A stretch of DNA of 64,000 nucleotides, from contig JAIOYW010000016.1 in assembly GCA_021740915.1 (NCBI GenBank), positions 1 to 64,000 on the forward strand, in the 5' to 3' direction. This document shows positions 1 to 64,000 of the stretch, piece after piece. This DNA comes from Ignavibacteriales bacterium (GTDB lineage: Bacteria > Bacteroidota > Ignavibacteria > Ignavibacteriales > Melioribacteraceae). Within the stretch, counting starts at the first letter, position 1, and each line of letters begins with the position of its first letter. A program made the translations under genes and the position numbers. The notes under the pieces are model-generated. The model had not been told where the DNA came from and searched no databases. It saw only the letters and a list, made by a program, of their open reading frames with translations.

Positions 1-2
1 AT

Positions 3-149
3 ATGTACTCAGTTTACGCGATACGTAGTATTAATAGAAATTATATCTATATCGGTCTTACTAATAATATTCGAAGAAGATTTGCTGACCATAATTCTGG
101 TTACAACAGAACGACTAAACCTTATGCACCTTTTCACCTGAATTATTAG
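3..149 (+). pseudogene. Truncated GIY-YIG endonuclease fragment
   Basis: A 48-codon reading frame starts at ATG 3 and ends at TAG 147-149. It begins MYSVYAIRS and continues through NYIYIGLTNNIRRRFADHNSG to TKPYAPFHLNY. This matches the N-terminal half of the small (about 80-95 aa) GIY-YIG proteins common in Bacteroidota: the Y-IG strands, the Arg-rich helix and the H-N-SG turn are present. The C-terminal half, including the catalytic Glu region and the REKxLK helix, is missing and I find no continuation in another frame. A terminator for the opposite strand follows at once. It is most likely a decayed gene. The fragment lies at the window edge, so what lies upstream is unknown. Confidence 0.7.
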
Positions 150-155
150 AGGCTA

Positions 156-190
156 AAAAAAGTAAAAAAAATCCCGGCTTAACCGGGATT
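156..190 (-). terminator. Intrinsic terminator of the cold-shock gene
   Basis: Eight-base arms AATCCCGG and CCGGGATT (170-190) enclose a CTTAA loop. Read on the minus strand, the stem is followed by two T-runs. It lies 25 nt past the stop codon of the cold-shock gene, which fits rho-independent termination. Confidence 0.8.
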
Positions 191-214
191 AGAATTGCAA
201 GCACAACAAAATTT

Positions 215-427
215 CTATTTTATAACTGTGACCTCTGTTGCCTGAAGTCCTTTAGCTCCTTCAGATACAGAAAATTCAACTTTATCATTTTCTTCAAGCG
301 AACGAAATCCGTCACCAACAATTGATTTATAGTGAACAAATACATCTTCACCATTTTCTTGTTGAATAAAGCCAAATCCTTTCACTCTGTTAAACCATTT
401 AACAGACCCTTGTTTGCGCTCTGCCAT
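215..427 (-). CDS. csp: Cold-shock domain protein (CspA family)
   Basis: This 70-aa protein is a single cold-shock (OB-fold) domain that binds single-stranded RNA and DNA and melts mRNA structure in the cytoplasm. Both nucleic-acid motifs are visible: RNP1 as KGFGFI (residues 16-21) and RNP2 as VFVHY (29-33), after the typical GSVKWFN strand. Length and motifs are standard for the family. An AAAGGAG ribosome-binding site lies just upstream of the ATG. The gene stands alone, with its own promoter (555..585), a leader of about 120 nt and its own terminator. A long leader is typical of cold-inducible csp mRNAs, so temperature-dependent translation is plausible but not shown here. Confidence 0.95.
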
Positions 428-554
428 AACAGATGCTCCTTTAGTTATTTTTAATAGATTACTTTGACAGAGCTTAGAGAACCAAGATGCACTTTGATTT
501 GCTTCTAATGAACCCCAAAAAGGGCTTGTTTCTAAAGATACTGCCTAGTGTTCG

Positions 555-585
555 CAAAATTAAGTAAATCTAATTCAACTTCAAA
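555..585 (-). promoter_or_regulatory. Bacteroidota-type promoter for csp
   Basis: On the minus strand this reads TTTG (582-585), 19 nt, then TAATTTTG (555-562). It is an exact match to the Bacteroidota sigma-ABfr consensus TTTG-N19-TAnnTTTG. Transcription would start near 548, giving a leader of about 120 nt before the csp ATG at 427. The rest of the 428-768 gap shows no gene. Confidence 0.75.
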
Positions 586-768
586 ATGAATAATAAGTGT
601 CATATATTCTCCATAAAATTTCTATAGAAAAAGAATCATCGATAGTATCAGCACACCAGATAAATATTATTAATAAAAATCATCATTTATAATGGGAATG
701 ATTATATTTATAAGAAGTAATTATTTTGAAATCAATCAAGACCCCTTATGACACCAAAGGATATATTT

Positions 769-1620
769 ATGTCGTTTCAGGAAGCGGTAAAATATCCGCT
801 TTTTTCAATTAACCAAACACCAGTTTCAGCAATGTCAATAATGGTTTTTCTGGTAATACTTCTGCTTACCATTCTAATTTCACGACTGGTGAAGAAAAAA
901 CTATTAAAAAGTATTTTTTCAAAATTTAATCTTGAAATTGGCATTGAATTTACATTGACAAGAATTACACAGTATTTGATTCTGATGACCGGACTCTTTT
1001 TGGGTTTTCAGTCAATTGGCATCGACCTGAGCGGTTTGGCTGTGATTGTTGGTTTTCTCTCAGTTGGAATTGGTTTCGGTCTGCAGAATGTGACTTCGAA
1101 TTTTGTATCCGGTCTGATTCTTTTATTTGAAAGACCAATCAAAGTTGGTGATCGGGTGACCGTTGGAGATAAAATCGGAGATGTTGAAAACATAAGAATA
1201 CGCTCCACAACTATACGGACATTAAATAATATTTCAATAATTGTCCCAAACACTGAATTCATCTCAAATTCAGTTATTAATTGGTCTCATGGTGATAAAC
1301 GGATGCGTCTTGATCTGGAAATCGGAGTATCTTATAATTCAGACCTTCAAAAAGTTATAAATGCATTAACAGAAGTAGCGAAAGAGAATTTGGAAATTCT
1401 TCAGGATCCTCCGCCTGAAGTGCTGCTGAGAGAATTTGGGGATTCTGCCTGGAATATGCAATTACGCGTCTGGCTTCCTGATCCCAAAAGATTTGATTTA
1501 GTGAAATCAGACCTGAATTGTGCAATCGTTGGGAAATTTAGAGAGAATGAAATCGAAATTCCTTTCCCCCAACGAGATCTGCATTTGCGAACTGGGTTTT
1601 CGAAAAGTACTCAGATTTAG
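769..1620 (+). CDS. mscS: Small-conductance mechanosensitive channel (MscS family)
   Basis: This inner-membrane protein of about 283 aa should open under membrane tension to release solutes on hypo-osmotic shock. It has hydrophobic segments near residues 20-38 and 55-80 and a glycine/alanine-rich pore helix (AVIVGFLSVGIGFGLQNVTSNFVSG). The MscS beta domain follows (ERPIKVGDRVTVGDKIGDVENIRIRSTTIRTLNN and IVPNTEFISNSVINWS), then the alpha/beta C-terminal domain. I chose ATG 769 because AAAGGA lies 7 nt upstream. ATG 748 is in frame and adds seven residues but has no ribosome-binding site. The gene seems monocistronic; a weak GGAGA/TCTCC hairpin follows the stop. Confidence 0.9.
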   Translation: MSFQEAVKYPLFSINQTPVSAMSIMVFLVILLLTILISRLVKKKLLKSIFSKFNLEIGIEFTLTRITQYLILMTGLFLGFQSIGIDLSGLAVIVGFLSVGIGFGLQNVTSNFVSGLILLFERPIKVGDRVTVGDKIGDVENIRIRSTTIRTLNNISIIVPNTEFISNSVINWSHGDKRMRLDLEIGVSYNSDLQKVINALTEVAKENLEILQDPPPEVLLREFGDSAWNMQLRVWLPDPKRFDLVKSDLNCAIVGKFRENEIEIPFPQRDLHLRTGFSKSTQI

Positions 1621-1765
1621 ATTATCAGATTGGAGATTCTTTTCTCCTCGTAATTCTTTGACTCAATATTCAGAACTATTATGCAGTGGGATCCGGATAC
1701 AATAAATTCTTCAATTGATCATATGATAGTTTACTAGCTGTAGCTTTTAATACTTTATTGCAACA

Positions 1766-1773
1766 TATATTTG
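1766..1773 (+). promoter_or_regulatory. Possible promoter -7 element upstream of rrf2-cydAB
   Basis: TATATTTG fits TAnnTTTG of Bacteroidota promoters and lies about 150 nt before the regulator start. No TTTG is found at the expected distance upstream, which would fit an activated or weak promoter. The 1621-1923 gap otherwise holds only the inverted repeat at 1875..1905. Confidence 0.35.
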
Positions 1774-1874
1774 ATTTTTATCCCAAAACTGCATCTTTTT
1801 TCCTCCAGAACGTTCATCAATGCTTGCAACAGCAAATATGTAAAGAAAATTAATTCGATTTTTTTTAGTCATTT

Positions 1875-1905
1875 TGTTAATATGACAAATTTTATCATAT
1901 TAACA
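1875..1905 (+). promoter_or_regulatory. Perfect 11-bp inverted repeat, candidate operator of rrf2-cydAB
   Basis: TGTTAATATGA and its exact reverse complement TCATATTAACA flank a 9-nt spacer. The repeat is 31 bp long and ends 18 nt before the preferred Rrf2 start codon. Long symmetrical sites at this position are typical dimeric-regulator operators. Autoregulation by the adjacent Rrf2 protein, or control by an Fnr/Crp-type factor, is inferred. Confidence 0.6.
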
Positions 1906-1923
1906 TATATTTTTTTGGATACT

Positions 1924-2367
1924 ATGCAAATAACTTTGGCTGGTGAATACGCTCTACGTGCAATGATTTTCCTCTCATCACAGGGAGTTGGTGTTAAGTG
2001 TACGATAATTGATATCTCGAAAGCAAAACGAATCCCTGAAATGTTTTTAAGAAAAATAATTCCATTGTTGTGTAAATCTGGACTAATAATTTCCAAAAAA
2101 GGTAAATCCGGAGGGATATTTCTTGCAAGGGACCCAAACAAAATAACCCCGCTTGATATCCTCGAAGCTGTTGATGGACCGATTTACCTCACAAAATGTA
2201 TTAATGATAAAAATTTCTGCCAGGAAGTTGAGTGGTGTTCGGTTCATAGTATATGGAATGAAATTTTGGTTGAAATGAGAAATAAACTATCACAAAAGTC
2301 AATAGTTCAGATTGCTGTTGAAAGCGAAAAAAGAAAACTGCTTCATATAAATAAACTCAATTCATAA
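1924..2367 (+). CDS. Rrf2-family transcriptional regulator
   Basis: This 147-aa winged-helix regulator begins with the typical MQITLAGEYALRAMIFL and carries the recognition region IPEMFLRKIIPLLCKSGLIISKKGKSGG. Three cysteines follow in CINDKNFCQEVEWC (C-x6-C-x5-C). This resembles the Fe-S ligand cluster of IscR/NsrR/RsrR proteins, although the spacing is not canonical. The reading frame is open further upstream, but ATG 1924 gives the family start and leaves the inverted repeat 1875..1905 in the leader. cydA starts 13 nt downstream. The context suggests a redox, oxygen or NO sensor controlling the bd oxidase; the signal sensed is inference. Confidence 0.85.
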   Translation: MQITLAGEYALRAMIFLSSQGVGVKCTIIDISKAKRIPEMFLRKIIPLLCKSGLIISKKGKSGGIFLARDPNKITPLDILEAVDGPIYLTKCINDKNFCQEVEWCSVHSIWNEILVEMRNKLSQKSIVQIAVESEKRKLLHINKLNS

Positions 2368-2380
2368 AAAAGGAGTATAA

Positions 2381-3706
2381 ATGGATCCTGTATTATTAGC
2401 TCGCTTTCAGTTCGCAATGACTGTGGGCTTCCACTTTATCTTTCCGCCTCTGACAATTGGCATAGCCTGGATGCTTGTTATTTTTGAAGGTATTGGCTGG
2501 AAAAAAAATAACGCTGTCTATACTGAAATTGGCAAATTTTTCGGTAAAATACTTGGACTGATCTTTGCAGTTGGAGTGGCTACCGGAATTGTTATGGAAT
2601 TTCAATTTGGCACAAATTGGGCTGAGTATTCAAAATTCGTTGGCGATATTTTTGGCGCCCCGCTCGCTGCTGAAGGACTTTTTGCATTTTTCCTGGAATC
2701 AACTTTTCTAGGATTATATATCTTTGGGAGAGACAAAGTTTCCAAAGGTGTTCACTGGTTTTCAATCTTTATGGTTGCGGTAGGTTCAACAATCTCTGCA
2801 TTCTGGATACTGGTTGCAAACTCATGGCAGCAAACTCCTGCTGGTTTTATTTTAAGAAATGGCAGAGCGGAACTAACTGATTTCTGGACAGCAGTTTTTA
2901 ACCCATCAACTTTACCAAGGTTTTTTCATACTTTAGATGCAGCACTTATTGCTGGTGCGTTTTTTGTAGCTGGTGTTTCAGCTTATTTGATATTAAAGAA
3001 TAAGGGAGTTCAGGTTGCAAAAACGGCTCTCAGAGTTGCAGTTGTTTTTGGTCTTATTGTCTCTCTGCTCGAAGTATTTCCATTCGGGCATGAACATGCT
3101 AAACAAGTTGCAGAAACTCAACCCGAAAAATTCGCTGCGACTCAGGGTTTATATACTACTCAGGAAGGGGCTCCTGCTGCGATCTTTGCCTTCCCAACTA
3201 ATCATCCACCCAAATTACTTTTTCCAATCGAAATACCTGGCGTACTTAGCTGGCTTGCTTTTGGGGATTCCAAAGCTGTAATCAAAGGTATCAATGCATT
3301 CCCCCCGGATGAAGTACCGCCACTATTTCTCACATTCGTATCATATCATAATATGGTCATTCTCGGAATGTATTTTATCTTTATTATGGCTGTAGCTGCA
3401 TTTTTTCTGTATAAAAAGACACTATTCGATAAAAAATTGCTGCTGAGAATTTTTGTCTGGTCAATCCCTTTGCCTGTAATAGCAACTCAATTGGGATGGA
3501 TTGCTGCTGAAGTGGGAAGACAGCCATGGATTGTTTACGGATTATTAAAAACAAAAGACGCCGTATCATTCACCGTGGGAACTGGTGAATTGATATTTTC
3601 AATAATTTTATTCGGACTTATCTATCTGCTCTTAGGTTCCGTATTTCTGGTCCTTCTTATAAAGAAAATCAAAACAGGACCAGATACAATAGTGAAGGAG
3701 GCATAA
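2381..3706 (+). CDS. cydA: Cytochrome bd quinol oxidase subunit I
   Basis: This 441-aa multi-spanning inner-membrane protein is the haem-bearing subunit of the bd oxidase, which oxidises quinol and reduces oxygen to water. Expected ligands are present: H18 (haem b595), H183 (haem b558), E98 and E106 of the proton path, the methionine of SYHNMVILG and the GRQPW signature near the quinol site. Residue offsets from the E. coli protein are only 1-3. The length indicates the short Q-loop class. A strong AAGGAG site precedes the ATG. It is co-transcribed with the upstream rrf2 gene and with cydB, whose ATG follows the stop codon by one base. High-affinity oxygen use at low oxygen is the known role of the family. 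Confidence 0.96.
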   Translation: MDPVLLARFQFAMTVGFHFIFPPLTIGIAWMLVIFEGIGWKKNNAVYTEIGKFFGKILGLIFAVGVATGIVMEFQFGTNWAEYSKFVGDIFGAPLAAEGLFAFFLESTFLGLYIFGRDKVSKGVHWFSIFMVAVGSTISAFWILVANSWQQTPAGFILRNGRAELTDFWTAVFNPSTLPRFFHTLDAALIAGAFFVAGVSAYLILKNKGVQVAKTALRVAVVFGLIVSLLEVFPFGHEHAKQVAETQPEKFAATQGLYTTQEGAPAAIFAFPTNHPPKLLFPIEIPGVLSWLAFGDSKAVIKGINAFPPDEVPPLFLTFVSYHNMVILGMYFIFIMAVAAFFLYKKTLFDKKLLLRIFVWSIPLPVIATQLGWIAAEVGRQPWIVYGLLKTKDAVSFTVGTGELIFSIILFGLIYLLLGSVFLVLLIKKIKTGPDTIVKEA

Positions 3707-3707
3707 A

Positions 3708-4736
3708 ATGGATTTGAATATTATTTGGTTCTTGTTAGTTGGAGTTCTTGTCATCGGTTATGCTATCCTGGATGGATTCGATCTTGGTGTTGGCGTAATT
3801 CAATTATTCACCAAAAATGAAAATGAACGCAGAGTAAATATTAATTCGATTGGGCCGGTCTGGGATGGTAATGAAGTCTGGTTATTGACAGGTGGTGGTG
3901 CCCTTTTCGCAGCGTTCCCAATTGTATATGCAACTGTATTCAGTGGGTTTTATCTTGCCTTTATGCTGCTGCTTACATTTCTGATTTTCAGGGCAGTCTC
4001 ATTCGAATTCCGTAAATATTCCGAAACTGCCAAAGCGAAACAAATCTGGGACTATTCTTTCGCAATCGGAAGTCTTGGTCCTGCGCTTTTATATGGCGTC
4101 GCCATCGGGAATATTATGAGAGGCGTGCCCATTCAGATAATTGAGGGTAAGATAGTGAACGAAATCTCTTTCCTCGGATTGTTAAATCCCTATGCACTTC
4201 TTATCGGCATTCTGAGTTTGGTCATGTTTACAATGCATGGAGCAATTTATCTTACAATGAAAACCGAAGATAAGCAGCGTCATAAATTAATAAAATGGGC
4301 AAATAGTCTTTGGATAGCACTCGTTGTACTCTATTTTGTCTCAACGGTTGCTACAATGTTTGCTGCCCCGTTCCTTTTTGTCGGCATACTGAAAAATCCC
4401 ATTTTCTGGGTTTTATTCATTCTTTTACTGGCTTCTTTTATCTATGTTCCTGTTGCGCTTAAATCAGGCAAATTCGGACATGCATTTATAGCATCTTCTA
4501 CTTTAATCTCAATGATGATAGGATTATTTGCTCTAAGTTTGTTCCCAAGACTTGTGCCCTCAAGCGTTGATCTGAACCTGCATAGTCTTACTATCTATAA
4601 TGCGTCTTCTTCACAGACTACTCTGGAAACGATGTTAATTATTGCTCTGATTGGTGTTCCACTGGTACTGATCTATACAATTTTTGTGTACAGAGTTTTT
4701 AGAGGCCCGGTAAAAATAACCAAAGAAAGCTATTGA
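3708..4736 (+). CDS. cydB: Cytochrome bd quinol oxidase subunit II
   Basis: This 342-aa membrane protein starts MDLNIIWFLLVGVLVIGYAILDGFDLGVG, the CydB signature, followed by the conserved GPVWDGNEVWLLTGGGALFAAFP block. It pairs with CydA and stabilises the haem subunit. The start codon is 1 nt after the cydA stop, behind a GAAGGAGG site. No cydX-like small subunit or cydDC exporter follows. A bidirectional terminator closes the operon. Confidence 0.96.
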   Translation: MDLNIIWFLLVGVLVIGYAILDGFDLGVGVIQLFTKNENERRVNINSIGPVWDGNEVWLLTGGGALFAAFPIVYATVFSGFYLAFMLLLTFLIFRAVSFEFRKYSETAKAKQIWDYSFAIGSLGPALLYGVAIGNIMRGVPIQIIEGKIVNEISFLGLLNPYALLIGILSLVMFTMHGAIYLTMKTEDKQRHKLIKWANSLWIALVVLYFVSTVATMFAAPFLFVGILKNPIFWVLFILLLASFIYVPVALKSGKFGHAFIASSTLISMMIGLFALSLFPRLVPSSVDLNLHSLTIYNASSSQTTLETMLIIALIGVPLVLIYTIFVYRVFRGPVKITKESY

Positions 4737-4747
4737 GTATGATTATT

Positions 4748-4785
4748 AAAAAAAACTCCGGCTTTTGCCGGCCGGAGTTTTTTTT
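4748..4785. terminator. Bidirectional terminator between cydB and the efflux operon
   Basis: Arms AACTCCGG and CCGGAGTT enclose a CTTTTGCCGG loop. The stem is flanked by A-run and T-run on either side, so it can terminate both cydB (plus) and the ABC permease gene (minus), whose stop codon lies at its edge. Confidence 0.85.
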
Positions 4786-6010
4786 ATTCATACCTTAGTG
4801 CTTCGATTGGATCAAGATTTGAAGCTTTGAAAGCGGGATAAGTCCCAAATGTAATCCCGATTAAAACGCATAGTAGAACCCCGATACCAACCCAATCCAT
4901 TGGAATAGTCGCAGTTGCGTTTAATAACGAACCGGCAAGATTACCTACCATTACTCCTAAAACAATCCCAATTGCCCCTCCAAATAAGCACAATGCTATA
5001 GCTTCAAAGAGAAACTGACTTAGTATATTCGATTTTCTTGCTCCAATTGCCTTTCGAATGCCTATCTCCCGTGTTCGCTCCGTCACCGAAACGAGCATAA
5101 TATTCATAATCCCGACACCCGCAGCCAATAGAGCGATAGCCCCGATCACAATTGCCCCAATCCTGACACCCGAAGTAATATCATTTATCTGACTCAAAAC
5201 ATTTTCATTAGTTCGAATCTCAAAATCATTCTCTTCACCAGGTGCCACTTTTCTAATCACACGCATATGCCCAACTGCTTTTTCAATCAGATCCTTATAT
5301 ACTCGTTCGTCATCAGCACGCACAGTTATATTTACAGAACGGCCTCTCTTTCCATAAAGTGATTGATAAGTTGTATGGGGAATAAGAGCAAAATTATCCT
5401 GACTCTGACCAAAAAAATCCCCTTTGGATTCCAATATTCCAATAACAGTTAATTTCTTGCCGTCAAATGCGATTTCCTGACCAAGAGGATCTATTTTCTT
5501 AAATAATGCCTCCACAATATCAGGTCCAAGAACAATTACATTCGAAGAGCTCTCCATATCTCTTGAATTTATGTCTCTTCCACGGGCAATAACCCAGTCG
5601 TTATTGAGAAAACCTTCCGGAGTAATCCCGCCAACAGAAACATTCGGATTAGTTTCCTCGCCGCGATATTTTAGTAATCTACCAAAATTCCATTGCTCAG
5701 CGCCCACATTTTGTGTTTCAGTTAATCGCTGCTTAAGCTCATAGTATTCTTCAATCGTAATATCTTTACGGTTTCGATATTTAGCCCATGAACCAGGCCC
5801 TCCTGTCCGCACAGATGGCCATTTCTGTATCTGAAATGTATTTGAATTAAGTGCGGAAACTCCCTCTTCAATACTTTTCTGGAGCATCGATATAACAGTA
5901 CTTATAGATATTATCGAAAAAATACCGACAACAATTCCCAGCACAGTAAGCGCTGATCTCAGTTTGTTCGCCCTGAGTGAAGAAAAAGCAAGCTTTAATA
6001 GTTCATACAT
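4784..6010 (-). CDS. MacB/FtsX-type ABC transporter permease (second copy)
   Basis: This 408-aa permease has one N-terminal membrane helix (LTVLGIVVGIFSIISISTVI), a MacB-PCD periplasmic domain of about 230 residues and three C-terminal helices. The conserved SVTERTREIGIRKAIGARKSNILSQFLFEA loop is followed by a C-terminal ASNLDPIEALRYE tail. It has no ATPase domain; the separate ATPase of the operon (7281..8003) should serve it. The other permease lies 17 nt upstream. The two are similar in layout and probably form a heterodimer in a tripartite pump. Substrate unknown: macrolides, peptides, siderophores or lipids are all possible for the family. Confidence 0.9.
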   Translation of the reverse strand: MYELLKLAFSSLRANKLRSALTVLGIVVGIFSIISISTVISMLQKSIEEGVSALNSNTFQIQKWPSVRTGGPGSWAKYRNRKDITIEEYYELKQRLTETQNVGAEQWNFGRLLKYRGEETNPNVSVGGITPEGFLNNDWVIARGRDINSRDMESSSNVIVLGPDIVEALFKKIDPLGQEIAFDGKKLTVIGILESKGDFFGQSQDNFALIPHTTYQSLYGKRGRSVNITVRADDERVYKDLIEKAVGHMRVIRKVAPGEENDFEIRTNENVLSQINDITSGVRIGAIVIGAIALLAAGVGIMNIMLVSVTERTREIGIRKAIGARKSNILSQFLFEAIALCLFGGAIGIVLGVMVGNLAGSLLNATATIPMDWVGIGVLLCVLIGITFGTYPAFKASNLDPIEALRYE

Positions 6011-6027
6011 ATAGTTTTTCCTTGTTC

Positions 6028-7269
6028 TTATTCATATCTGAGAGCTTCAACCGGGTCCATTTTTGCGGCACTATACGCAGGCGCAAACCCCGATATCAAT
6101 CCAGTTAAGAGTGACACAACGAATGCAAGGACAACTGCATCGTACTGCAAAGAGACAGGGAAATCATACTGCTCTATTATTCTTGTTCCAAGAAATGCGA
6201 CGAAAAACCCCATAACCCCGCCAATCAGGCATATAATCGCTGATTCCGCTAAGAATTGGCTTAGGATTGTCCTCCTTTTTGCTCCGATTGCTTTTCTTAT
6301 TCCTATCTCCTTTGTCCTTTCTTTCACAGAAACAAACATAATATTCATAATTCCGATTGCCCCAACAAATAAAGAAAGACCGGTGATAACAAAACCGGCT
6401 ATCTGAATTACACCGATCGTTTTATTGATTTCGCTCAGCAAACCTTCCTGCTGATTTATGGAGAAATCATCTGCTTCATAATATTTAAGGCCCCTAACCT
6501 GCCGCATTGCACCAATAGCTTCCTGCTTCACATCCTCAACGAGCTGACTGTTTGGTGCACGTACATTGATCGTAATGCTTCGAAAGGATTCATTCTGGAA
6601 AAACTTGAATACAGCATCAATTGGAACAAACACCTGATTATCAGGGTTGAAACTTCCCATAACAAAACTGCCCTGTTCTTCGAGAACCCCAACGACCTTA
6701 AATTTATTGCCCTTCAGCTCAATTTCTTCACCAACCGCACTTCCGAAGGGAAAGAGCTGTTTATTGATTTCACTCCCCAGTACAACAACACTCCTGGCAC
6801 CTTTGCTCTCGATTTCATTGAAAAACCTGCCCTGGTTAAAATTAAGATTTGTTGTTCGAAGATACTCGTTGGTCGTACCGGTGACCATCATAAATTCAAT
6901 ACTGGTCTCACCTTTTTTTATTGTCTGGTTGGTCCAGATACTCGGTGCAACTGCAACTGGTAATTTCACAAGATCCTTAAAACGTTCATATTCTTCCATA
7001 TTAAGGTTTCTCCGGTTGCGCATCTGCCACCATGGAATATCATTATTAAACCATGCCCATTTATCTATATAAAGGTTATCTGACCCAAGCGAACTAACAC
7101 CTTTCTGGAATGACTGATCAATCCCGGTAACGGCAGTTGACATCAACACAACGGCCGCGATTCCGATAACAATTCCAAGAGTTGTAAGAATAGAACGAAT
7201 CTTATTTGCTCTGATCGCTCTCAGGGAGATCAGTAAACCTTCTTTCAACTCAAATAGAAAATTTCCCAT
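6028..7269 (-). CDS. MacB/FtsX-type ABC transporter permease (first copy)
   Basis: This 413-aa permease has the same design as its downstream neighbour: an N-terminal helix (ILTTLGIVIGIAAVVLMSTAV), a MacB-PCD periplasmic domain, then SVKERTKEIGIRKAIGAKRRTILSQFLAES and three C-terminal helices ending in AKMDPVEALRYE. It lies 11 nt after the ATPase gene with an AAAAGGC site. The pair looks like an old duplication, with conserved ends and a diverged periplasmic part. It should couple ATP hydrolysis in the cytoplasm to gating of the periplasmic adaptor and TolC-like channel. Confidence 0.9.
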   Translation of the reverse strand: MGNFLFELKEGLLISLRAIRANKIRSILTTLGIVIGIAAVVLMSTAVTGIDQSFQKGVSSLGSDNLYIDKWAWFNNDIPWWQMRNRRNLNMEEYERFKDLVKLPVAVAPSIWTNQTIKKGETSIEFMMVTGTTNEYLRTTNLNFNQGRFFNEIESKGARSVVVLGSEINKQLFPFGSAVGEEIELKGNKFKVVGVLEEQGSFVMGSFNPDNQVFVPIDAVFKFFQNESFRSITINVRAPNSQLVEDVKQEAIGAMRQVRGLKYYEADDFSINQQEGLLSEINKTIGVIQIAGFVITGLSLFVGAIGIMNIMFVSVKERTKEIGIRKAIGAKRRTILSQFLAESAIICLIGGVMGFFVAFLGTRIIEQYDFPVSLQYDAVVLAFVVSLLTGLISGFAPAYSAAKMDPVEALRYE

Positions 7270-7280
7270 CTGATTGCCTT

Positions 7281-8003
7281 TTATTGTAAAGAATGATTGT
7301 TTGAACTAGGGATAATCCTTTTCTCAACATATTCATCCCTTTCGATCATGCCATCGCGGATTCTGATGATCCTCGCAGCGTGTTCAGCAATATACTCTTC
7401 ATGCGTAACCAATATTATTGTATTTCCGGTACTATGCAATTCACTGAAGAGAGCCATAATATCCTCTCCTGTCTTAGTGTCCAGGTTACCGGTTGGTTCA
7501 TCTGCAAGAATGATTGAAGGGCTTGTTACTAATGCCCTGGCTATTGCCACACGTTGCCTTTGCCCGCCTGATAACTCATTTGGTTTATGCGTCACCCTAT
7601 CTGAAAGACCAACTTTTGCAAGTGCTTCACGCGCACGTTCTTTCCTTTCATATGAATTCATTCCTGCATAGATGAGCGGAAGCTCAACGTTATGAAGTGC
7701 ATCGGAACGCGGAAGCAGATTGAATGTCTGGAATACAAAACCTATTTCTTTATTTCTGATCTTCGCCAGATCATTATCGTCCATATCTCCAACACTGATT
7801 CCATTGAATATATATGATCCTTTGGAAGGAGTATCCAGACATCCGAGAATGTTCATAAGAGTAGATTTTCCGGAACCCGAGGGTCCCATTATGGCAACAT
7901 ATTCATTTTTTTCAATTGTAAGAGATACATCCCTCAGGGCATGAACTTCCTCAGAACCCACATCGTATATTTTTGCAATATGTTCAATACTTATAAGATT
8001 CAT
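7281..8003 (-). CDS. ABC transporter ATPase (MacB/LolD class)
   Basis: This 240-aa nucleotide-binding subunit has Walker [10 protein letters not shown] near residue 40, the Q-loop in [10 protein letters not shown], the [15 protein letters not shown] signature, Walker [13 protein letters not shown] and the H-loop in ILVTHE. NLLPR and GNLD are typical of the MacB/LolD/FtsE group. It should drive the two FtsX-type permeases encoded immediately downstream. The adaptor gene ends 15 nt upstream, so transcription as one unit is very likely. Confidence 0.93.
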
Positions 8004-8018
8004 CTTAGTCCCGGGTTT

Positions 8019-9335
8019 TTAATTGGATTTGACTTCGGGCTTTCCGCCTTCATTCTTCTTTTCGATCATTACTTTTTTACCATCCTCAAGTTCAGAAGAA
8101 ATCGCTCTGTAAGGTCCGCTCACTACTTTTTCCCCTTCTTTTAAACCAGTTGTAATTTCGAGATAAGTGTCATCACTTATACCGGTAGCAACTTCACGCA
8201 TTTTAACAACATTATCCTCAACGATAAACACAATTTCTTTAGGTTTATTCGTCCTTTGAATGCCGTTTTCTTTCTTTACAGAGATCGCTTCATTCCTTGA
8301 ATCCGCATTCTGTTCATCTTCTTTTTGCGTTTTAGCATCCAGTACTCTCGCAGTCACACTCTGAATGGGCACTGACAAAACATTAGCTCTTGTTTCAGTC
8401 TCGATGTCGGCATCACAGGACATACCAGGCCTTATTCCTTTGTCAGCTTTGTTCAGTTGAATTTTAATTTCGAAATTTACAATCTCGTCCTGTGTCCCGA
8501 GTCCGCTCTGCTTTGCACTATTACCGATCTGCGTAACCAAACCAAGGAATTTTTTGTCGCCGAATGCATCCACTTCAATCCAGGAAGTGTCCCCCACAGC
8601 AACTTTAACTACATCATTTTCATCAACTTCAACAGTAGCTTCCATTTGCTCAAGATCGGCAACTGTCATAATATTTGTTCCCTGCGTAAAATTACTTCCA
8701 AGTACTCTTTCACCAAGTTCAACGTTCAGAGCGCTTACCGTTCCGTTCAATGGAGAATAAATGGCTGTCCTTGCAAGGTTTTCTTCTGCTTCTTTCAATG
8801 CTTCCTGTGCCTGAAGCACAGCGGCTTTTTGTGCTTCATAAAGTCCCTGATTCTGCAAGAAATTAGCTTTTGCAGCTTCTAGTTGACTGTCAGACGAAAG
8901 TTTTTTATCAAATAGGCCTTTAATTCTTTCATATTCAGATTTTACCTGATCCAGCGATGCTTCACGGACTTTCAAATTCGCGGTCGAAGATTGCAAATTT
9001 GCCTGAGCTCTGTTTCGCTGAGCTACATAAATATCCGGTTTGATTCTTATTAGCAACTGTCCTTTTCTAACTACATCCCCTTCTTCAACCGGTAATTCAA
9101 CAATTTCACCATTCACTTCCGGAGTAATTACAACCTGTTCAACAGGGTTTATCTTTCCGGTAGCAGTAACCACTTCTGTAATTGTTCTTAATTTAACTTC
9201 TTCCTGTTGAACCGGGATTATCAGTTCTTTATTCCCACCAGCAATTATCATTACTGCCACAACAATCAGTAAAACCCCAATCACTGAGAATATGATTATT
9301 TTTTTACGATTTTTTTTCTTCTGCGCTTTTGTCAT
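8019..9335 (-). CDS. Periplasmic adaptor (MacA/HlyD-type membrane fusion protein)
   Basis: This 438-aa protein has a lysine-rich N-terminus and one membrane anchor (IIIFSVIGVLLIVVAVMII). A barrel-sandwich half follows (ITPEVNGEIVELPVEEGDVVRKGQLLIRI), then a long alpha-helical hairpin (about residues 95-185, rich in Ala, Glu and Gln), the returning lipoyl half (AIYSPLNGTVSALNVELGERV) and beta-barrel/membrane-proximal domains. It should bridge the permeases to the outer-membrane channel. It lies between tolC (19 nt upstream) and the ATPase gene (15 nt downstream). A polar Gln/Glu/Asn-rich insert sits near residues 335-360. Confidence 0.9.
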   Translation of the reverse strand: MTKAQKKKNRKKIIIFSVIGVLLIVVAVMIIAGGNKELIIPVQQEEVKLRTITEVVTATGKINPVEQVVITPEVNGEIVELPVEEGDVVRKGQLLIRIKPDIYVAQRNRAQANLQSSTANLKVREASLDQVKSEYERIKGLFDKKLSSDSQLEAAKANFLQNQGLYEAQKAAVLQAQEALKEAEENLARTAIYSPLNGTVSALNVELGERVLGSNFTQGTNIMTVADLEQMEATVEVDENDVVKVAVGDTSWIEVDAFGDKKFLGLVTQIGNSAKQSGLGTQDEIVNFEIKIQLNKADKGIRPGMSCDADIETETRANVLSVPIQSVTARVLDAKTQKEDEQNADSRNEAISVKKENGIQRTNKPKEIVFIVEDNVVKMREVATGISDDTYLEITTGLKEGEKVVSGPYRAISSELEDGKKVMIEKKNEGGKPEVKSN

Positions 9336-9354
9336 TGAAATTATCTCCGGATAA

Positions 9355-10695
9355 TTATTTTATCAAATTTTTTACATTGAGTTTACCAAGGTACCTAAGC
9401 AGATTATCCTTTAATCTGTAGAATTCATATTCTGCTTCAATTAATGAACGCTGAGCATCCATAAAATCATTATCAGCCTGCAAAACTTCCAGAATAGTGC
9501 CTGAACCGAGTGAATATTTTTCATTTATAAGTTTACGGGTTTCTCCGGCTGCAATAATAGTCTTTTTACTAACTTCGAGTGCTTTCTTTGCGGTATTGAG
9601 CTGCAGATAACCCTGTTTAATCTCAATCTTGATCTGTCTTTCAAGAACATTCAGTCCTTCAGTAGCATTCAGAACATTAACCTTGGCAAGTTCTGTTGAG
9701 TATTCTGTACTCCAGTTACTGAAAATCGGGAGATTAATCGATAATCCAAAAGAATAAGTCTTTCTGTCGAATAATTTACCGACTTCAGAAGCAACTGTTC
9801 CGAATCCGTAATCTGCTGAAAGTGAAGGATAAAATCCTGATCGTGCCCGAGTGACACCAGATTCTGCTATTTTAAGATTGAGTTTTGTGCTTTTATAATC
9901 GTCCCTGTTCTGGAGAGCTGTATTTACAAGATTTTCGATTGTGTCAAATTCGGACATATATGCTTCAACATCAGGTGCCGAGTCGAATGGATCGATAAAA
10001 TCATATTCTTCAAGAACATTCAGCGCCAGATAATCAAGAAGATTACTCTTTGAAGTTTCATAAAGGTTTTCAGTTTGTAAATATTGAAGTTCTGCTGTCC
10101 CAAGCTGCACCTGCTGTGCATAAACATCAGCAAGAGTAACAGCTCCCAGTTTATTTCTTTCTTCAATATCTTCGAGGAATTTCTGGTTGTACTTCAGATT
10201 TTCGTCTCTTACTTTTAAAAGCTCTTTTGCTTTCAGAACCGTATAAAATAATTCGCTCGTCTGATAAATAATGTCTTGTTTGAGTTTTGCTATCTCAAAT
10301 TTCGATGATTCAATATTATCCTGTTTCTCTGAGATGTTCGCATAATTCGACAAACCATCGAACAGAACAACACTGCCGCCGGCACTAAGGCTGAAACTTC
10401 TCGAATCAACCTCAGTCTTGGAAATGGGAACTAAAACCCCAAATTCATTCCTGAGAAATCCGCCTCCATCATCAGCAGTTCTGTTCCAGTCCCAGGAACC
10501 CCTGATACCGAAATTCGGCAATAATGCACCATAGGCGTTCTTTAGGGCGGCTTCAGAAGTGCTTAGATTATTTTTAGAAATTATCAAATTTGAATTCCTC
10601 TGAAGGGCAAGAGTTGTGGCTTCATCAAGAGTCAACTTTTTTTGGGCTGAGACAACCGAAAAAAGAGCAAGAAATGCCAGCAGGAATTTGTTCAT
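9355..10695 (-). CDS. tolC: TolC-family outer-membrane efflux channel
   Basis: This 446-aa protein has a signal peptide (MNKFLLAFLALFSVVSAQ) and the duplicated OEP architecture: long coiled helices alternating with outer-membrane strands. LTLDEATTLALQRNSNLIISKNN opens the first repeat and the SLGSGTILEVLQADNDFMDAQRSLIEAEYEFY block closes the second. It forms the trimeric exit duct of the efflux complex encoded by the four genes downstream. An AAGGAG site precedes the ATG. It is the first gene of the operon. No clear promoter could be seen in the 79-nt gap to cca, so read-through from cca is possible. Confidence 0.92.
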   Translation of the reverse strand: MNKFLLAFLALFSVVSAQKKLTLDEATTLALQRNSNLIISKNNLSTSEAALKNAYGALLPNFGIRGSWDWNRTADDGGGFLRNEFGVLVPISKTEVDSRSFSLSAGGSVVLFDGLSNYANISEKQDNIESSKFEIAKLKQDIIYQTSELFYTVLKAKELLKVRDENLKYNQKFLEDIEERNKLGAVTLADVYAQQVQLGTAELQYLQTENLYETSKSNLLDYLALNVLEEYDFIDPFDSAPDVEAYMSEFDTIENLVNTALQNRDDYKSTKLNLKIAESGVTRARSGFYPSLSADYGFGTVASEVGKLFDRKTYSFGLSINLPIFSNWSTEYSTELAKVNVLNATEGLNVLERQIKIEIKQGYLQLNTAKKALEVSKKTIIAAGETRKLINEKYSLGSGTILEVLQADNDFMDAQRSLIEAEYEFYRLKDNLLRYLGKLNVKNLIK

Positions 10696-10774
10696 TATAT
10701 TCTCCTTAAAACTGTTTATTATTATGACGGATTGATTGGAAAAGAGTTACAAAATTTAATTAAAATAATTTCAA

Positions 10775-12202
10775 CTAGTTATTCATGATCCTGTTTTTGA
10801 TCTTCAGAAAATATTCATATGCTGCATCATACTCATTTGGAATGATTCCATCGAGAATTGCCTCTTCTATTTGTGTTTTAATGACCCCAACCATTCTCCC
10901 TGGTGGGATCCCGCAAACTTTCATTATTTCCTCTCCCCTCACAGGCGATTGGAATTCCCTCAATTTATCTTTTTCCTCTACTTCTTTAACCCTTAACATC
11001 ACTTTCTCATAATTTGAAAGGTACCTTCTCACTTTGGAAGGATTTTTACTCGTAATATCTGCGCGGCACAAACTGATAAGATCATCAAGATTTTCTCCAG
11101 CATTAACTACAAGGCGCCTGATGGCGCTGTCTGTCACTTCTTCATCAACCAGCGCTATTGGTCTAAGATGCAGCCGGACAAGTTTCTCAACATAAGGTAA
11201 TTCATGCAAGGGCAATTTCATTTTACGAAAAATTCTTTTCATCATTCTTGCACCTAACTCTTCATGACCATGAAAAGTCCACCCCGTACCCTCAACGAAT
11301 TTTTTAGTATTTGGTTTTGCAATATCATGAACAAGCGCGGCAAACCTTAGCCAAACATTTTCGGTAACAGCACTTATGTTATCTACCACTTCGAGTGTAT
11401 GCAGGAAAACATCTTTGTGATGATATTCTTTCCTCTGTTCAATTCCTGCTAAGAGAGATATTTCCGGGAAAAAAAATGTAAATGCACCCGATTCATGAAG
11501 AAGTTTAAGCCCAACAGAAGGCTTAGGCAAAGAAAGAATTTTAAGGAATTCATCAGTTATCCGTTCCTGGGAGATTATTTCAAGTCTCGCAACATTCTTC
11601 TTAATACCTTCCCAGGTCTCATCTTCAATCTTAAAATTTAGTTTTGCTGCAAACCTGATCGCTCTCAAAATTCGTAAAGGATCATCAGAAAAAGTTTCGT
11701 CGGGTTTTAGCGGAGTCCGTATAACACCTTTCTCAAGGTCAGCGATTCCATTAAAAAGATCCGCAAGATTCCCCCTTCCGGGCTCATTCAGAGAAACTGC
11801 AAGCGTATTGATTGTGAAGTCTCTTCTCCGGATATCATCAATAAATACGCCCTTTTCAACAGATGGTTTTCTCGATTCAACAGAGTAAGATTCGCGGCGG
11901 GCTCCCACAAATTCATAGGGAGTATTTTGAAAATCAAACTTTGCTGTACCAAAATTCTTGAAATAACTTACGTTTTTTACCCTGATTTCCGCTGCCACCT
12001 CGGCTGCAAAAGCTGGACCATCGCCAATCACAGTAAAATCAGCCTCATCTTGCTCATTTCCAATGTCCAGCAGTCTATCCCTGACATATCCACCAACAAC
12101 ATAGACCTCAATCCCAGATTTTGTGGCCACTCGGGATACAGCGCCAAAGATTGGCATAGATTCAATAGCATTATTCAGTTTATCAAAATTCAATTTATTC
12201 AT
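10775..12202 (-). CDS. cca: CCA-adding/poly(A) polymerase-type nucleotidyltransferase with HD domain
   Basis: This 475-aa class II nucleotidyltransferase should add or repair the 3' CCA of tRNA. That fits both tRNA genes in this window, which do not encode CCA. The N-terminal domain carries the VGGYVRDRLL motif (residues 36-45) and DEADFTVIG, in which the first catalytic carboxylate of the usual D-x-D is Glu (E53-A-D55). The RRDFTINTLA block and a C-terminal HD domain (AALVHDIAKP) follow; the HD domain suggests extra 2',3'-phosphatase or phosphodiesterase activity. Its start overlaps the end of the upstream peptidase gene by 8 nt, implying translational coupling. A poly(A) polymerase role cannot be excluded. 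Confidence 0.9.
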   Translation of the reverse strand: MNKLNFDKLNNAIESMPIFGAVSRVATKSGIEVYVVGGYVRDRLLDIGNEQDEADFTVIGDGPAFAAEVAAEIRVKNVSYFKNFGTAKFDFQNTPYEFVGARRESYSVESRKPSVEKGVFIDDIRRRDFTINTLAVSLNEPGRGNLADLFNGIADLEKGVIRTPLKPDETFSDDPLRILRAIRFAAKLNFKIEDETWEGIKKNVARLEIISQERITDEFLKILSLPKPSVGLKLLHESGAFTFFFPEISLLAGIEQRKEYHHKDVFLHTLEVVDNISAVTENVWLRFAALVHDIAKPNTKKFVEGTGWTFHGHEELGARMMKRIFRKMKLPLHELPYVEKLVRLHLRPIALVDEEVTDSAIRRLVVNAGENLDDLISLCRADITSKNPSKVRRYLSNYEKVMLRVKEVEEKDKLREFQSPVRGEEIMKVCGIPPGRMVGVIKTQIEEAILDGIIPNEYDAAYEYFLKIKNRIMNN

Positions 12203-14390
12203 TTGATTCTAATTGGAGCTCATATTCATAAATTCTGGTGTATAATTCCATTGAGGCTCTAAATTCAAAAGGAATTTCCAGATTTTTAAGGTACTCAAAA
12301 AGAATTCTGCCACCCTCAATATTACCTGAATAAATATACAATTTTAAAAGTTCAATTGATAAGTATATACCGAAGGGACTGGGATCCTTCTGAAAAGATC
12401 CGATATTTAATTCCACATCACTGATTTTATCAAATTTGTATGCGGAATAGTATAGATTCAACAGAGTATTAAGTAATAAAGGTTCTCTTTTTTCTAAAAA
12501 TAAGTCATAAACTGTTTTTGTCACTTCTTCCAATTCAGTATTCTTAATATCAATTTTTCTATAATAATCGATTTCGGCAAGCAATTTCATTTTCTCAACC
12601 TCAGCCTGGTATGAAAACAGAGGCGACTCCCTCAGGAAAGCATTTGCTTTTTGTGTGCCGGAAGAATTATTTCCAATATAATAGAGCAGTCTGATTTCGA
12701 GCAGTTTTAAGTTGTAAATGTATCCTGTTTGTGAAAAATGAGGCATATATTTCTTTAGAATTACAAGTGCATCTGAGAAAAAACCTTCTTTAATATCGGC
12801 AGATATTATCCCTCGAAGAGCCTGGTATGAATTATCCTTATCCAAAATTGAGCTATAAGAACGTTTTGCTTTTTCATACTCTCCAGCCATGAACTCATCC
12901 TCTGCATCCCTTAGCGACTTTGCAATGTACCTCGGACAATATTTTGAAATTATTGGTTTATAGCCATAAATTAATTTTTCTGTATTAGAATCGGTCAGTA
13001 CCGGAATCGCTCTGATATATTCCCAATAATTGCTGAATAAAGTATCCCGGTGAATTCCAATTGCCCCGAATAGGTCCCCTGTCCTATGAAAGTTGTTTAC
13101 TTTGTCGAAACCATAATTTGCTCCTAAATATTTCATAAAACTTCCCGCAAGCAAATAAGAATATGCCGAAGTATTTCCAAAGAAATTCAAGCCCTCAAAA
13201 AGACTTCCGATATCTGGATTACCCTTTTTAAGAGCCATTTTTGCAAAATAATCTATGTCGAATCCAAGGTAGTCATTTTCGAGAGCCATTGCATAGCCCT
13301 CAATAATCGCCGGATTGATATTGGCTGCAACCTTAAAAATATTATCGCTGTTTGCTGAAGCAAATATATGTGCCAGCTCATGCCTTAATGTTTCAGAAAA
13401 ATTATCACCTGAAATAAAAATACTATTTAGCCAGGGTTTCGCGACGTCAGCATTTTTCGATCCGAAATATTTCTTTTTATCATAATCATCATTAAATATA
13501 TATGAAATAATTTTTTTTTCGGGTGTTGACGCTGATAATTTTTGAAGATCATTGTAATTAAATTCATGAAAATACATTATTACTTTCTTCAGACTTTCAT
13601 CAATACGATCATCAAACACATACTGAAAATGAGCGCTCTCTCTTTGATCTCCAAGACTATTCCGAAGCGATGCCTCAGAGGTCCCAAATCCCAGATCATA
13701 TTTTAATATAGTCAGAAAAATTAATGGAATTAGTAAAAAATAAGCAGCAGCCCTTTTTTCAAATCGAATTATGACAGATATAACTATCATTCCAAAGGCG
13801 AAAAGGAAAACTGATAAACGATAAATAATAAATTTTAGATCTGGTTCGATCAGTTCATCATAAATTGTTCCAGGGAAATAACCAATCCAGGGATGATAAA
13901 GATAGATTTGCGGCTGAAAATATATTGCAAACCATGGATATACAAATAAAAGCACCCAGAAAAAGAGAAACCAGGTTCTTTTATTTTTTATTGAATTCTC
14001 CCTGATCAGAAAAGCAAGAGCTATGCCGAGGGTAGCCGAAGGGATGACGATTAGAAAATACAACCAAATGCCCGAACCCGGAGGACACCCATTTCTCAAA
14101 AAGTTGAAAAGCAAAGATATAGCTAAAGGCATCAAAACAATAAGGGATGCATAATTAATTATACCTTTTATGCTTCTGAAATATCGGGAGAGATTAATCG
14201 CAGCTAAACCGACAATGATCGACGTTGAAAGTCCTGTAATAACAGAAAATTCATAATCTGTATATTTTAAGAGAGGAAGGAACTGCGCCACAACAGAGAG
14301 CAATACGACGCTTGACAGACTAAGTAGAATATATGTCTTCGAAGATGTGAACTGACCGGGAATGCTGGAAGATTCTGAATCTATCAACAC
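12195..14390 (-). CDS. Membrane-anchored HEXXH peptidase candidate with TPR-like tail
   Basis: I do not recognise this 731-aa protein as a named family. It has about seven N-terminal membrane helices (roughly residues 20-40, 48-68, 78-98, 108-129, 140-158, 187-208 and 217-232). A soluble part then contains HELAH (337-341) with a candidate third ligand in AIIEGYA (E364), the spacing of a gluzincin/peptidase-MA site. Residues about 490-720 are helical and alternating, like tetratricopeptide repeats. The predicted role is a zinc-dependent protease facing the periplasm. It starts 2 nt after the Ser/Thr kinase gene and overlaps cca by 8 nt, so it belongs to a kinase-peptidase-cca transcript. Substrate unknown. 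Confidence 0.7.
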   Translation of the reverse strand: MLIDSESSSIPGQFTSSKTYILLSLSSVVLLSVVAQFLPLLKYTDYEFSVITGLSTSIIVGLAAINLSRYFRSIKGIINYASLIVLMPLAISLLFNFLRNGCPPGSGIWLYFLIVIPSATLGIALAFLIRENSIKNKRTWFLFFWVLLFVYPWFAIYFQPQIYLYHPWIGYFPGTIYDELIEPDLKFIIYRLSVFLFAFGMIVISVIIRFEKRAAAYFLLIPLIFLTILKYDLGFGTSEASLRNSLGDQRESAHFQYVFDDRIDESLKKVIMYFHEFNYNDLQKLSASTPEKKIISYIFNDDYDKKKYFGSKNADVAKPWLNSIFISGDNFSETLRHELAHIFASANSDNIFKVAANINPAIIEGYAMALENDYLGFDIDYFAKMALKKGNPDIGSLFEGLNFFGNTSAYSYLLAGSFMKYLGANYGFDKVNNFHRTGDLFGAIGIHRDTLFSNYWEYIRAIPVLTDSNTEKLIYGYKPIISKYCPRYIAKSLRDAEDEFMAGEYEKAKRSYSSILDKDNSYQALRGIISADIKEGFFSDALVILKKYMPHFSQTGYIYNLKLLEIRLLYYIGNNSSGTQKANAFLRESPLFSYQAEVEKMKLLAEIDYYRKIDIKNTELEEVTKTVYDLFLEKREPLLLNTLLNLYYSAYKFDKISDVELNIGSFQKDPSPFGIYLSIELLKLYIYSGNIEGGRILFEYLKNLEIPFEFRASMELYTRIYEYELQLESNE

Positions 14391-14392
14391 TT

Positions 14393-16291
14393 TTAGAAAA
14401 GTTTTATTATTGTTCCATTCACACCAACGACAAAAATCTGACCTGTGTTATTTACCGCAATATTATTAAATTGGGTATATAATCCTGTATTCAAGGGTTT
14501 CCAAACGCGTCCTTTGTCCTGGCTGAAAAGTAAAAGACCTCTTGTGCCGGCTACCAAGGCTGTCTGATCACTGATAAATTTAACCTTCTGAAATCCACCC
14601 ATATCCGGAGGAGCAAGTTTTATCCATCCCCTTCCCCCGTTTTCACTTCGGAACAATGATCCACCACCTCCAACAGCAAGAGCAATATCATCATCAAGGA
14701 AATCTATAGATTTGAGATAATTATCTGTAAACCGGGGTATTAAATCCCAGGTCGCTCCCTGATCATCAGTATAAAATGCTACTCCTCCCCATCCCACAAT
14801 TACGCCAGTATTTTCATCACCAAAATCAATATCATAGAGTAAGGCAGTTGTCGGCAATCCAATTCTGTCCCAGGTATAGCCTCCGTTAATGGTTCTCATT
14901 AGGAATCCCTGACTTCCGAGAACGAACCCAAGTTTATCATTAACAAAATTCACACGGGTTAGTGTAACATTATACGCTAATTCAACCCTCTCCCATTCCT
15001 GAAAAAAATTCTGACTCTGAAAAAAAACAGAGCTATCACCAACAATAAAAGATCTGCCGTTTCTGAAAAAATATCCATCGTAAAGGTTTGCATAAGTATT
15101 TAGCTGCTTTGGAGTCCATTCTTTTCCCTGATCATTAGTGGTCAATATCACACCCTTTTCGGCAAATGCAACCCCTGCAGACTGATTGACAAAAAACACT
15201 GAATTAATCGTGGTATTTATTCCGGAATTTTGCTTCACAACCTTGTTCATCTTTTCTTCAGGATCGGTGAACAAAGATTGAATATTATACTTATCATCAA
15301 ATTCCTGAATTTTACCAGTTGAAACCAGTTCGAACGACTGGTTAAATAGAAAATAAGCAAATCCCAGCACGGCAATAATTATTGTGGCAGCAGCCATGAT
15401 TGAAAAGGCTCTCACTTTCGTGGGCTTTTTTTCCTTATCTTTTTTTGCTTTTTCCTTCATTTCTAAAAGATATTTCTCAATATCTTCAAGACGTCTTGAA
15501 AATTCCTGGCAGGAATTAAACCGTTCATAAGGATTTTTCGACATCGAGCGAGCGATTAGTATATCGATCATTTCGGGAGTTCCCGGCAATTTCTGCGATA
15601 TTTTATCAGGCATCCGGTTTATATGGGCATCCATTATATCATATTCGCTCTTAAAATTAAACGGAGGTTCTCCGGTGATCATTTCATAGAAAGTTGCACC
15701 GATTGCATAAATATCAGTATGGTAAGTCACTTCTTCACCACGAACCTGCTCAGGACTCATATAATAAACAGTTCCAAGTTTTGAACCCGTTTTGGTAAAT
15801 CGTTTCTCGCCGAAAGATTTCGAAATGCCAAAGTCCATTATTTTGGCAATTCCTTCCTGATTGAAAATTATATTTGATGGCTTAATATCGCGGTGTACGA
15901 ATCCTTTGATATGGGCATATTCCATTCCGGCAAGGATTTGCTTCATAATATAAATCGCGTCATAAATATTGATGCGCTTCTGTCTGTAAAGTACTTTTTC
16001 AAGTGATTCACCTTCAACATATTCCATTGCGATACCAAGAAGATCTGAATACTCGATGAATCCATAAACTGTAACAATATTTGTGTGAAGGAGTTTTGCC
16101 TGATTCTTTGCTTCCCTCTTAAAACGCTCGATAAACCTTTCATTATCAAACATTTTGCTGCTCATCATCTTAATCGCAACAAACCGTTCGAGTTTCATAT
16201 CGTATGCTTTGTAAACAATACCCATCCCACCCTGCCCAAGGGTGGAAATTATTTTATAATTATCGATTACAAGTCCACTTAGGTTTTCCAT
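14393..16291 (-). CDS. Ser/Thr protein kinase with extracytoplasmic Ycf48/BNR-like propeller
   Basis: This 632-aa protein begins with a Hanks-type kinase domain: glycine loop LGQGGMGIVY (18-27), catalytic lysine K41, HRDIKPSN (D135, N140) and DFG (153-155), plus the GTVYYMSPEQ activation segment. A Lys-rich juxtamembrane stretch leads to one membrane helix (about 297-316). The outside domain, roughly 340-632, contains five or six repeats such as GVILTTNDQGKEW, GFLMRTINGGYTWDRIG and LLLFSQDKGRVW. These are Asp-box/Ycf48-type beta-propeller blades. The domain probably senses an envelope signal and the kinase relays it inside. It is co-encoded with the HEXXH membrane protein directly downstream. 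Confidence 0.88.
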   Translation of the reverse strand: MENLSGLVIDNYKIISTLGQGGMGIVYKAYDMKLERFVAIKMMSSKMFDNERFIERFKREAKNQAKLLHTNIVTVYGFIEYSDLLGIAMEYVEGESLEKVLYRQKRINIYDAIYIMKQILAGMEYAHIKGFVHRDIKPSNIIFNQEGIAKIMDFGISKSFGEKRFTKTGSKLGTVYYMSPEQVRGEEVTYHTDIYAIGATFYEMITGEPPFNFKSEYDIMDAHINRMPDKISQKLPGTPEMIDILIARSMSKNPYERFNSCQEFSRRLEDIEKYLLEMKEKAKKDKEKKPTKVRAFSIMAAATIIIAVLGFAYFLFNQSFELVSTGKIQEFDDKYNIQSLFTDPEEKMNKVVKQNSGINTTINSVFFVNQSAGVAFAEKGVILTTNDQGKEWTPKQLNTYANLYDGYFFRNGRSFIVGDSSVFFQSQNFFQEWERVELAYNVTLTRVNFVNDKLGFVLGSQGFLMRTINGGYTWDRIGLPTTALLYDIDFGDENTGVIVGWGGVAFYTDDQGATWDLIPRFTDNYLKSIDFLDDDIALAVGGGGSLFRSENGGRGWIKLAPPDMGGFQKVKFISDQTALVAGTRGLLLFSQDKGRVWKPLNTGLYTQFNNIAVNNTGQIFVVGVNGTIIKLF

Positions 16292-16508
16292 TAATCAGAT
16301 TCTCCAGATATAAACTATCCACAATAAGATCGTTAAATATAATAAATATTATCCTTTTCAATCTCCTAAATTGATGCAATTCTTATTTGATTTTATTCCA
16401 CCCTTGTTCATTTAAGTAGTTTTTAGCATTCATCATTTTGACTTCTGCTAATCCACTCGTTTTTCGAACAGAAAGAATCAATTCAGAACTAAATTCAAGC
16501 GTAATCTG

Positions 16509-16539
16509 TTTGATAAAACAAAAAAAGAAGTTAAATTTG
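16509..16539 (+). promoter_or_regulatory. Bacteroidota-type promoter for tRNA-Leu (and tig-clpP)
   Basis: TTTG (16509-16512), 19 nt, then TAAATTTG (16532-16539) match the TTTG-N19-TAnnTTTG consensus exactly. Transcription should start near 16546, about 9 nt before the tRNA. Only 32 nt separate the tRNA from trigger factor, so this promoter probably serves tig and clpP as well. The rest of the 16292-16554 gap shows nothing recognisable. Confidence 0.78.
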
Positions 16540-16554
16540 TAGTTTGTATTTTAT

Positions 16555-16636
16555 GCGAGAGTGGCGGAATTGGCAGACGCGCCAGACTTAGGATCTGGTA
16601 TCTCACGATGTGGGGGTTCGAGTCCCCCCTTTCGCA
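16555..16636 (+). tRNA. tRNA-Leu (anticodon UAG)
   Basis: This 82-nt class II tRNA has acceptor arms GCGAGAG/CTTTCGC (one G-U), a D-arm region GGCGGAATTGGCAGACGC, anticodon stem CCAGA/TCTGG with loop CTTAGGA (anticodon TAG), a short variable arm and T-arm GGGGG-TTCGAGT-CCCCC. The discriminator is A. The 3' CCA is not encoded and must be added after transcription. Confidence 0.96.
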
Positions 16637-16668
16637 CAAATCTTAACCTATATTTATTCGAGGACGAA

Positions 16669-17934
16669 TTGGAAACCAAAGTAAACGTATTGTCAGACCA
16701 TGAACACGAATTGTCCGTCGTATTAGATTACGAGGAAATATTACCGGAAATTGAAGAAGCATATAAAAAAGAAACCAGAGATATTGCTATACCTGGTTTC
16801 AGAAAAGGCAAAGCACCTCGCCACTTGATAAAGAAATATTATGGTGACCTTATCGAAGAAAGAGCCAGTGAAGATATTGCGAAACAAAAATTTTATGTAC
16901 TTATTGAAGAACAGGAAAAGAAGCCCATTTCCGTACCTTCAATGACCGACCTAAAATTTGAGGCAGGTAAATCGCTGGAATTTGCTGTCAAATACGAGAT
17001 TATGCCGGAGTGGGATGTTACAGGTTATCTCGACCTTCATATAGAAAAACCTTTAGTTAATGTAACTGAAGAAGTTGTAGATGAAGAGTTATTCAATATG
17101 TTGAAGTCCCAGGCAACCTGGGCTGATTACGATGTGATTGACGATAAATACACCCGTGTAACTGTTGATTTACAGAAACTTGATTCGGGAGGTAATATTG
17201 TCGTAGGCGAGAAATACGAAAATATTTCTTTCGACTTTACAGATCAATCTCTTAATATAAAAATTTATGAGGGCGCTGAGGGTAAAAAGGTTGCTGAGAC
17301 ATTCAGATTTCACTTTACCAGCATTCATCAGCACGATGATCATACACACGAAGTTGATGTACACAACGAAGCACTTATCAAAAAAATTGAAAAAATAACA
17401 CTCCCTGAAATAAATGAAGATCTTGCAAAAAAATTATCAAGGGATAAAGCAAGTTCAGAAACTGAACTCAAAGATTTAATAAGAAATGAACTTACCGCAT
17501 TTTATGAGCGTCAGTCATCTGAAACTTTTGAAAATAATCTGATCACAAAAATTCTTGATAACAACAAGGATTTTATTGTACCGGAAGGATTTGTCGAAAA
17601 ACTTGCATTAGAATTTACTGAAAAGGAAATTGAAGAATCTAAGAAATATAAAGTAAACATCGATAGGAAACGTATTGAAGAAATGAGCAAAGGAAGAGCT
17701 CAGGTTTCCGGGAAAATTGAAATTATTCTGCTTTCAATCGCTAAAAAAGAGCATATCTCCGTCACTGAATCAGAAGTTGATGAATTCCTTTCCAAAGAAG
17801 CAGAATCAACAGGAATATCTCTTGATAAACTTAAAAACTACTATAAAATGAATGATCTGAGAGAAACTCTTCTGAGAGATAAAGTATTTAAGTTTCTTAA
17901 AGAAAAAAACCAACAAGTAATTATTAATAAATAG
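16669..17934 (+). CDS. tig: Trigger factor (ribosome-associated chaperone)
   Basis: This chaperone of about 421 aa binds ribosomal protein L23 at the tunnel exit and shields nascent chains. The ribosome-docking signature is intact ([19 protein letters not shown]). The central FKBP-like PPIase region is short and diverged, with an unusual His/Asp-rich patch ([13 protein letters not shown]). The C-terminal arms are helical and charged. I chose TTG 16669 because GAGG lies 6 nt upstream and the protein then begins ETKVNVLSD, as in relatives. A longer frame from 16561 would translate the tRNA-Leu gene and is an artefact. clpP follows after 11 nt; this pairing is widely conserved. Confidence 0.93.
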
Positions 17935-17945
17935 AAATTATCGAA

Positions 17946-18584
17946 ATGGAATGGAAAGCAAATTACCCTTTCAATAATCAGTTGATACCGTACGTTATTG
18001 AACAGACAGGCCGCGGTGAGCGCGGTATGGACATATTCTCCAGATTATTAAGAGAAAGGATCATATTTCTGGGAACTGCAATTGATGATCATATTGCAAG
18101 TCTTATTATAGCACAATTATTATTTCTTGAAGCTGAAGATCCCGATAAGGATATAAGACTTTACATCAATTCACCCGGTGGCAGTGTTTCGGCAGGACTG
18201 GCTATTTATGACACGATGACTTATATTAAGCCTGATGTCTCAACTATCTGTGTGGGCTTGGCTGCGAGTATGGGTGCGATACTGCTTGCTGGCGGGACGG
18301 CGAAAAAACGCTCAGCTCTTCCTCACTCAAAAATCATGATTCACCAGCCATGGATTGGCGGATTGCAGGGACAGACTTCCGATATAGAGATTCATGCCCG
18401 CGAAATGATTAAAACGCGTGATACTCTCTATTCTATTCTCTCAAAACATACTAAGAAAACTGTGGACGAGATAACCAAGGATTGTGACAGGGACTATTAT
18501 ATGTCCTCTCATGATGCTGTTGAATATAAACTAATTGATAATATTCTTGAATTCAGAACCCCGTCTGGGAAAGCTTCTGAGTAA
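17946..18584 (+). CDS. clpP: ATP-dependent Clp protease proteolytic subunit
   Basis: This 212-aa serine peptidase assembles as a double heptamer and degrades substrates fed by ClpX or ClpA/ClpC. The active site is visible: S108 in GLAASMGA, H133 in IMIHQP (25 residues apart, as in E. coli) and an aspartate at D181/D183 in [10 protein letters not shown]. The [10 protein letters not shown] oxyanion strand is intact. It follows trigger factor by 11 nt. No clpX is adjacent; the operon ends at the terminator 18604..18644. Confidence 0.96.
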
Positions 18585-18603
18585 CTTATAATATTATTAT
18601 TCT

Positions 18604-18644
18604 GCCGTCATGAATCTTTTTTATATTTTCATGACGGCTTTTTT
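18604..18644 (+). terminator. Intrinsic terminator after clpP
   Basis: Eleven-base arms GCCGTCATGAA and TTCATGACGGC are followed by TTTTTT. This ends the tRNA-Leu-tig-clpP unit. The next gene starts 27 nt later without a visible promoter, so partial read-through may feed it. Confidence 0.88.
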
Positions 18645-18671
18645 GTTTTAAATCAACCGGAGGAAATTTCG

Positions 18672-20828
18672 ATGAAAAATATCGGTGTTATTGCTTTATT
18701 TCTCATACTATCTTGCGATTATTTAGCGCAGGAAAAATTATTTACAGTTGACGATATAGTTTTTAAGTCTTATAATCAATTGGCCCCAGAAAATATAAAA
18801 ATGTTCAAATGGACTTTTCAGGAGGGTGTGTACTCATTTGTCAGGAGTGAAGGTGAAAAGGATATTCTTTGTCTGGGATATGCCAATTCGGAAAAAGTCA
18901 CAGATTTATTATCAGTTGAAACTTTTGCTGCAAACATAAAAAAATCCGGCCGATCTGCTCCCGAGAAATTCCCAAATTTCAGTTGGAAGAGCAAAAATGA
19001 AATGTTATTCTCACTAAAGAATGAGCGGATTTTATATAATATTAAAGATAATACAATAACTTCTCTGAATCTTTGGGATGAAGAAGCACAAAATATTACT
19101 TTCTCACCCAATGATAATGTTACTGCATTCACTAGGGGTCAGAATTTGTTTATATCAAATGGATTGGAAACTCCAGTTCAAATAACATTTGATACAAAAG
19201 AAGGAATTGTCAACGGTACGAGCGTTCATCGTAATGAATTCGGAATAACCGGTGGAATATTCTGGTCACCGGGATCAAATCTGCTTGCTTATTACAAAAT
19301 GGACGAGAGTATGGTCACAGAATTCCCACTCTACGATCTTGATAAAACTCCTGCTGAAATTACTAAGGTACGTTATCCCATGGCAGGTGGTAAGAGCCAT
19401 CATGTTAAAGTATGCATCTATAATCTGGAATCAGGAAACACCGTTATTCTGGAAACAGGCGAGCCACTTGATCAGTATCTCACAAATATTGCGTGGGCAC
19501 CAACTGAGGACTACCTGCTAATTGCACATCTTAACAGAGATCAGAATCATATGAAGCTAGTTAGCTATGATATTAAATCAGGAAAACCAAATGAAATACT
19601 TTTTGAAGAAAGACATGATAAGTACGTTGAGCCTGAAAATCCGGCATTATTTATCCCGGGTGAAAATGATAAATTTTTATGGCTTTCTGAAATGGATGGA
19701 TTTAACCATATTTATTTATTCGATTTAAAATCGAAAAAACTTCAGCAACTAACTTCAGGTGAATGGGTAGTTAAACACATTTCAGGAATTTCTGAAGATG
19801 GTAATAGAGTTTACTTCTCAGCAACAAAAGAATCTCCGATAGAAAATCATTACTATTCGTTGGAAATCTCTTCCGGAAAAATCACGAATCTCACTCCGGA
19901 AAACGGTTGGCATAATGTAACATTCGATAATAATTTTAATTTTATTTATGATGATTATAATAACATAAGCACTCCCAGACAGATATTTATACGGAATAAT
20001 CTTGGAAAATCACTTCGAAATATTTTGAATTCGAAAAATCCCGTCGCTGATTTTAAGATTGGGAAAGCTGAACTTGTAACATTTTACGATAAGGACGAGA
20101 ATTTATTTTATGGAAAAATAGTATTCCCACCCGATTTTGATTCTTCAAAAAAATATCCGGTAATAGTATATGTCTATGGAGGCCCGCACGCGCAGGTAGT
20201 TAGTAATACTTGGTGGTTTGGAAGATACGATTTCTGGGCATTGCTAATGGCTCAAAAAGGATATATCGTTTTCAGTATGGATAACCGGGGTTCTGAAAAT
20301 CGCGGACGCGATTTTGAACAAACTACATTCAGAAACCTTGGAACATTTGAGGTGCAGGATCAATTAGCTGGTATTGATTATCTTGGCAGTCTTAGTTATG
20401 CTGATACTTCGAAAGTTGGTGTTTACGGATGGAGTTATGGTGGATTTATGGCTTCTTCTCTTATGATGAGAACGAATGGAAAGTTTAAAGTTGGAGTGGG
20501 TGGTGGTTCTGTTATTGACTGGAAATTCTATGAGGTCATGTACACTGAAAGATACATGGATACACCCGAAACTAATCCTGAAGGTTATAAGAGAGCAAGT
20601 CTTTTAGAAAGAGTTAACGATTTGAATGGTAAACTATTATTAGTACACGGAACATCTGACGATACTGTTGTGTGGCAGCATAGTCTTAAATTTGCATCGC
20701 TTGCCTCAAAGGCGAACAAGCAGCTTGATTATTTTCCTTATGTTCATCATGGTCATGGTGTCCGCGGCAAAGAAACTCTTGATCTCTATACCCGTTTAAC
20801 AAATTACTTTATTGACAATCTAAAATGA
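18672..20828 (+). CDS. Dipeptidyl peptidase IV-like serine peptidase (S9B)
   Basis: This 718-aa exported prolyl oligopeptidase-family enzyme has a signal peptide (residues 1-20, ending before QEKLF). An eight-bladed propeller follows (residues about 40-460, with GGIFWSPGSNLLAYYKMDES as in DPP-IV), then an alpha/beta-hydrolase domain. The nucleophile is S588 in GWSYGGFM; the acid is D663 in HGTSDDTV and the histidine lies in HHGHG (H693 or H695). It should remove Xaa-Pro dipeptides from peptides in the periplasm, fitting peptide scavenging. A GGAGG site precedes the ATG. It appears to stand alone, with its own terminator at 20912..20942. Confidence 0.92.
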   Translation: MKNIGVIALFLILSCDYLAQEKLFTVDDIVFKSYNQLAPENIKMFKWTFQEGVYSFVRSEGEKDILCLGYANSEKVTDLLSVETFAANIKKSGRSAPEKFPNFSWKSKNEMLFSLKNERILYNIKDNTITSLNLWDEEAQNITFSPNDNVTAFTRGQNLFISNGLETPVQITFDTKEGIVNGTSVHRNEFGITGGIFWSPGSNLLAYYKMDESMVTEFPLYDLDKTPAEITKVRYPMAGGKSHHVKVCIYNLESGNTVILETGEPLDQYLTNIAWAPTEDYLLIAHLNRDQNHMKLVSYDIKSGKPNEILFEERHDKYVEPENPALFIPGENDKFLWLSEMDGFNHIYLFDLKSKKLQQLTSGEWVVKHISGISEDGNRVYFSATKESPIENHYYSLEISSGKITNLTPENGWHNVTFDNNFNFIYDDYNNISTPRQIFIRNNLGKSLRNILNSKNPVADFKIGKAELVTFYDKDENLFYGKIVFPPDFDSSKKYPVIVYVYGGPHAQVVSNTWWFGRYDFWALLMAQKGYIVFSMDNRGSENRGRDFEQTTFRNLGTFEVQDQLAGIDYLGSLSYADTSKVGVYGWSYGGFMASSLMMRTNGKFKVGVGGGSVIDWKFYEVMYTERYMDTPETNPEGYKRASLLERVNDLNGKLLLVHGTSDDTVVWQHSLKFASLASKANKQLDYFPYVHHGHGVRGKETLDLYTRLTNYFIDNLK

Positions 20829-20911
20829 CATTATCAAGCATAATAAATATTAATTAGCGTGATTTTAATCATTAATTTACTAATGTACTGATCAATGTAA
20901 ACATAAAATAG

Positions 20912-20942
20912 GCAGGGGAAATAAACTCCCCTGCTTCATTTT
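20912..20942 (+). terminator. Intrinsic terminator after the S9B peptidase
   Basis: Perfect 8-bp arms GCAGGGGA and TCCCCTGC with a 7-nt loop are followed by TTCATTTTT. It lies 84 nt after the stop codon. Apart from this and the opposite-strand hairpin at 21165..21203, the 20829-21226 gap holds nothing recognisable. Confidence 0.75.
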
Positions 20943-21164
20943 TCGGCGATGAAAATCCTATAATTGCCAAAAATTCCTAAAAGTAACAATCCGAGAAACC
21001 AGCCGGACTCCAAATTTTTATTATAGATAATTAAAAAATCAAAAAACGAAATTCACACGCAATTTCTCTCCAACAGTATCAAATATTTAAATATTCACTT
21101 ATATTTTTTGATAATCATAAATTTCAAATATCTTAATGATCTTTTCATTCATTTTAGGCACTGC

Positions 21165-21203
21165 AAAAAAAATGGGTCTGTCCGCATTGAAGCGAACAGA
21201 CCC
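21165..21203 (-). terminator. Intrinsic terminator after the T9SS cargo gene
   Basis: GGGTCTGT and ACAGACCC arms, extended by a GC-containing inner stem with one mismatch, lie 24 nt past the stop codon. On the minus strand an eight-T run follows the stem directly. Confidence 0.85.
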
Positions 21204-21226
21204 GAAATATCGAATAAATGATATTG

Positions 21227-24124
21227 TTATTTGAGAAGCATCATTTTACCGGTCTGGTTGAAATTCGAACCGTTTTTACCCTGTGCATTAAGCGTATAGA
21301 AGTAGATACCGCTGCTCAGATTTCTTCCATTACTACGGGCGTTCCAGGTAAATCTATGCACACCTGCTGCGAGTTCACCATCAAATAGAATATCTACAAC
21401 TTCTCCGAGAGAATTATAAACAGTCAGATTAACATTCGCAGCAACTGGTGTTGCAAATGAAATTAAAGTCGATGGGTTGAACGGATTTGGATAATTATTA
21501 TTAAGTTCAAAATTGGCAGGCAAGCCGCTATTCAAATCATTCCTGATTCCTGTGACCGAATCTGATGGAATAGCCATCGAGGTAACTCCTTTAAATCCAA
21601 TATCACCAATAACTGTCCCTGCGGCACTCATTTTATCAATACTGATAAGTTTACTAATTTGAATTACCTCACCAGTAACTCCATAAAAATCACCCTCACC
21701 GTCAAAAGCCAATGCTCGTGTATAAACCCCAAGTCCGGTTTTTCCAACAAGGGTCAATTCACCAGTCGAGGTATTTATTGTGAATAAACGGTCCTTATCA
21801 CCTTCCGCAGCCGATCCCCAAAGAGTACCATCAATAGGATTAAAAGTAAGTGCAGCAATTTTGGTGCTAAGTTCACCAATAAAATTATGAGTTCCTGTTT
21901 CAGGATTAATAGTATAAAGTTTTTTGTTTTTATCAACCGCATATAAACTGTCTGCAGGACTGAAAGCCATTGTTTCAAATTCAACAGGTATCTCATGCTG
22001 GATATAACCACGTCCGACAGGTGCATCAATCCGTATCAGTTTTGACGATCCAGTAGCTATTTCTGCAAGAGCATAGAGTTCCTGGGAATTATTTGAATAA
22101 GTCAATCCTTTAAGATAGCTGAAACCTGACGCCCCAAGTTCGGTTCCGGTTCCTGTTGTTTTGTCAATATTCAGCATCACGCCACTTGCAAAGCTATGTG
22201 TTGTTGCATAAAAAGTGCCGTTAAGTGCTTTGCCGATCACATAACCCTCGGCTGAAAGTTCAATTTTTTTAGACGGGTAATCAGGATCATTTGATAATAA
22301 TATAAGTGAATCATTCCTGACACTCGCTGAAGTCGGTGCAAATTTAACACTAAACTCAACCGAATCATAAGTGGCAAGATTCATAGGAAAGGTGTAGTTA
22401 CCAACCAAACTGAAATCAGGGTTGTTGAATTCTATTCCCGAAACGACCAGATCTGGTGATCCATAATTCTTTATCTGAAAAGATTTCAACTCGCTTTCTT
22501 TGCCAACCTCAATCGTACCATAATCAAAAGAAGAAGCCTGCATAATCAATGTCTGAGATGGTAAAGGCAGAAGCATTATCTCTGCGACTTTCGTTCCCCA
22601 GTTATTCGTGGAATGAACATATTCGGTAAATATCCAGAATGATTTTCCGGCGCTATGATCAAAATAGGCACCCATATAATCACCCCACCGATTTCTGCCT
22701 GAGCCAAAATCGACGACATAATTTCCATTTCCCGGGCTCAGAAGCTGTGTGCCGGAAAAGGAGCCGTCAGATTTAATGAGAGAAAAATATGCACCCATAT
22801 ATTCTGTGTCAGATGATCGGCTGTAAGTGAAGATTACATCATCTTCAGTATTTACTGCTAAAGCCGGATAATTATAATAATAACCGCTCTCGGCCATTGT
22901 AAGATCTGCCGCTGCGGTGAAATTGCTTACATCAACTACCAGGTAACGTACAGCAGAATAACTCCCGTTACGCACTGAATGAGTCATATGCAAAAGTCCG
23001 TCCTTATAAACTGGTTCATTACGAAGGTTTTTTCCGCCGCCATCTATCAGCAAAGTACCACCCCCAAGCTGGTCTGCATTAGGAGGTGAAGTATAAAGAT
23101 TAGTAGGCACGGCAACACCAGTCAAAGTATCTCTGCCGTTAATATTCTGAAATGTATAAACTCCGAAGTTTGTCCCGGTTGTAAATGGGGAATGAACCGC
23201 TAAATAATATTTATCATTTTCCTGAAACATTCTAGTCGGACGGATACCGAATGCAGAGGTTCCCGAACCCGGATAAGAAATATGCGTAAAATCATTCCAT
23301 GTCACTATTCCTGTCATGCCATCTGTACGATACAAATCTCTTTTAGGTACTACGCGCAGCCTTGAGCCCACGTATCCACCGGTAAACCCGAAATCGTTTG
23401 AAGTTATATAAATATTATTCTGGTCATACCCAACACCCTGATAATCTCCCCAGGCGCCGTTTGGTGTGCTACCATAAACATTGGAGGGCAAAGCCCAGTT
23501 ATACCAGACACCATTCGGGTCATCATCATCGGATACTGAAACGAAAAAATAGCTTTGACTTGTTGCATCATCTTGATGAAGCCAAACCTGTACCCATCTG
23601 TTTGAGAAGTGATCGTATATTACCTTTGGATCAAAAGCCGAAGCTCCCGAAACAATAGCGCCATACCAGGTATCCGCATTTACTTCGTTGATGACCACAC
23701 CGTTCTTGTCTGCGATCCTGAAACTGGAATTAACAAGATACATAATATGCGAAGGTCCAACAGCAATTATTGGATCAGGTGGAATCGAATTTGACTGTGT
23801 AAATCCCTGGGCGTTCACATTAAGGTGAATACTGTCATTTTGGAAAACTCCGTCTGCGTAATAATTAACATCACGCAAAAGATTACTGTTTTCCGGTCCT
23901 AATGCTTTGTCTTCTGATTCCGGATTAGGCAATTCTTCCGGTTTCTGATGAAGGATAAACCTCCATCGCGTATTAGCAGCTTTTAAGGCTGCGAAGTTTG
24001 ATGTATTCTGAACATTTCCGGAAACAACTGACCCGGGAAGCGGACCATTATATGATATCTGAGCCGTGCTAATGCCGGAAAATATCAGGAAAGGAAGAAG
24101 AAGGGTATTGACAATTCTTTTCAT
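21227..24124 (-). CDS. Secreted multidomain protein with type IX C-terminal sorting domain
   Basis: This 965-aa protein has a signal peptide (MKRIVNTLLLPFLIFSGISTAQ). A large repeat-rich region (about 90-520) has propeller-like features. An ASH/choice-of-anchor-D Ig-like domain (FDYGTIEVGKESELKSFQIKNYG, about 530-640) and a second set of propeller-like strands (about 650-860; GSAAEGDKDRLFTINTSTGEL) follow. The last 80 residues are a Por/T9SS sorting domain: YPNPFNPST, LTVYNSLGEVVDIL, AGVHRFTWNARSNGRNLSSGIYFYTL and a basic end (KMMLLK). It should cross the outer membrane by the type IX system and be cell-surface bound or released. Catalytic function is not apparent. It stands alone with its own terminator. 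Confidence 0.88.
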   Translation of the reverse strand: MKRIVNTLLLPFLIFSGISTAQISYNGPLPGSVVSGNVQNTSNFAALKAANTRWRFILHQKPEELPNPESEDKALGPENSNLLRDVNYYADGVFQNDSIHLNVNAQGFTQSNSIPPDPIIAVGPSHIMYLVNSSFRIADKNGVVINEVNADTWYGAIVSGASAFDPKVIYDHFSNRWVQVWLHQDDATSQSYFFVSVSDDDDPNGVWYNWALPSNVYGSTPNGAWGDYQGVGYDQNNIYITSNDFGFTGGYVGSRLRVVPKRDLYRTDGMTGIVTWNDFTHISYPGSGTSAFGIRPTRMFQENDKYYLAVHSPFTTGTNFGVYTFQNINGRDTLTGVAVPTNLYTSPPNADQLGGGTLLIDGGGKNLRNEPVYKDGLLHMTHSVRNGSYSAVRYLVVDVSNFTAAADLTMAESGYYYNYPALAVNTEDDVIFTYSRSSDTEYMGAYFSLIKSDGSFSGTQLLSPGNGNYVVDFGSGRNRWGDYMGAYFDHSAGKSFWIFTEYVHSTNNWGTKVAEIMLLPLPSQTLIMQASSFDYGTIEVGKESELKSFQIKNYGSPDLVVSGIEFNNPDFSLVGNYTFPMNLATYDSVEFSVKFAPTSASVRNDSLILLSNDPDYPSKKIELSAEGYVIGKALNGTFYATTHSFASGVMLNIDKTTGTGTELGASGFSYLKGLTYSNNSQELYALAEIATGSSKLIRIDAPVGRGYIQHEIPVEFETMAFSPADSLYAVDKNKKLYTINPETGTHNFIGELSTKIAALTFNPIDGTLWGSAAEGDKDRLFTINTSTGELTLVGKTGLGVYTRALAFDGEGDFYGVTGEVIQISKLISIDKMSAAGTVIGDIGFKGVTSMAIPSDSVTGIRNDLNSGLPANFELNNNYPNPFNPSTLISFATPVAANVNLTVYNSLGEVVDILFDGELAAGVHRFTWNARSNGRNLSSGIYFYTLNAQGKNGSNFNQTGKMMLLK

Positions 24125-24236
24125 TTAATGTACCCAAATGTGATAAAAAACATGTGTATTATTAACAATTGCATAATAAAACTAATTAATGAAAAATGCA
24201 AAAAGGTAAATATAAACTAACAAGTGCAAAAACAGT

Positions 24237-24267
24237 AAAAAAAAATCCTCCCGGAAAGGAAGGATTT
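24237..24267 (-). terminator. Intrinsic terminator after tRNA-Ala
   Basis: On the minus strand, AAAATCCT and AGGATTTT arms are followed by a run of T residues, 3 nt past the tRNA 3' end. Confidence 0.75.
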
Positions 24268-24269
24268 TG

Positions 24270-24342
<73 letters not shown>

Positions 24343-24355
24343 ATAATTGAAAGTA

Positions 24356-24386
24356 CAAAAATAGAGTATTTTCAGATAAAATCAAA
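24356..24386 (-). promoter_or_regulatory. Bacteroidota-type promoter for tRNA-Ala
   Basis: On the minus strand, TTTG (24383-24386), 19 nt, then TATTTTTG (24356-24363) match TTTG-N19-TAnnTTTG exactly. The predicted start is about 7 nt before the tRNA 5' end. Confidence 0.78.
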
Positions 24387-24477
24387 TCCGGTAACATTAT
24401 TAACATAATGCTTTTACATTTGATTCCAATCCCCGGTAAAAGTTTCAGAATTCTTATCCCAAAGATTCATACATCTT

Positions 24478-25815
24478 TTATCTGTTTTTCAGTTCATTCT
24501 CGCTTATCTTAAACTGGTAAACTTGTTCACCATTATTATTAAATGTTTTGTAGATTATTTGCCGTCCTTTCCTCTTACCACTTATCTCAAATGTGCAAAA
24601 ATTTCTTTCTTCATAATATGATCCTGGTACTCTCATAAAATTCGGCTCATTTTCATTGTTTTTTGAAGGACCCGATGTAAATGGCGATATCGTAAAGTCG
24701 AACAAAGGATATTTTCCTTCACGTTCCATTTTTGTTATTTCAGAGAAATGTCGGTCACCAGTCAAAAATATAATGCCAGGTATATTCTCCGCATCTATCA
24801 TTTTTAATAGTTTATTTCTCTCCTCGGGATAAGTGGAGTAATTCTAATATCTTGCTGCCGGGTTAAGCACCTGGCTCCCGACCGCTATAAATTTGAAAGT
24901 CGCTTCCGAAGAAGAAAGTGCATCAATCAGCCATTCGATCTGAAGATCACCCAGCATCTTTCTTTCAACAAACTTTCGTTTTTCCGGCGATCTGTACCAG
25001 CGGTCATCCAACAGGAAAAATGCAGCATCTCCCCAATCAAAAAAGGATATCGCCCCTTCCATTCCTGGAATGCCGTAAGAAGGATTTCCCCAGAACATAC
25101 TAAACACTTCCAATGCTGCTCCCTTATTCCAGAAACTTCGGTCGCTGTTATTTGGACCATAATCGTGATCATCCCAGATGGCATAATGATGCACATTAGC
25201 CAATAATTCAGCAAACTCCGGGATAGATCGGTCGTGTTCATATCTTTTAATCATACCCGTAAGAGAATTCCAATCGGGTTCTCGAAAGTAAATATTATCT
25301 CCCAGCCAAAGCATAAATTCGGGCTTTTCTCGGAAGACGGAAGTGAAAATTTCATTTGAAGCGCCGTAAGGCTTCCCGGGACGGTCATAGATTTCCTCAT
25401 TAATATATGCACAACTGCCAGCAGCAAATTTAATTGTTGGTGGATCGCCTCTCCACTTCCAGATGGGCTGAGTCCTGAATGACAATTCAAAATCAAATGA
25501 TTGTTTCTCGCCCCCAACATAAATCTCATAAGTATATTCATTACCTGGTTCTACACTATCAGCAATTAATTTGGCAATGTAAGCCTTGTTCTCGCCGGTT
25601 TTTACAATCTTAGTCCTAAATTTTTCCCCTACACCCTTTTTAAGATAATATTCCGCATAAACATCCTCAGGACTATGTGCCTGAACCCAGATAAGTACTT
25701 CTCTCATCTCAGAATATCCAAGCATAGGTCCATTCTTAATTTTGTTCTGAGAGAAAACCGTTATACTTGAAATTGTGACGAAAAGAGTTAAAATTATTAT
25801 TTTTAAGTTTCTCAT
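24478..25815 (-). pseudogene. PhoD-like alkaline phosphatase/phosphodiesterase interrupted by an amber codon
   Basis: One frame of 446 codons encodes a PhoD-like metallophosphatase, broken by a single TAG at 24844-24846. The first part (323 aa) has a signal peptide (to VFS), an N-terminal Ig-like domain and metal-site motifs AAGSCAYI, LWLGDNIYF and AIWDDHDYGPNN. It ends GSQVLNPAARY. The same frame resumes after the stop as NYSTYPEERNKLL, IPGIIFLTGDRHFSE and ISPFTSGPS, the usual C-terminal half. GTAG-type families read Glu or Gln near this point, so one base change (for example GAG to TAG) explains the break. It could be an inactive gene, a sequencing error or, less likely, readthrough. The GDRH metal ligands lie after the stop. 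Confidence 0.85.
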
Positions 25816-25854
25816 AAAACACTTTGCATTTTGAAATTAATCAATGAAAAAATA

Positions 25855-26289
25855 ATGAAAGTATCCCGTATATGGAAGGAAAAAGCCTTATTCTTTTTTC
25901 TGATCTCCGCTCTAACTACTGCAGTTGCATGGTCATGTAAAGACACTATCACTGAAAGTGATATTGACAAAACAATAATACCCGAATCAGGTGTTGATTA
26001 TCAGAAATATATTCAGCCTGTTTTTAATATCAAATGTACAAACTCCGGCTGTCATGATGATCAGTCAAGGGCAGGTGGATTAAGTCTTACAACATGGACT
26101 AATGCTGTTTCTGACCCGGCAATTGTGGTACCCTTCTACCCTGATAACAGCATTCTTGTATGGAGTATTGAAGGACAATCGGGAGCAAATATTATGCCTC
26201 CGTATGGATATCAGCCACTTACTGAAAATCAGAGAAAGGGAATAAGGACCTGGATACTTGAAGGCGCAGAATACAATCCTCCCAAATAA
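25855..26289 (+). CDS. Small exported c-type cytochrome-like protein with CX4CH motif
   Basis: This protein of about 144 aa has an N-terminal hydrophobic export signal ending in AVAWSC, possibly a lipoprotein site. A single mono-haem-like domain follows: YIQPVFNIKCTNSGCHDD carries C-x4-C-H instead of the usual C-x2-C-H, and IMPPYG offers the distal Met. The RAGGLSLTTW and LTENQRKGIRTWILEGA blocks are typical of the c-type cytochrome domains of secreted Bacteroidota and Planctomycetes proteins. ATG 25855 is preferred over TTG 25831 because it begins just before the basic signal-peptide head. It is divergent from the interrupted phosphatase gene. Electron partner unknown. Confidence 0.72.
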   Translation: MKVSRIWKEKALFFFLISALTTAVAWSCKDTITESDIDKTIIPESGVDYQKYIQPVFNIKCTNSGCHDDQSRAGGLSLTTWTNAVSDPAIVVPFYPDNSILVWSIEGQSGANIMPPYGYQPLTENQRKGIRTWILEGAEYNPPK

Positions 26290-26764
26290 TGGGAGCTATT
26301 TGCTTGAGATATCAATTCTCCAAAAATGTGAGTTTGCTTTTTCAGGGAAATCGCACAACGAATTGAGAACAGGTTTCTATTATTATTCCGGCTCGGCGAT
26401 GACAAATATGCAATCCAGGGTTCACCGCCACATTCGGAAAAATAAAAAACATCATTGGCATATTGATAACATTACGGCATTAAATTATTCAGAAATTACA
26501 CGTGTATTTATATTTAATGCCGCATCTAAGGATGCTGAATGTGATTTAATAAATCTTTTATCAAAACTCAGTGATTTTACTGTCCCATTTCAGAATTTCG
26601 GAAATTCTGATTGCAAAAATCATTGCCCTGCACATTTACTATATTCTGTCAATCCCATCGATCAGAGCCATTTGTTTTCTTTGTACCATGAAATAGTTCT
26701 TTTCATCCCTTCTTCAAGGGATATTTCTGTGATAAATCCAATTTCCTCTTCAGCTTTACGGTAA
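26258..26764 (+). CDS. DUF123/Uri-type GIY-YIG family protein with C-terminal extension
   Basis: This frame of 168 codons matches the DUF123 (Uri, GIY-YIG superfamily) proteins: GSYLLEI, TGFYYYSGSAMTNMQSRVHRHIRKNKKHHWHIDNIT, DAECDLINLL and FGNSDCKNHCPAHLLY. The RHxR-KKxHWHID block is the family hallmark. Relatives normally end just after the SDC-SHL segment. Here about 40 residues follow, and they are antisense to the end of the neighbouring reductase gene (103-nt convergent overlap). The start is uncertain: TTG 26258 overlaps the cytochrome gene by 32 nt, and TTG 26300 behind GGGAG is the alternative. The family is thought to be nuclease-like; its role is unproven. Confidence 0.75.
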   Translation: MKAQNTILPNNGSYLLEISILQKCEFAFSGKSHNELRTGFYYYSGSAMTNMQSRVHRHIRKNKKHHWHIDNITALNYSEITRVFIFNAASKDAECDLINLLSKLSDFTVPFQNFGNSDCKNHCPAHLLYSVNPIDQSHLFSLYHEIVLFIPSSRDISVINPISSSALR

Positions 26765-27669
26765 TCGCAGGTCCAGGCTTCCTGAACGAAATCCCTTGCT
26801 TTTTCAATATTAAAAGTGGCTGCTTTACTCGAAAAAGTACTAAAAAGTTCGGCTACAGCGGCAACACCATAAACGAGAAAATGAGGAAGACGTATTCTTA
26901 ATGCATCTCTGCCCATTGCCAGTGAAATTGCATTTCCTATTTCATCCCAATTATAATAGCGGTTTGAAGAAATAAAATAGATCTGCCCTTTTGATTTTTC
27001 GTTGGTAGCTGCGAGAAATATTCCTCTGACCAGATCCTTGACATAGATTATGCTGATAAGCTTTTTATTGAATCCGATTTTTGTCATCAGACCCATTTTA
27101 AACGTCTTAAAGACGAGATAAATTTCTGTATCTCTTTCACCGTAAACAGCGGGTGGACGGACAATTGTTACAGGCAGCTTATCCGACCATTGCATTACGT
27201 TTTCCTCCTGCTCCCGTTTTGATTTACCGTAACGTGTTATAGGGTTCGGAATATCCTCCTCGTTAGTCACACGGTCTAAAAGTGATGGCCCGGCAGCAGT
27301 CTGGCTGCTGACTACAACCAATCGTTTAAGACCCGGGTTCACCGCCTCCAGTACTTTTAGGATATTAATAGTAGGTCTGACGTTGCCATTATAATAATCG
27401 ACGTCATGCTTTGCCTTGACCAACCCCGCTACATGAAAAACATAGTCACAGTCTTTCAGCGGTTCCTGCATCAAATTCGTATCGTCAAGTCCGCAGTCAT
27501 ATATTTTGACATTTTTTTCTGCCAGCCATTTTCGGCTGCTGCTCTTGCGGATTATACATCTGACCTCATGCCCCTGCTCAATTAAAAAATCAACGACATG
27601 GCTTCCGACAAAACCAGAAGCGCCGGTCACAACTGAAATCATTTGATTATTCATTGCTTGTGATTGCAT
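26662..27669 (-). CDS. cerR: NAD-dependent epimerase/dehydratase-family reductase, probable ceramide reductase
   Basis: This extended short-chain dehydrogenase of about 330 aa has the Rossmann motif TGASGFVGSHV, the VFHVAG strand and the catalytic YGKSK (Tyr-x3-Lys), followed by RPPAVYGERD. The nearest recognisable role comes from context: it is divergent, by about 90 nt, from a serine palmitoyltransferase gene and a bCerS-like acyltransferase gene. In Caulobacter the same trio (spt, bcerS, cerR) makes ceramide, with CerR reducing the 3-keto group. The assignment to cerR rests on that synteny. Start may be ATG 27669, 27654 or 27642; the Rossmann motif begins shortly after the last. The 3' end overlaps the Uri-type gene by 103 nt. 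Confidence 0.75.
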   Translation of the reverse strand: MQSQAMNNQMISVVTGASGFVGSHVVDFLIEQGHEVRCIIRKSSSRKWLAEKNVKIYDCGLDDTNLMQEPLKDCDYVFHVAGLVKAKHDVDYYNGNVRPTINILKVLEAVNPGLKRLVVVSSQTAAGPSLLDRVTNEEDIPNPITRYGKSKREQEENVMQWSDKLPVTIVRPPAVYGERDTEIYLVFKTFKMGLMTKIGFNKKLISIIYVKDLVRGIFLAATNEKSKGQIYFISSNRYYNWDEIGNAISLAMGRDALRIRLPHFLVYGVAAVAELFSTFSSKAATFNIEKARDFVQEAWTCDYRKAEEEIGFITEISLEEGMKRTISWYKENKWL

Positions 27670-27757
27670 ATAATAGAATTAAGTTTTACTTTAGTTGTTT
27701 GTTTTTTTGCATGTTAATTTATGAAAATTCTTACGTTTATCAGAATGGAGGATTAAT

Positions 27758-28951
27758 TTGGATCTCTTTAAGAAATGTTACGATTTTACCCGTGCCGATG
27801 AAATAAAAGCAGCAGGACTTTATCCTTATTTCAGGCCGATTGAAGAAAACGAAGGTCCGGTTGTTATGATCGAAGGAAAAGATAAAATAATGGCTGGTTC
27901 AAATAATTATCTGGGGCTTACTGCGCATCCTAAAGTTAAGGAAGCAGCAGTCAGAGCTATTGAGAAATATGGAACAGGCTGTTCAGGTTCAAGATATCTT
28001 ACAGGAACTATCGATCTTCATGTGGAACTTGAAGAAAGGTTAGCAAAATTTTTTGGCAAGGAAGCGGTTTTATTATTTTCGACTGGTTATCAGTCTGCAC
28101 AGGGAATTATTCCAACACTTGTGCAGCGTGGCGAATATGTTATCTCAGACAAGGATAATCACGCGTGTATCGTTGCCGCAAATCTTATGGCTCGCGGCGC
28201 TACAGCAGAATTGTTACGATACAAACACAATGATATGAAAGATCTTGAAAGAGTTATTGCCAAAATCCCGAAAGAAACACCCAAACTAATTGTGAGCGAT
28301 GGTGTTTTTTCAACAGGCGGCGAAATTGTTGACCTCCCGAAAATGGTTGAGATAGCCAAAGCATACAATGCAAGATTACTTATTGACGATGCACATTCAG
28401 TGGGTGTTATCGGAAAGGGTGGAAGAGGTACTGCCAGTGAATTCGGACTTGTGGACGAAGTCGATATGACGATGGGTACATTCAGTAAAACGTTTGCTTC
28501 ACTCGGGGGATTTGTTACCGGAGAAGCGAAAGTTATAGATTATATCAAACATCACTCAGCTTCTTTAATTTTTAGTGCGTCTCCAACTCCAGCATCTGTC
28601 GCTTCCGCTTTAGCTGCGCTTGATGTCCTCGAAGCCGAACCTGAAAGAGTTAATAAATTAATAAGAAATGCAGACAAAATCAGAGACGGATTAAGTAGTC
28701 TCGGCTTCAATGTGATTATGGGCAGAACAGGAATCGTTCCGGTTATTGTCGGTGACGATATGCTTGCTTTCCAGATGTGGAGAAGGTTATACGATGAAGG
28801 TGTTTTTGTTAACGTATTTATCTCACCCGGTGTTCCACAGGGAAGGCAAATGCTCAGAACTTCATATATGGCAACTCATGAAGATGAACACCTCGATTTT
28901 ATTATCGCAACTTTTAAAAAAGTTGGTAAAGAAATTGGACTTATTCAATAG
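27758..28951 (+). CDS. spt: Serine palmitoyltransferase (alpha-oxoamine synthase family)
   Basis: This 397-aa PLP enzyme should condense serine with a fatty acyl thioester to 3-ketosphinganine, the first step of sphingolipid synthesis. It starts [26 protein letters not shown], the N-terminus of Bacteroidota Spt proteins, and continues [11 protein letters not shown] and [14 protein letters not shown]135 stacks on PLP; D210-D211 and H213 lie in LLIDDAHS; K244 in [12 protein letters not shown] forms the Schiff base. TTG 27758 is the start, behind a GGAGG site. The bcerS-like gene follows after 9 nt. A KBL or BioF role is possible from sequence alone, but the neighbours favour Spt. Confidence 0.87.
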
Positions 28952-28960
28952 ACTAATAAT

Positions 28961-30082
28961 ATGAAAATAGAAATAATTTCTGTCCAGTCTAAAAAAGATT
29001 TAAAATCTTTCATTTTATTCCCAAAGAAAATTTATTCCGGGGATCCGCACTGGGTTCCTCATCTTTGGGAGGACAGAGTGAAAATACTCGATAAGAAGAA
29101 AAACCCTTTCTTTCAACATGCCGATGCGGAATATTTTCTTGCCTTAAGGAATGATCAAATTGTCGGTAGAATAGCAGCTATTGAGAACAAACTGCACAAT
29201 GAAACTCATCATGACAAAGTTGGTTTTTTTGGCTTTTTCGAGTGTATCAATGACAAAGAAGTTGCTGCTGAACTTTTTAAGAAAGCAGCCGAATGGCTAA
29301 AAGTTCGTGGATTTGATGAAGTTCGAGGGCCGGCAAATCCATCAAGTAACGACGAATATGGCCTCCTGATTGAGGGATTCGGGGACAGTCCCCGCCTCCT
29401 TATGACCTACAATCCTGAGTATTATATGGAACTCATTGAATCCTTTGGATTCAAGAAGGCGAAGGATCTTTACGCATTCAAGATCGACGCTGATAAAATG
29501 ATGGCTACGGAAAAACTGGTCAGAGGATGTGAGATAGCTCAGAAGAGATCCGGACTTGTGATCAAAGGACTCGATATGAAATATTTCGACACCGAGCTTG
29601 AAAAGGTTAAAAAAGTATATAATCAGGCATGGGCTCCCAATTATGGCTTTATTCCTATGACCGATGCAGAGATTGAATTTATGGCTGCCGATTTGAAGAT
29701 GTTAATTGATCCTGAACTTGTTGTTTTTGGCGAAATTAATGGGGAAGTTGTTGGTTTTGCTCTTGTACTGCCTGATTATAATGTTATTTTCAAGGAAATG
29801 AAGGGAAATCTTTACCCGTTCGGCTTTTTAAAATTGTTCACTAAAAAGAAATTATTGAAATGGGCACGGGTTATTACTCTTGGAATTATCCCCGGCTACC
29901 AGAAAAGGGGTCTCGATGCGGTATTCTATATGGATATTATGCGCCGTGCCGCTAAAAGAGGTATCTATCACGGTGAAGCCTCCTGGATACTTGAAGATAA
30001 CGACATGATGGTAAAGGGCGCCGCTCTTATGGGAGGCGAATTATACAAGAAGTATCGCATATATTCAAAAAGCTTGATTTGA
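28961..30082 (+). CDS. bcerS: GNAT-fold acyltransferase, probable bacterial ceramide synthase
   Basis: This 373-aa protein starts MKIEIISVQSKKDLKSFILFPKKIYSGDPHWVPHL, the typical opening of the large GNAT proteins found beside spt. A first acetyltransferase-like half (GRIAAIENKLHNE, FGFFEC, RGPANPSSNDEYGLL) is followed by a second one (VVFGEINGEVVGFALVLPDYN, ITLGIIPGYQKRGLDAVFY, EASWILEDNDMM). In Caulobacter the homologous bCerS N-acylates the sphingoid base. It is translated directly after spt, with 9 nt between, and probably co-transcribed with it. The identification combines family appearance and synteny; acyl-chain preference cannot be read from the sequence. Confidence 0.8.
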   Translation: MKIEIISVQSKKDLKSFILFPKKIYSGDPHWVPHLWEDRVKILDKKKNPFFQHADAEYFLALRNDQIVGRIAAIENKLHNETHHDKVGFFGFFECINDKEVAAELFKKAAEWLKVRGFDEVRGPANPSSNDEYGLLIEGFGDSPRLLMTYNPEYYMELIESFGFKKAKDLYAFKIDADKMMATEKLVRGCEIAQKRSGLVIKGLDMKYFDTELEKVKKVYNQAWAPNYGFIPMTDAEIEFMAADLKMLIDPELVVFGEINGEVVGFALVLPDYNVIFKEMKGNLYPFGFLKLFTKKKLLKWARVITLGIIPGYQKRGLDAVFYMDIMRRAAKRGIYHGEASWILEDNDMMVKGAALMGGELYKKYRIYSKSLI

Positions 30083-30083
30083 T

Positions 30084-32048
30084 GTGAGAAGCAAAGGGTT
30101 ATTTTTTGTAACTCTGTTTACCCTGCTGTCGGTAAAGCCAGTGTCAGCTCAATTTGGCGTCGCCGACAGCCTTCTGCTCAACAATAATTTTTTTCGTCTT
30201 AGTAATAAATCTATTATCTCAAAGTACCTTGCTTCCAATTCAAGTGATTCCATCAAAGCCGCCCTTCTTTCAATAGCCTCAGCCGGAACATTTAACCTTT
30301 TCCCTCAACTCCTTGATAAACAATTTTGCAGATATTCAGAATTTTTTCTGGCAATCGATAAACAAGCTCCTGATACTGCAATTGCTAATTTTCTTAGCCG
30401 ACTCATAGCAGAAAATATTTACAAACGGCAAGCTATTAATTCCATTGCTAATCATGGTGATTCATTAACTATGATGAACCTTCTCAAATCTCGGGCTGAT
30501 TTTAAAGCCGATGGAATCGGATTATCAATCCCACTTTTTAATTTTAGTAAAAGAGGCATAAAAACACCTGAAAAGGATTTCAGGTCGGTGTATCGGGATG
30601 AGTTGACATCTGACGATTCACTGATGAAATTTAATGCCATCTTTGCCTTGTACCGAATTGGTCCGGATACCTCGTACCATCAAATAATTACCGAGGAACT
30701 CACAAAAGCGCTTAAAGAGCAGAACTTAAATGCAGCGCTCTATTTGCTTGGAATTATCCGGAAATCAGGAAAGTCACTCTATGATGAACAATTACTTGAG
30801 GCAATCCGTTTACATAATGACTGGCGGATTAGATGTGAGGCGGCAAAAATTTTTCTGTCTGTCTATCCTTCTAATAGAGGCATAATCACAGATTTTCTTT
30901 CGCTTTTGCTTGACTCTAATCCTAACGTAGCAGTTCAGGCTGCAACCAGTCTGCGGAATATTGACCCGAATAAGGAAGATTTAGAAAATATCATCAAAAT
31001 ATTCTCAAGCTTGATGTTTGATAATAAAGTTGAAGGCAATACCGCTCAGGAATTATTTATTTCACTTACTGCCCTGTCTCAAAAAAATGGAAACAGTTTC
31101 TTTATAGAAGAACATAATAAGTTCCCCTCTTCCTACAGACTGAAAGCAGCAGCCCACCTTACTTCAGGTAAATTGGCATTCCTTATAGAAGAACTTCCAG
31201 CCCTCAAACCAGCAGATATAATTTCATTCTTAAATTCATTTATGACAATTGAGGGCAATGAGATTAATTCACCGTTATATTTCGCCGTTGTTACAAAATT
31301 CCTCAGTTCGGATTCAGCGCCGGCTCTGAGTATAATTGCAGACAGTTTGCCTGAACAATTCCTGGACAATCATTTCAGTGAACTGCAACCGATTATTATA
31401 GATCAGGTTTTCGATAATGCCGGAGATGTAGATTATGTTGAAGCAATTATGTCATTATATAATATGGCATTAAAAAAAGATTCAGTTTTCGCTGGTGAAT
31501 TAAAAAAGATAATTGCCGGATCTGGTAATTCTGCTCTAAAAAATGTTCTCGGCATCTTACAATATCCGGTTTCGAAGAGTCAGGAGCGTGACACTTTGTT
31601 TGCTGACATTTTCTATAATGCTTTTCGTTACAAAACTGCAAAAGTGCATACCAATAAGGGTTTCTTTACGTTTGAATTATTACCAGAATATGCTCCAATT
31701 TCTGTTGGGAATTTCTGTCGATTGACATTGTCCGGTTATTTTAATGAGAATATTTTTCATAGGGTTGTGCCAAATTTTGTAATTCAGACCGGCGATTCAC
31801 AGGGAACTGGCTGGGGAAGTCCGGGATACAGTATTGTTTCGGAATTTTCTCCACTTGCTTTTGATCGGGGATCAGTAGGAATGGCATCAGCCGGTAAGGA
31901 TACGGAGGGTTCTCAGTGGTTTGTAATGCACGGATATTATCCGCATCTTAATAGTAATTATACGAATTTTGGGAAAATAATTACCGGTCAGAATATTGTT
32001 GATATCATTGAGGAATCTGACCGGATTATAAAAATTGAATTGTTTTAG
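30084..32048 (+). CDS. Exported HEAT-repeat protein with C-terminal cyclophilin-type PPIase
   Basis: This 654-aa protein starts at GTG 30084, 1 nt after the bcerS stop. It has a signal peptide (ending PVSAQ) and helical HEAT-like repeats over residues about 60-500, for example DWRIRCEAAKIFLSVYPSN and NVAVQAATSLRNIDP. Cyclophilin motifs follow at about 515-654: GFFTFELLPEYAPISVGNF, FHRVVPNFVIQTGD, GSVGMASAGKDTEGSQWFVM and NFGKIITGQNIVD. FHRVVPNFVIQ and GSQWF carry the usual active-site Arg, Phe and Gln positions. It should assist folding of exported proteins. It probably shares the spt-bcerS transcript. Convergent with the PorD-like gene (4-nt overlap). Confidence 0.87.
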   Translation: MRSKGLFFVTLFTLLSVKPVSAQFGVADSLLLNNNFFRLSNKSIISKYLASNSSDSIKAALLSIASAGTFNLFPQLLDKQFCRYSEFFLAIDKQAPDTAIANFLSRLIAENIYKRQAINSIANHGDSLTMMNLLKSRADFKADGIGLSIPLFNFSKRGIKTPEKDFRSVYRDELTSDDSLMKFNAIFALYRIGPDTSYHQIITEELTKALKEQNLNAALYLLGIIRKSGKSLYDEQLLEAIRLHNDWRIRCEAAKIFLSVYPSNRGIITDFLSLLLDSNPNVAVQAATSLRNIDPNKEDLENIIKIFSSLMFDNKVEGNTAQELFISLTALSQKNGNSFFIEEHNKFPSSYRLKAAAHLTSGKLAFLIEELPALKPADIISFLNSFMTIEGNEINSPLYFAVVTKFLSSDSAPALSIIADSLPEQFLDNHFSELQPIIIDQVFDNAGDVDYVEAIMSLYNMALKKDSVFAGELKKIIAGSGNSALKNVLGILQYPVSKSQERDTLFADIFYNAFRYKTAKVHTNKGFFTFELLPEYAPISVGNFCRLTLSGYFNENIFHRVVPNFVIQTGDSQGTGWGSPGYSIVSEFSPLAFDRGSVGMASAGKDTEGSQWFVMHGYYPHLNSNYTNFGKIITGQNIVDIIEESDRIIKIELF

Positions 32049-32929
32049 AATCCAAATGCCGCATCATATTTTGAAGTATGGCTTGGATCAATACGTTTTA
32101 AAGTCTCAAAAACTTCTTTATCAGGATAATCCTTTAAGAATTCCGAGAATTCCCCTGCTTTAGCATCAAAAAAGATTTTTAACAAAGAACTTCTCGGATC
32201 TAATCTGTCCTTTTTCTCTGCAAGGTTATTGACCAGTTTAACCATATTTGAGTAAGCGGTTTTTCGATCCTCATTGAATAAATCCAGACCGCTGAAATGA
32301 TAATCCATAAAGTCCTGCCGAAACTGTTGATAATTTGTATTTAGTAGATTATCAACTAGTCCGCGTTTATTGTATGATGTACTTTTTATTTGCCATGAAT
32401 CAGAAAAAAGGCTGCTCGAACCCCTGACTGCAATATCGGATGCACGTGTGAATAAATCAGATCCTCCAAATGGTTCCGGACCATAAGAGTCCATATCCAT
32501 TCCAATTATTATCAGTGCATAAAAATCGAGAAAACTGGTTATAGGATCAAAATCAGACTGGTTAAAATATAATGCCTGATTTTTTTCGTAGGAGAATTCC
32601 CAGGAATTATCGAATACAGTCAACATTAATGAAACCTTAGTTGAATTGAATATTTTCCGCTGACTTGTTATTACAACCTGAGCTCCATATTTAAATTCCT
32701 CAGAAGTCTTCGAAAAGAAAATATTAAAATTGCATTTGATTCTGTCAAATTCCCAATTTTGACCACTGAACTTATTATTATTCAGATAATCCTGAACTGC
32801 TCTACCAAAATTTACTAATCTTTCCTTGTGAATATTTGTCAACTGCTCGTAGTTAACCACTACTGTGGCATCGAGTTCCTGTGCTACAATAATTGCAGGC
32901 AGCAATAGCATCAAAATTAGTCTTTTCAT
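32045..32929 (-). CDS. DUF4835 protein, PorD-like type IX secretion component
   Basis: This 294-aa exported protein (signal peptide ending VAQ) shows the DUF4835 pattern. VVVNYEQLTNIHKERLVNFGRAVQDYLNNNKFSGQNWEFDRIKCNF begins the domain. VITSQRKIFNSTKVSLML, WEFSYEKNQALYFNQSDFDPITSFLDFYALIIIGMDMDSYGPEPFGG and the terminal region follow. DUF4835 members include PorD, a periplasmic type IX secretion factor. Its presence fits the sorting-domain cargo at 21227..24124. Direct T9SS involvement here is inferred. It is a single gene; no terminator could be seen in the compact convergent junction. Confidence 0.82.
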   Translation of the reverse strand: MKRLILMLLLPAIIVAQELDATVVVNYEQLTNIHKERLVNFGRAVQDYLNNNKFSGQNWEFDRIKCNFNIFFSKTSEEFKYGAQVVITSQRKIFNSTKVSLMLTVFDNSWEFSYEKNQALYFNQSDFDPITSFLDFYALIIIGMDMDSYGPEPFGGSDLFTRASDIAVRGSSSLFSDSWQIKSTSYNKRGLVDNLLNTNYQQFRQDFMDYHFSGLDLFNEDRKTAYSNMVKLVNNLAEKKDRLDPRSSLLKIFFDAKAGEFSEFLKDYPDKEVFETLKRIDPSHTSKYDAAFGF

Positions 32930-33330
32930 CTTCTGTCCGGATATTTAGAATAAACATTATATAAAATAAGCAGATTTAATGTAAAATAAAATCGTGCGCA
33001 TCCCAATCTATTGAAGCGACAATGTATCCAACAAAAATTACAGGGTGAGAATATCAATAGGAGATAGATTAATACTGATCAAAGTAAAATGGTGAAAATT
33101 TCGAATAAACTAAAAGTCATTCAGGGTAATAATTCATACTCAAAGAATATCAATATTCATTTTTTAACACCAATGTAAAAACATCGACACCGGTCTTTAC
33201 CTTATCTGATATTATGCGCTTCTGGAATTAGAAGATTAAAAACTGATTGCTTAACAAAATATTTTTAACAAATATTGCTTTAGAATATATTTTTTTTATA
33301 ATTTTAGCATATTAGAGTTAAACATTGACG
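32930..33330. other. AT-rich divergent intergenic region
   Basis: This gap of about 400 nt separates the PorD-like gene from the outer-membrane protein pair, which are divergently transcribed. I see no reading frame, RNA gene or long repeat. No exact TTTG-N19-TAnnTTTG promoter is present in either direction, so the promoters of both genes must be degenerate. Confidence 0.6.
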
Positions 33331-34161
33331 ATGCTAAAAGATCGCTATATCCTATTATTCTTCCTTATGATTTTTTCAGGGAGTAATTTATTCAACATTT
33401 TAGGGCAGACCAACCCGGGCTGCCGACAAATTGCCTCAGCTCATTCTGGAATCGCTTGTTTTGGGGATCTGTTTTCGGGTTTTAATAATCCTGCTTCACT
33501 CGCATCAAATAAAGAAAGGCAATTGGGTTTTTTTTACTCGCCTGCTCCATATGGACTCAAGGAACTCTCAAATGCCTTTGCAGCATATTCAGAACCATTA
33601 CATTTTGGTAATATCGCCTTCGCATTAAAGACGTATGGTTTTGAACTTTACAGGGAAAATGCATTTAATGCCACACTTTCTCTGCCGCTAAATGAATTCA
33701 TTTATTCAGGTATTTCATTGCAAATTAATTCTGTTTCGATAAGAAATTACGGCTCGGATTTATCCCCGTCAATTAACGCAGGATTGATATTAACCCCGCT
33801 CCCGGATTTAGATTTTGCCATCGTATTTAAAAACATTTCAAAATCCACTTATGGAAACTATAAAGATCAGATACCGTTTTCATACTCAGCAGGTGCAGCT
33901 TACGAATATTACCCCAACTCATTTCTGTGTTTCTCTCTTGAAAAAGAAATGTATCTCCCCCTTTCTTTCAGAACTGGTCTAAACTATAAAATTCTTGAGT
34001 ATATAGAGTTGTTATCCGGGATTATGAGCTACCCCGATTCATATTCCGCCGGAATAACTATTATGTATTCAATCTTTCAGGTTCAATATTCTTTTTATAC
34101 AATCACTGAACTTGGACTTACACATCAACTTGGGATAATCATTTTACTTAATGATATCTGA
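33331..34161 (+). CDS. Outer-membrane beta-barrel protein (PorV/OmpP1-like layout)
   Basis: This protein of about 276 aa has a signal peptide (ending LGQ). NPGCRQIASAHSGIACFGDLFSGFNNPASLAS resembles the opening of PorV/OmpP1-type barrels, whose N-terminus contains a conserved N-P-A segment. The rest alternates short beta strands ending in aromatics, and the last residues (HQLGIIILLNDI) fit a barrel C-terminus. ATG 33331 is preferred over TTG 33325. The next gene overlaps its end by 11 nt, so the two are translationally coupled. The specific function is unknown. Confidence 0.7.
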   Translation: MLKDRYILLFFLMIFSGSNLFNILGQTNPGCRQIASAHSGIACFGDLFSGFNNPASLASNKERQLGFFYSPAPYGLKELSNAFAAYSEPLHFGNIAFALKTYGFELYRENAFNATLSLPLNEFIYSGISLQINSVSIRNYGSDLSPSINAGLILTPLPDLDFAIVFKNISKSTYGNYKDQIPFSYSAGAAYEYYPNSFLCFSLEKEMYLPLSFRTGLNYKILEYIELLSGIMSYPDSYSAGITIMYSIFQVQYSFYTITELGLTHQLGIIILLNDI

Positions 34162-36085
34162 AAAGATAATTCTGTTTTGTCTTGTTATTTTTTTTCAGAG
34201 TTTATACTCTGTTTCCGCTCAAAGTGACACAACATTTTCGCAATCAGAATGGAAGCCAACATCATATTATCCTGAAGCCATCGAACTCACTGCAGATGAA
34301 GCAGATATGCTGGCTGATTTTGTAGGTGATATCACAGATATCAACACCGCAGATTATTTTGATCTTATTACTATTCCAATGATCGATACAACAACAGCGC
34401 GGTTGCTCCTGCAATATAGAAAAGATTCGGGCAGAATTTTTTCTTTAAGTGAATTATATTCGATATCCGGTATCGATAAACAGATTCTCGATAATATTAT
34501 ACCATTTATCGCCATCCGTGAATTTTTTCCTGAACAGCGCAGAAAAAGAATCTCAGATGAGAAAAAATCTCAGTTTGAATTACGAAGCAGATACTCAAAT
34601 TTTTCTCCAAAACCTGCTGAATTCACTAATGGCAAATACGTCGGCTCCTCAATAAAATCTTACAGCAGGATAAGATTCAGGAATAATAATATTACTGCAG
34701 CAGCCACTATTGAAAAGGACCCGGGTGAATCCCGCTTCGATGACCACACCGTCTATTATCTAAGTTATCATCTGCCTAATGAGTTATTCGTCATTGCGGG
34801 CAATTATTTTCTCGATTTTGGCAACGGCATGATGGCAGGCAGAGCATATTCTTTTGGTAATAACTTTGAGACTGGGCTTTCCAGATCAATTTCCGGCAAA
34901 GGATTTCAGCCTTATACGGGTTCTGCTGAGTATAATTATCTTGCCGGATTCGCGGGCGGAACAACAATATGGGACAAATTCTCTCTTTCAGTGTTTTACT
35001 CAAAAAACCGAATGGATGCCAGATATGACAGCATAGCGATGAAATATGATTTTGTATTTACTGGCTACCATAGGACTGAAACTGAACTACTCAGAAGAAA
35101 AAACATCAGGTCAGAAATTTTTGGAGGAATATTTTCTTTCAGACCTGTAAAAAACCTCAATCTTTCTATCCTGGGTGTAAGACGAAATTTTTCTGAAATT
35201 ATTCTTCCAGTTTCAGACAACCGGAATATCGCTAATTATTCAACAGCACTTAGCTATACAAGTAAGTTATTTCGAGGCTCAGGAGAATTTCTGCCGCAGA
35301 ACAATTCCGGTAGTTTTTTTGGACTGATTCGTCCGGCGAATGGTATAATATTTATGGGAGGGTGGTTCAAGTATAATAATAATACAGATAACCTTTTCGG
35401 CAGATCGTTTCTTTTCGGTGAGAATGAAGAAAGTTATTACGGCGGGATAGCATTCAGCACTGTTTTGGGAAATTTAAAAATATCACAGTTTTCGGTATTA
35501 TCTGCAGATAATGAAACAGCAGCCAGCAGTAAGGATAAGGTCTTGACTTTATCCTATGATAGCAAGCTAACTGATAAAATAACTATATTATTAAAATACT
35601 CATCAATATCGCATGAGATGGAAACAAAACGACACGCTGAAAGAATTGAAAGAATCCGTCCGGAAATCACGTTTTACACAACAAACTCACTCCGGATAAA
35701 GTTAAGAGGAGATTTAACTATATACCGCGGCAACCTTTCAGTGTCCAGAGGCTCCGCTTTTAGTTTCGATGCCAAAATCTTGCCAGTCAAAAAGCTCACA
35801 TTTTTCTGCCGCCTGACTTTTTATAAAACTGCTGACTACGATTCAAGAATCTATATTTATGAGAATGACTTTCCAGGGGTTTTTACTTCAGTAATGCACT
35901 ATGGCTCTGGATTGCGTTGGTATTTTCAGTTTTATTTGGATCTTTTGCCCAATCTTTCTATTTCTGCAAAATATTCAGAACGATTGACTGACAACAATGA
36001 TTATGCCGGCATGACTAATGAGCCGAATGATTTAAAAAGAATTAATTGGTTTTCACTTCAATTTGATTATAACCCCTTATTCTAA
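34151..36085 (+). CDS. Exported protein with helix-hairpin-helix domain and beta-barrel
   Basis: This 644-aa protein has a signal peptide (ending SVSAQ). Near residues 55-120 are two ComEA-like helix-hairpin-helix motifs: DITDINTADYFDLITIPMIDTTTARLLLQYRKDSG and IFSLSELYSISGIDKQILDNIIPFI. From about 140 to the end it is a long series of amphipathic strands typical of an outer-membrane barrel (YFLDFGNGMMAG, GGIFSFRPVKNLNLSILGVRR, RGSGEFLPQN). The last residue is Phe, as in many barrels. Exported HhH-barrel proteins are known but uncharacterised in Bacteroidota; whether the HhH binds DNA is unproven. It is coupled to the smaller barrel gene upstream. Confidence 0.78.
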   Translation: MISEKIILFCLVIFFQSLYSVSAQSDTTFSQSEWKPTSYYPEAIELTADEADMLADFVGDITDINTADYFDLITIPMIDTTTARLLLQYRKDSGRIFSLSELYSISGIDKQILDNIIPFIAIREFFPEQRRKRISDEKKSQFELRSRYSNFSPKPAEFTNGKYVGSSIKSYSRIRFRNNNITAAATIEKDPGESRFDDHTVYYLSYHLPNELFVIAGNYFLDFGNGMMAGRAYSFGNNFETGLSRSISGKGFQPYTGSAEYNYLAGFAGGTTIWDKFSLSVFYSKNRMDARYDSIAMKYDFVFTGYHRTETELLRRKNIRSEIFGGIFSFRPVKNLNLSILGVRRNFSEIILPVSDNRNIANYSTALSYTSKLFRGSGEFLPQNNSGSFFGLIRPANGIIFMGGWFKYNNNTDNLFGRSFLFGENEESYYGGIAFSTVLGNLKISQFSVLSADNETAASSKDKVLTLSYDSKLTDKITILLKYSSISHEMETKRHAERIERIRPEITFYTTNSLRIKLRGDLTIYRGNLSVSRGSAFSFDAKILPVKKLTFFCRLTFYKTADYDSRIYIYENDFPGVFTSVMHYGSGLRWYFQFYLDLLPNLSISAKYSERLTDNNDYAGMTNEPNDLKRINWFSLQFDYNPLF

Positions 36086-36165
36086 TATTACCCGATTTTT
36101 CTTGCCTGATATAACTTATCTATCTAATTTTAAAGCTTAAATTTATTTTAACTATTGAGGATTTT

Positions 36166-37344
36166 ATGAGAACTATTGTTGCCTTGCCTGGTGATGGAAT
36201 TGGGAAAGTGGTGTTGCCTGAATCGATCAGATTGTTGAGCGCCGCCGGATTTAATGCAGAATATGTAAATGGTGATATTGGTTGGGAATTTTGGATAAAA
36301 GAAGGCAATCCACTGCCGCAGAGAACAGTCGATTTGCTCGAAAAGCACAAAATTGGACTTTTCGGAGCAATTACAAGTAAGCCAAAGTCGGATGCAGAAA
36401 AAGAACTTTCTCCGGATCTTAAAGGTAAAGGATATGTTTATTTCAGTCCAATCGTTAGTCTGAGACAAAAATTTAACCTGGATATTTGCATTAGACCATG
36501 CCAGTCCTTCAAAGGAAATCCACTTAATTTTATTAGGAAAAATTCATCTGGAGGATTCGAAGAACCTCTCGTTAATGCAGTTATTTTCAGACAAAACACA
36601 GAAGGGTTGTATGCCGGAGTGGAATGGACAAATCCTCCGGCGGATGTCAGAACTGCTTTAGAGACACATCCTAAAATGAAATTTTTTAAGGATGTGCCAA
36701 GTGAAGAGATGGCGATTTCCACCAGAATCATAACCAAACATGCTGCAACAAGAATTATTAAAGCGGCTTTTGAGTATGCAAAAAAATACGGCTATAAAAA
36801 TGTGACCGTCTGTGAAAAACCGAATGTTTTGCGTGAGACTTCAGGGATGATGCTTTCGATCGCAAAAGCAAAGGCTAAAGAATATCCCGGGATCTCGCTT
36901 TGGGACACCAATATCGACGCTCAAATGATGTGGATGACAAAAAATCCGGAGGACTATGGAGTGATTGTTGCTGAGAATATGTTTGGAGATATTATAAGCG
37001 ATGGTTTTGCAGGACTTGTCGGCGGTTTGGGATTCGCTTGCAGTGCTAATCTGGGAGATGAGGTTGCTGTCTTCGAACCCACACACGGCTCCGCCCCAAA
37101 ATATGAGATGCTTAATCCATCAATTGTTAATCCAATTGCAATGTTTCTCTCAGCATGTATGATGCTCGATCATATCGGAGAAAATGCAATCGCGGCAAAG
37201 ATCAGAAAAGCAATTGCTAAGGTTGTTGAAGAAGGCAATGTAAAAACATACGATATGATGAAAATCAGAGGGGGTGCAGACGTTTTCAAACAGGGAGCTG
37301 CTTCAACTCTTGAATTGACTGATGCTGTAATAGCAGCTTTATAA
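36166..37344 (+). CDS. Isocitrate/homoisocitrate/isopropylmalate dehydrogenase-family enzyme
   Basis: This 392-aa beta-decarboxylating dehydrogenase should interconvert a 2-hydroxy-3-carboxy acid with a 2-oxo acid and CO2, using NAD(P). Visible motifs are LPGDGIG, FGAITS, LRQKFNLDICIRPCQ, the RQNTEG loop, the conserved YAKKYGYKNVTVCEKPNV, WDTNIDAQMMWM, MFGDIISDGFAGLVGGLG and FEPTHGSAPKY. The substrate-loop sequence is not the standard IDH or LeuB one, so isocitrate, homoisocitrate and related acids must all be considered. It is the first gene of the seven-gene operon and has GAGG before its ATG. The next gene is 11 nt downstream. Cofactor preference not determined; the HGSAPKY loop fits NAD better than NADP. 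Confidence 0.85.
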   Translation: MRTIVALPGDGIGKVVLPESIRLLSAAGFNAEYVNGDIGWEFWIKEGNPLPQRTVDLLEKHKIGLFGAITSKPKSDAEKELSPDLKGKGYVYFSPIVSLRQKFNLDICIRPCQSFKGNPLNFIRKNSSGGFEEPLVNAVIFRQNTEGLYAGVEWTNPPADVRTALETHPKMKFFKDVPSEEMAISTRIITKHAATRIIKAAFEYAKKYGYKNVTVCEKPNVLRETSGMMLSIAKAKAKEYPGISLWDTNIDAQMMWMTKNPEDYGVIVAENMFGDIISDGFAGLVGGLGFACSANLGDEVAVFEPTHGSAPKYEMLNPSIVNPIAMFLSACMMLDHIGENAIAAKIRKAIAKVVEEGNVKTYDMMKIRGGADVFKQGAASTLELTDAVIAAL

Positions 37345-37355
37345 GGATTACCGAT

Positions 37356-37901
37356 ATGAGAGAAAAAGTAAAAAATATATGGCCTGAAATTGAATGGATA
37401 ACGGATATTTCTCTTAGAGAAAAAGTTCTGGATTGTTGGGAATATGCGATTGAGAATAGTCCGCTTACACCTGAGGATCTTGAAGTTATTCCTTTTTCAC
37501 TTCTAATAAAGGATTGCAATATCACTTTTATGAACCATAAAAGAACTGCAGTTCATCTTTCAGTTGAAATGGCAAATATCATGAAAAAAAATTTTGGGGA
37601 TGAGATCAGTATCGACATGGACACACTCATTGCCGGGGCTATACTGATTGATGTTGGTAAGCTGATTGAATATGAGTTAGTGGATGGCAAACTTGGCACA
37701 AGCAGAGCCGGTAAGCTTGTCCGCCACCCATTCAGCGGTCTTTCAATCGCAGATCGCTTTGGGTTGTCGCCTGATATACAGCATATAATTGCGACACATT
37801 CAAAAGAAGGTGATCTTGGTAAGAGGACGGTCGAATCAATTATTGTGCATCACGCAGATTTCGTCAGTTTCGATCCTTTCAGACCAGAAATCAGGTTATA
37901 G
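37356..37901 (+). CDS. Degenerate HD-fold protein of the tricarboxylate operon
   Basis: This 181-aa protein has the helical layout of an HD-superfamily phosphohydrolase: H61 and H67 (NHKRTAVHLS), the second helix GAILIDVGK, H124 (VRHPFSG), H148 (IIATHSKEGD) and HHADFV (165-170). The defining His-Asp pair is replaced by Ile98-Asp99, so the usual metal site lacks its histidine. It lies 11 nt after the dehydrogenase and 8 nt before the aconitase gene. Function unknown: a regulatory or nucleotide-binding role is as likely as catalysis. Possibilities include a residual phosphatase acting on a cofactor for the citrate-lyase prosthetic group. Confidence 0.72.
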   Translation: MREKVKNIWPEIEWITDISLREKVLDCWEYAIENSPLTPEDLEVIPFSLLIKDCNITFMNHKRTAVHLSVEMANIMKKNFGDEISIDMDTLIAGAILIDVGKLIEYELVDGKLGTSRAGKLVRHPFSGLSIADRFGLSPDIQHIIATHSKEGDLGKRTVESIIVHHADFVSFDPFRPEIRL

Positions 37902-37909
37902 GAGATATT

Positions 37910-39889
37910 ATGCCTCAGAATTTTGTTGAAAAAATATGTCAAAAACATGTGCACAATAATTCGGGAAATAAACTCGTTCAATCGGGAGATTATATCTCAA
38001 TAGCACCCTCCTATGTTATGACTCATGACAATACGGGGGCAGTTATCCCGAAATTCAAATCTATTGGAGCCGTTAAGCTTTTTAATCCCCGTCAGGTAGT
38101 TAACACTCTCGATCATAATATCCAGGATAAGAGCGAAAAAAATCTTGAAAAATATAAAAAGATAGAAAATTTCGCCCGCTCAATGGGAGCCGATTTCTAT
38201 CCTGCCGGAAGGGGCATCGGTCACCAGATTATGATTGAGGAAGGATATGCATGGCCGGGAACGATGGTTGTTGCATCCGACAGTCATTCGAATATGTATG
38301 GTGGAATAGGATGTCTTGGAACACCGATTGTGAGAACTGATGCAGCATCAATCTGGGCAACTGGAAGAACTTGGTGGCAGATACCTCTGGTAATTAAGGT
38401 TAATTTGAATGGACGTTTAAAAGCTGGTGTCCGAGGGAAAGATGTAATAATCGCACTTTGTGGATACTTTAAAAAAGATGAAGTTCTTAATTCTATAGTG
38501 GAATTTTCAGGCGATGGTATTAGTGAATTAAACATCGATCAACGACTGACAATCGCAAACATGACAACAGAATGGGGAGCACTTGGCGGCATTTTTATGA
38601 TCGATGATGTAACAATCAACTGGCTTGAAAAGCGAATTGATTATATTGAAAAACGTGGTTTGCCTGGAGTCAGTTCTGATCCTGCTGAAGGTAATACCAA
38701 TCCCAGATTGAACCGCTCAAATCTTGCGGCGCTTAAACAATCACTTAATGCATTAACACCGGATAAGGATGCTTTTTATAGTAAAATACTAAACCTCGAC
38801 CTTTTAACAATAGAACCTTTCATTTCTGGCCCCAATACTGTAAAAACTATGCATAAAGTTTCTGAGGTTAGTCGCAAAAAAATAAATATCAATAAAGCTT
38901 ATCTCGTATCATGTGTAAACAGCAGAATCGACGATATCGCGGAAGCCGCAGAAGCTATTTCCGGCAAAAAAGTTGCTGAAGGCGTTAATTTTTATATATC
39001 CGCAGCCTCGAATGAAGTTCAGAAAGAAAGTGAGATGCGGGGTGACTGGCAAAAACTTATTAATGCCGGTGCAATTCCCCTTCCTCCGGGCTGTGGTCCG
39101 TGTATCGGACTTGGTACAGGTCTGCTGGAAGATGGCGAGGTTGGGATTTCAGCAACGAACAGAAACTTCAAAGGACGTATGGGTTCCCGTGAAGCCGATG
39201 CTTATCTTGCTTCTCCTGCAGTTGTTGCAGCTTCAGCCGTTGCTGGCTACATCACAGCTCCATTTACTATAGAACCTTCAGATATTATAGGAACAATCGA
39301 AGAATTGCAGGTTGAAGATAAAGATATACCAGCGATTGATATTATTCCTGGATTTAAAGAAGAGATTACTGGAAATCTGGTATTTTGCCATCAGGACAAT
39401 CTGAATACCGATGGCATTTATCCAGGAAAATATACCTATAATGATGATTTTACACCGGAGGATCAAGCCCGGGTTGTCATGGAAAACTATGATCCTGAAT
39501 TTGTGGGAAGAACAAATGCTGGTGATATTCTTGCAGGTGGTTTTAATTTCGGGACTGGCAGTTCACGTGAACAAGCTGCAACTGCACTCAAATATAAAGG
39601 CATTCAATGTGTGATTGTCGGCAGTGCAAGCCAGACATATATGCGCAATGCACTCAACAATGGTTTTCTTGTAGTTGAGTCACCTTCTTTCATCAAATAT
39701 CTGAAATCATTTATTTCGTTGGATAAACCGACTATTTATACAGAGAATGAAATCAGAATTAATTTCAAAACATCAAAAATCTATTACGATGAAAAAGTTT
39801 TCAATATTAGTCCCGTTGGACCGGCTGCACAAGAATTAGTCGTTCTTGGCGGACTTGAAAACTGGATAAAAAATAATATTAAGAATTGA
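37910..39889 (+). CDS. Aconitase-superfamily enzyme resembling fungal homoaconitase
   Basis: This 659-aa protein combines the large and swivelling aconitase domains in one chain. The 4Fe-4S ligands appear as SCVNSR and CGPCIG. Other motifs are MTHDN, DHNIQDKSEKNLEKYKK, FYPAGRGIGHQIMIEEGYAWPG, DSHSNMYGGIGCLGTPIVRTDAASIW and, in the last domain, NFGTGSSREQAA. The D-I-Q-KSEKNL and GRGIGHQIMIEEGYA segments recall fungal mitochondrial homoaconitase (Lys4) more than the bacterial AcnA, AcnB or LeuC types; this is from memory and needs a search. It should isomerise a tertiary to a secondary hydroxy tricarboxylate through the cis-alkene. Its substrate could be citrate, methylcitrate or homocitrate. 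Confidence 0.87.
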   Translation: MPQNFVEKICQKHVHNNSGNKLVQSGDYISIAPSYVMTHDNTGAVIPKFKSIGAVKLFNPRQVVNTLDHNIQDKSEKNLEKYKKIENFARSMGADFYPAGRGIGHQIMIEEGYAWPGTMVVASDSHSNMYGGIGCLGTPIVRTDAASIWATGRTWWQIPLVIKVNLNGRLKAGVRGKDVIIALCGYFKKDEVLNSIVEFSGDGISELNIDQRLTIANMTTEWGALGGIFMIDDVTINWLEKRIDYIEKRGLPGVSSDPAEGNTNPRLNRSNLAALKQSLNALTPDKDAFYSKILNLDLLTIEPFISGPNTVKTMHKVSEVSRKKININKAYLVSCVNSRIDDIAEAAEAISGKKVAEGVNFYISAASNEVQKESEMRGDWQKLINAGAIPLPPGCGPCIGLGTGLLEDGEVGISATNRNFKGRMGSREADAYLASPAVVAASAVAGYITAPFTIEPSDIIGTIEELQVEDKDIPAIDIIPGFKEEITGNLVFCHQDNLNTDGIYPGKYTYNDDFTPEDQARVVMENYDPEFVGRTNAGDILAGGFNFGTGSSREQAATALKYKGIQCVIVGSASQTYMRNALNNGFLVVESPSFIKYLKSFISLDKPTIYTENEIRINFKTSKIYYDEKVFNISPVGPAAQELVVLGGLENWIKNNIKN

Positions 39890-39896
39890 GGAATTT

Positions 39897-41345
39897 ATGG
39901 GAAAATCCATTTCGCGGATAATTGCCGAATTTGCAGTAAATCTTAAATATGAAGATCTGCCGGAAAACGTTGTTAATGAAGTAAAACGATACTTATACGA
40001 TTCTATAGGATGTGCTTATGGTGCAATGGACACAAAAGACGTTGGCATTATGCGTGGTATTTATAAAGAGATGGAAGGTGCGCCTGAATCGACTACCATT
40101 GGCTTCGGGGATAAAATACCGGCTGTAAATAGTTCTCTTGTCAATTCACTGATGATTCGTGCTCTCGATTTTAATGATATATACTGGAAAGAAGATCCTT
40201 CACATCCTTCAGATATTATTCCAGCAGCACTTTCTGTTGCGGAAAAATATAACGCTGATATGAAAACTGTTATTACAGCAATTGCGCTTGCTTATGAATT
40301 CGAACAACGATTATGTGAATTTGCTGTTCCTGGTGTCCGTGAAAGAAAATGGCATCATGCTACTTTGACACAGTTTGTATCTCCGATTGTCGCAGGAAAA
40401 GTTATGGGATTGAATGTGGATCAGATGGTGAATGCGATCGGCATAAGTGGTTCACACAACCATACAATAGGATGCCCGACAGCCGGAAAACTTACAATGA
40501 TGAAAAATACTGTTGATCCTATGGCTGTTCAGGCAGGTGTTTTTGCAGCAATGATGGCTGAAAAAGGCTATACAGGTACCGAGGCCGTTTTCGAAGGCAA
40601 AGAAGGATTTATGGATTGTTTTTTTGGATGGGATTATACAAACCAGAAAAATGACCCCATAAATATGAAAGGCAGAGACCCTAATGCCTTGCTTCCGGAT
40701 TGGAACTGGGATATTGAAAAACTGACCGGCAATCTTGGTCAAAAATTCAAAATTCTTGAGTGCAGCATGAAGGCTTTCCCAACAGAAGCCCTTACACATA
40801 CGCATATCTCAGCTACTCTAAAAGTAATGAAGAGTAACAGACTTTCATACAAGGAAGTCGAGGAAGTAAAGGTTACAACAATTGCACGTGCCTGCGATAT
40901 CCTTTTTGACCCGCATAAATACAGACCGGATTCGAGGGAAACCGCAGATCATTCATTGCCCTACTGCATTGCGGCTGCTATTGTTGATGGTAAAATAACA
41001 ACACAGTCTTTCTCTGATGAAAAAATGAAAGATCCGGCAATCTGGGAAGTTATTGATAAAATCAAAGGTGAGGCCAGTATTGAATTTGAAAAAATGTTCC
41101 CGGCCAAGCAGCCGTCAAAAGTGGTCGTGAAAACAAAATCAGGAGAATTTTTCTCAGCTTATCTTGAATACCCGAAAGGTGATCCAAGAGAGCCCATGAC
41201 TTCTGAGGATCTGGACAATAAATTTGCCGCACTCGCTGAAGGAAAACTTGACAAAGTTTCACAGTTAAAAGTAAAAGAAATGATATTTGATTGTGAATCA
41301 ATGTCAGCAAGAGAATTTATGGAAAAACTGGTCATAAAGGGATAG
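39897..41345 (+). CDS. MmgE/PrpD-family dehydratase
   Basis: This 482-aa protein is of the MmgE/PrpD family: DSIGCAYGAMD, ALDFNDIYWK-DPSHPSDIIPAALS, the HATLTQFVSPIVAGKVMGLN helix, the central AGKLTMMKNTVDPMAVQAGVFAAMMAEKGYTG and FKILECSMKAFPTEALTHTH. Known members dehydrate 2-methylcitrate or citrate (PrpD, MmgE), decarboxylate cis-aconitate (CAD), or epimerise iminodisuccinate. Two dehydratase-type enzymes in one operon suggest they handle the two hydroxyl positions or stereoisomers of one tricarboxylate, but a decarboxylase role would give itaconate instead. It is 7 nt after the aconitase gene and 7 nt before the citDE fusion gene. Confidence 0.88.
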   Translation: MGKSISRIIAEFAVNLKYEDLPENVVNEVKRYLYDSIGCAYGAMDTKDVGIMRGIYKEMEGAPESTTIGFGDKIPAVNSSLVNSLMIRALDFNDIYWKEDPSHPSDIIPAALSVAEKYNADMKTVITAIALAYEFEQRLCEFAVPGVRERKWHHATLTQFVSPIVAGKVMGLNVDQMVNAIGISGSHNHTIGCPTAGKLTMMKNTVDPMAVQAGVFAAMMAEKGYTGTEAVFEGKEGFMDCFFGWDYTNQKNDPINMKGRDPNALLPDWNWDIEKLTGNLGQKFKILECSMKAFPTEALTHTHISATLKVMKSNRLSYKEVEEVKVTTIARACDILFDPHKYRPDSRETADHSLPYCIAAAIVDGKITTQSFSDEKMKDPAIWEVIDKIKGEASIEFEKMFPAKQPSKVVVKTKSGEFFSAYLEYPKGDPREPMTSEDLDNKFAALAEGKLDKVSQLKVKEMIFDCESMSAREFMEKLVIKG

Positions 41346-41352
41346 CTTAGTG

Positions 41353-42579
41353 ATGAATAAAACCGGATATGCGGGCAAAAAAGGAGATAAGATACGCTCT
41401 GACTGCTATATATCAATAACAGAAAACGGACTTGAGAATAATTCGCTTCAGATCAAAAGTAAAGTTTCACCTATGTACGGTGAAAATATCGAATCTCAAA
41501 TGTATGATTTAATTCAAAAAGCCGGGATTAAAGGCGTTGATATAGTTATAAATGATTACGGGGCGCTGCCTTTTGTGATTGCCGCCCGATTTGAATCTGC
41601 TTTGAGACGATATGATCCGGCTTATAAAACAGAACTGCTTCCTTTGAAGAACAATAATCTCAGGGGAAATACAGCCAAAGATCGAAGAAGAAGAAGCAGA
41701 TTGTATCTGCCGGGAAATGAACCCAAATTTTTCCCAAATGCCGGTTTACATGGTCCGGATGGGATCATTCTCGATTTGGAAGACAGCGTATCTCCGGCTG
41801 AAAAAGACAGCGCACTTCTTCTTGTAAGGAATGCCCTGATCTCGACAGATTTTTATAGCGCTGAAAGGATGGTAAGGATAAATCAGCTTCCTAAAGGTCT
41901 AACTGAATTACCGTTTTTGCTCCCTCATAATATTGATGTTGTTCTGCTCCCCAAATGCGAATCCGAAGATGATGTGAATTCCATCAGCACTTTTATTGAG
42001 GAATTTTGCATTACTAATGGTATTGATAGAAGGCCTTGGGTAATGCCGATAATAGAGAGCGCAAAGGGCGTTTTGAATGCCTATAAGATAGCAACAGCTT
42101 CAGAACTGGTTTGTTCGCTAGCGGTGGGGCTTGAAGATTACACAGCCGATATTGGCACGAAGAGAACTAATGAAGGAAATGAGAGCTTCTTCGCGCGCAG
42201 TATGATACTGAATGCGGCAAAAGCAGCCGGTATTCAGGCTATCGATACTGTTTTTTCTGATGTTGCAGACATGTCCGCGCTGAAGGAAAGTGTTTTAGAA
42301 GCTAAATCACTGGGATATGAAGGAAAAGGATGTATCCATCCACGTCAAATCCCGGTTATTCATGAAGCATTCGCACCTGAAAGAACCGAAGTTGATAAGG
42401 CTATGAAAATAGTTGCTGCCTTCGAAAAAGCCAGGACAGAAGGAAGTGGAGTGGTTTCGCTCGGCAGTAAAATGATCGATATGCCGGTTGTTAAAAGAGC
42501 CCTCAGGCTAATTAATAATGCAGTCGCCGATGGGATGATACCAGCTGACTGGAACAGTGAAAAAGTTGATAAGGGATAA
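41353..42579 (+). CDS. Fused citrate lyase acyl-carrier (CitD) and beta subunit (CitE)
   Basis: This 408-aa protein joins two proteins that are usually separate. Residues 1-95 resemble CitD: GKKGDKIRSDCYISI, then EIMY-like LQIKSKVSPMYGENIES and GVDIVINDYGALPFVIAARFESALRR. The only candidate prosthetic-group serine is Ser16 in RSDC, next to the conserved Asp rather than one residue away, so attachment is uncertain. After a Lys/Arg-rich linker (RRRRSRLYLPG, near 110), residues 115-400 are a CitE/HpcH-type TIM barrel: DGIILDLEDSV, MVRINQLP, LLPKCESEDDV, MPIIESAKGVLNA, GLEDYTADIG and GCIHPRQI. It should cleave citryl- or a related 3-hydroxyacyl-ACP. The start may be GTG 41350. citF follows after 5 nt. 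Confidence 0.85.
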   Translation: MNKTGYAGKKGDKIRSDCYISITENGLENNSLQIKSKVSPMYGENIESQMYDLIQKAGIKGVDIVINDYGALPFVIAARFESALRRYDPAYKTELLPLKNNNLRGNTAKDRRRRSRLYLPGNEPKFFPNAGLHGPDGIILDLEDSVSPAEKDSALLLVRNALISTDFYSAERMVRINQLPKGLTELPFLLPHNIDVVLLPKCESEDDVNSISTFIEEFCITNGIDRRPWVMPIIESAKGVLNAYKIATASELVCSLAVGLEDYTADIGTKRTNEGNESFFARSMILNAAKAAGIQAIDTVFSDVADMSALKESVLEAKSLGYEGKGCIHPRQIPVIHEAFAPERTEVDKAMKIVAAFEKARTEGSGVVSLGSKMIDMPVVKRALRLINNAVADGMIPADWNSEKVDKG

Positions 42580-42584
42580 TCAGG

Positions 42585-44147
42585 ATGGAATTAATTAAGA
42601 ACCACGCCGGCAGATTGGTACCAGATGAAGTTAATGGAGTTAAGTCGATACCATTTATGGGAGTAAATGGTTATAAACCAACCGGGACAAAGATAGCAAA
42701 GAGCGTCAGAAGTTGTGTGGATTTCCCGCTGGATGGAAACAAAGTGGTTTCATCGCTTAAAGAAGCGCTTGTCAACAGCGGAATTAAAGATGGAATGACA
42801 ATATCGACCCATCATCACCTTAGAAACGGTGATATACTAACTAATTATTTATTTGATATTATCAGTGAACTGGGCATAAAAGGAATACGATGGTTCCCTT
42901 CTGCGTCCTTCCCCTGCCATTCACATCTTATACCTTATCTTGATGATGGAACAATACATCATATTGAGGGCAGTATGAACGGACCTCTGGGGCGATACAC
43001 CACTGAAGGGAATATGTCCGGTATGGGAGTATTGCGCTCACATGGTGGAAGATACCAGTCCATTCAGGATGGTGAAGTTGAAATAGATATTGCAGTTATT
43101 GCCGCTCCAACTGCCGACCCTTTTGGTAATGCAAACGGTGTGAATGGTCCTTCGGCTTGCGGTCCTCTTGGATTTGCTCTTGCGGATTCGGAATATGCCC
43201 ATAAAGTTATTGTAGTCACTGACAACCTCGTACCTTTTCCGTGTTACCCCTGGCACATTCAGGGAAACAATGTTGATTATGTTGTTAAGATTGATTCACT
43301 AGGCGATGCTTCAAAAATTGTCTCCGGAACTACTGAAGTTACAAAAAGCCCGGACAGACTCTTAATCGCTCAGTATGTTGCTGATTTTATTGAGAAAGCA
43401 GGAATCCTTAAGGATGGCTTCTCTTTTCAGGCTGGTGCCGGTGGTACAAATCTGGCATTTGCCCTGTACCTGAAAGAAAAAATGATCAAACAGGGAATTA
43501 AAGCAAGGTTTATAAGAGGCGGCAGCACCAAATATCTTGTGCAAATGCTTGAAGAAGGGCTGACTGATTATATTTTGGACGGACAGACTTTTGATCTTGA
43601 AGGTGTACGATCAATGAGGGAAAACCCCGGGCACATTAATACAAGTCCATTCACAAGCTATAATTTCCATGGTAAAGGTAATTTCGCATCAATAATTGAT
43701 GCAGTTGTGCTTGGAGCGACCGAAGTCGATGTTAATTTCAATGCTAATGTTGTCAGCCATTCCGATGGTTATCTTTTACATGGGATTGGAGGCTGGCAGA
43801 ATTGCCTTTATTCGAAGTGTACAATTTTGGCAATTCCTTCTTTCAGGGACAGAATTCCTGTAATCGTTGACGAGGTAACAACACTCTGCGGACCGGGAGA
43901 ATTGGTGGACGTTATTGTAACAGAACGCGGGATTGCAATCAATCCTTTGCGTACCGATCTTCTCGAAGCGACTGCGGGAAGTGGTCTCCCAATCAGAACG
44001 ATATTAGAAATTCAGGCTGAAGTAAATAATATCTGCGGTGGCAAACCAGCAAAACCCCGGGTTGATAAAACTAAACCTGTGGCAGTCATTAAATGGGTTG
44101 ACGGGACAATTCTTGATACTGTTTTCAAGGTTATTCCACAAAAATAA
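42585..44147 (+). CDS. citF: Citrate lyase alpha subunit (acyl-ACP transferase)
   Basis: This 520-aa protein matches CitF. GVKSIPFMGVNGYKPTGTK, TISTHHHLRNGD, GPLGRYTTEGNMSGMGVLRSHGGR, AVIAAPTADPFGNANGV, GAGGTNLAFA, FIRGGSTKYLV, GATEVDVNFNANVVSHSDG and GGWQN are in the family order. CitF swaps the acetyl group of the acyl-carrier domain for the incoming hydroxy acid, which CitE then splits. It lies 5 nt after the CitD-CitE fusion gene. No citC ligase, citX/citG prosthetic-group genes or citT transporter are found in this window, so holo-carrier formation must use genes elsewhere, or the complex differs from the classical one. Confidence 0.93.
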   Translation: MELIKNHAGRLVPDEVNGVKSIPFMGVNGYKPTGTKIAKSVRSCVDFPLDGNKVVSSLKEALVNSGIKDGMTISTHHHLRNGDILTNYLFDIISELGIKGIRWFPSASFPCHSHLIPYLDDGTIHHIEGSMNGPLGRYTTEGNMSGMGVLRSHGGRYQSIQDGEVEIDIAVIAAPTADPFGNANGVNGPSACGPLGFALADSEYAHKVIVVTDNLVPFPCYPWHIQGNNVDYVVKIDSLGDASKIVSGTTEVTKSPDRLLIAQYVADFIEKAGILKDGFSFQAGAGGTNLAFALYLKEKMIKQGIKARFIRGGSTKYLVQMLEEGLTDYILDGQTFDLEGVRSMRENPGHINTSPFTSYNFHGKGNFASIIDAVVLGATEVDVNFNANVVSHSDGYLLHGIGGWQNCLYSKCTILAIPSFRDRIPVIVDEVTTLCGPGELVDVIVTERGIAINPLRTDLLEATAGSGLPIRTILEIQAEVNNICGGKPAKPRVDKTKPVAVIKWVDGTILDTVFKVIPQK

Positions 44148-44156
44148 GGATCACAA

Positions 44157-44429
44157 ATGGAAAAACTTATTAAAAATGCCAAAACATCTGCCGCAATAAC
44201 AACAATTTTAGGAATCCTCGCGCTAACCTGGATCGTAATCGATTATTTTGTTCTTAAAGATATCCTGACCCAGATAACCGAGGGTATGTACTTCGAAAAA
44301 ACACTTTTGACTATCGGTGGAATTGTTCTGATTTTATTCGTTTTCCTCGTTTTTATACAGACATACTATATCTTAAGAATGTCAGGCAAATTAGCAAATA
44401 AAGATGAAAATAAAAGGACTGAGGAATAA
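44157..44429 (+). CDS. Small two-helix membrane protein at the end of the operon
   Basis: This 90-aa protein has two clear membrane segments (about 13-36 and 47-72) and charged ends (KNKRTEE-like tail). It has no motif I recognise. It is 9 nt after citF and its stop codon lies in the terminator hairpin 44414..44441, so it belongs to the operon. A role in anchoring or transport is possible but unsupported. Confidence 0.7.
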   Translation: MEKLIKNAKTSAAITTILGILALTWIVIDYFVLKDILTQITEGMYFEKTLLTIGGIVLILFVFLVFIQTYYILRMSGKLANKDENKRTEE

Positions 44430-44441
44430 TCCTCAGTCCTT
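44414..44441. terminator. Hairpin between convergent operons, containing both stop codons
   Basis: Perfect 12-bp arms AAGGACTGAGGA and TCCTCAGTCCTT with a 4-nt loop. The plus-strand stop of the small membrane gene and the minus-strand stop of the nfeD gene both lie inside it. The following T-rich stretch is on the minus-strand side, so it should terminate the nfeD operon best. Confidence 0.8.
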
Positions 44442-45752
44442 GACTTCTTCAACTACAATTCTTGACCCGGAGACTTTTTTCACTATTACAGGGCTGTCAT
44501 GTCCAATAAACTCCCCATCAGTCACCACATCAAAACGTCTGCCATCAATTACTGCTGTTCCAGCAGGACGTAAATCCGTATAGGAAATCCCTCTTAAACC
44601 AATCAACATTTCATTATTGTCGATGGATGAAATATAACCGGACGAGCTCTCAATATTAGTTGCTAAAATTAGTTTATGAAAAACTGAACTTTTTGGCAGG
44701 AAGCGTAAGAGGACAAAAATCAATACGCCTGAAATAATAAAAGTAACAGCAAGTTGAATTATAGCAGCAGAAATCAGGCTGCCGTCAATTTTGTCAAGAT
44801 CAGACACGAGTCCGAGAAATATGCCGCCGACCATCATAGTAATCCCCAGTATTCCAAATATTCCGAATCCAGGGACAAAGAATATTTCGACGATCAAAAA
44901 TACAACGCCTGCAAAAAATAGTAATATTTCAAGCCACGAAACCAGTTCAAGTATAAAACCTGAACCGAAGAATAGGGCTAAAGCTATTACTGCTGCTGTT
45001 CCAGGCAGACCCCAGCCCGGGGTTTTTATTTCAGTAAATAGTCCGACCAGTGCAACCATGATCAATAGTGAAGAAATTACAGGATTGGAAAGAAACCTTA
45101 CGACTGATTCACCCCAGTTTTCTTTCGACTCAATAATTTCATAGGATTTAATGCCGAAGGCACTTAATGCAGAATCCAGATCTGAGACCACTGTATCGGC
45201 GAATCCAAACTTTTTCGCCTCTTCAGATGTGAGTGTAATAAGCTTATCCTTTCCAACAAGACCCTGTACTTCAACTGTCTCATCAACCATACCCTCGGCA
45301 ATATCTGTCCTTCGACCATTTTTTTCAGCAGTGGCACGCATTTCGGAACGCATATATGATTGATATTTTTCAGATTGCTTCTTCCCTTCCTGATCAACGA
45401 CAGTTGTCGCACCGATAGATGCACCAGGTACCATAACTATTTTATTACAGGAAATTGAGATTAGTGCACCCGCAGAAATAGCTCTCTTATCAATAAATGC
45501 TATTGTCATAACCTTACTGTTCATGATAGCATCTTTAATCTGAGTAGCTGCATCAACTCTACCGCCAAAAGTATTGATCCGGAAAACGATCGCATCTGCG
45601 AGGTCTGCTTCTGCGGTCTCAACTATTCGTTTCACATAGGGAGCAAGTCCAAGGTCAATATCTCCTTCAATGATCCCGAGATATACTTTGGAAGTTTGCC
45701 CCTGCAGACCAAAGGCCAGACCGAATAACAAAAAGAATAAAAATTTTTTCAT
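44433..45752 (-). CDS. NfeD-family membrane protease
   Basis: This protein of about 439 aa starts at ATG 45752, behind GGGGGTG, with a signal peptide (MKKFLFFLLFGLAFGLQGQ). Upstream in-frame ATGs would overlap the agmatinase gene and are rejected. A ClpP/crotonase-like domain follows (IEGDIDLGLAPYVKRIVETAE, INTFGGRVDAATQIKDAI, KRAISAGALISISCNKIVM), with Ser in ISAGAL and Lys for a Ser-Lys dyad (GASIGATTVV). Five membrane helices lie at about 250-375 and a C-terminal NfeD OB-fold after that (YISSIDNNEMLIGLRG, AVIDGRRFDVVTDGEFI). The family cleaves stomatin C-termini; no stomatin gene is adjacent here. Confidence 0.87.
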   Translation of the reverse strand: MKKFLFFLLFGLAFGLQGQTSKVYLGIIEGDIDLGLAPYVKRIVETAEADLADAIVFRINTFGGRVDAATQIKDAIMNSKVMTIAFIDKRAISAGALISISCNKIVMVPGASIGATTVVDQEGKKQSEKYQSYMRSEMRATAEKNGRRTDIAEGMVDETVEVQGLVGKDKLITLTSEEAKKFGFADTVVSDLDSALSAFGIKSYEIIESKENWGESVVRFLSNPVISSLLIMVALVGLFTEIKTPGWGLPGTAAVIALALFFGSGFILELVSWLEILLFFAGVVFLIVEIFFVPGFGIFGILGITMMVGGIFLGLVSDLDKIDGSLISAAIIQLAVTFIISGVLIFVLLRFLPKSSVFHKLILATNIESSSGYISSIDNNEMLIGLRGISYTDLRPAGTAVIDGRRFDVVTDGEFIGHDSPVIVKKVSGSRIVVEEVKD

Positions 45753-45774
45753 TTCACCCCCATATCCGCGTTTA

Positions 45775-46686
45775 TTACGCTTTACCCGCATAATAAACAT
45801 AATTAAGTATTTTATATACAAGTTTCGCGGTCATAAAGTTTGAATATGATTCATTCTTTTTGGGCGCAAGTTCAACCACATCGAATCCGACTATTTTACG
45901 TTTTGAGGCGACAAGCCTGATCAGATCGAGAGCTTCATCCCACCATAACCCTCCCGGTTCAGGAGTACCTGTCGCCGGTATCACAGAAGGATCCAGACCA
46001 TCAACATCAAATGTAAGATACACATTTTGCCCAAGATCATTTACAACAGAATTCATCCAGTTGGCACCATATTCGTTTCGTCGTATCCCCCTGGCATAAT
46101 ATGATTTGATATTATTCGTTACCCTGAAATCATATTCTTCTTTACATTGTGCCCTTATTCCTACCTGAACAATTCTTTTACTCAGCTCAGAAACTCTTGC
46201 CATAACACTTGCATGTGAACTTTTCGATCCTTCGTACTCATCACGCAGATCCGAATGAGCATCGATCTGAAGAATGGAAAGATTCTCAAACATTTCATAA
46301 TGAGCCTTTACCGGAGCAATAGAAAGAGAATGCTCGCCGCCCAGAGTTACAACATATTTTTTATCGAGCAGAAGATTTCTGACATTAGAATAAATGGAGG
46401 CAATAGCTTTTTCAGCAGTCATACCTTTGAATGACAGAGACTCAAGAGTACAAATCCCCTTATCAAAGCAGAGCTGTTTACCGAGTTCTTCGTCAAAAAA
46501 TTCAACAAAATGTGAAGCATTAATTATTTCCTGAGGTCCGTTGGCAGTTCCTTTTCCGTAACTGACAGTTTTCTCCAATGGCGCCTGAAGAATAACTATT
46601 TCCGATCCATTATAGGACGAAACCTTTCCCGGGATTGCAAGAAAATTCTCTTCTTCCCCTAAAACGCGCATTTGTTCTTCTTTCAT
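45775..46686 (-). CDS. speB: Agmatinase (arginase/ureohydrolase family)
   Basis: This 303-aa ureohydrolase should split agmatine to putrescine and urea in the cytoplasm. All six manganese ligands are present: H119 in GGEHS, D142, H144 and D146 in IDAHSD, and D227 and D229 in FDVDGLDPS. The SHASVMARV segment also fits agmatinases. The start codon overlaps the yajC stop by 1 nt. Alternative start M6. A guanidinobutyrase or formiminoglutamase role is possible; length and YGKGTANGPQEI favour agmatinase. Confidence 0.85.
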   Translation of the reverse strand: MKEEQMRVLGEEENFLAIPGKVSSYNGSEIVILQAPLEKTVSYGKGTANGPQEIINASHFVEFFDEELGKQLCFDKGICTLESLSFKGMTAEKAIASIYSNVRNLLLDKKYVVTLGGEHSLSIAPVKAHYEMFENLSILQIDAHSDLRDEYEGSKSSHASVMARVSELSKRIVQVGIRAQCKEEYDFRVTNNIKSYYARGIRRNEYGANWMNSVVNDLGQNVYLTFDVDGLDPSVIPATGTPEPGGLWWDEALDLIRLVASKRKIVGFDVVELAPKKNESYSNFMTAKLVYKILNYVYYAGKA

Positions 46687-47012
46687 TAAAGAGTGGCTTC
46701 TTCTTTGGAAGCGGTTACATTAGCAATTGCAGACCGCTCAAATTTAAGTTTAATATTATTTCCGGCATCCAGTAAACATGTTTTTTCATCAAGTCCTGCT
46801 ATGGTAGCATGAAGACCGCTGCTTGTAACTACTTTATCACCTTTTTTAAGATTGCTAAGCAGTTTTTCTCTTTCTTTCGCTTTTTTCTGCTGTGGACGAA
46901 TGATCATAAAATAAAATATCGCAAATATTGCAGCAAACATTATTAGAGTGCTGATCATGCTTGATCCTGCTCCATCTCCCGGAGGTGGAGCCATTGCTAA
47001 CAGTATATCCAT
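46686..47012 (-). CDS. yajC: Preprotein translocase subunit YajC
   Basis: This 108-aa protein has one membrane helix (about 20-38, STLIMFAAIFAIFYFMIIRPQQKK) and the conserved YajC body (LLSNLKKGDKVVTSSGLHATIAGLDEKTCLLD). YajC associates with SecDF in the Sec pathway. It is 9 nt after tgt, a conserved pair, but no secDF is in this window. Confidence 0.94.
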   Translation of the reverse strand: MDILLAMAPPPGDGAGSSMISTLIMFAAIFAIFYFMIIRPQQKKAKEREKLLSNLKKGDKVVTSSGLHATIAGLDEKTCLLDAGNNIKLKFERSAIANVTASKEEATL

Positions 47013-47021
47013 TGTATTCCT

Positions 47022-48164
<1,143 letters not shown>

Positions 48165-48545
48165 CTACCTCTGTGAGTCCGATATCTTAACGAATTTGTT
48201 GAAAAGATACCTGCGTTTGGCGATAAAATGGTAGAACCGGTCTCTTATTTTCTCGGGAATAAACCGAAATATGTAAAACAGATTATAAGGGAATCCCATT
48301 TTTTTCAATATTGCCAGGATGGCTGTTGATTCAGACAACGATTTTTCCTTACCGATTAAATAGACAGATCGCAGAAATTCATCTGAATGTATTCCGTTGA
48401 AAATTTTGCTTTTTATACTCAACGCGGGAATAAAAATGAGATCGTCCTCTGCCACACGTTTTTTCAAGAAACTGATTCCGTTATTACAGATTCCGCATTC
48501 GGAATCATATACTAATATTTCCGGAGAATTTTTATGATCATCCAT
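48165..48545 (-). CDS. DCC-family (DUF393) thiol-disulfide oxidoreductase-like protein
   Basis: This protein of about 126 aa starts at ATG 48545, inside the CATGGATGA end of the upstream gene (8-nt overlap), which implies coupled translation. YDSECGICNNGISFL carries the C-x2-C redox-like motif; RSVYLIGKEKSLSESTAIL and the terminal YLFNKF are family features. DUF393 proteins are poorly characterised. A longer version from 48596 would add 17 residues with no support. Confidence 0.85.
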   Translation of the reverse strand: MDDHKNSPEILVYDSECGICNNGISFLKKRVAEDDLIFIPALSIKSKIFNGIHSDEFLRSVYLIGKEKSLSESTAILAILKKMGFPYNLFYIFRFIPEKIRDRFYHFIAKRRYLFNKFVKISDSQR

Positions 48546-49785
48546 GCAGGTATTCTTCCAGTTTTTCAGGGTCAGCCCAGAGCTTAACCAATTCAACTCT
48601 TGTACGATTCGAACTTAATATTACTATTTTGAAATGATCAAGATTAAGAATTTCGCCCTTGAGTGGAATCCTGCCTGTTTTATATGTCAGATAACCTCCT
48701 ATAGTTTCATAATCCCCTTCCGGGATTCTTAGATCAAACTCTTCATTGATATAGTCGATTTCAACTTTTCCACTTATTACATAAGTATTTTCGTCAGTTC
48801 TTTTACAAACCGCTTCATCTGTATCGTATTCATCTTTAATATCGCCCAGCATTTCCTCTAATATATCTTCAACGGTAACTATTCCGGCAGTACCGCCAAA
48901 TTCGTCAATAACGACAGCAATAGATATTCTTTTATCAAGGAATTCATTGAGCATGTCCAGACTTTTTTTAGTATCTGGGACGAAGTTAACTTCCCTGAGC
49001 ATTGATTTCAGATCCCTGGGGTTGGTAAAAATATCATTGATATAAACCATTCCCTTAATATTATCAAGATTATCCTCATAGACAGGCAGCTTTGAATATC
49101 CGGATTGAACGAAAACGTCAATTACCTCATTTATTGAGGAAGTTATATCTATTCCGACTATTTCTGTTCTTGGAGTTATCGTTTCATAAATGCGTTGGTC
49201 TTTAAGATCCATCACCCTTGAAATCAGATCATATTCTTCTTCCCTAACATTCCCTGCTTCACTGCTCTCGTCAAGAAGGTCTTTGATGTCCGTCTTATCG
49301 AAAAGCTGCATAGCACTTTCACTATCAATTTTTTTAGTGCTTGTAAGCAGACTTGAAATCGAAGATGTCACCTTAACAATCGGATAAAAAGCGATGGACA
49401 AAATCCTTACAGGAATCGCAGACACGGTAACAAAACTATCCGCCATCTCTCTGGCTATATATTTCGGTATCAATTCACCAAAAAATAAAAGAATAACAGT
49501 GGAGACTAACAGAACATGGAAATCTGACATACCAAATTTTGCAACAAGAAAAATAGTAATCAGAGAAGCAAATGATATATTGACTACATTATTTGATATC
49601 AGGATGGTAGAGAAAAATATTTCAGGTTTTTTTAGGAAATAAAAGGCTGTTTTTGCAGAAAACTGATTCTTCCTTGCTCTGATTTCAATTTTAATTTTAT
49701 TCGAAACAACGAATGCAAGTTCTGAAGCTGAAAAGAATCCGCTTAAAACGATCAGAGTAAATAATACAAAAACTTCTTGAACCAT
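48538..49785 (-). CDS. CorC/HlyC-type membrane protein with CBS domains
   Basis: This 415-aa protein has three or four membrane helices in a DUF21/CNNM domain (LIVLSGFFSASELAFVV, LISNNVVNISFASLITIFL), two CBS domains (about 200-330; TSSINEVIDVFVQSGYSKLPVYEDN, ISIAVVIDEFGGTAGIVTVEDILEEMLGDI) and a C-terminal CorC domain (DYETIGGYLTYKTGRIPLKGE). The family is linked to Mg2+/Co2+ efflux. In Bacteroidota similar proteins include GldE, a partner of gliding and type IX secretion genes; that role is possible but not shown by the neighbours. Confidence 0.88.
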   Translation of the reverse strand: MVQEVFVLFTLIVLSGFFSASELAFVVSNKIKIEIRARKNQFSAKTAFYFLKKPEIFFSTILISNNVVNISFASLITIFLVAKFGMSDFHVLLVSTVILLFFGELIPKYIAREMADSFVTVSAIPVRILSIAFYPIVKVTSSISSLLTSTKKIDSESAMQLFDKTDIKDLLDESSEAGNVREEEYDLISRVMDLKDQRIYETITPRTEIVGIDITSSINEVIDVFVQSGYSKLPVYEDNLDNIKGMVYINDIFTNPRDLKSMLREVNFVPDTKKSLDMLNEFLDKRISIAVVIDEFGGTAGIVTVEDILEEMLGDIKDEYDTDEAVCKRTDENTYVISGKVEIDYINEEFDLRIPEGDYETIGGYLTYKTGRIPLKGEILNLDHFKIVILSSNRTRVELVKLWADPEKLEEYLHG

Positions 49786-49791
49786 CTGGAA

Positions 49792-50259
49792 TTAATATAC
49801 TTTATTAATAATTAAATCACTTATTCTAATATAATACTTTTCGGGCTCTGAGAGTTCCAGAATGAGACTGACTGTCTGTTCAAGATTAATTCCGGAATCG
49901 AATCGTAAATCCCCGGGTGAATGAATCATCTGAGTGAGAGGATTACCATCGTATGCAGTTCGTCCAACAATTGGAATAACTTTGTAGAGTACAATGTCAT
50001 TCTGTAGAATTGCTACGGTTTGAATTTTCATTGATCCACTATAGTTACTGCTATCAGGAGAAATAATTTCTGTTGAAAAATGAAAGGTTGGAACTCCTCC
50101 CGGCATAAAATTCACCCATACTTCAGTTTTTCCGATCCTGAATGAGTCATTTTGTTTTACAGGTAATAAAATGTTTTGTTGTCCATTCTGAATCCTGGGA
50201 TGCGATGAACAAAAAGTGATCATGAGAATCAGAGGAAGTACTAATAACACTCTGAGCAT
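49792..50259 (-). CDS. Small exported protein, possible lipoprotein
   Basis: This 155-aa protein has an N-terminal hydrophobic segment ending in MITFCSS, which could be a weak lipobox although Phe at -1 is unusual. The rest is rich in beta strands (TEVWVNFMPGGVPTFHFSTEI, VGRTAYDGNPLTQMIHSPGDLRF). I do not recognise a family. Its ATG follows the ubiA stop directly, and the corC-like gene is 6 nt downstream, so it lies within the long minus-strand transcript. Confidence 0.65.
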   Translation of the reverse strand: MLRVLLVLPLILMITFCSSHPRIQNGQQNILLPVKQNDSFRIGKTEVWVNFMPGGVPTFHFSTEIISPDSSNYSGSMKIQTVAILQNDIVLYKVIPIVGRTAYDGNPLTQMIHSPGDLRFDSGINLEQTVSLILELSEPEKYYIRISDLIINKVY

Positions 50260-51138
50260 TTATAATCTGCTTTGAAAATAAATCACAACAATCACATAAA
50301 CTGAATAAAGAAAAATATTTAAAATCATCGGAACATCCGTCAGAATGAGCTCAACAGCATTTTCACTTTTACTTTTCTTAAAAACAAGATACATAAACCT
50401 GAATATTCCGAATATTACAAAGATCGTCGAATAGACTAGATTTTCAGTGTTGAAATTCGCAACTGTTTTTGGGGAAACTGTATATAATGCATACGATAGA
50501 ATAACTCCGGCAGCTGAGATCGAAGATACCTGATCAATAAAATATAAACTGTACTCTTCAAGCACTTTTCTGGTTTTCGGCCCGGTGGTGACATAAATCA
50601 ACTCAGAACGCCTTTTCATCACTGCCAGGAAAAGGGAAATAAATAGTGTGGTAAGAATAAGCCAGCTGCTGAGCGGAACCATAATAATAAAACCCCCGCC
50701 CATCACTCTTAACATAAAGCCTCCGGCTATGCACATAAGATCAAGGATGACCATATGTTTAAATATCATTGTATAGGCGACATTAAGTAGAATATAGACT
50801 ATAATAGCGAGAATAAATTTAATATTTGTAAGAAACAGGAGTAAAACGAGTATGAGTGAAAGAACGGAGAGAAAAATCACTGCATTCCGAACAGGAACAA
50901 TTCCGCTGGCTATCGGCCTGAATTTTTTTACAGGGTGAGCCCTGTCTGCTTCTGCATCTATAATATCATTAAAAATATATACAATACTCGAAACAATAGA
51001 AAATATTACAAATCCAAGTGCGACTTCACGAAGATAATTTATTCCGAAGAAGTGTTTCGAAAAAAGAACTGGCGCAAAAACGAATAAATTCTTGATCCAG
51101 TGCGAAGTCCGAAGGAGCCTTACATAAGGTTTAAGCAT
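50260..51138 (-). CDS. UbiA-family prenyltransferase, decaprenyl-phosphate phosphoribosyltransferase-like
   Basis: This 292-aa membrane protein has about eight helices and the UbiA motif N-D-x2-D-x3-D (N57, D58, D61, D65) in YIFNDIIDAEADRAHPVKKFRPIASG. The RTSHWIKNLFVFAPV start and the R-A-H-P-x-K-x-x-R-P-I segment fit the DPPR-synthase subgroup (Rv3806c-like) better than quinone-type UbiA enzymes. It could attach phosphoribose to a polyprenyl phosphate. It starts 1 nt inside the end of the mutase gene. A quinone role is not excluded. Confidence 0.75.
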   Translation of the reverse strand: MLKPYVRLLRTSHWIKNLFVFAPVLFSKHFFGINYLREVALGFVIFSIVSSIVYIFNDIIDAEADRAHPVKKFRPIASGIVPVRNAVIFLSVLSLILVLLLFLTNIKFILAIIVYILLNVAYTMIFKHMVILDLMCIAGGFMLRVMGGGFIIMVPLSSWLILTTLFISLFLAVMKRRSELIYVTTGPKTRKVLEEYSLYFIDQVSSISAAGVILSYALYTVSPKTVANFNTENLVYSTIFVIFGIFRFMYLVFKKSKSENAVELILTDVPMILNIFLYSVYVIVVIYFQSRL

Positions 51139-52790
51139 CAGAAAACCACCGATTCCTCATAAATACCAAATGGCTCTTTTAATACATTGATCATTTCGCC
51201 TAAGGTAACGTAATTTTCAGCAGCATCGATCAGAACAGGCATAAGATTTCTTTCTTCAACTGCAGCGTTATAAATTTCTCTGAGAGAATGTTCCACTTTC
51301 AGTTCATCCCTTGATGCTTTCAGTTCAAGAAGACGCTGCTTTTGTTTCTTCTCAACTTCAGGAGATATCATCAGAATGGGTATATCTACCTTTTCGTTCT
51401 CTTCAATAAACTCATTCACTCCAACAACAAATTTTTCTTTTCGTTCAAGTTCTTTCTGATAACGATAGGCAGCGTCAGCAATCTCTTTCTGAAAATATCC
51501 GGCTTCAATTGCATTCACAACACCGCCGAGCGAATCAATTTCATCAAATATTCTGTTGGCAGCCTGTTCCATTTTCTCGGTAAGAGATTCAACATAATAA
51601 CTTCCTCCAAGAGGATCGACCGTATTTATCACCCCTGTTTCATAAGCAATTATTTGTTGTGTCCTTAATGCAATTTTAACTGCCTTCTCACTCGGCAGGG
51701 CAAGAGTTTCATCCATAGAATTTGTATGAAGTGATTGAGTACCACCCATGACGGCTGCAAGAGCCTGGATTGCAGTTCTTACGATATTGTTTTCAGGCTG
51801 TTGGGCAGTAAGTGTGCAACCCGCCGTCTGCGTATGAAACCGCAGCCACATCGATCGCGGATTTTTTGCCCCATATTTTTCTTTCATCCGTTTTGCGAAA
51901 ATTTTTCTTGCAGCTCTGAATTTTGCAATTTCCTCAAAAAAGTCAAGGTGAGAATTAAAAAAATATGAGATTCTCGGTGCAAATTCGTCAACATCCATAC
52001 CTCTGTTAATACATTCTTCAATATATGCGAACCCATCTGCTAAGGTATATGCAAGTTCCTGCACCGCGGTTGAACCTGCTTCTCTGATATGATAACCACT
52101 GACGGAAATTGGATTCCATTGCGGAACCTCTTTCGTACAATATTCCACCATATCTGTAATTATCCTTAGAGAAGGTTTCGGCGGATAGATATATTCCTTC
52201 TGAGCGATGTACTCTTTCAGGATATCATTTTGCAGAGTTCCGCGTAATTGGGAAAACGGCACTCCCTGCTTTCTGGCAACGGCAAGATAAAATGCAAAAA
52301 CCATTGCTGCAGGACTATTGATTGTCATCGAAGTGGATACTTTGTCAAGCGGGATTTCATTAAAAAGAATTTCCATATCTTTAAGAGAAGAAATTGCAAC
52401 CCCGCAAATGCCAACTTCTCCTTCACTCATTGCATCGTCTGAATCCCTGCCCATAAGTGTTGGGAGGTCGAATGCCACGGAAAGTCCGGTCTGCCCATTC
52501 TGAAGGAGATACTTAAATCTTTCATTTGTGTCCTCCGGGGAACCGAAACCGGCAAATTGACGCATAGTCCATATTTTCCCTCTGTAACCATTCGTGTGTA
52601 TGCCTCTTGTATAAGGATACTCCCCTGGAAAATTAAGTTCATTCAGGTAATTTATGTTCTCAGTATCATCGGGCGCATATAAACCATCTACTTCTTCACC
52701 GGAAACAGAAGTAAAAACCATCCCTGTATTTTTGGTCTTATTAAATTTCTCATCAAATTTTGCTCTTTCAGAGCTATATCCCTGGTCCAT
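51138..52790 (-). CDS. Methylmalonyl-CoA mutase large subunit, catalytic domain
   Basis: This 550-aa protein is the TIM-barrel half of methylmalonyl-CoA mutase or a close relative: [74 protein letters not shown]-like [30 protein letters not shown] and [20 protein letters not shown]. No cobalamin-binding DxHxxG domain is present, so that subunit must be encoded elsewhere. It links propionate metabolism to succinyl-CoA. mutL ends 12 nt upstream and the ubiA-type gene overlaps its end by 1 nt; the neighbours are not functionally related. Confidence 0.92.
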
Positions 52791-52802
52791 ATATTCTCCT
52801 TC

Positions 52803-54659
52803 TCAGGAAGTTCTCCCGAATCTTCTGTCAAGTTCTGTTAAAGGTAATTTTATCATTACTGGCCTCCCATGAGGACACACATACGGCATTGATGTCGCAA
52901 ATAATTGCTCAACGAGGCTGACGAGTTCTTCCTTTTCAAGTCGATCCCCTGCTTTTATTGCTGTTTTACATGAATATGATTTGGCAAGATTGTCCCGGAT
53001 TTCCAAACTCTTTTCTATCTGATTTTTTTTATATTCTTCGAGAATATCAAGCAAAATAGTTTTTTCCTGCCCAACTTTTATCTCTGGCGGAACGCCATCG
53101 ATTACAATTGAATTCCCCGTGAAAATGCGAAGATCAAATCCCAGTTTTCGTAATTGTGGTAATAGTTCCTTGCAGACTGCCATATCACCAGGATCAAGAT
53201 TTATTGTTTCAGGAAAAAGTAATTGCTGAGATATTGGACTGTCGGAGTATAAAAATTTCAGAGCTCTTTCATAAAGAATTCTTTCATGAGCTATATGCTG
53301 GTCAATAATCATCACACCACTTTTTATGGGAGTTAGTATATACTTGTTATGCAGTGATACAATAAATGGTGTATTCAGGATCAATTCTTCAGAGGCATCA
53401 ACCAGAATTTCAGTTTCATCCTTCTGTGGCTGGTTCTGAAACGGATGAGGCACTTCATGTTCCGGTGCAGTTTTTTTTATTTCATCATTAATCCCTGAAA
53501 AGAGCAAATCCAGTTCATCATCTGAAATTGTTGTGATAGGACGTTTTGGAGGTTTAAAAGAAGGCGTGTGATAATCCGAAGGGATCGGACGTTTTATAGT
53601 CTCGCTATCATTTCCGATCCGCATCCTGGAAAGAGGATCGCCTTCACTCCCGGTAAATCTGGCAACCGGGGTTAAATCATAACTTCCAAGTGACTTTCTT
53701 ACTATTGCATGTACCAGACTGTAGATCGATTTTTCATCGTCAAATTTAACTTCAAGCTTTGAAGGATGTACGTTAACATCCACTTTTGCCGGATTCAATT
53801 CAAGAAAAAGGATAAAAAATGGGTAGTCCCCTTTTTCAATCAAATTCTCATATGCCGAGAATACTGCATGATTTATTATCCTGCTCGATACGAATCGCCT
53901 GTTGATATATAGATACTGATCACCCTTATTTTTTCTGAGATAAGCGGGCTTAGCAAGAAATCCTGTCACATTTATAAGATCAGTATTTTCCTTTGCTGGT
54001 ATAACCGAACCGGAGACTTCTTCACCAAAAACTTCAGCGACCCTCTTCTCAACCTCACATTTTTTATAATCATAGATCAGTTCATCATCGTTGAACATTC
54101 TGAACGCCATTTCCGGATGACTAAGTGCAATCTTTCTGAATGTCTCAGTTATATGTTTCATCTCGGTTGCATTGGTTTTCAAAAAATTTCTTCTGGCTGG
54201 TACATTAAAGAACAAATTCTTCACAGTGATTGAAGTCCCTTTGGAAAAAGATCCCTTCTCAACAGAGTAAGTTCCGTTTTCGACACGGATATGAGTGCCA
54301 ATCTCTTCATCCTGCTTTTCTGTTTTTATTTCAAATAAACTGACACCTGAGATAGAACTTAGAGCCTCACCACGAAATCCATATGACTGGAGTTCTGAAA
54401 GATCCTCAAAACGGCTGATTTTGCTTGTAGCGTGCCTCTGAAAAGCTAATAACGCATCTTCCTCCGACATCCCGGAGCCATCATCAGCTACCTGAATCAA
54501 AGACTTGCCGGCATCTTTTATTATCACATCAATCGAAGAAGAGCCTGCATCTATGGAATTCTCCATTAATTCTTTAACAACAGATTCAGGACGCTGTACA
54601 ACTTCGCCTGCTGCAATTTTATTAATAATATTTTCTGCTAATATCTTTATCTTCGACAT
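52803..54659 (-). CDS. mutL: DNA mismatch repair protein MutL
   Basis: This 618-aa protein has the GHKL ATPase domain: ELMENSIDAGSSSIDV, ADDGSGM, YGFRGEALSSI and GTSITVKNLFFNVPARRNFL. The C-terminal domain carries the metal-dependent endonuclease motif in DQHIAHERILYE, CKTAIKAGD and CPHGRP, as in species that lack MutH. It nicks the strand to be repaired. It lies between folA (40 nt) and the mutase gene (12 nt). Confidence 0.95.
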   Translation of the reverse strand: MSKIKILAENIINKIAAGEVVQRPESVVKELMENSIDAGSSSIDVIIKDAGKSLIQVADDGSGMSEEDALLAFQRHATSKISRFEDLSELQSYGFRGEALSSISGVSLFEIKTEKQDEEIGTHIRVENGTYSVEKGSFSKGTSITVKNLFFNVPARRNFLKTNATEMKHITETFRKIALSHPEMAFRMFNDDELIYDYKKCEVEKRVAEVFGEEVSGSVIPAKENTDLINVTGFLAKPAYLRKNKGDQYLYINRRFVSSRIINHAVFSAYENLIEKGDYPFFILFLELNPAKVDVNVHPSKLEVKFDDEKSIYSLVHAIVRKSLGSYDLTPVARFTGSEGDPLSRMRIGNDSETIKRPIPSDYHTPSFKPPKRPITTISDDELDLLFSGINDEIKKTAPEHEVPHPFQNQPQKDETEILVDASEELILNTPFIVSLHNKYILTPIKSGVMIIDQHIAHERILYERALKFLYSDSPISQQLLFPETINLDPGDMAVCKELLPQLRKLGFDLRIFTGNSIVIDGVPPEIKVGQEKTILLDILEEYKKNQIEKSLEIRDNLAKSYSCKTAIKAGDRLEKEELVSLVEQLFATSMPYVCPHGRPVMIKLPLTELDRRFGRTS

Positions 54660-54699
54660 ATTCTCTCTTTTAAGTGATCTTTACGATCATTTACAACTA

Positions 54700-55173
54700 T
54701 CATCTTTCATATTCATAGACATCAAACTTATCGTTTTCCGATATCTTTTTTTTACGCCATCCGCTCAATATTTCATACGGAAATTTGACATCACCGTCAG
54801 GATCAAGTTTAACCTCTGAAATAATTGCACGATCTGCAAATTCAGAACTCACGCGATATATCTCCGCCCCTCCTATAATAAAAGATTTTGAATAGCCGGC
54901 AGCAGCGCAAAAAGAAATTGCTTCCCTTATATCATTCTTGGCAACTACCCCGGAATGATCAGTAAATCGACCAGAACGGGAAATAACAATATTCAGTCTG
55001 TCTTTCAGAGGTTTTGCTGACATCGATTCAAAAGTTTTTCTCCCCATAATTACAGCGTGACCGATAGTTGTAGATTTGAAAAACTTCATTTCCTCACTTA
55101 TATGCCAGGGTATCCGACCTCCGGAACCAATAATTCCATTCCGGGCAATCGCTGCAATAAGTATCACTTCCAA
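54700..55173 (-). CDS. folA: Dihydrofolate reductase
   Basis: This 157-aa enzyme reduces dihydrofolate to tetrahydrofolate with NADPH. IAAIARNGIIGSGGRIPWHISEEMKFFKSTTIGHAVIMGRKTFESM carries the substrate (W-x-I) and cofactor (GRKTFES) residues. FIIGGAEIYR is the second conserved block. It pairs metabolically with thyA, which lies two genes upstream in the same direction. Confidence 0.95.
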   Translation of the reverse strand: MEVILIAAIARNGIIGSGGRIPWHISEEMKFFKSTTIGHAVIMGRKTFESMSAKPLKDRLNIVISRSGRFTDHSGVVAKNDIREAISFCAAAGYSKSFIIGGAEIYRVSSEFADRAIISEVKLDPDGDVKFPYEILSGWRKKKISENDKFDVYEYER

Positions 55174-55175
55174 TA

Positions 55176-55478
55176 TCAGTATCCTTTCATTACAATATTT
55201 ACAAGTACTCTTCTACCGGCTTCAACTTTCACTGCGAGTGTAGTATCCCTGAAACCTGACAACCTTAGTGTAATTGAATACAAACCAGGATATATATTCT
55301 TCAGACTGTCAGGAGTAACTTTTGCCGTATTTTTTCCTGTAATAAAAATAGCAGCATTTAGCGGTGATGAATCCACATAAATTGTACCGTATTCCTTATT
55401 ATTATTCACAATAAGTTCTTCTCTGCATCCAACAGACATAAACAAAGTCAATAATAATAGTAACAGGAAAAATTTCAT
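55176..55478 (-). CDS. PEGA-domain lipoprotein
   Basis: This protein of about 100 aa has a lipoprotein signal peptide (LLLTLFMSVGC) and a single PEGA domain (GTIYVDSSPLNAAIFITGKNTAKVTPDSLKNIYPGLYSITLRLSGFRDTTLAVKVEAG). ATG 55478 is preferred over TTG 55493. It lies between thyA and folA, 2 nt before the latter. Confidence 0.8.
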   Translation of the reverse strand: MKFFLLLLLLTLFMSVGCREELIVNNNKEYGTIYVDSSPLNAAIFITGKNTAKVTPDSLKNIYPGLYSITLRLSGFRDTTLAVKVEAGRRVLVNIVMKGY

Positions 55479-55532
55479 TGGTCCCGGACTCAATTATATT
55501 TCTAAGATAATAAAATAAAGTAAATTGCTCAA

Positions 55533-56372
55533 CTAAACTGCTACTTCGAATTTTATCCGGGGATGGTGGCGATAATTTTCCAAATGGAAATCTTCAAAAG
55601 TCAGTTCATCAATTGGTTTTTTATTGATCTTCAAGGTCGGAAGCGGAAGAGGGTCACGTTTTATCTGCTCCTTAAGACCTTCAAGGTGATCGTATTTCCG
55701 CATAGCAGTCCCGGCATCGGCAACGTAAATGTGTGCATCAATTATAGTGTGAGCAAACCAACCAACCGCATAACCTGTCTCCATGGCAATTATTTTCGTC
55801 AGAAGTGAATATGCAGCAAGGTTGAATGGAATTCCAAGTGCAATATCACCCGATCTTTGAGTGAGATGACAATTAAGTTTGCCATCATTTATATTAAAAG
55901 CATATGTATAATGGCAGGGTGGTAATTTGCTTTTTATGGCATTGCCGGGCTCCCAGGCAGACACAATAAGTCTTCTGCTGTTCGGATTTCTTTTTATCTC
56001 ATCAATAACATATCTTATCTGATCTACTTCTCTTACCTGCCATTTTCCGTTTTTATCTTTTTCCGCGCTGGGAAAATGCCTCCAGTAATAACCATAGGCA
56101 GTCTCCAGATTTCCATCTTCATCTGCCCAATCATCCCAGATTTTTGTATGTTTTCTAAGATTCCTTATATGATTTTCACCCGAAAGATACCACAATACTT
56201 CGTGAAGAAGGGATTTCCAAATGACCTGTTTCGTTGTGAGAAGCGGAAAACCCTTTGAAAGATCCACTTTATAAAAAGCACCAAAGTAAGAAAGCGTCTC
56301 CACACCTGTCCTTGACTGTTTACGCACACCCTCATCTATTACAAGTTTTACCAAGTCAATGTATTCTTTCAT
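55533..56372 (-). CDS. thyA: Thymidylate synthase
   Basis: This 279-aa enzyme methylates dUMP using methylene-tetrahydrofolate. The active-site cysteine is C153 in LPPCHY. SRTGVETLSYFG, HEVLWYLSGE, SRRLIVSAWEP, QRSGDIALGIPFN and DAHIY are conserved. It overlaps the start of the glycerate-kinase gene by 4 nt. It shares folate chemistry with folA downstream. Confidence 0.96.
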   Translation of the reverse strand: MKEYIDLVKLVIDEGVRKQSRTGVETLSYFGAFYKVDLSKGFPLLTTKQVIWKSLLHEVLWYLSGENHIRNLRKHTKIWDDWADEDGNLETAYGYYWRHFPSAEKDKNGKWQVREVDQIRYVIDEIKRNPNSRRLIVSAWEPGNAIKSKLPPCHYTYAFNINDGKLNCHLTQRSGDIALGIPFNLAAYSLLTKIIAMETGYAVGWFAHTIIDAHIYVADAGTAMRKYDHLEGLKEQIKRDPLPLPTLKINKKPIDELTFEDFHLENYRHHPRIKFEVAV

Positions 56373-57499
56373 GATCGATCCATAATAATAATATTCGCAA
56401 TTTCCCTTGCTGCAATTTCGAGAGCTCTTTCAAACTCAGAAATTGAATTTTCAATATCAGGGAAATAATCAGAAAACTTAAAAATAATGAAATTTTCACT
56501 TAAGAAATCCACCTCAGAACTTCCGGTTATAAAAATTCCTTTTTTCTTTGATTCCTTAATTTTTTCTATAACCCAACCGGCAGCTTTATTGCCTTTTGAT
56601 TGAGAATCAAGTTTTCCTTCTCCCGTGATGACAATATCACTAAGCGCCACTTTATTTTCAATATCCGGAAGAGAAGATAGAAATTCCCTGAAAGAAATTG
56701 TGCAGGCATTAAAAAAAAGGATTAATCCTGCTGCTAATCCTCCTCCAGCTCCTGATAATTTGTCCGGAACTTTGGATAATCCCGAATAAACTCTTAAAAA
56801 TTGTTCCGCTCCGGATTCAAGAATTTCAACCTCTCTTTCATCAGCACCCTTTTGTGGCCCAAACACTCTTGCCGCTCCTGATTGACCAGTCAATGGATTT
56901 GAAACATCAAGGACCAAAGTGATCTTTGGGAAATTCGACTGGTAATCCCAAAATATTGAGTGTATTTCAGGAAAGTTTTCTGGTATTGGGTCCAGCAGTT
57001 TTCCATACTTATCTGAAATTTTTAGACCAAATTCACTCAATGCCCCAATACCAAGATCATTAGTTCCAGTACCGCCAATTCCAATAACGAATTCAAACTC
57101 TCCATTATACAAATCATTTAATTTCTTAAGCATAACACCAAGACTCGAAGAATTTCGCTTAAGAATACTTCGATTTTTATTCGAAAATAAATTCAGCCCT
57201 ACCAGATCTGCCGATTCGATATAAATTTTTTTCCCAATAGCATCTTCAAGATATTTTACAGAGTTTTCTCCGGACTTTGAGAAAGATGCTATGCTTATCC
57301 CCATTTCCTGAAATCCATAATAGTAGCATATTACTCTAAGGAATCCGTCTCCACCATCACTTAAAGGACATTGTGAGATAGTGATATCATTGTAGCCATG
57401 GGCTACCATGGCTTGTTTAAACTGCCCGGCAAACTGATTTGTCGCCGAGACACTGTCAGCGCATCCTTTAAAGCTGTTGAGTGCAATACAAATATTCAT
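56369..57499 (-). CDS. Glycerate kinase (GckA/GlxK family)
   Basis: This 376-aa kinase should phosphorylate glycerate to 2-phosphoglycerate. Conserved blocks: ALNSFKGCADSVSA, CPLSDGGDGFLRVI, GIGGTGTNDLGIGALSEFG, LVLDVSNPLTGQSGAARVFGPQKGA and GAGGGLAAGL, then DIVITGEGKLDSQS. It overlaps thyA by 4 nt and lies 4 nt after the HIT gene. Confidence 0.92.
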   Translation of the reverse strand: MNICIALNSFKGCADSVSATNQFAGQFKQAMVAHGYNDITISQCPLSDGGDGFLRVICYYYGFQEMGISIASFSKSGENSVKYLEDAIGKKIYIESADLVGLNLFSNKNRSILKRNSSSLGVMLKKLNDLYNGEFEFVIGIGGTGTNDLGIGALSEFGLKISDKYGKLLDPIPENFPEIHSIFWDYQSNFPKITLVLDVSNPLTGQSGAARVFGPQKGADEREVEILESGAEQFLRVYSGLSKVPDKLSGAGGGLAAGLILFFNACTISFREFLSSLPDIENKVALSDIVITGEGKLDSQSKGNKAAGWVIEKIKESKKKGIFITGSSEVDFLSENFIIFKFSDYFPDIENSISEFERALEIAAREIANIIIMDRS

Positions 57500-57503
57500 T
57501 TCC

Positions 57504-58007
57504 TTATGCTGAACTTTTCCTGAATTCTTCAGTCAGTTTTGTTCTGAGATCAATAAGATCCTGAGAGATAACTTTAATTTCGCCAAGAACCGGCATAAAG
57601 TTTGTGTCACCCGTCCACCTCGGCACTAAATGAAAATGAAGATGCGACGCGATACCGGCTCCAGCTGCTTTTCCCAGATTCGCACCCATATTATAGCCAT
57701 GAGGCCTTATAAGTTCATCTAGTGCTGAAATCGCCTTCCGCAGTAAATCATTAATCTCCTCTGCTTCATCCTTATTAAGGTCAAGGAAAGATGATTTATG
57801 ATTATTTGGAACAACCATCAGATGCCCGTTATTGTATGGGTACAGGTTGAGCATCACAAATGCATTTTCTCCCTGATAACATTTCATCGAATCGACTTCA
57901 GGAATTTTCCCGTCTCTTTCGAGGCAAAAAACACATTCTTCAATTTCCGGTTTACTCTTGAAAGAATCAATATACTTTCCACGCCAGGGTGACCACAATT
58001 TTTCCAT
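57504..58007 (-). CDS. HIT-family nucleotide phosphohydrolase/transferase
   Basis: This 167-aa protein has the histidine triad H122-x-H124-x-H126 (SHLHFHLVPRW) and an N-terminal CVFC pair typical of the Ap4A phosphorylase-like HIT group that begins LWSPWRGKYID. It may hydrolyse dinucleoside polyphosphates or AMP-linked compounds. It is the first gene downstream of the EF-G terminator and may head the minus-strand run that ends at nfeD. Confidence 0.92.
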   Translation of the reverse strand: MEKLWSPWRGKYIDSFKSKPEIEECVFCLERDGKIPEVDSMKCYQGENAFVMLNLYPYNNGHLMVVPNNHKSSFLDLNKDEAEEINDLLRKAISALDELIRPHGYNMGANLGKAAGAGIASHLHFHLVPRWTGDTNFMPVLGEIKVISQDLIDLRTKLTEEFRKSSA

Positions 58008-58020
58008 TCGAACCTCATAA

Positions 58021-58063
58021 ATAAAAAAACCGGGCTGAACAAATAAATAAGTTCAAGCCCGGT
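58021..58063 (-). terminator. Intrinsic terminator after the EF-G paralogue
   Basis: On the minus strand, ACCGGGCTTGAAC and GTTCAGCCCGGT arms (one bulge) are followed by a seven-T run. It ends the EF-G transcript 20 nt past the stop. Confidence 0.85.
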
Positions 58064-58082
58064 AAACTCAGAAAAACCAATT

Positions 58083-60173
58083 TTATTCTTCTTCTTTAGA
58101 TTTATTATAATCTTCAATAATCTTGGATTCAATTTCTTTTGGAACCTCTTCATAATGTGAGAATTCCCGTGAATGTGTTCCTCTGCCTGCAGTAAGACTA
58201 CGAAGGTTTGTCGAGTACTTGTACAATTCACCAAGTGGTACTTTTGCTTTAATTATCTGAAAAAGTCCTGCAGAATCCATACCAAGAATTTTACCTCTTC
58301 TGCTTGAAATATCACCCATAACATCACCCATAAACTCTTCAGGGACTTTGATGGTAATATCATAAATCGGTTCAAGTATCACCGGGTTAGCTGCAAGAAA
58401 TCCTTTTTTGAATGCCTGAGCAGCAGCAATTTTAAAAGATATTTCATCGGAGTCAACGTTGTGGTAAGTACCATCAAAAAGTGTGACCTTAACGTCAATA
58501 ACTTTGCTTCCGGTAAGAATACCTTTTACCATGATTTCATTCAATCCCTTTTCAACAGCGGGAATAAATCTTCCCGGTACTACTCCGCCAACAATTGCAT
58601 CCACAAATTCGTATCCGCTGCCCCGAGTAACCGGATCAAGTTTAAGATGCACGTGACCATACTGTCCTCTGCCGCCTGATTGTTTTTTGTGTTTGTACTC
58701 AGCATCCTGGCAGGACCCCTTTATTGTTTCCCGGTAGGGGATTCTGGGTTCAACAAGGTCCACATCAACATTATATCTGTCCTTGAGCATCTTGACAGCT
58801 AAATTTAACTGAAGCTCTCCCTGCCCTGAAATAATCGTCTGTCCGATTTCAGGATCAAATACTACTTTAAGTGTTGGGTCTTCTTCATGAACTGTATGAA
58901 GACCAGTAGATATCTTGTCCTCATCACCTTTTGATTTAGGTTTAACAGCACCCCTGATGATAGGCTGCGGAAAATCAATTGGAGCCATTTTAACAGTAAA
59001 ATTTTTGGTGCAAAGTGTATCACCTGTGTGAGTGTCTTTAAGTTTTACGACAGCGCCAATATCTCCGGCCATCAATTGTCCAACTTCTTTCCTTTCTTTT
59101 CCGTTCAATATGAAAAATTGACCAATTCTTTCAGTTTTGTCACGATTAGAATTATAAAGATCAATTCCATGCTGCAGTGTTCCGGAGAAAACCTTGAAAA
59201 TAGAAAGCTCACCAACATGTGCTTCTGAAAGTGATTTGAATATCTGGAGAACAAGTTCACCCTTTGGGTCGCATTTAACCTCAACTGTTGTCCCGGAGTC
59301 TGCAAGTTCGCCCTTCACAACAACCTTGTCAGCTGGTGACGGGAAATATTTTGAAGCAAATTCAAGGAAATTCTGAACACCGACTCCTTTTAAAGCAGAT
59401 ACTGCAAACATCGGAATAAGACTACCGTCCAGGATAGATTGTTTTAATCCTTCTTCGATTTCCTCATCGGTCAGACTGCCTTCTTCAAAGAATTTATTCA
59501 TAAGTTCTTCATTAGACTCGGCAATCTTCTCAATAAGTTCTTCGCGAAAAGCATTTGCTTTATCAAGGACATCAGCAGGAATTTCAGAGAGAGTGAATTT
59601 CCGGCTTGCTGCATCCTCGTATTTATAAACTTTCATCTTAATAAGATCAACGACAGAATCTACTGCAAGACCTTCTTTGAGGGGAAAAGTAACAACAGTT
59701 ACGTCATTGCTCAGATGGCTTTTTGCTGACTCTATTACATTATCAAAATTAGAGTGTTCATTATCGATTTTATTTACAACCAGCGCAAGTGAAACATTCT
59801 GGGATTTTGCCATTTCCCATGTGGTCTCTGTTCCAACTTCAATTCCTTCAGCTCCCTTTGCCACACACACAGCCATATCAACAACATGGAGGCTACCGAC
59901 TACCTGTCCGCTGAAATCAGAGTAACCAGGAGTATCCATAATATTGAGTTTGGTGCCGTTTAATTCAGCGTGAAGAGGTGTAGCTGAAATGGATATTTGT
60001 CTTTCAATTTCATTTTTATTGTAATCGGATACTGTGCTCCCTTCATCAATATTTCCGATTCTGTTGATTTCATTACAGGTATAAAGAATGACCTCGGACA
60101 ATGTGGTTTTCCCGCTTCCCCCATGCCCGATAAACGCAAGATTCCTGATATTTTCAGGGTTATATTCTTTCAA
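58083..60173 (-). CDS. Elongation factor G paralogue with altered G3 motif
   Basis: This 696-aa protein has the five-domain EF-G layout but differs from the standard FusA in its GTPase centre. The P-loop is GHGGSGKT (16-23) instead of GHIDAGKT, and the G3 motif is DTPGYSDF with Tyr84 in place of the catalytic histidine. NKID is intact. The later domains are standard (GQGELQLNLAVKML, RGQYGHVHLKLDP, HNVDSDEISFKIAAAQAFKKG, EPIYDITIKVPEEFMGDVMGDISSRRG). It belongs to the EF-G2-like group. Such proteins bind GTP, and some act in recycling or in stress; the role here is inference. Confidence 0.88.
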   Translation of the reverse strand: MKEYNPENIRNLAFIGHGGSGKTTLSEVILYTCNEINRIGNIDEGSTVSDYNKNEIERQISISATPLHAELNGTKLNIMDTPGYSDFSGQVVGSLHVVDMAVCVAKGAEGIEVGTETTWEMAKSQNVSLALVVNKIDNEHSNFDNVIESAKSHLSNDVTVVTFPLKEGLAVDSVVDLIKMKVYKYEDAASRKFTLSEIPADVLDKANAFREELIEKIAESNEELMNKFFEEGSLTDEEIEEGLKQSILDGSLIPMFAVSALKGVGVQNFLEFASKYFPSPADKVVVKGELADSGTTVEVKCDPKGELVLQIFKSLSEAHVGELSIFKVFSGTLQHGIDLYNSNRDKTERIGQFFILNGKERKEVGQLMAGDIGAVVKLKDTHTGDTLCTKNFTVKMAPIDFPQPIIRGAVKPKSKGDEDKISTGLHTVHEEDPTLKVVFDPEIGQTIISGQGELQLNLAVKMLKDRYNVDVDLVEPRIPYRETIKGSCQDAEYKHKKQSGGRGQYGHVHLKLDPVTRGSGYEFVDAIVGGVVPGRFIPAVEKGLNEIMVKGILTGSKVIDVKVTLFDGTYHNVDSDEISFKIAAAQAFKKGFLAANPVILEPIYDITIKVPEEFMGDVMGDISSRRGKILGMDSAGLFQIIKAKVPLGELYKYSTNLRSLTAGRGTHSREFSHYEEVPKEIESKIIEDYNKSKEEE

Positions 60174-60221
60174 AAGATCCTCCGATAGATTTATTTACTA
60201 AAATTTTTGACGAGATAAGAT

Positions 60222-60599
60222 TTAAGAAGTGATATTCCTCCAGAAAGCAGATATGCCATTAGACATCGCACGCAGGTTATTAACTAACACTCTGGCAGGA
60301 TTCTCTGTTTTAAGATGTGTTACCAGTGAAGTAACACCGCTGATCTGTGTTTTGAAATTATCAAGAATGGAGTCTAATTGTGAGAGTCTGTTTTCGACTA
60401 TTGTAAGTGTGCTGTTTAATTTATCTGACAAATTCATAATCGAATCAATTAACGGATCGAGTTTAGAATTAAGTGATCGGATCTCCTCAAGAAGATCCCC
60501 GATTACAGATCCGATCCGCTTAACTGTAATACCAATCTGTAGAATTGCAAAAATCGAAACAATTAGTAATACTGATATTAGAATTTCAATGAAGTCCAT
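60222..60599 (-). CDS. DUF948-type membrane protein
   Basis: This 125-aa protein has one N-terminal helix (about 6-26) followed by a long amphipathic coiled-coil (LLEEIRSLNSKLDPLIDSIMNLSDKLNSTL). It fits DUF948, a general-stress envelope family found next to YtxH genes. It follows the YtxH gene by 7 nt. Confidence 0.8.
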   Translation of the reverse strand: MDFIEILISVLLIVSIFAILQIGITVKRIGSVIGDLLEEIRSLNSKLDPLIDSIMNLSDKLNSTLTIVENRLSQLDSILDNFKTQISGVTSLVTHLKTENPARVLVNNLRAMSNGISAFWRNITS

Positions 60600-60606
60600 T
60601 TTTCAA

Positions 60607-61020
60607 TTATGATTTTGAACTTTTGTATGCAGAAACTCCGGCATTTATGGCAGTTTTGACTCTTGAACTTTCTTCATCAAATGTTTTTTTGCCAGTTTCA
60701 ACCAAATTACTTGTCTTTCCGCGTGCATTGCTCAGAACTTCTTCAGCTTCATGCAATAATCCTTCAACTTTGGTTTTTGTTTCTGAAATCAAAGCTTCAG
60801 ATTTTTTTTTACCTTCATTTATCAATTGTGAGGCTTTTACTTTGGCTTGTTCAAGCTGCACTTCTGCTTCATCAAGATACTCAGAAGATTTTTGTTTGAT
60901 CTCTGATCTGAGTTCCTTCCCCGATTTAGGTGCTGTTAATAATGCGACTAAAGCCCCTACCAAACCACCAGCCATAAACCCTAACATCATACCTTTACCG
61001 AATTCATTATTCTCTGCCAT
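60607..61020 (-). CDS. YtxH-family envelope protein
   Basis: This 137-aa protein opens with a glycine-rich membrane segment (FGKGMMLGFMAGGLVGALVALLTAPKSGKELRSEI), the YtxH hallmark, then a coiled-coil rich in Lys, Glu and Ala. YtxH and DUF948 genes are usually paired, as here, and are stress-linked. AGGAGG lies ahead of the ATG. Confidence 0.88.
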   Translation of the reverse strand: MAENNEFGKGMMLGFMAGGLVGALVALLTAPKSGKELRSEIKQKSSEYLDEAEVQLEQAKVKASQLINEGKKKSEALISETKTKVEGLLHEAEEVLSNARGKTSNLVETGKKTFDEESSRVKTAINAGVSAYKSSKS

Positions 61021-61375
61021 TTATTCCTCCGTTATTTAAGTTCTATATTTAAAAAATAATAACCTTATGATTCAAAATCAAGGATAAACATGTCGAATCA
61101 AATTATAAATTAACACTTTTGCTTAATTTGGAATCCATAAGACTTTATCTGTTACATCAAAATTTCCCTTAAAACTTCACTTATTGAACGCATCAATTGA
61201 TGCGCTGTAATTATTAATTTAACCATGTTTAAAAACACTATCTATTTCCCCAACCAGACCGGCACATATTATGCCTGAAACGCTCCCGGTAAGACAAACG
61301 CTAAGAGGATAATAGGATTTTCATATGCTCTTTGAATTATTATTACACGGAAATTAAAACAATAATTTAGTCCAT
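61021..61375. other. AT-rich intergenic region with one palindrome
   Basis: This 355-nt gap separates the YtxH gene from the UPF0104-type gene; both run on the minus strand. I see no gene. The only clear structure is the 16-bp perfect palindrome at 61189..61204. A promoter for the ytxH-type gene must lie here, but no exact consensus could be found. Confidence 0.6.
61189..61204. repeat. Perfect 16-bp palindrome CGCATCAATTGATGCG
   Basis: A continuous palindrome with no spacer, in AT-rich sequence about 170 nt upstream of the ytxH-type gene start. It could be a dimeric regulator site. No T-run follows on either strand, so it is not a terminator. Confidence 0.6.
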
Positions 61376-62326
61376 TTATTCAGATTCAGCTATTTTTCCA
61401 TAAATTCTCTGATAAGCAAAAATATGAAAAATACCAAGAATTACAGCAAACCAAAGTGTGACAGTGCGAAGTAAAATTGTTGATGCAACTGCGATATCTA
61501 ACTTTGACCCAAACCTTACAAGAAGGAAACCAAGTGATCCTTCAGTAACACCAAGTCCGGCAGGCAGCATCGAAACTGAACCTGCAATTGTGGCAAATGA
61601 ATAAATATAAGTTGCAGCAAATAATGTTGTATCCTGAGAAAAGCCGCTGAGGATCAGATAAAATCCCAAACATTCAAAAAACCAGGATACGATGCTTAAT
61701 AACGTCATTTTAATCAGAGGTATGGGTTTGAGGAGTTGCGATGCAGAATCAAATGAAGTCTGTATATGGTTGCTGAATTTTTTCACAAATGGAACGAAGG
61801 TGATTATTTTTATAAAAAGTTGTCTGGGTTTTTGCGCGACTAAAAATATCACCAGGAACACAAACCCGGTTCCCGTTAAAATGATTAAAACTCCTCCAGT
61901 CCCGAAAACAATTCCACCAAGAGACGCTAAAAGCACAAGTGAGAGTATGTCCGTTATTCTCTCAGAAAGTACGATCGGAGCAGTTTTACTTATCGGATAG
62001 CCGCAAGTCTGTTTTATCATTACCGATTTGAGGACTTCACCCATTTTTCCTGGAGAAATACTCATCACCAATCCACTCATAAATATTCTGAATGAAATCT
62101 TCAGAGGCACATTAAGTTCCAGTTGTTTAACGTAATAGTGCCATTTAAGAAATCGGAAAATATAATTTAAATAAGAACAAATAAGAATGAGTGGGAGCAG
62201 AATCCAGTTAAACGATGCAGCATTTTCAACAATCTTTCCAAAATCAGAATAGACCGAAGCGCCGATATAAATAGCAGTTGCAAGAACAACAGAGATTATT
62301 AGATTTTTTTTAAGATTTTTGTTCAC
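61376..62326 (-). CDS. UPF0104/lysyl-PG synthase-like transmembrane protein
   Basis: This 316-aa protein has eight predicted membrane helices and the family segments ICSYLNYIFRFLKWHYYVKQL, ISPGKMGEVLKSVMI and GVTEGSLGFLLVRFG (PAGLGVTEG). The family resembles the flippase domain of MprF and AglD-type proteins and is implicated in lipid or glycolipid transport. The start overlaps the end of maf by 17 nt. Confidence 0.85.
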   Translation of the reverse strand: MNKNLKKNLIISVVLATAIYIGASVYSDFGKIVENAASFNWILLPLILICSYLNYIFRFLKWHYYVKQLELNVPLKISFRIFMSGLVMSISPGKMGEVLKSVMIKQTCGYPISKTAPIVLSERITDILSLVLLASLGGIVFGTGGVLIILTGTGFVFLVIFLVAQKPRQLFIKIITFVPFVKKFSNHIQTSFDSASQLLKPIPLIKMTLLSIVSWFFECLGFYLILSGFSQDTTLFAATYIYSFATIAGSVSMLPAGLGVTEGSLGFLLVRFGSKLDIAVASTILLRTVTLWFAVILGIFHIFAYQRIYGKIAESE

Positions 62327-62900
62327 CTGAGATTTCCTTCAGCATCAAGTATAAACGGGAAAGGGGTAATCCAACAACATTATAATAACATCCATCGATT
62401 TTTTCAATAAAAACGGCACCGTAATCATCCTGAATACCATACCCTCCTGCTTTATCCATCGGGCTGCCGCCGGCAATATAATCCTTGATCTCCTCGTCCT
62501 GAAGGTTTCTGAAGGTCACTTTAGTAGCAACGAAATCATTTAACTGCCTACCCGCTTTATTATAAACGCTAAGCCCGGTATAAACAACATGTGTCTCACC
62601 ACTCAGTGTTTTAAGCATTCTGAAGGCATCATTTTTATCCTTAGGCTTACCCAGAATTTTCCCATCGATCGCTACAACCGTATCAGCAGTAATAATAGTT
62701 CCATCGGAATGAATAGCTTTTGCCTCATTCATCTTATCACATGAGAGCCTGATGACGGCAGACTGAGGAGACTCGCCGGGAAGAACGATTTCTGGCGTAT
62801 CAACTGAAAATGAATAAAAAGGGATGTTTAAGAGAGTTAAAAGTTTTCTGCGTCGTGGTGAACTTGAAGCAAGATAGAGTGGAGCAATTGAATCGAGCAT
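62310..62900 (-). CDS. maf: Maf-family nucleoside triphosphate pyrophosphatase
   Basis: This 196-aa protein hydrolyses dTTP/UTP or modified nucleotides to monophosphates. LYLASSSPRRRKLL, IITADTVVAIDGKILGKP and GYGIQDDYGAVFIEKIDGCYYNVVGLPL are the conserved motifs. It lies 3 nt after the small secreted protein gene and overlaps the next gene. Confidence 0.93.
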   Translation of the reverse strand: MLDSIAPLYLASSSPRRRKLLTLLNIPFYSFSVDTPEIVLPGESPQSAVIRLSCDKMNEAKAIHSDGTIITADTVVAIDGKILGKPKDKNDAFRMLKTLSGETHVVYTGLSVYNKAGRQLNDFVATKVTFRNLQDEEIKDYIAGGSPMDKAGGYGIQDDYGAVFIEKIDGCYYNVVGLPLSRLYLMLKEISGEQKS

Positions 62901-62903
62901 TTA

Positions 62904-63305
62904 TTAACGGAAAAGAGCCTTTATGCTACCCCATGTTCTCTTTACACTTGATACATTGTGTGAAACCGAGACAAATCCTGAATAGGATTCCTTACCTGCG
63001 GCATCAACAATTTTTAACTGATATACATAGAATGATTCTGTGGATTTATAAGCATTTTTATCTTCGAATTCATAGTAGGAATTATCACCTTTTGCATTAA
63101 CAGATGCAATCTGTGAAACGTTTTCTTTCGAAGTTCCGCGTAAAATTATATATTCCTTTACACCCTCTTCTTTACCGGTCTGCCAGACAAGATAAATGCT
63201 GTTCCCTTCGCTCCTGCCGTGGAAATATTCAATAATGGACCCGGCAAAATAAGTATTTGCCAGAATGAACATAATGAATAATATATTAGTTTTTTTCAAC
63301 CGCAT
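62904..63305 (-). CDS. Small exported fibronectin type III-like protein
   Basis: This 133-aa protein has a signal peptide (MRLKKTNILFIMFILANTYFA) and one domain that looks like fibronectin type III: NSIYLVWQTGKEEGVKEYIILRG, YEFEDKNAYKSTESFYVYQLKIVDAAGKESYSG. No catalytic motif is visible. It is the first gene of a three-gene unit with maf and the UPF0104 gene. A TACTTTTG element lies upstream at 63367..63374, without a matching -33 box. Confidence 0.68.
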   Translation of the reverse strand: MRLKKTNILFIMFILANTYFAGSIIEYFHGRSEGNSIYLVWQTGKEEGVKEYIILRGTSKENVSQIASVNAKGDNSYYEFEDKNAYKSTESFYVYQLKIVDAAGKESYSGFVSVSHNVSSVKRTWGSIKALFR

Positions 63306-63385
63306 AGTTTGTTTGTATAGGAATTAATTTAACTAACGTAATTTAACAAAATATTTTCCATAATTGCAAAAGTAAATTATAAAAT

Positions 63386-63419
63386 TTTGTCCTTGATTTA
63401 AATATAATCATTAGTTTTG
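63386..63419 (+). promoter_or_regulatory. Probable promoter of the MFS transporter gene
   Basis: TTTG at 63386-63389 and TAGTTTTG at 63412-63419 resemble the Bacteroidota promoter, but the spacer is 22 nt rather than 19. The predicted start lies about 20 nt before the ATG. Confidence 0.45.
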
Positions 63420-63447
63420 TGCCGAAGGTCAAAACTAACAGATATTA

Positions 63448-64000
63448 ATGGCGGACTGGAAAAAGAGTTTTATTTTTATTTGGTTTTCACAATTCCTTTC
63501 AATGGTTGGAATGAATGCAGTTGTACCATTCCTTCCGCTATTTATACGCGATCTTGGCGTCGAATCTCAGGAATCCACTGCATATTGGAGCGGACTCGTT
63601 TTTGCGGCTCCATTCTTATTTTCTCTTTTTCTAACTCCCCTCTGGGGAAGTCTGGGAGATAAATACGGCAGGAAAATTATGGCAATCCGGGCAATCTTCG
63701 GACTCGCACTTGCGCAAATTCTTGTCGGACTATCTCAAAATGTCTATCAGCTTTTAGCAGCACGAACCCTGCAGGGAGCGCTGTCAGGATTTGCACCGGC
63801 TGCCATTGCACTTGTCAGCAGCACTGTTCCGCGTGAAAAAAATTCTTATGCACTCGGACTATTACAGACTGCCGTATCATCAGGCAGCCTGTTAGGGCCA
63901 TTTCTTGGGGGACTTCTTTCTGATCTTTTTGGCTTCAGGGCAGTTTTTTTCATTGTAGGCATTTTTATCGCCGGCACTGGTCTCCTTTTCGTGCAGTATG
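63448..64000 (+). CDS. MFS transporter, N-terminal part (runs off the window)
   Basis: The frame from ATG 63448 stays open to the end: 184 codons, about six membrane helices. It begins MADWKKSFIFIWFSQFLSMVG and has the MFS signature GSLGDKYGRKI (loop 2-3) and ARTLQGALSGFAPAA in helix 4. The PFLGGLLSDLFGFRAVFF segment fits the DHA1 drug/proton antiporter group. Its substrate and the C-terminal half are unknown. It is divergent from the fibronectin-like gene. Confidence 0.88.
   Translation, partial: MADWKKSFIFIWFSQFLSMVGMNAVVPFLPLFIRDLGVESQESTAYWSGLVFAAPFLFSLFLTPLWGSLGDKYGRKIMAIRAIFGLALAQILVGLSQNVYQLLAARTLQGALSGFAPAAIALVSSTVPREKNSYALGLLQTAVSSGSLLGPFLGGLLSDLFGFRAVFFIVGIFIAGTGLLFVQY

Follow-up and report, generated by a model that had tools for sequence, protein, structure and literature searches.

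The window, a stretch of 64,000 nucleotides of DNA from an Ignavibacteriales bacterium, encodes a CitD-type carrier domain fused to a CitE-type lyase (CitDE), followed by a CitF subunit. The fusion is conserved in related bacteria, the residue matching Ser14 of Klebsiella CitD is replaced, CitX and CitG are absent from the searched genomes that encode only the fused form, and the genes belong to a cluster with a dehydrogenase and a hydratase. Textbook citrate lyase relies on a dedicated covalent cofactor and on three maturation enzymes, CitG, CitX and CitC. We hold with moderate confidence that CitDE and CitF would form an ATP-independent citrate lyase that has lost the covalent 2'-(5''-phosphoribosyl)-3'-dephospho-CoA arm and cycles free acetyl-CoA and citryl-CoA. 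From the sequences we infer the loss of the arm, the use of free CoA, the direction of flux and citrate as the substrate.

In such an enzyme, CitF would shift the thioester from free acetyl-CoA onto citrate, yielding citryl-CoA and acetate. The CitE domain would split citryl-CoA into oxaloacetate and acetyl-CoA, the latter re-entering the cycle, and the CitD domain would stay as a structural bridge between CitF and CitE. As free acetyl-CoA is always at hand, CitC would not be needed.

The CitDE fusion and its CitF partner

The citDE gene is a single unbroken open reading frame (41353 to 42579, forward strand) that encodes 408 amino acids from an ATG at 41353, with an in-frame GTG at 41350. The protein comprises a CitD-type carrier domain (residues 1-88), a linker (about 89-109) and a CitE-type lyase (110-408). 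The carrier domain, of the CitD/MdcC fold (41353 to 41631, forward strand), matched PF06857 over residues 16-86 with 55 bits, or 59.1 bits when the N-terminal part was searched alone (cut-off 25.1), and this family was present in all 23 members examined. The lyase domain, a TIM barrel (41680 to 42576, forward strand) with His329 within the motif GCIHPRQ, accounts for a 166-bit match to PF03328 (HpcH/HpaI-citE) over residues ~114-330. It scored 273 bits on TIGR01588 (citE), below the cut-off of 443, as did the classical CitE of genome G015 with 320 bits. Scores were lower on the RipC/Ccl model NF038242 (152 bits, cut-off 375) and on malyl-CoA lyase (70 bits). The joining of a CitD-like domain to CitE, proposed in an earlier note on this DNA, is thus borne out by the one reading frame, by both family matches and by the recurrence of the fusion elsewhere, and a check set beforehand, comparison of the first ~95 residues with the CitD profile, matched the CitD family.

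The AlphaFold2 model of full-length CitDE has a mean pLDDT of 87.6, and that of the carrier domain alone 92.2. The modelled carrier domain is a mixture of strands and helices with an E-E-E-H-E-H topology. Its best structural match is the malonate decarboxylase protein MdcC (5vit chain C), with 83 residues aligned at an rmsd of 1.8 Å and a Z of 11.2, unrelated rows of the same comparison lying far lower, at a Z of ~8. Only chance matches were obtained when the carrier-domain profile was compared with PDB sequences. The earlier note had also described a basic linker. A linker of ~20 residues, roughly 89-109, does exist, but the RRRRSR stretch is mostly the native start of CitE, judging from comparison with the N-terminus of classical free CitE, MIKSRKKRRTMLYIPG.

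The citF gene (42585 to 44147, forward strand) starts five bases past the citDE stop codon and encodes the citrate lyase alpha (acyl transferase) subunit of 520 amino acids (PF04223, 451 bits; TIGR01584 (citF), 492.8 bits for a cut-off of 501.45). Five basic residues, R258, R311, H362, H392 and H399, are invariant in 32 of 32 fused-type CitF proteins and absent from classical CitF. In the CitE domain, the IHPxQ histidine (His329) is found in 56/56 fused proteins, in 6/6 annotated CoA-ester lyases and in the five displayed PDB homologues; this position is Asn in six of eight classical CitE proteins. His329 is weak evidence, since the free-CoA lyases are an outgroup and the state may be ancestral. 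In one locus (L102 of genome G318, 8164-11371), a partial CitF and a second, frameshifted one lie several kb away from CitDE.

A contig scan revealed the fusion in 24 independent genome records, at 51-63% identity, from Ignavibacteria, Melioribacteraceae, Bacteroidales and one Neomarinimicrobiota record. In a sample of 394 genomes of the phylum, 38 contain a CitD domain, always within a fused frame of 377-455 residues. Fusion is therefore the rule here, and its recurrence in both surveys rules out an assembly artefact. We collected 59 distinct fused proteins for alignment. In the tree, the fused-type CitE domains fall into one clade (support 100/98) whose sister is the clade of classical CitE (93/73), and six free-CoA lyases fall outside both. 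Our literature search found no description of fused CitDE. Two loci are disrupted. The seemingly motif-less L086 is a frameshift, with T-R-S-D-C in the neighbouring frame, and in L100 (6179-6297; G212, a single-contig genome) CitDE is frameshifted directly past the RSDC motif, either by a sequencing error or by a real break.

The altered attachment loop

Ser14 of Klebsiella CitD, the established attachment residue of the arm, aligns with Arg15 of CitDE (41395-41397), and Ser15 aligns with Ser16 (41398-41400). Both belong to the altered attachment loop G8-KKGDKIR-S16-D17-C18 (41374 to 41406, forward strand). In the 59 fused proteins the Ser14 column holds Arg (55), Lys (2), Ser (1) or a gap (1), whereas it is Ser in 7/7 classical CitDs, from Klebsiella, E. 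coli, Gluconobacter, Melissococcus, Peptoclostridium and two Bacteroidales. These seven share the motif A-G-T-[LIF]-E-S14-[SG]-D. Its invariant Glu13 (GT[LIF]ES[SG]D) has become Val or Ile in 53/59 fused proteins, whose loop is three residues longer than the classical one and basic ahead of Ser16. The Ser16 column holds Ser in 57 proteins, Ala in one and a gap in one. Among the 58 in-frame proteins, Asp17 is found in 58 and Cys18 in 55, the latter being replaced by Val, Leu or Ala in three.

Ser16 does lie directly before Asp17 ("RSD"), as the earlier note described, and is conserved in 57/58 in-frame homologues. Its designation as the prosthetic-group serine finds no support in the alignment, in which Arg15 occupies the Ser14 column and Ser16 pairs with the unmodified Ser15 or Gly15. 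Its counterpart in ES[SG]D is the unmodified position after the modified Ser, and Ser16 is thus probably not the attachment residue. The E-S-G-D of E. coli CitD offers no alternative attachment candidate.

The family profiles diverge at the same place. Matches to PF06857 begin at position 2 of the model in two classical CitDs, but not before position 10-12 in almost every fused protein; the first 9-11 positions are kept on the former and lost on nearly all of the latter. On TIGR01608 (citD equivalog), CitDE scored 41.5 bits, below the cut-off of 63.5, and the classical controls 79.4, 99.8 and 154.9 bits. In MdcC, the arm is attached to Ser25 at the tip of a loop between antiparallel strands (PMC5534430). 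The counterpart of this loop in CitDE spans residues 8-17.

The loop may instead present a different arm, the chief rival reading, with Ser16 or Cys18 holding another CoA-derived or pantetheine group added by an enzyme encoded elsewhere, which we consider rather unlikely. Such an arm would agree with the near-invariance of R/K-S-D-C and with a model that keeps the MdcC/CitD fold and its β1-β2 loop, where the three additional residues could present a shifted serine. It agrees poorly with G380, where an operon with all six genes intact, HD-PrpD-Acn-IDH-CitDE-CitF, encodes Ala in place of Ser16, and with the Val, Leu or Ala found at Cys18 in three proteins. Phosphopantetheine acyl carrier proteins are four-helix bundles with a D-S-L motif. 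The CitDE model, with its strands and helices, forms no four-helix bundle, and Ser16 is preceded by Arg, not by the Asp of D-S-L, so that it has neither the motif nor the carrier fold expected for phosphopantetheinyl transferases. Moreover, neither CitX nor a precursor synthase of the CitG type was found in the fused-only genomes, nor was MdcG in the 37 tested for it, and the loci hold no extra conserved gene.

The near-invariant S-D-C is unexplained by simple loss of the arm, which argues for a new role of the loop; it may bind CoA, dock on CitF or carry a further modification. Likewise, the carrier domain is kept in every copy and therefore has a job. In an armless lyase, its new basic glycine loop, GK[RK]GxxVRSDC, may allow this domain to hold CoA non-covalently. 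We only tentatively suggest that it could have turned from a covalent swinging-arm carrier into a non-covalent bridge, the loop gripping the phosphates of free CoA while the domain, tethered to CitE and docked on CitF, would hand acetyl- and citryl-CoA from one active site to the other with no covalent cofactor involved.

Maturation genes

Family searches detected no CitX, CitG or CitC in the source genome (4.35 Mb, completeness 100), in line with the loss of the classical cofactor that the earlier note had envisaged as one possibility. CitX and CitG were found in two (G014 and G015) of the 25 genomes with the fusion in the first set, and in none of 37 further ones (95-100% complete, some single-contig). 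Excluding three repeats with the same contig coordinates, both sets amount to 59 distinct genomes. Fifty-seven are fused-only and encode neither CitX nor CitG; two have both forms of the lyase and both genes. A free CitD is encoded only in G014 and G015 among the first 25 genomes. There, one operon holds CitD, CitE and CitF together with a real CitC and a frame that combines CitX and CitG, and the searches gave strong control signals for CitX (E 1e-26), CitG (E 1e-61 to 1e-63) and CitC (E 1e-66). The probability of the two CitX/CitG carriers among 59 genomes matching by chance is 1/1711, a figure that ignores phylogeny, the two being close relatives that represent about one event. Strong CitC matches were confined to G014 and G015. 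Weak matches to PF08218 (20-30 bits, mostly in frames of ~175 residues) were considered as CitC and judged to be other nucleotidyltransferases. MdcG was found in 0/37 genomes tested; its control signal is weak, and this result is hence supporting only. G014 and G015, both Bacteroidota, possess the fused lyase plus a full classical citDEF-XG-C operon (L025-L028, L054-L057) and offer a natural side-by-side comparison.

It is very improbable that the classical phosphoribosyl-dephospho-CoA arm is still placed on Ser16, by CitX and CitG analogues too divergent to detect. Although all three parts are closely homologous to those of citrate lyase and Ser16 is conserved, the searches detect CitX, CitG and CitC strongly in G014 and G015, with their classical operon, the absence is uniform over 57 genomes, and the GTLESSD recognition motif is altered at the modified residue and at its Glu neighbour.

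All complete loci share citDE and citF only. With no third gene in common, no candidate attachment enzyme travels along with them. The HD protein encoded upstream was considered for this function and rejected, being absent next to CitDE in most Bacteroidales loci. A fixing of the carrier arm to the lyase by the fusion, as the earlier note suggested, takes an arm for granted, yet the searches found no attachment gene for one. Another arm, another attachment enzyme and loss of the cofactor had all been put forward; loss is now favoured over the other two.

For a lyase that has lost its arm and uses free CoA, we count the change in the Ser14 column, a profile misfit limited to the attachment segment, the lack of CitX and CitG in fused-only genomes and of any shared extra gene, the Ala of G380, His329 and the basic residues gained by CitF. 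We also count in its favour that MdcD-MdcE, the lyase part of the sister complex, decarboxylates free malonyl-CoA (PMC5534430). Against it we count the near-invariant Ser16, Asp17 and Cys18, more than a dead loop needs, and L062 (ISSDC), the only fused protein to have Ser in both columns.

The gene cluster and known systems

Four forward-strand genes precede citDE. They encode a protein of the isocitrate/homoisocitrate dehydrogenase family (36166 to 37344; PF00180, 257 bits), an HD-like protein (37356 to 37901; PF01966, 29 bits), an aconitase/homoaconitase-family hydratase (37910 to 39889; TIGR00139, 816.5 bits, cut-off 529.9) and an MmgE/PrpD family dehydratase of the same cluster (39897 to 41345). 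Ignavibacteria retain the gene order IDH-HD-ACN-PRPD-CITDE-CITF; in most Bacteroidales loci CITDE-CITF alone is constant. The HD-like protein may be a non-catalytic HD fold, as the His of its HD doublet is lost (GAILIDVGK or ADVGK) in 16/17 homologues, that of L108 alone retaining GLLHDIGK. In L108 (8964-12529) and in L015/L020, two tandem aconitase-family genes replace aconitase and PrpD beside IDH, HD and CitDE-CitF.

Citrate synthase is encoded in 12/12 genomes tested, including the source genome, and the lyase is therefore not a replacement for it. The dehydrogenase and hydratase genes suggest a linked use of isocitrate and citrate, for example the reductive opening of 2-oxoglutarate, which would proceed through isocitrate and citrate to oxaloacetate and acetate. 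Both proteins look homoaconitase- and homoisocitrate-like, yet the setting suggests citrate and isocitrate. The homoaconitase-like score of the hydratase makes a related substrate possible for the fused lyase. We think it improbable that this would be another tricarboxylate or hydroxyacid, such as homocitrate, 2-methylcitrate or citramalate, in place of citrate. In favour of such a substrate, the homoaconitase model gives the hydratase 816 bits, and the best scores of the dehydrogenase come from homoisocitrate-dehydrogenase models, although they stay below the cut-offs. The cluster also includes a PrpD-family dehydratase, and in Peptoclostridium a classical citDEF beside glutamate mutase genes suggests that such complexes can serve other acids. 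However, the CitE domain clearly prefers the citE model (273 bits against 152 for RipC/Ccl and 70 for malyl-CoA lyase), CitF scores 493 bits on citF, and the Bacteroidales loci are without PrpD.

The Melioribacter genome was reported to lack ATP citrate lyase, leaving room for "another enzyme" (PMC3534657). An armless lyase, if real, would be a candidate answer to citrate cleavage in this organism. A natural two-gene lyase without maturation would also change the annotation of citrate lyase in Ignavibacteria and related groups, and would provide a maturation-free enzyme for pathway engineering. CitDE would offer a direct evolutionary test of how a carrier protein behaves after the loss of its arm.

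CitDE and CitF share with classical CitDEF (EC 4.1.3.6, e.g. Klebsiella pneumoniae) the CitD fold, the CitE lyase, the CitF transferase and the D-E-F order. They differ in the fusion of D and E, in the change of the attachment Ser to Arg, in the lack of citX, citG and citC, and in forming their own clade. MdcC of malonate decarboxylase (5VIT chain C, PMC5534430) has the same carrier fold (Z 11.2, rmsd 1.8), but carries the phosphoribosyl-dephospho-CoA arm on Ser25, whereas no MdcB/CitG-type or MdcG genes accompany CitDE. Free-CoA CitE-like lyases (malyl-CoA lyase, CLYBL, RipC/Ccl) have the CitE fold and IHPxQ in common with CitDE and are likewise expected to act on free CoA thioesters. Neither CitD nor CitF accompanies them, and in the tree the fused CitE is placed with classical CitE and not with these lyases. 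The citryl-CoA synthetase and lyase of Hydrogenobacter belong, according to the literature, to other protein families than CitDE and CitF. In Hydrogenobacter, citrate is handled by a citryl-CoA synthetase and a citryl-CoA lyase (PMC9560492). Free citryl-CoA would be an intermediate of both two-step routes, formed by ATP-driven activation in Hydrogenobacter and, as proposed here, by exchange with acetyl-CoA in CitDE-CitF.
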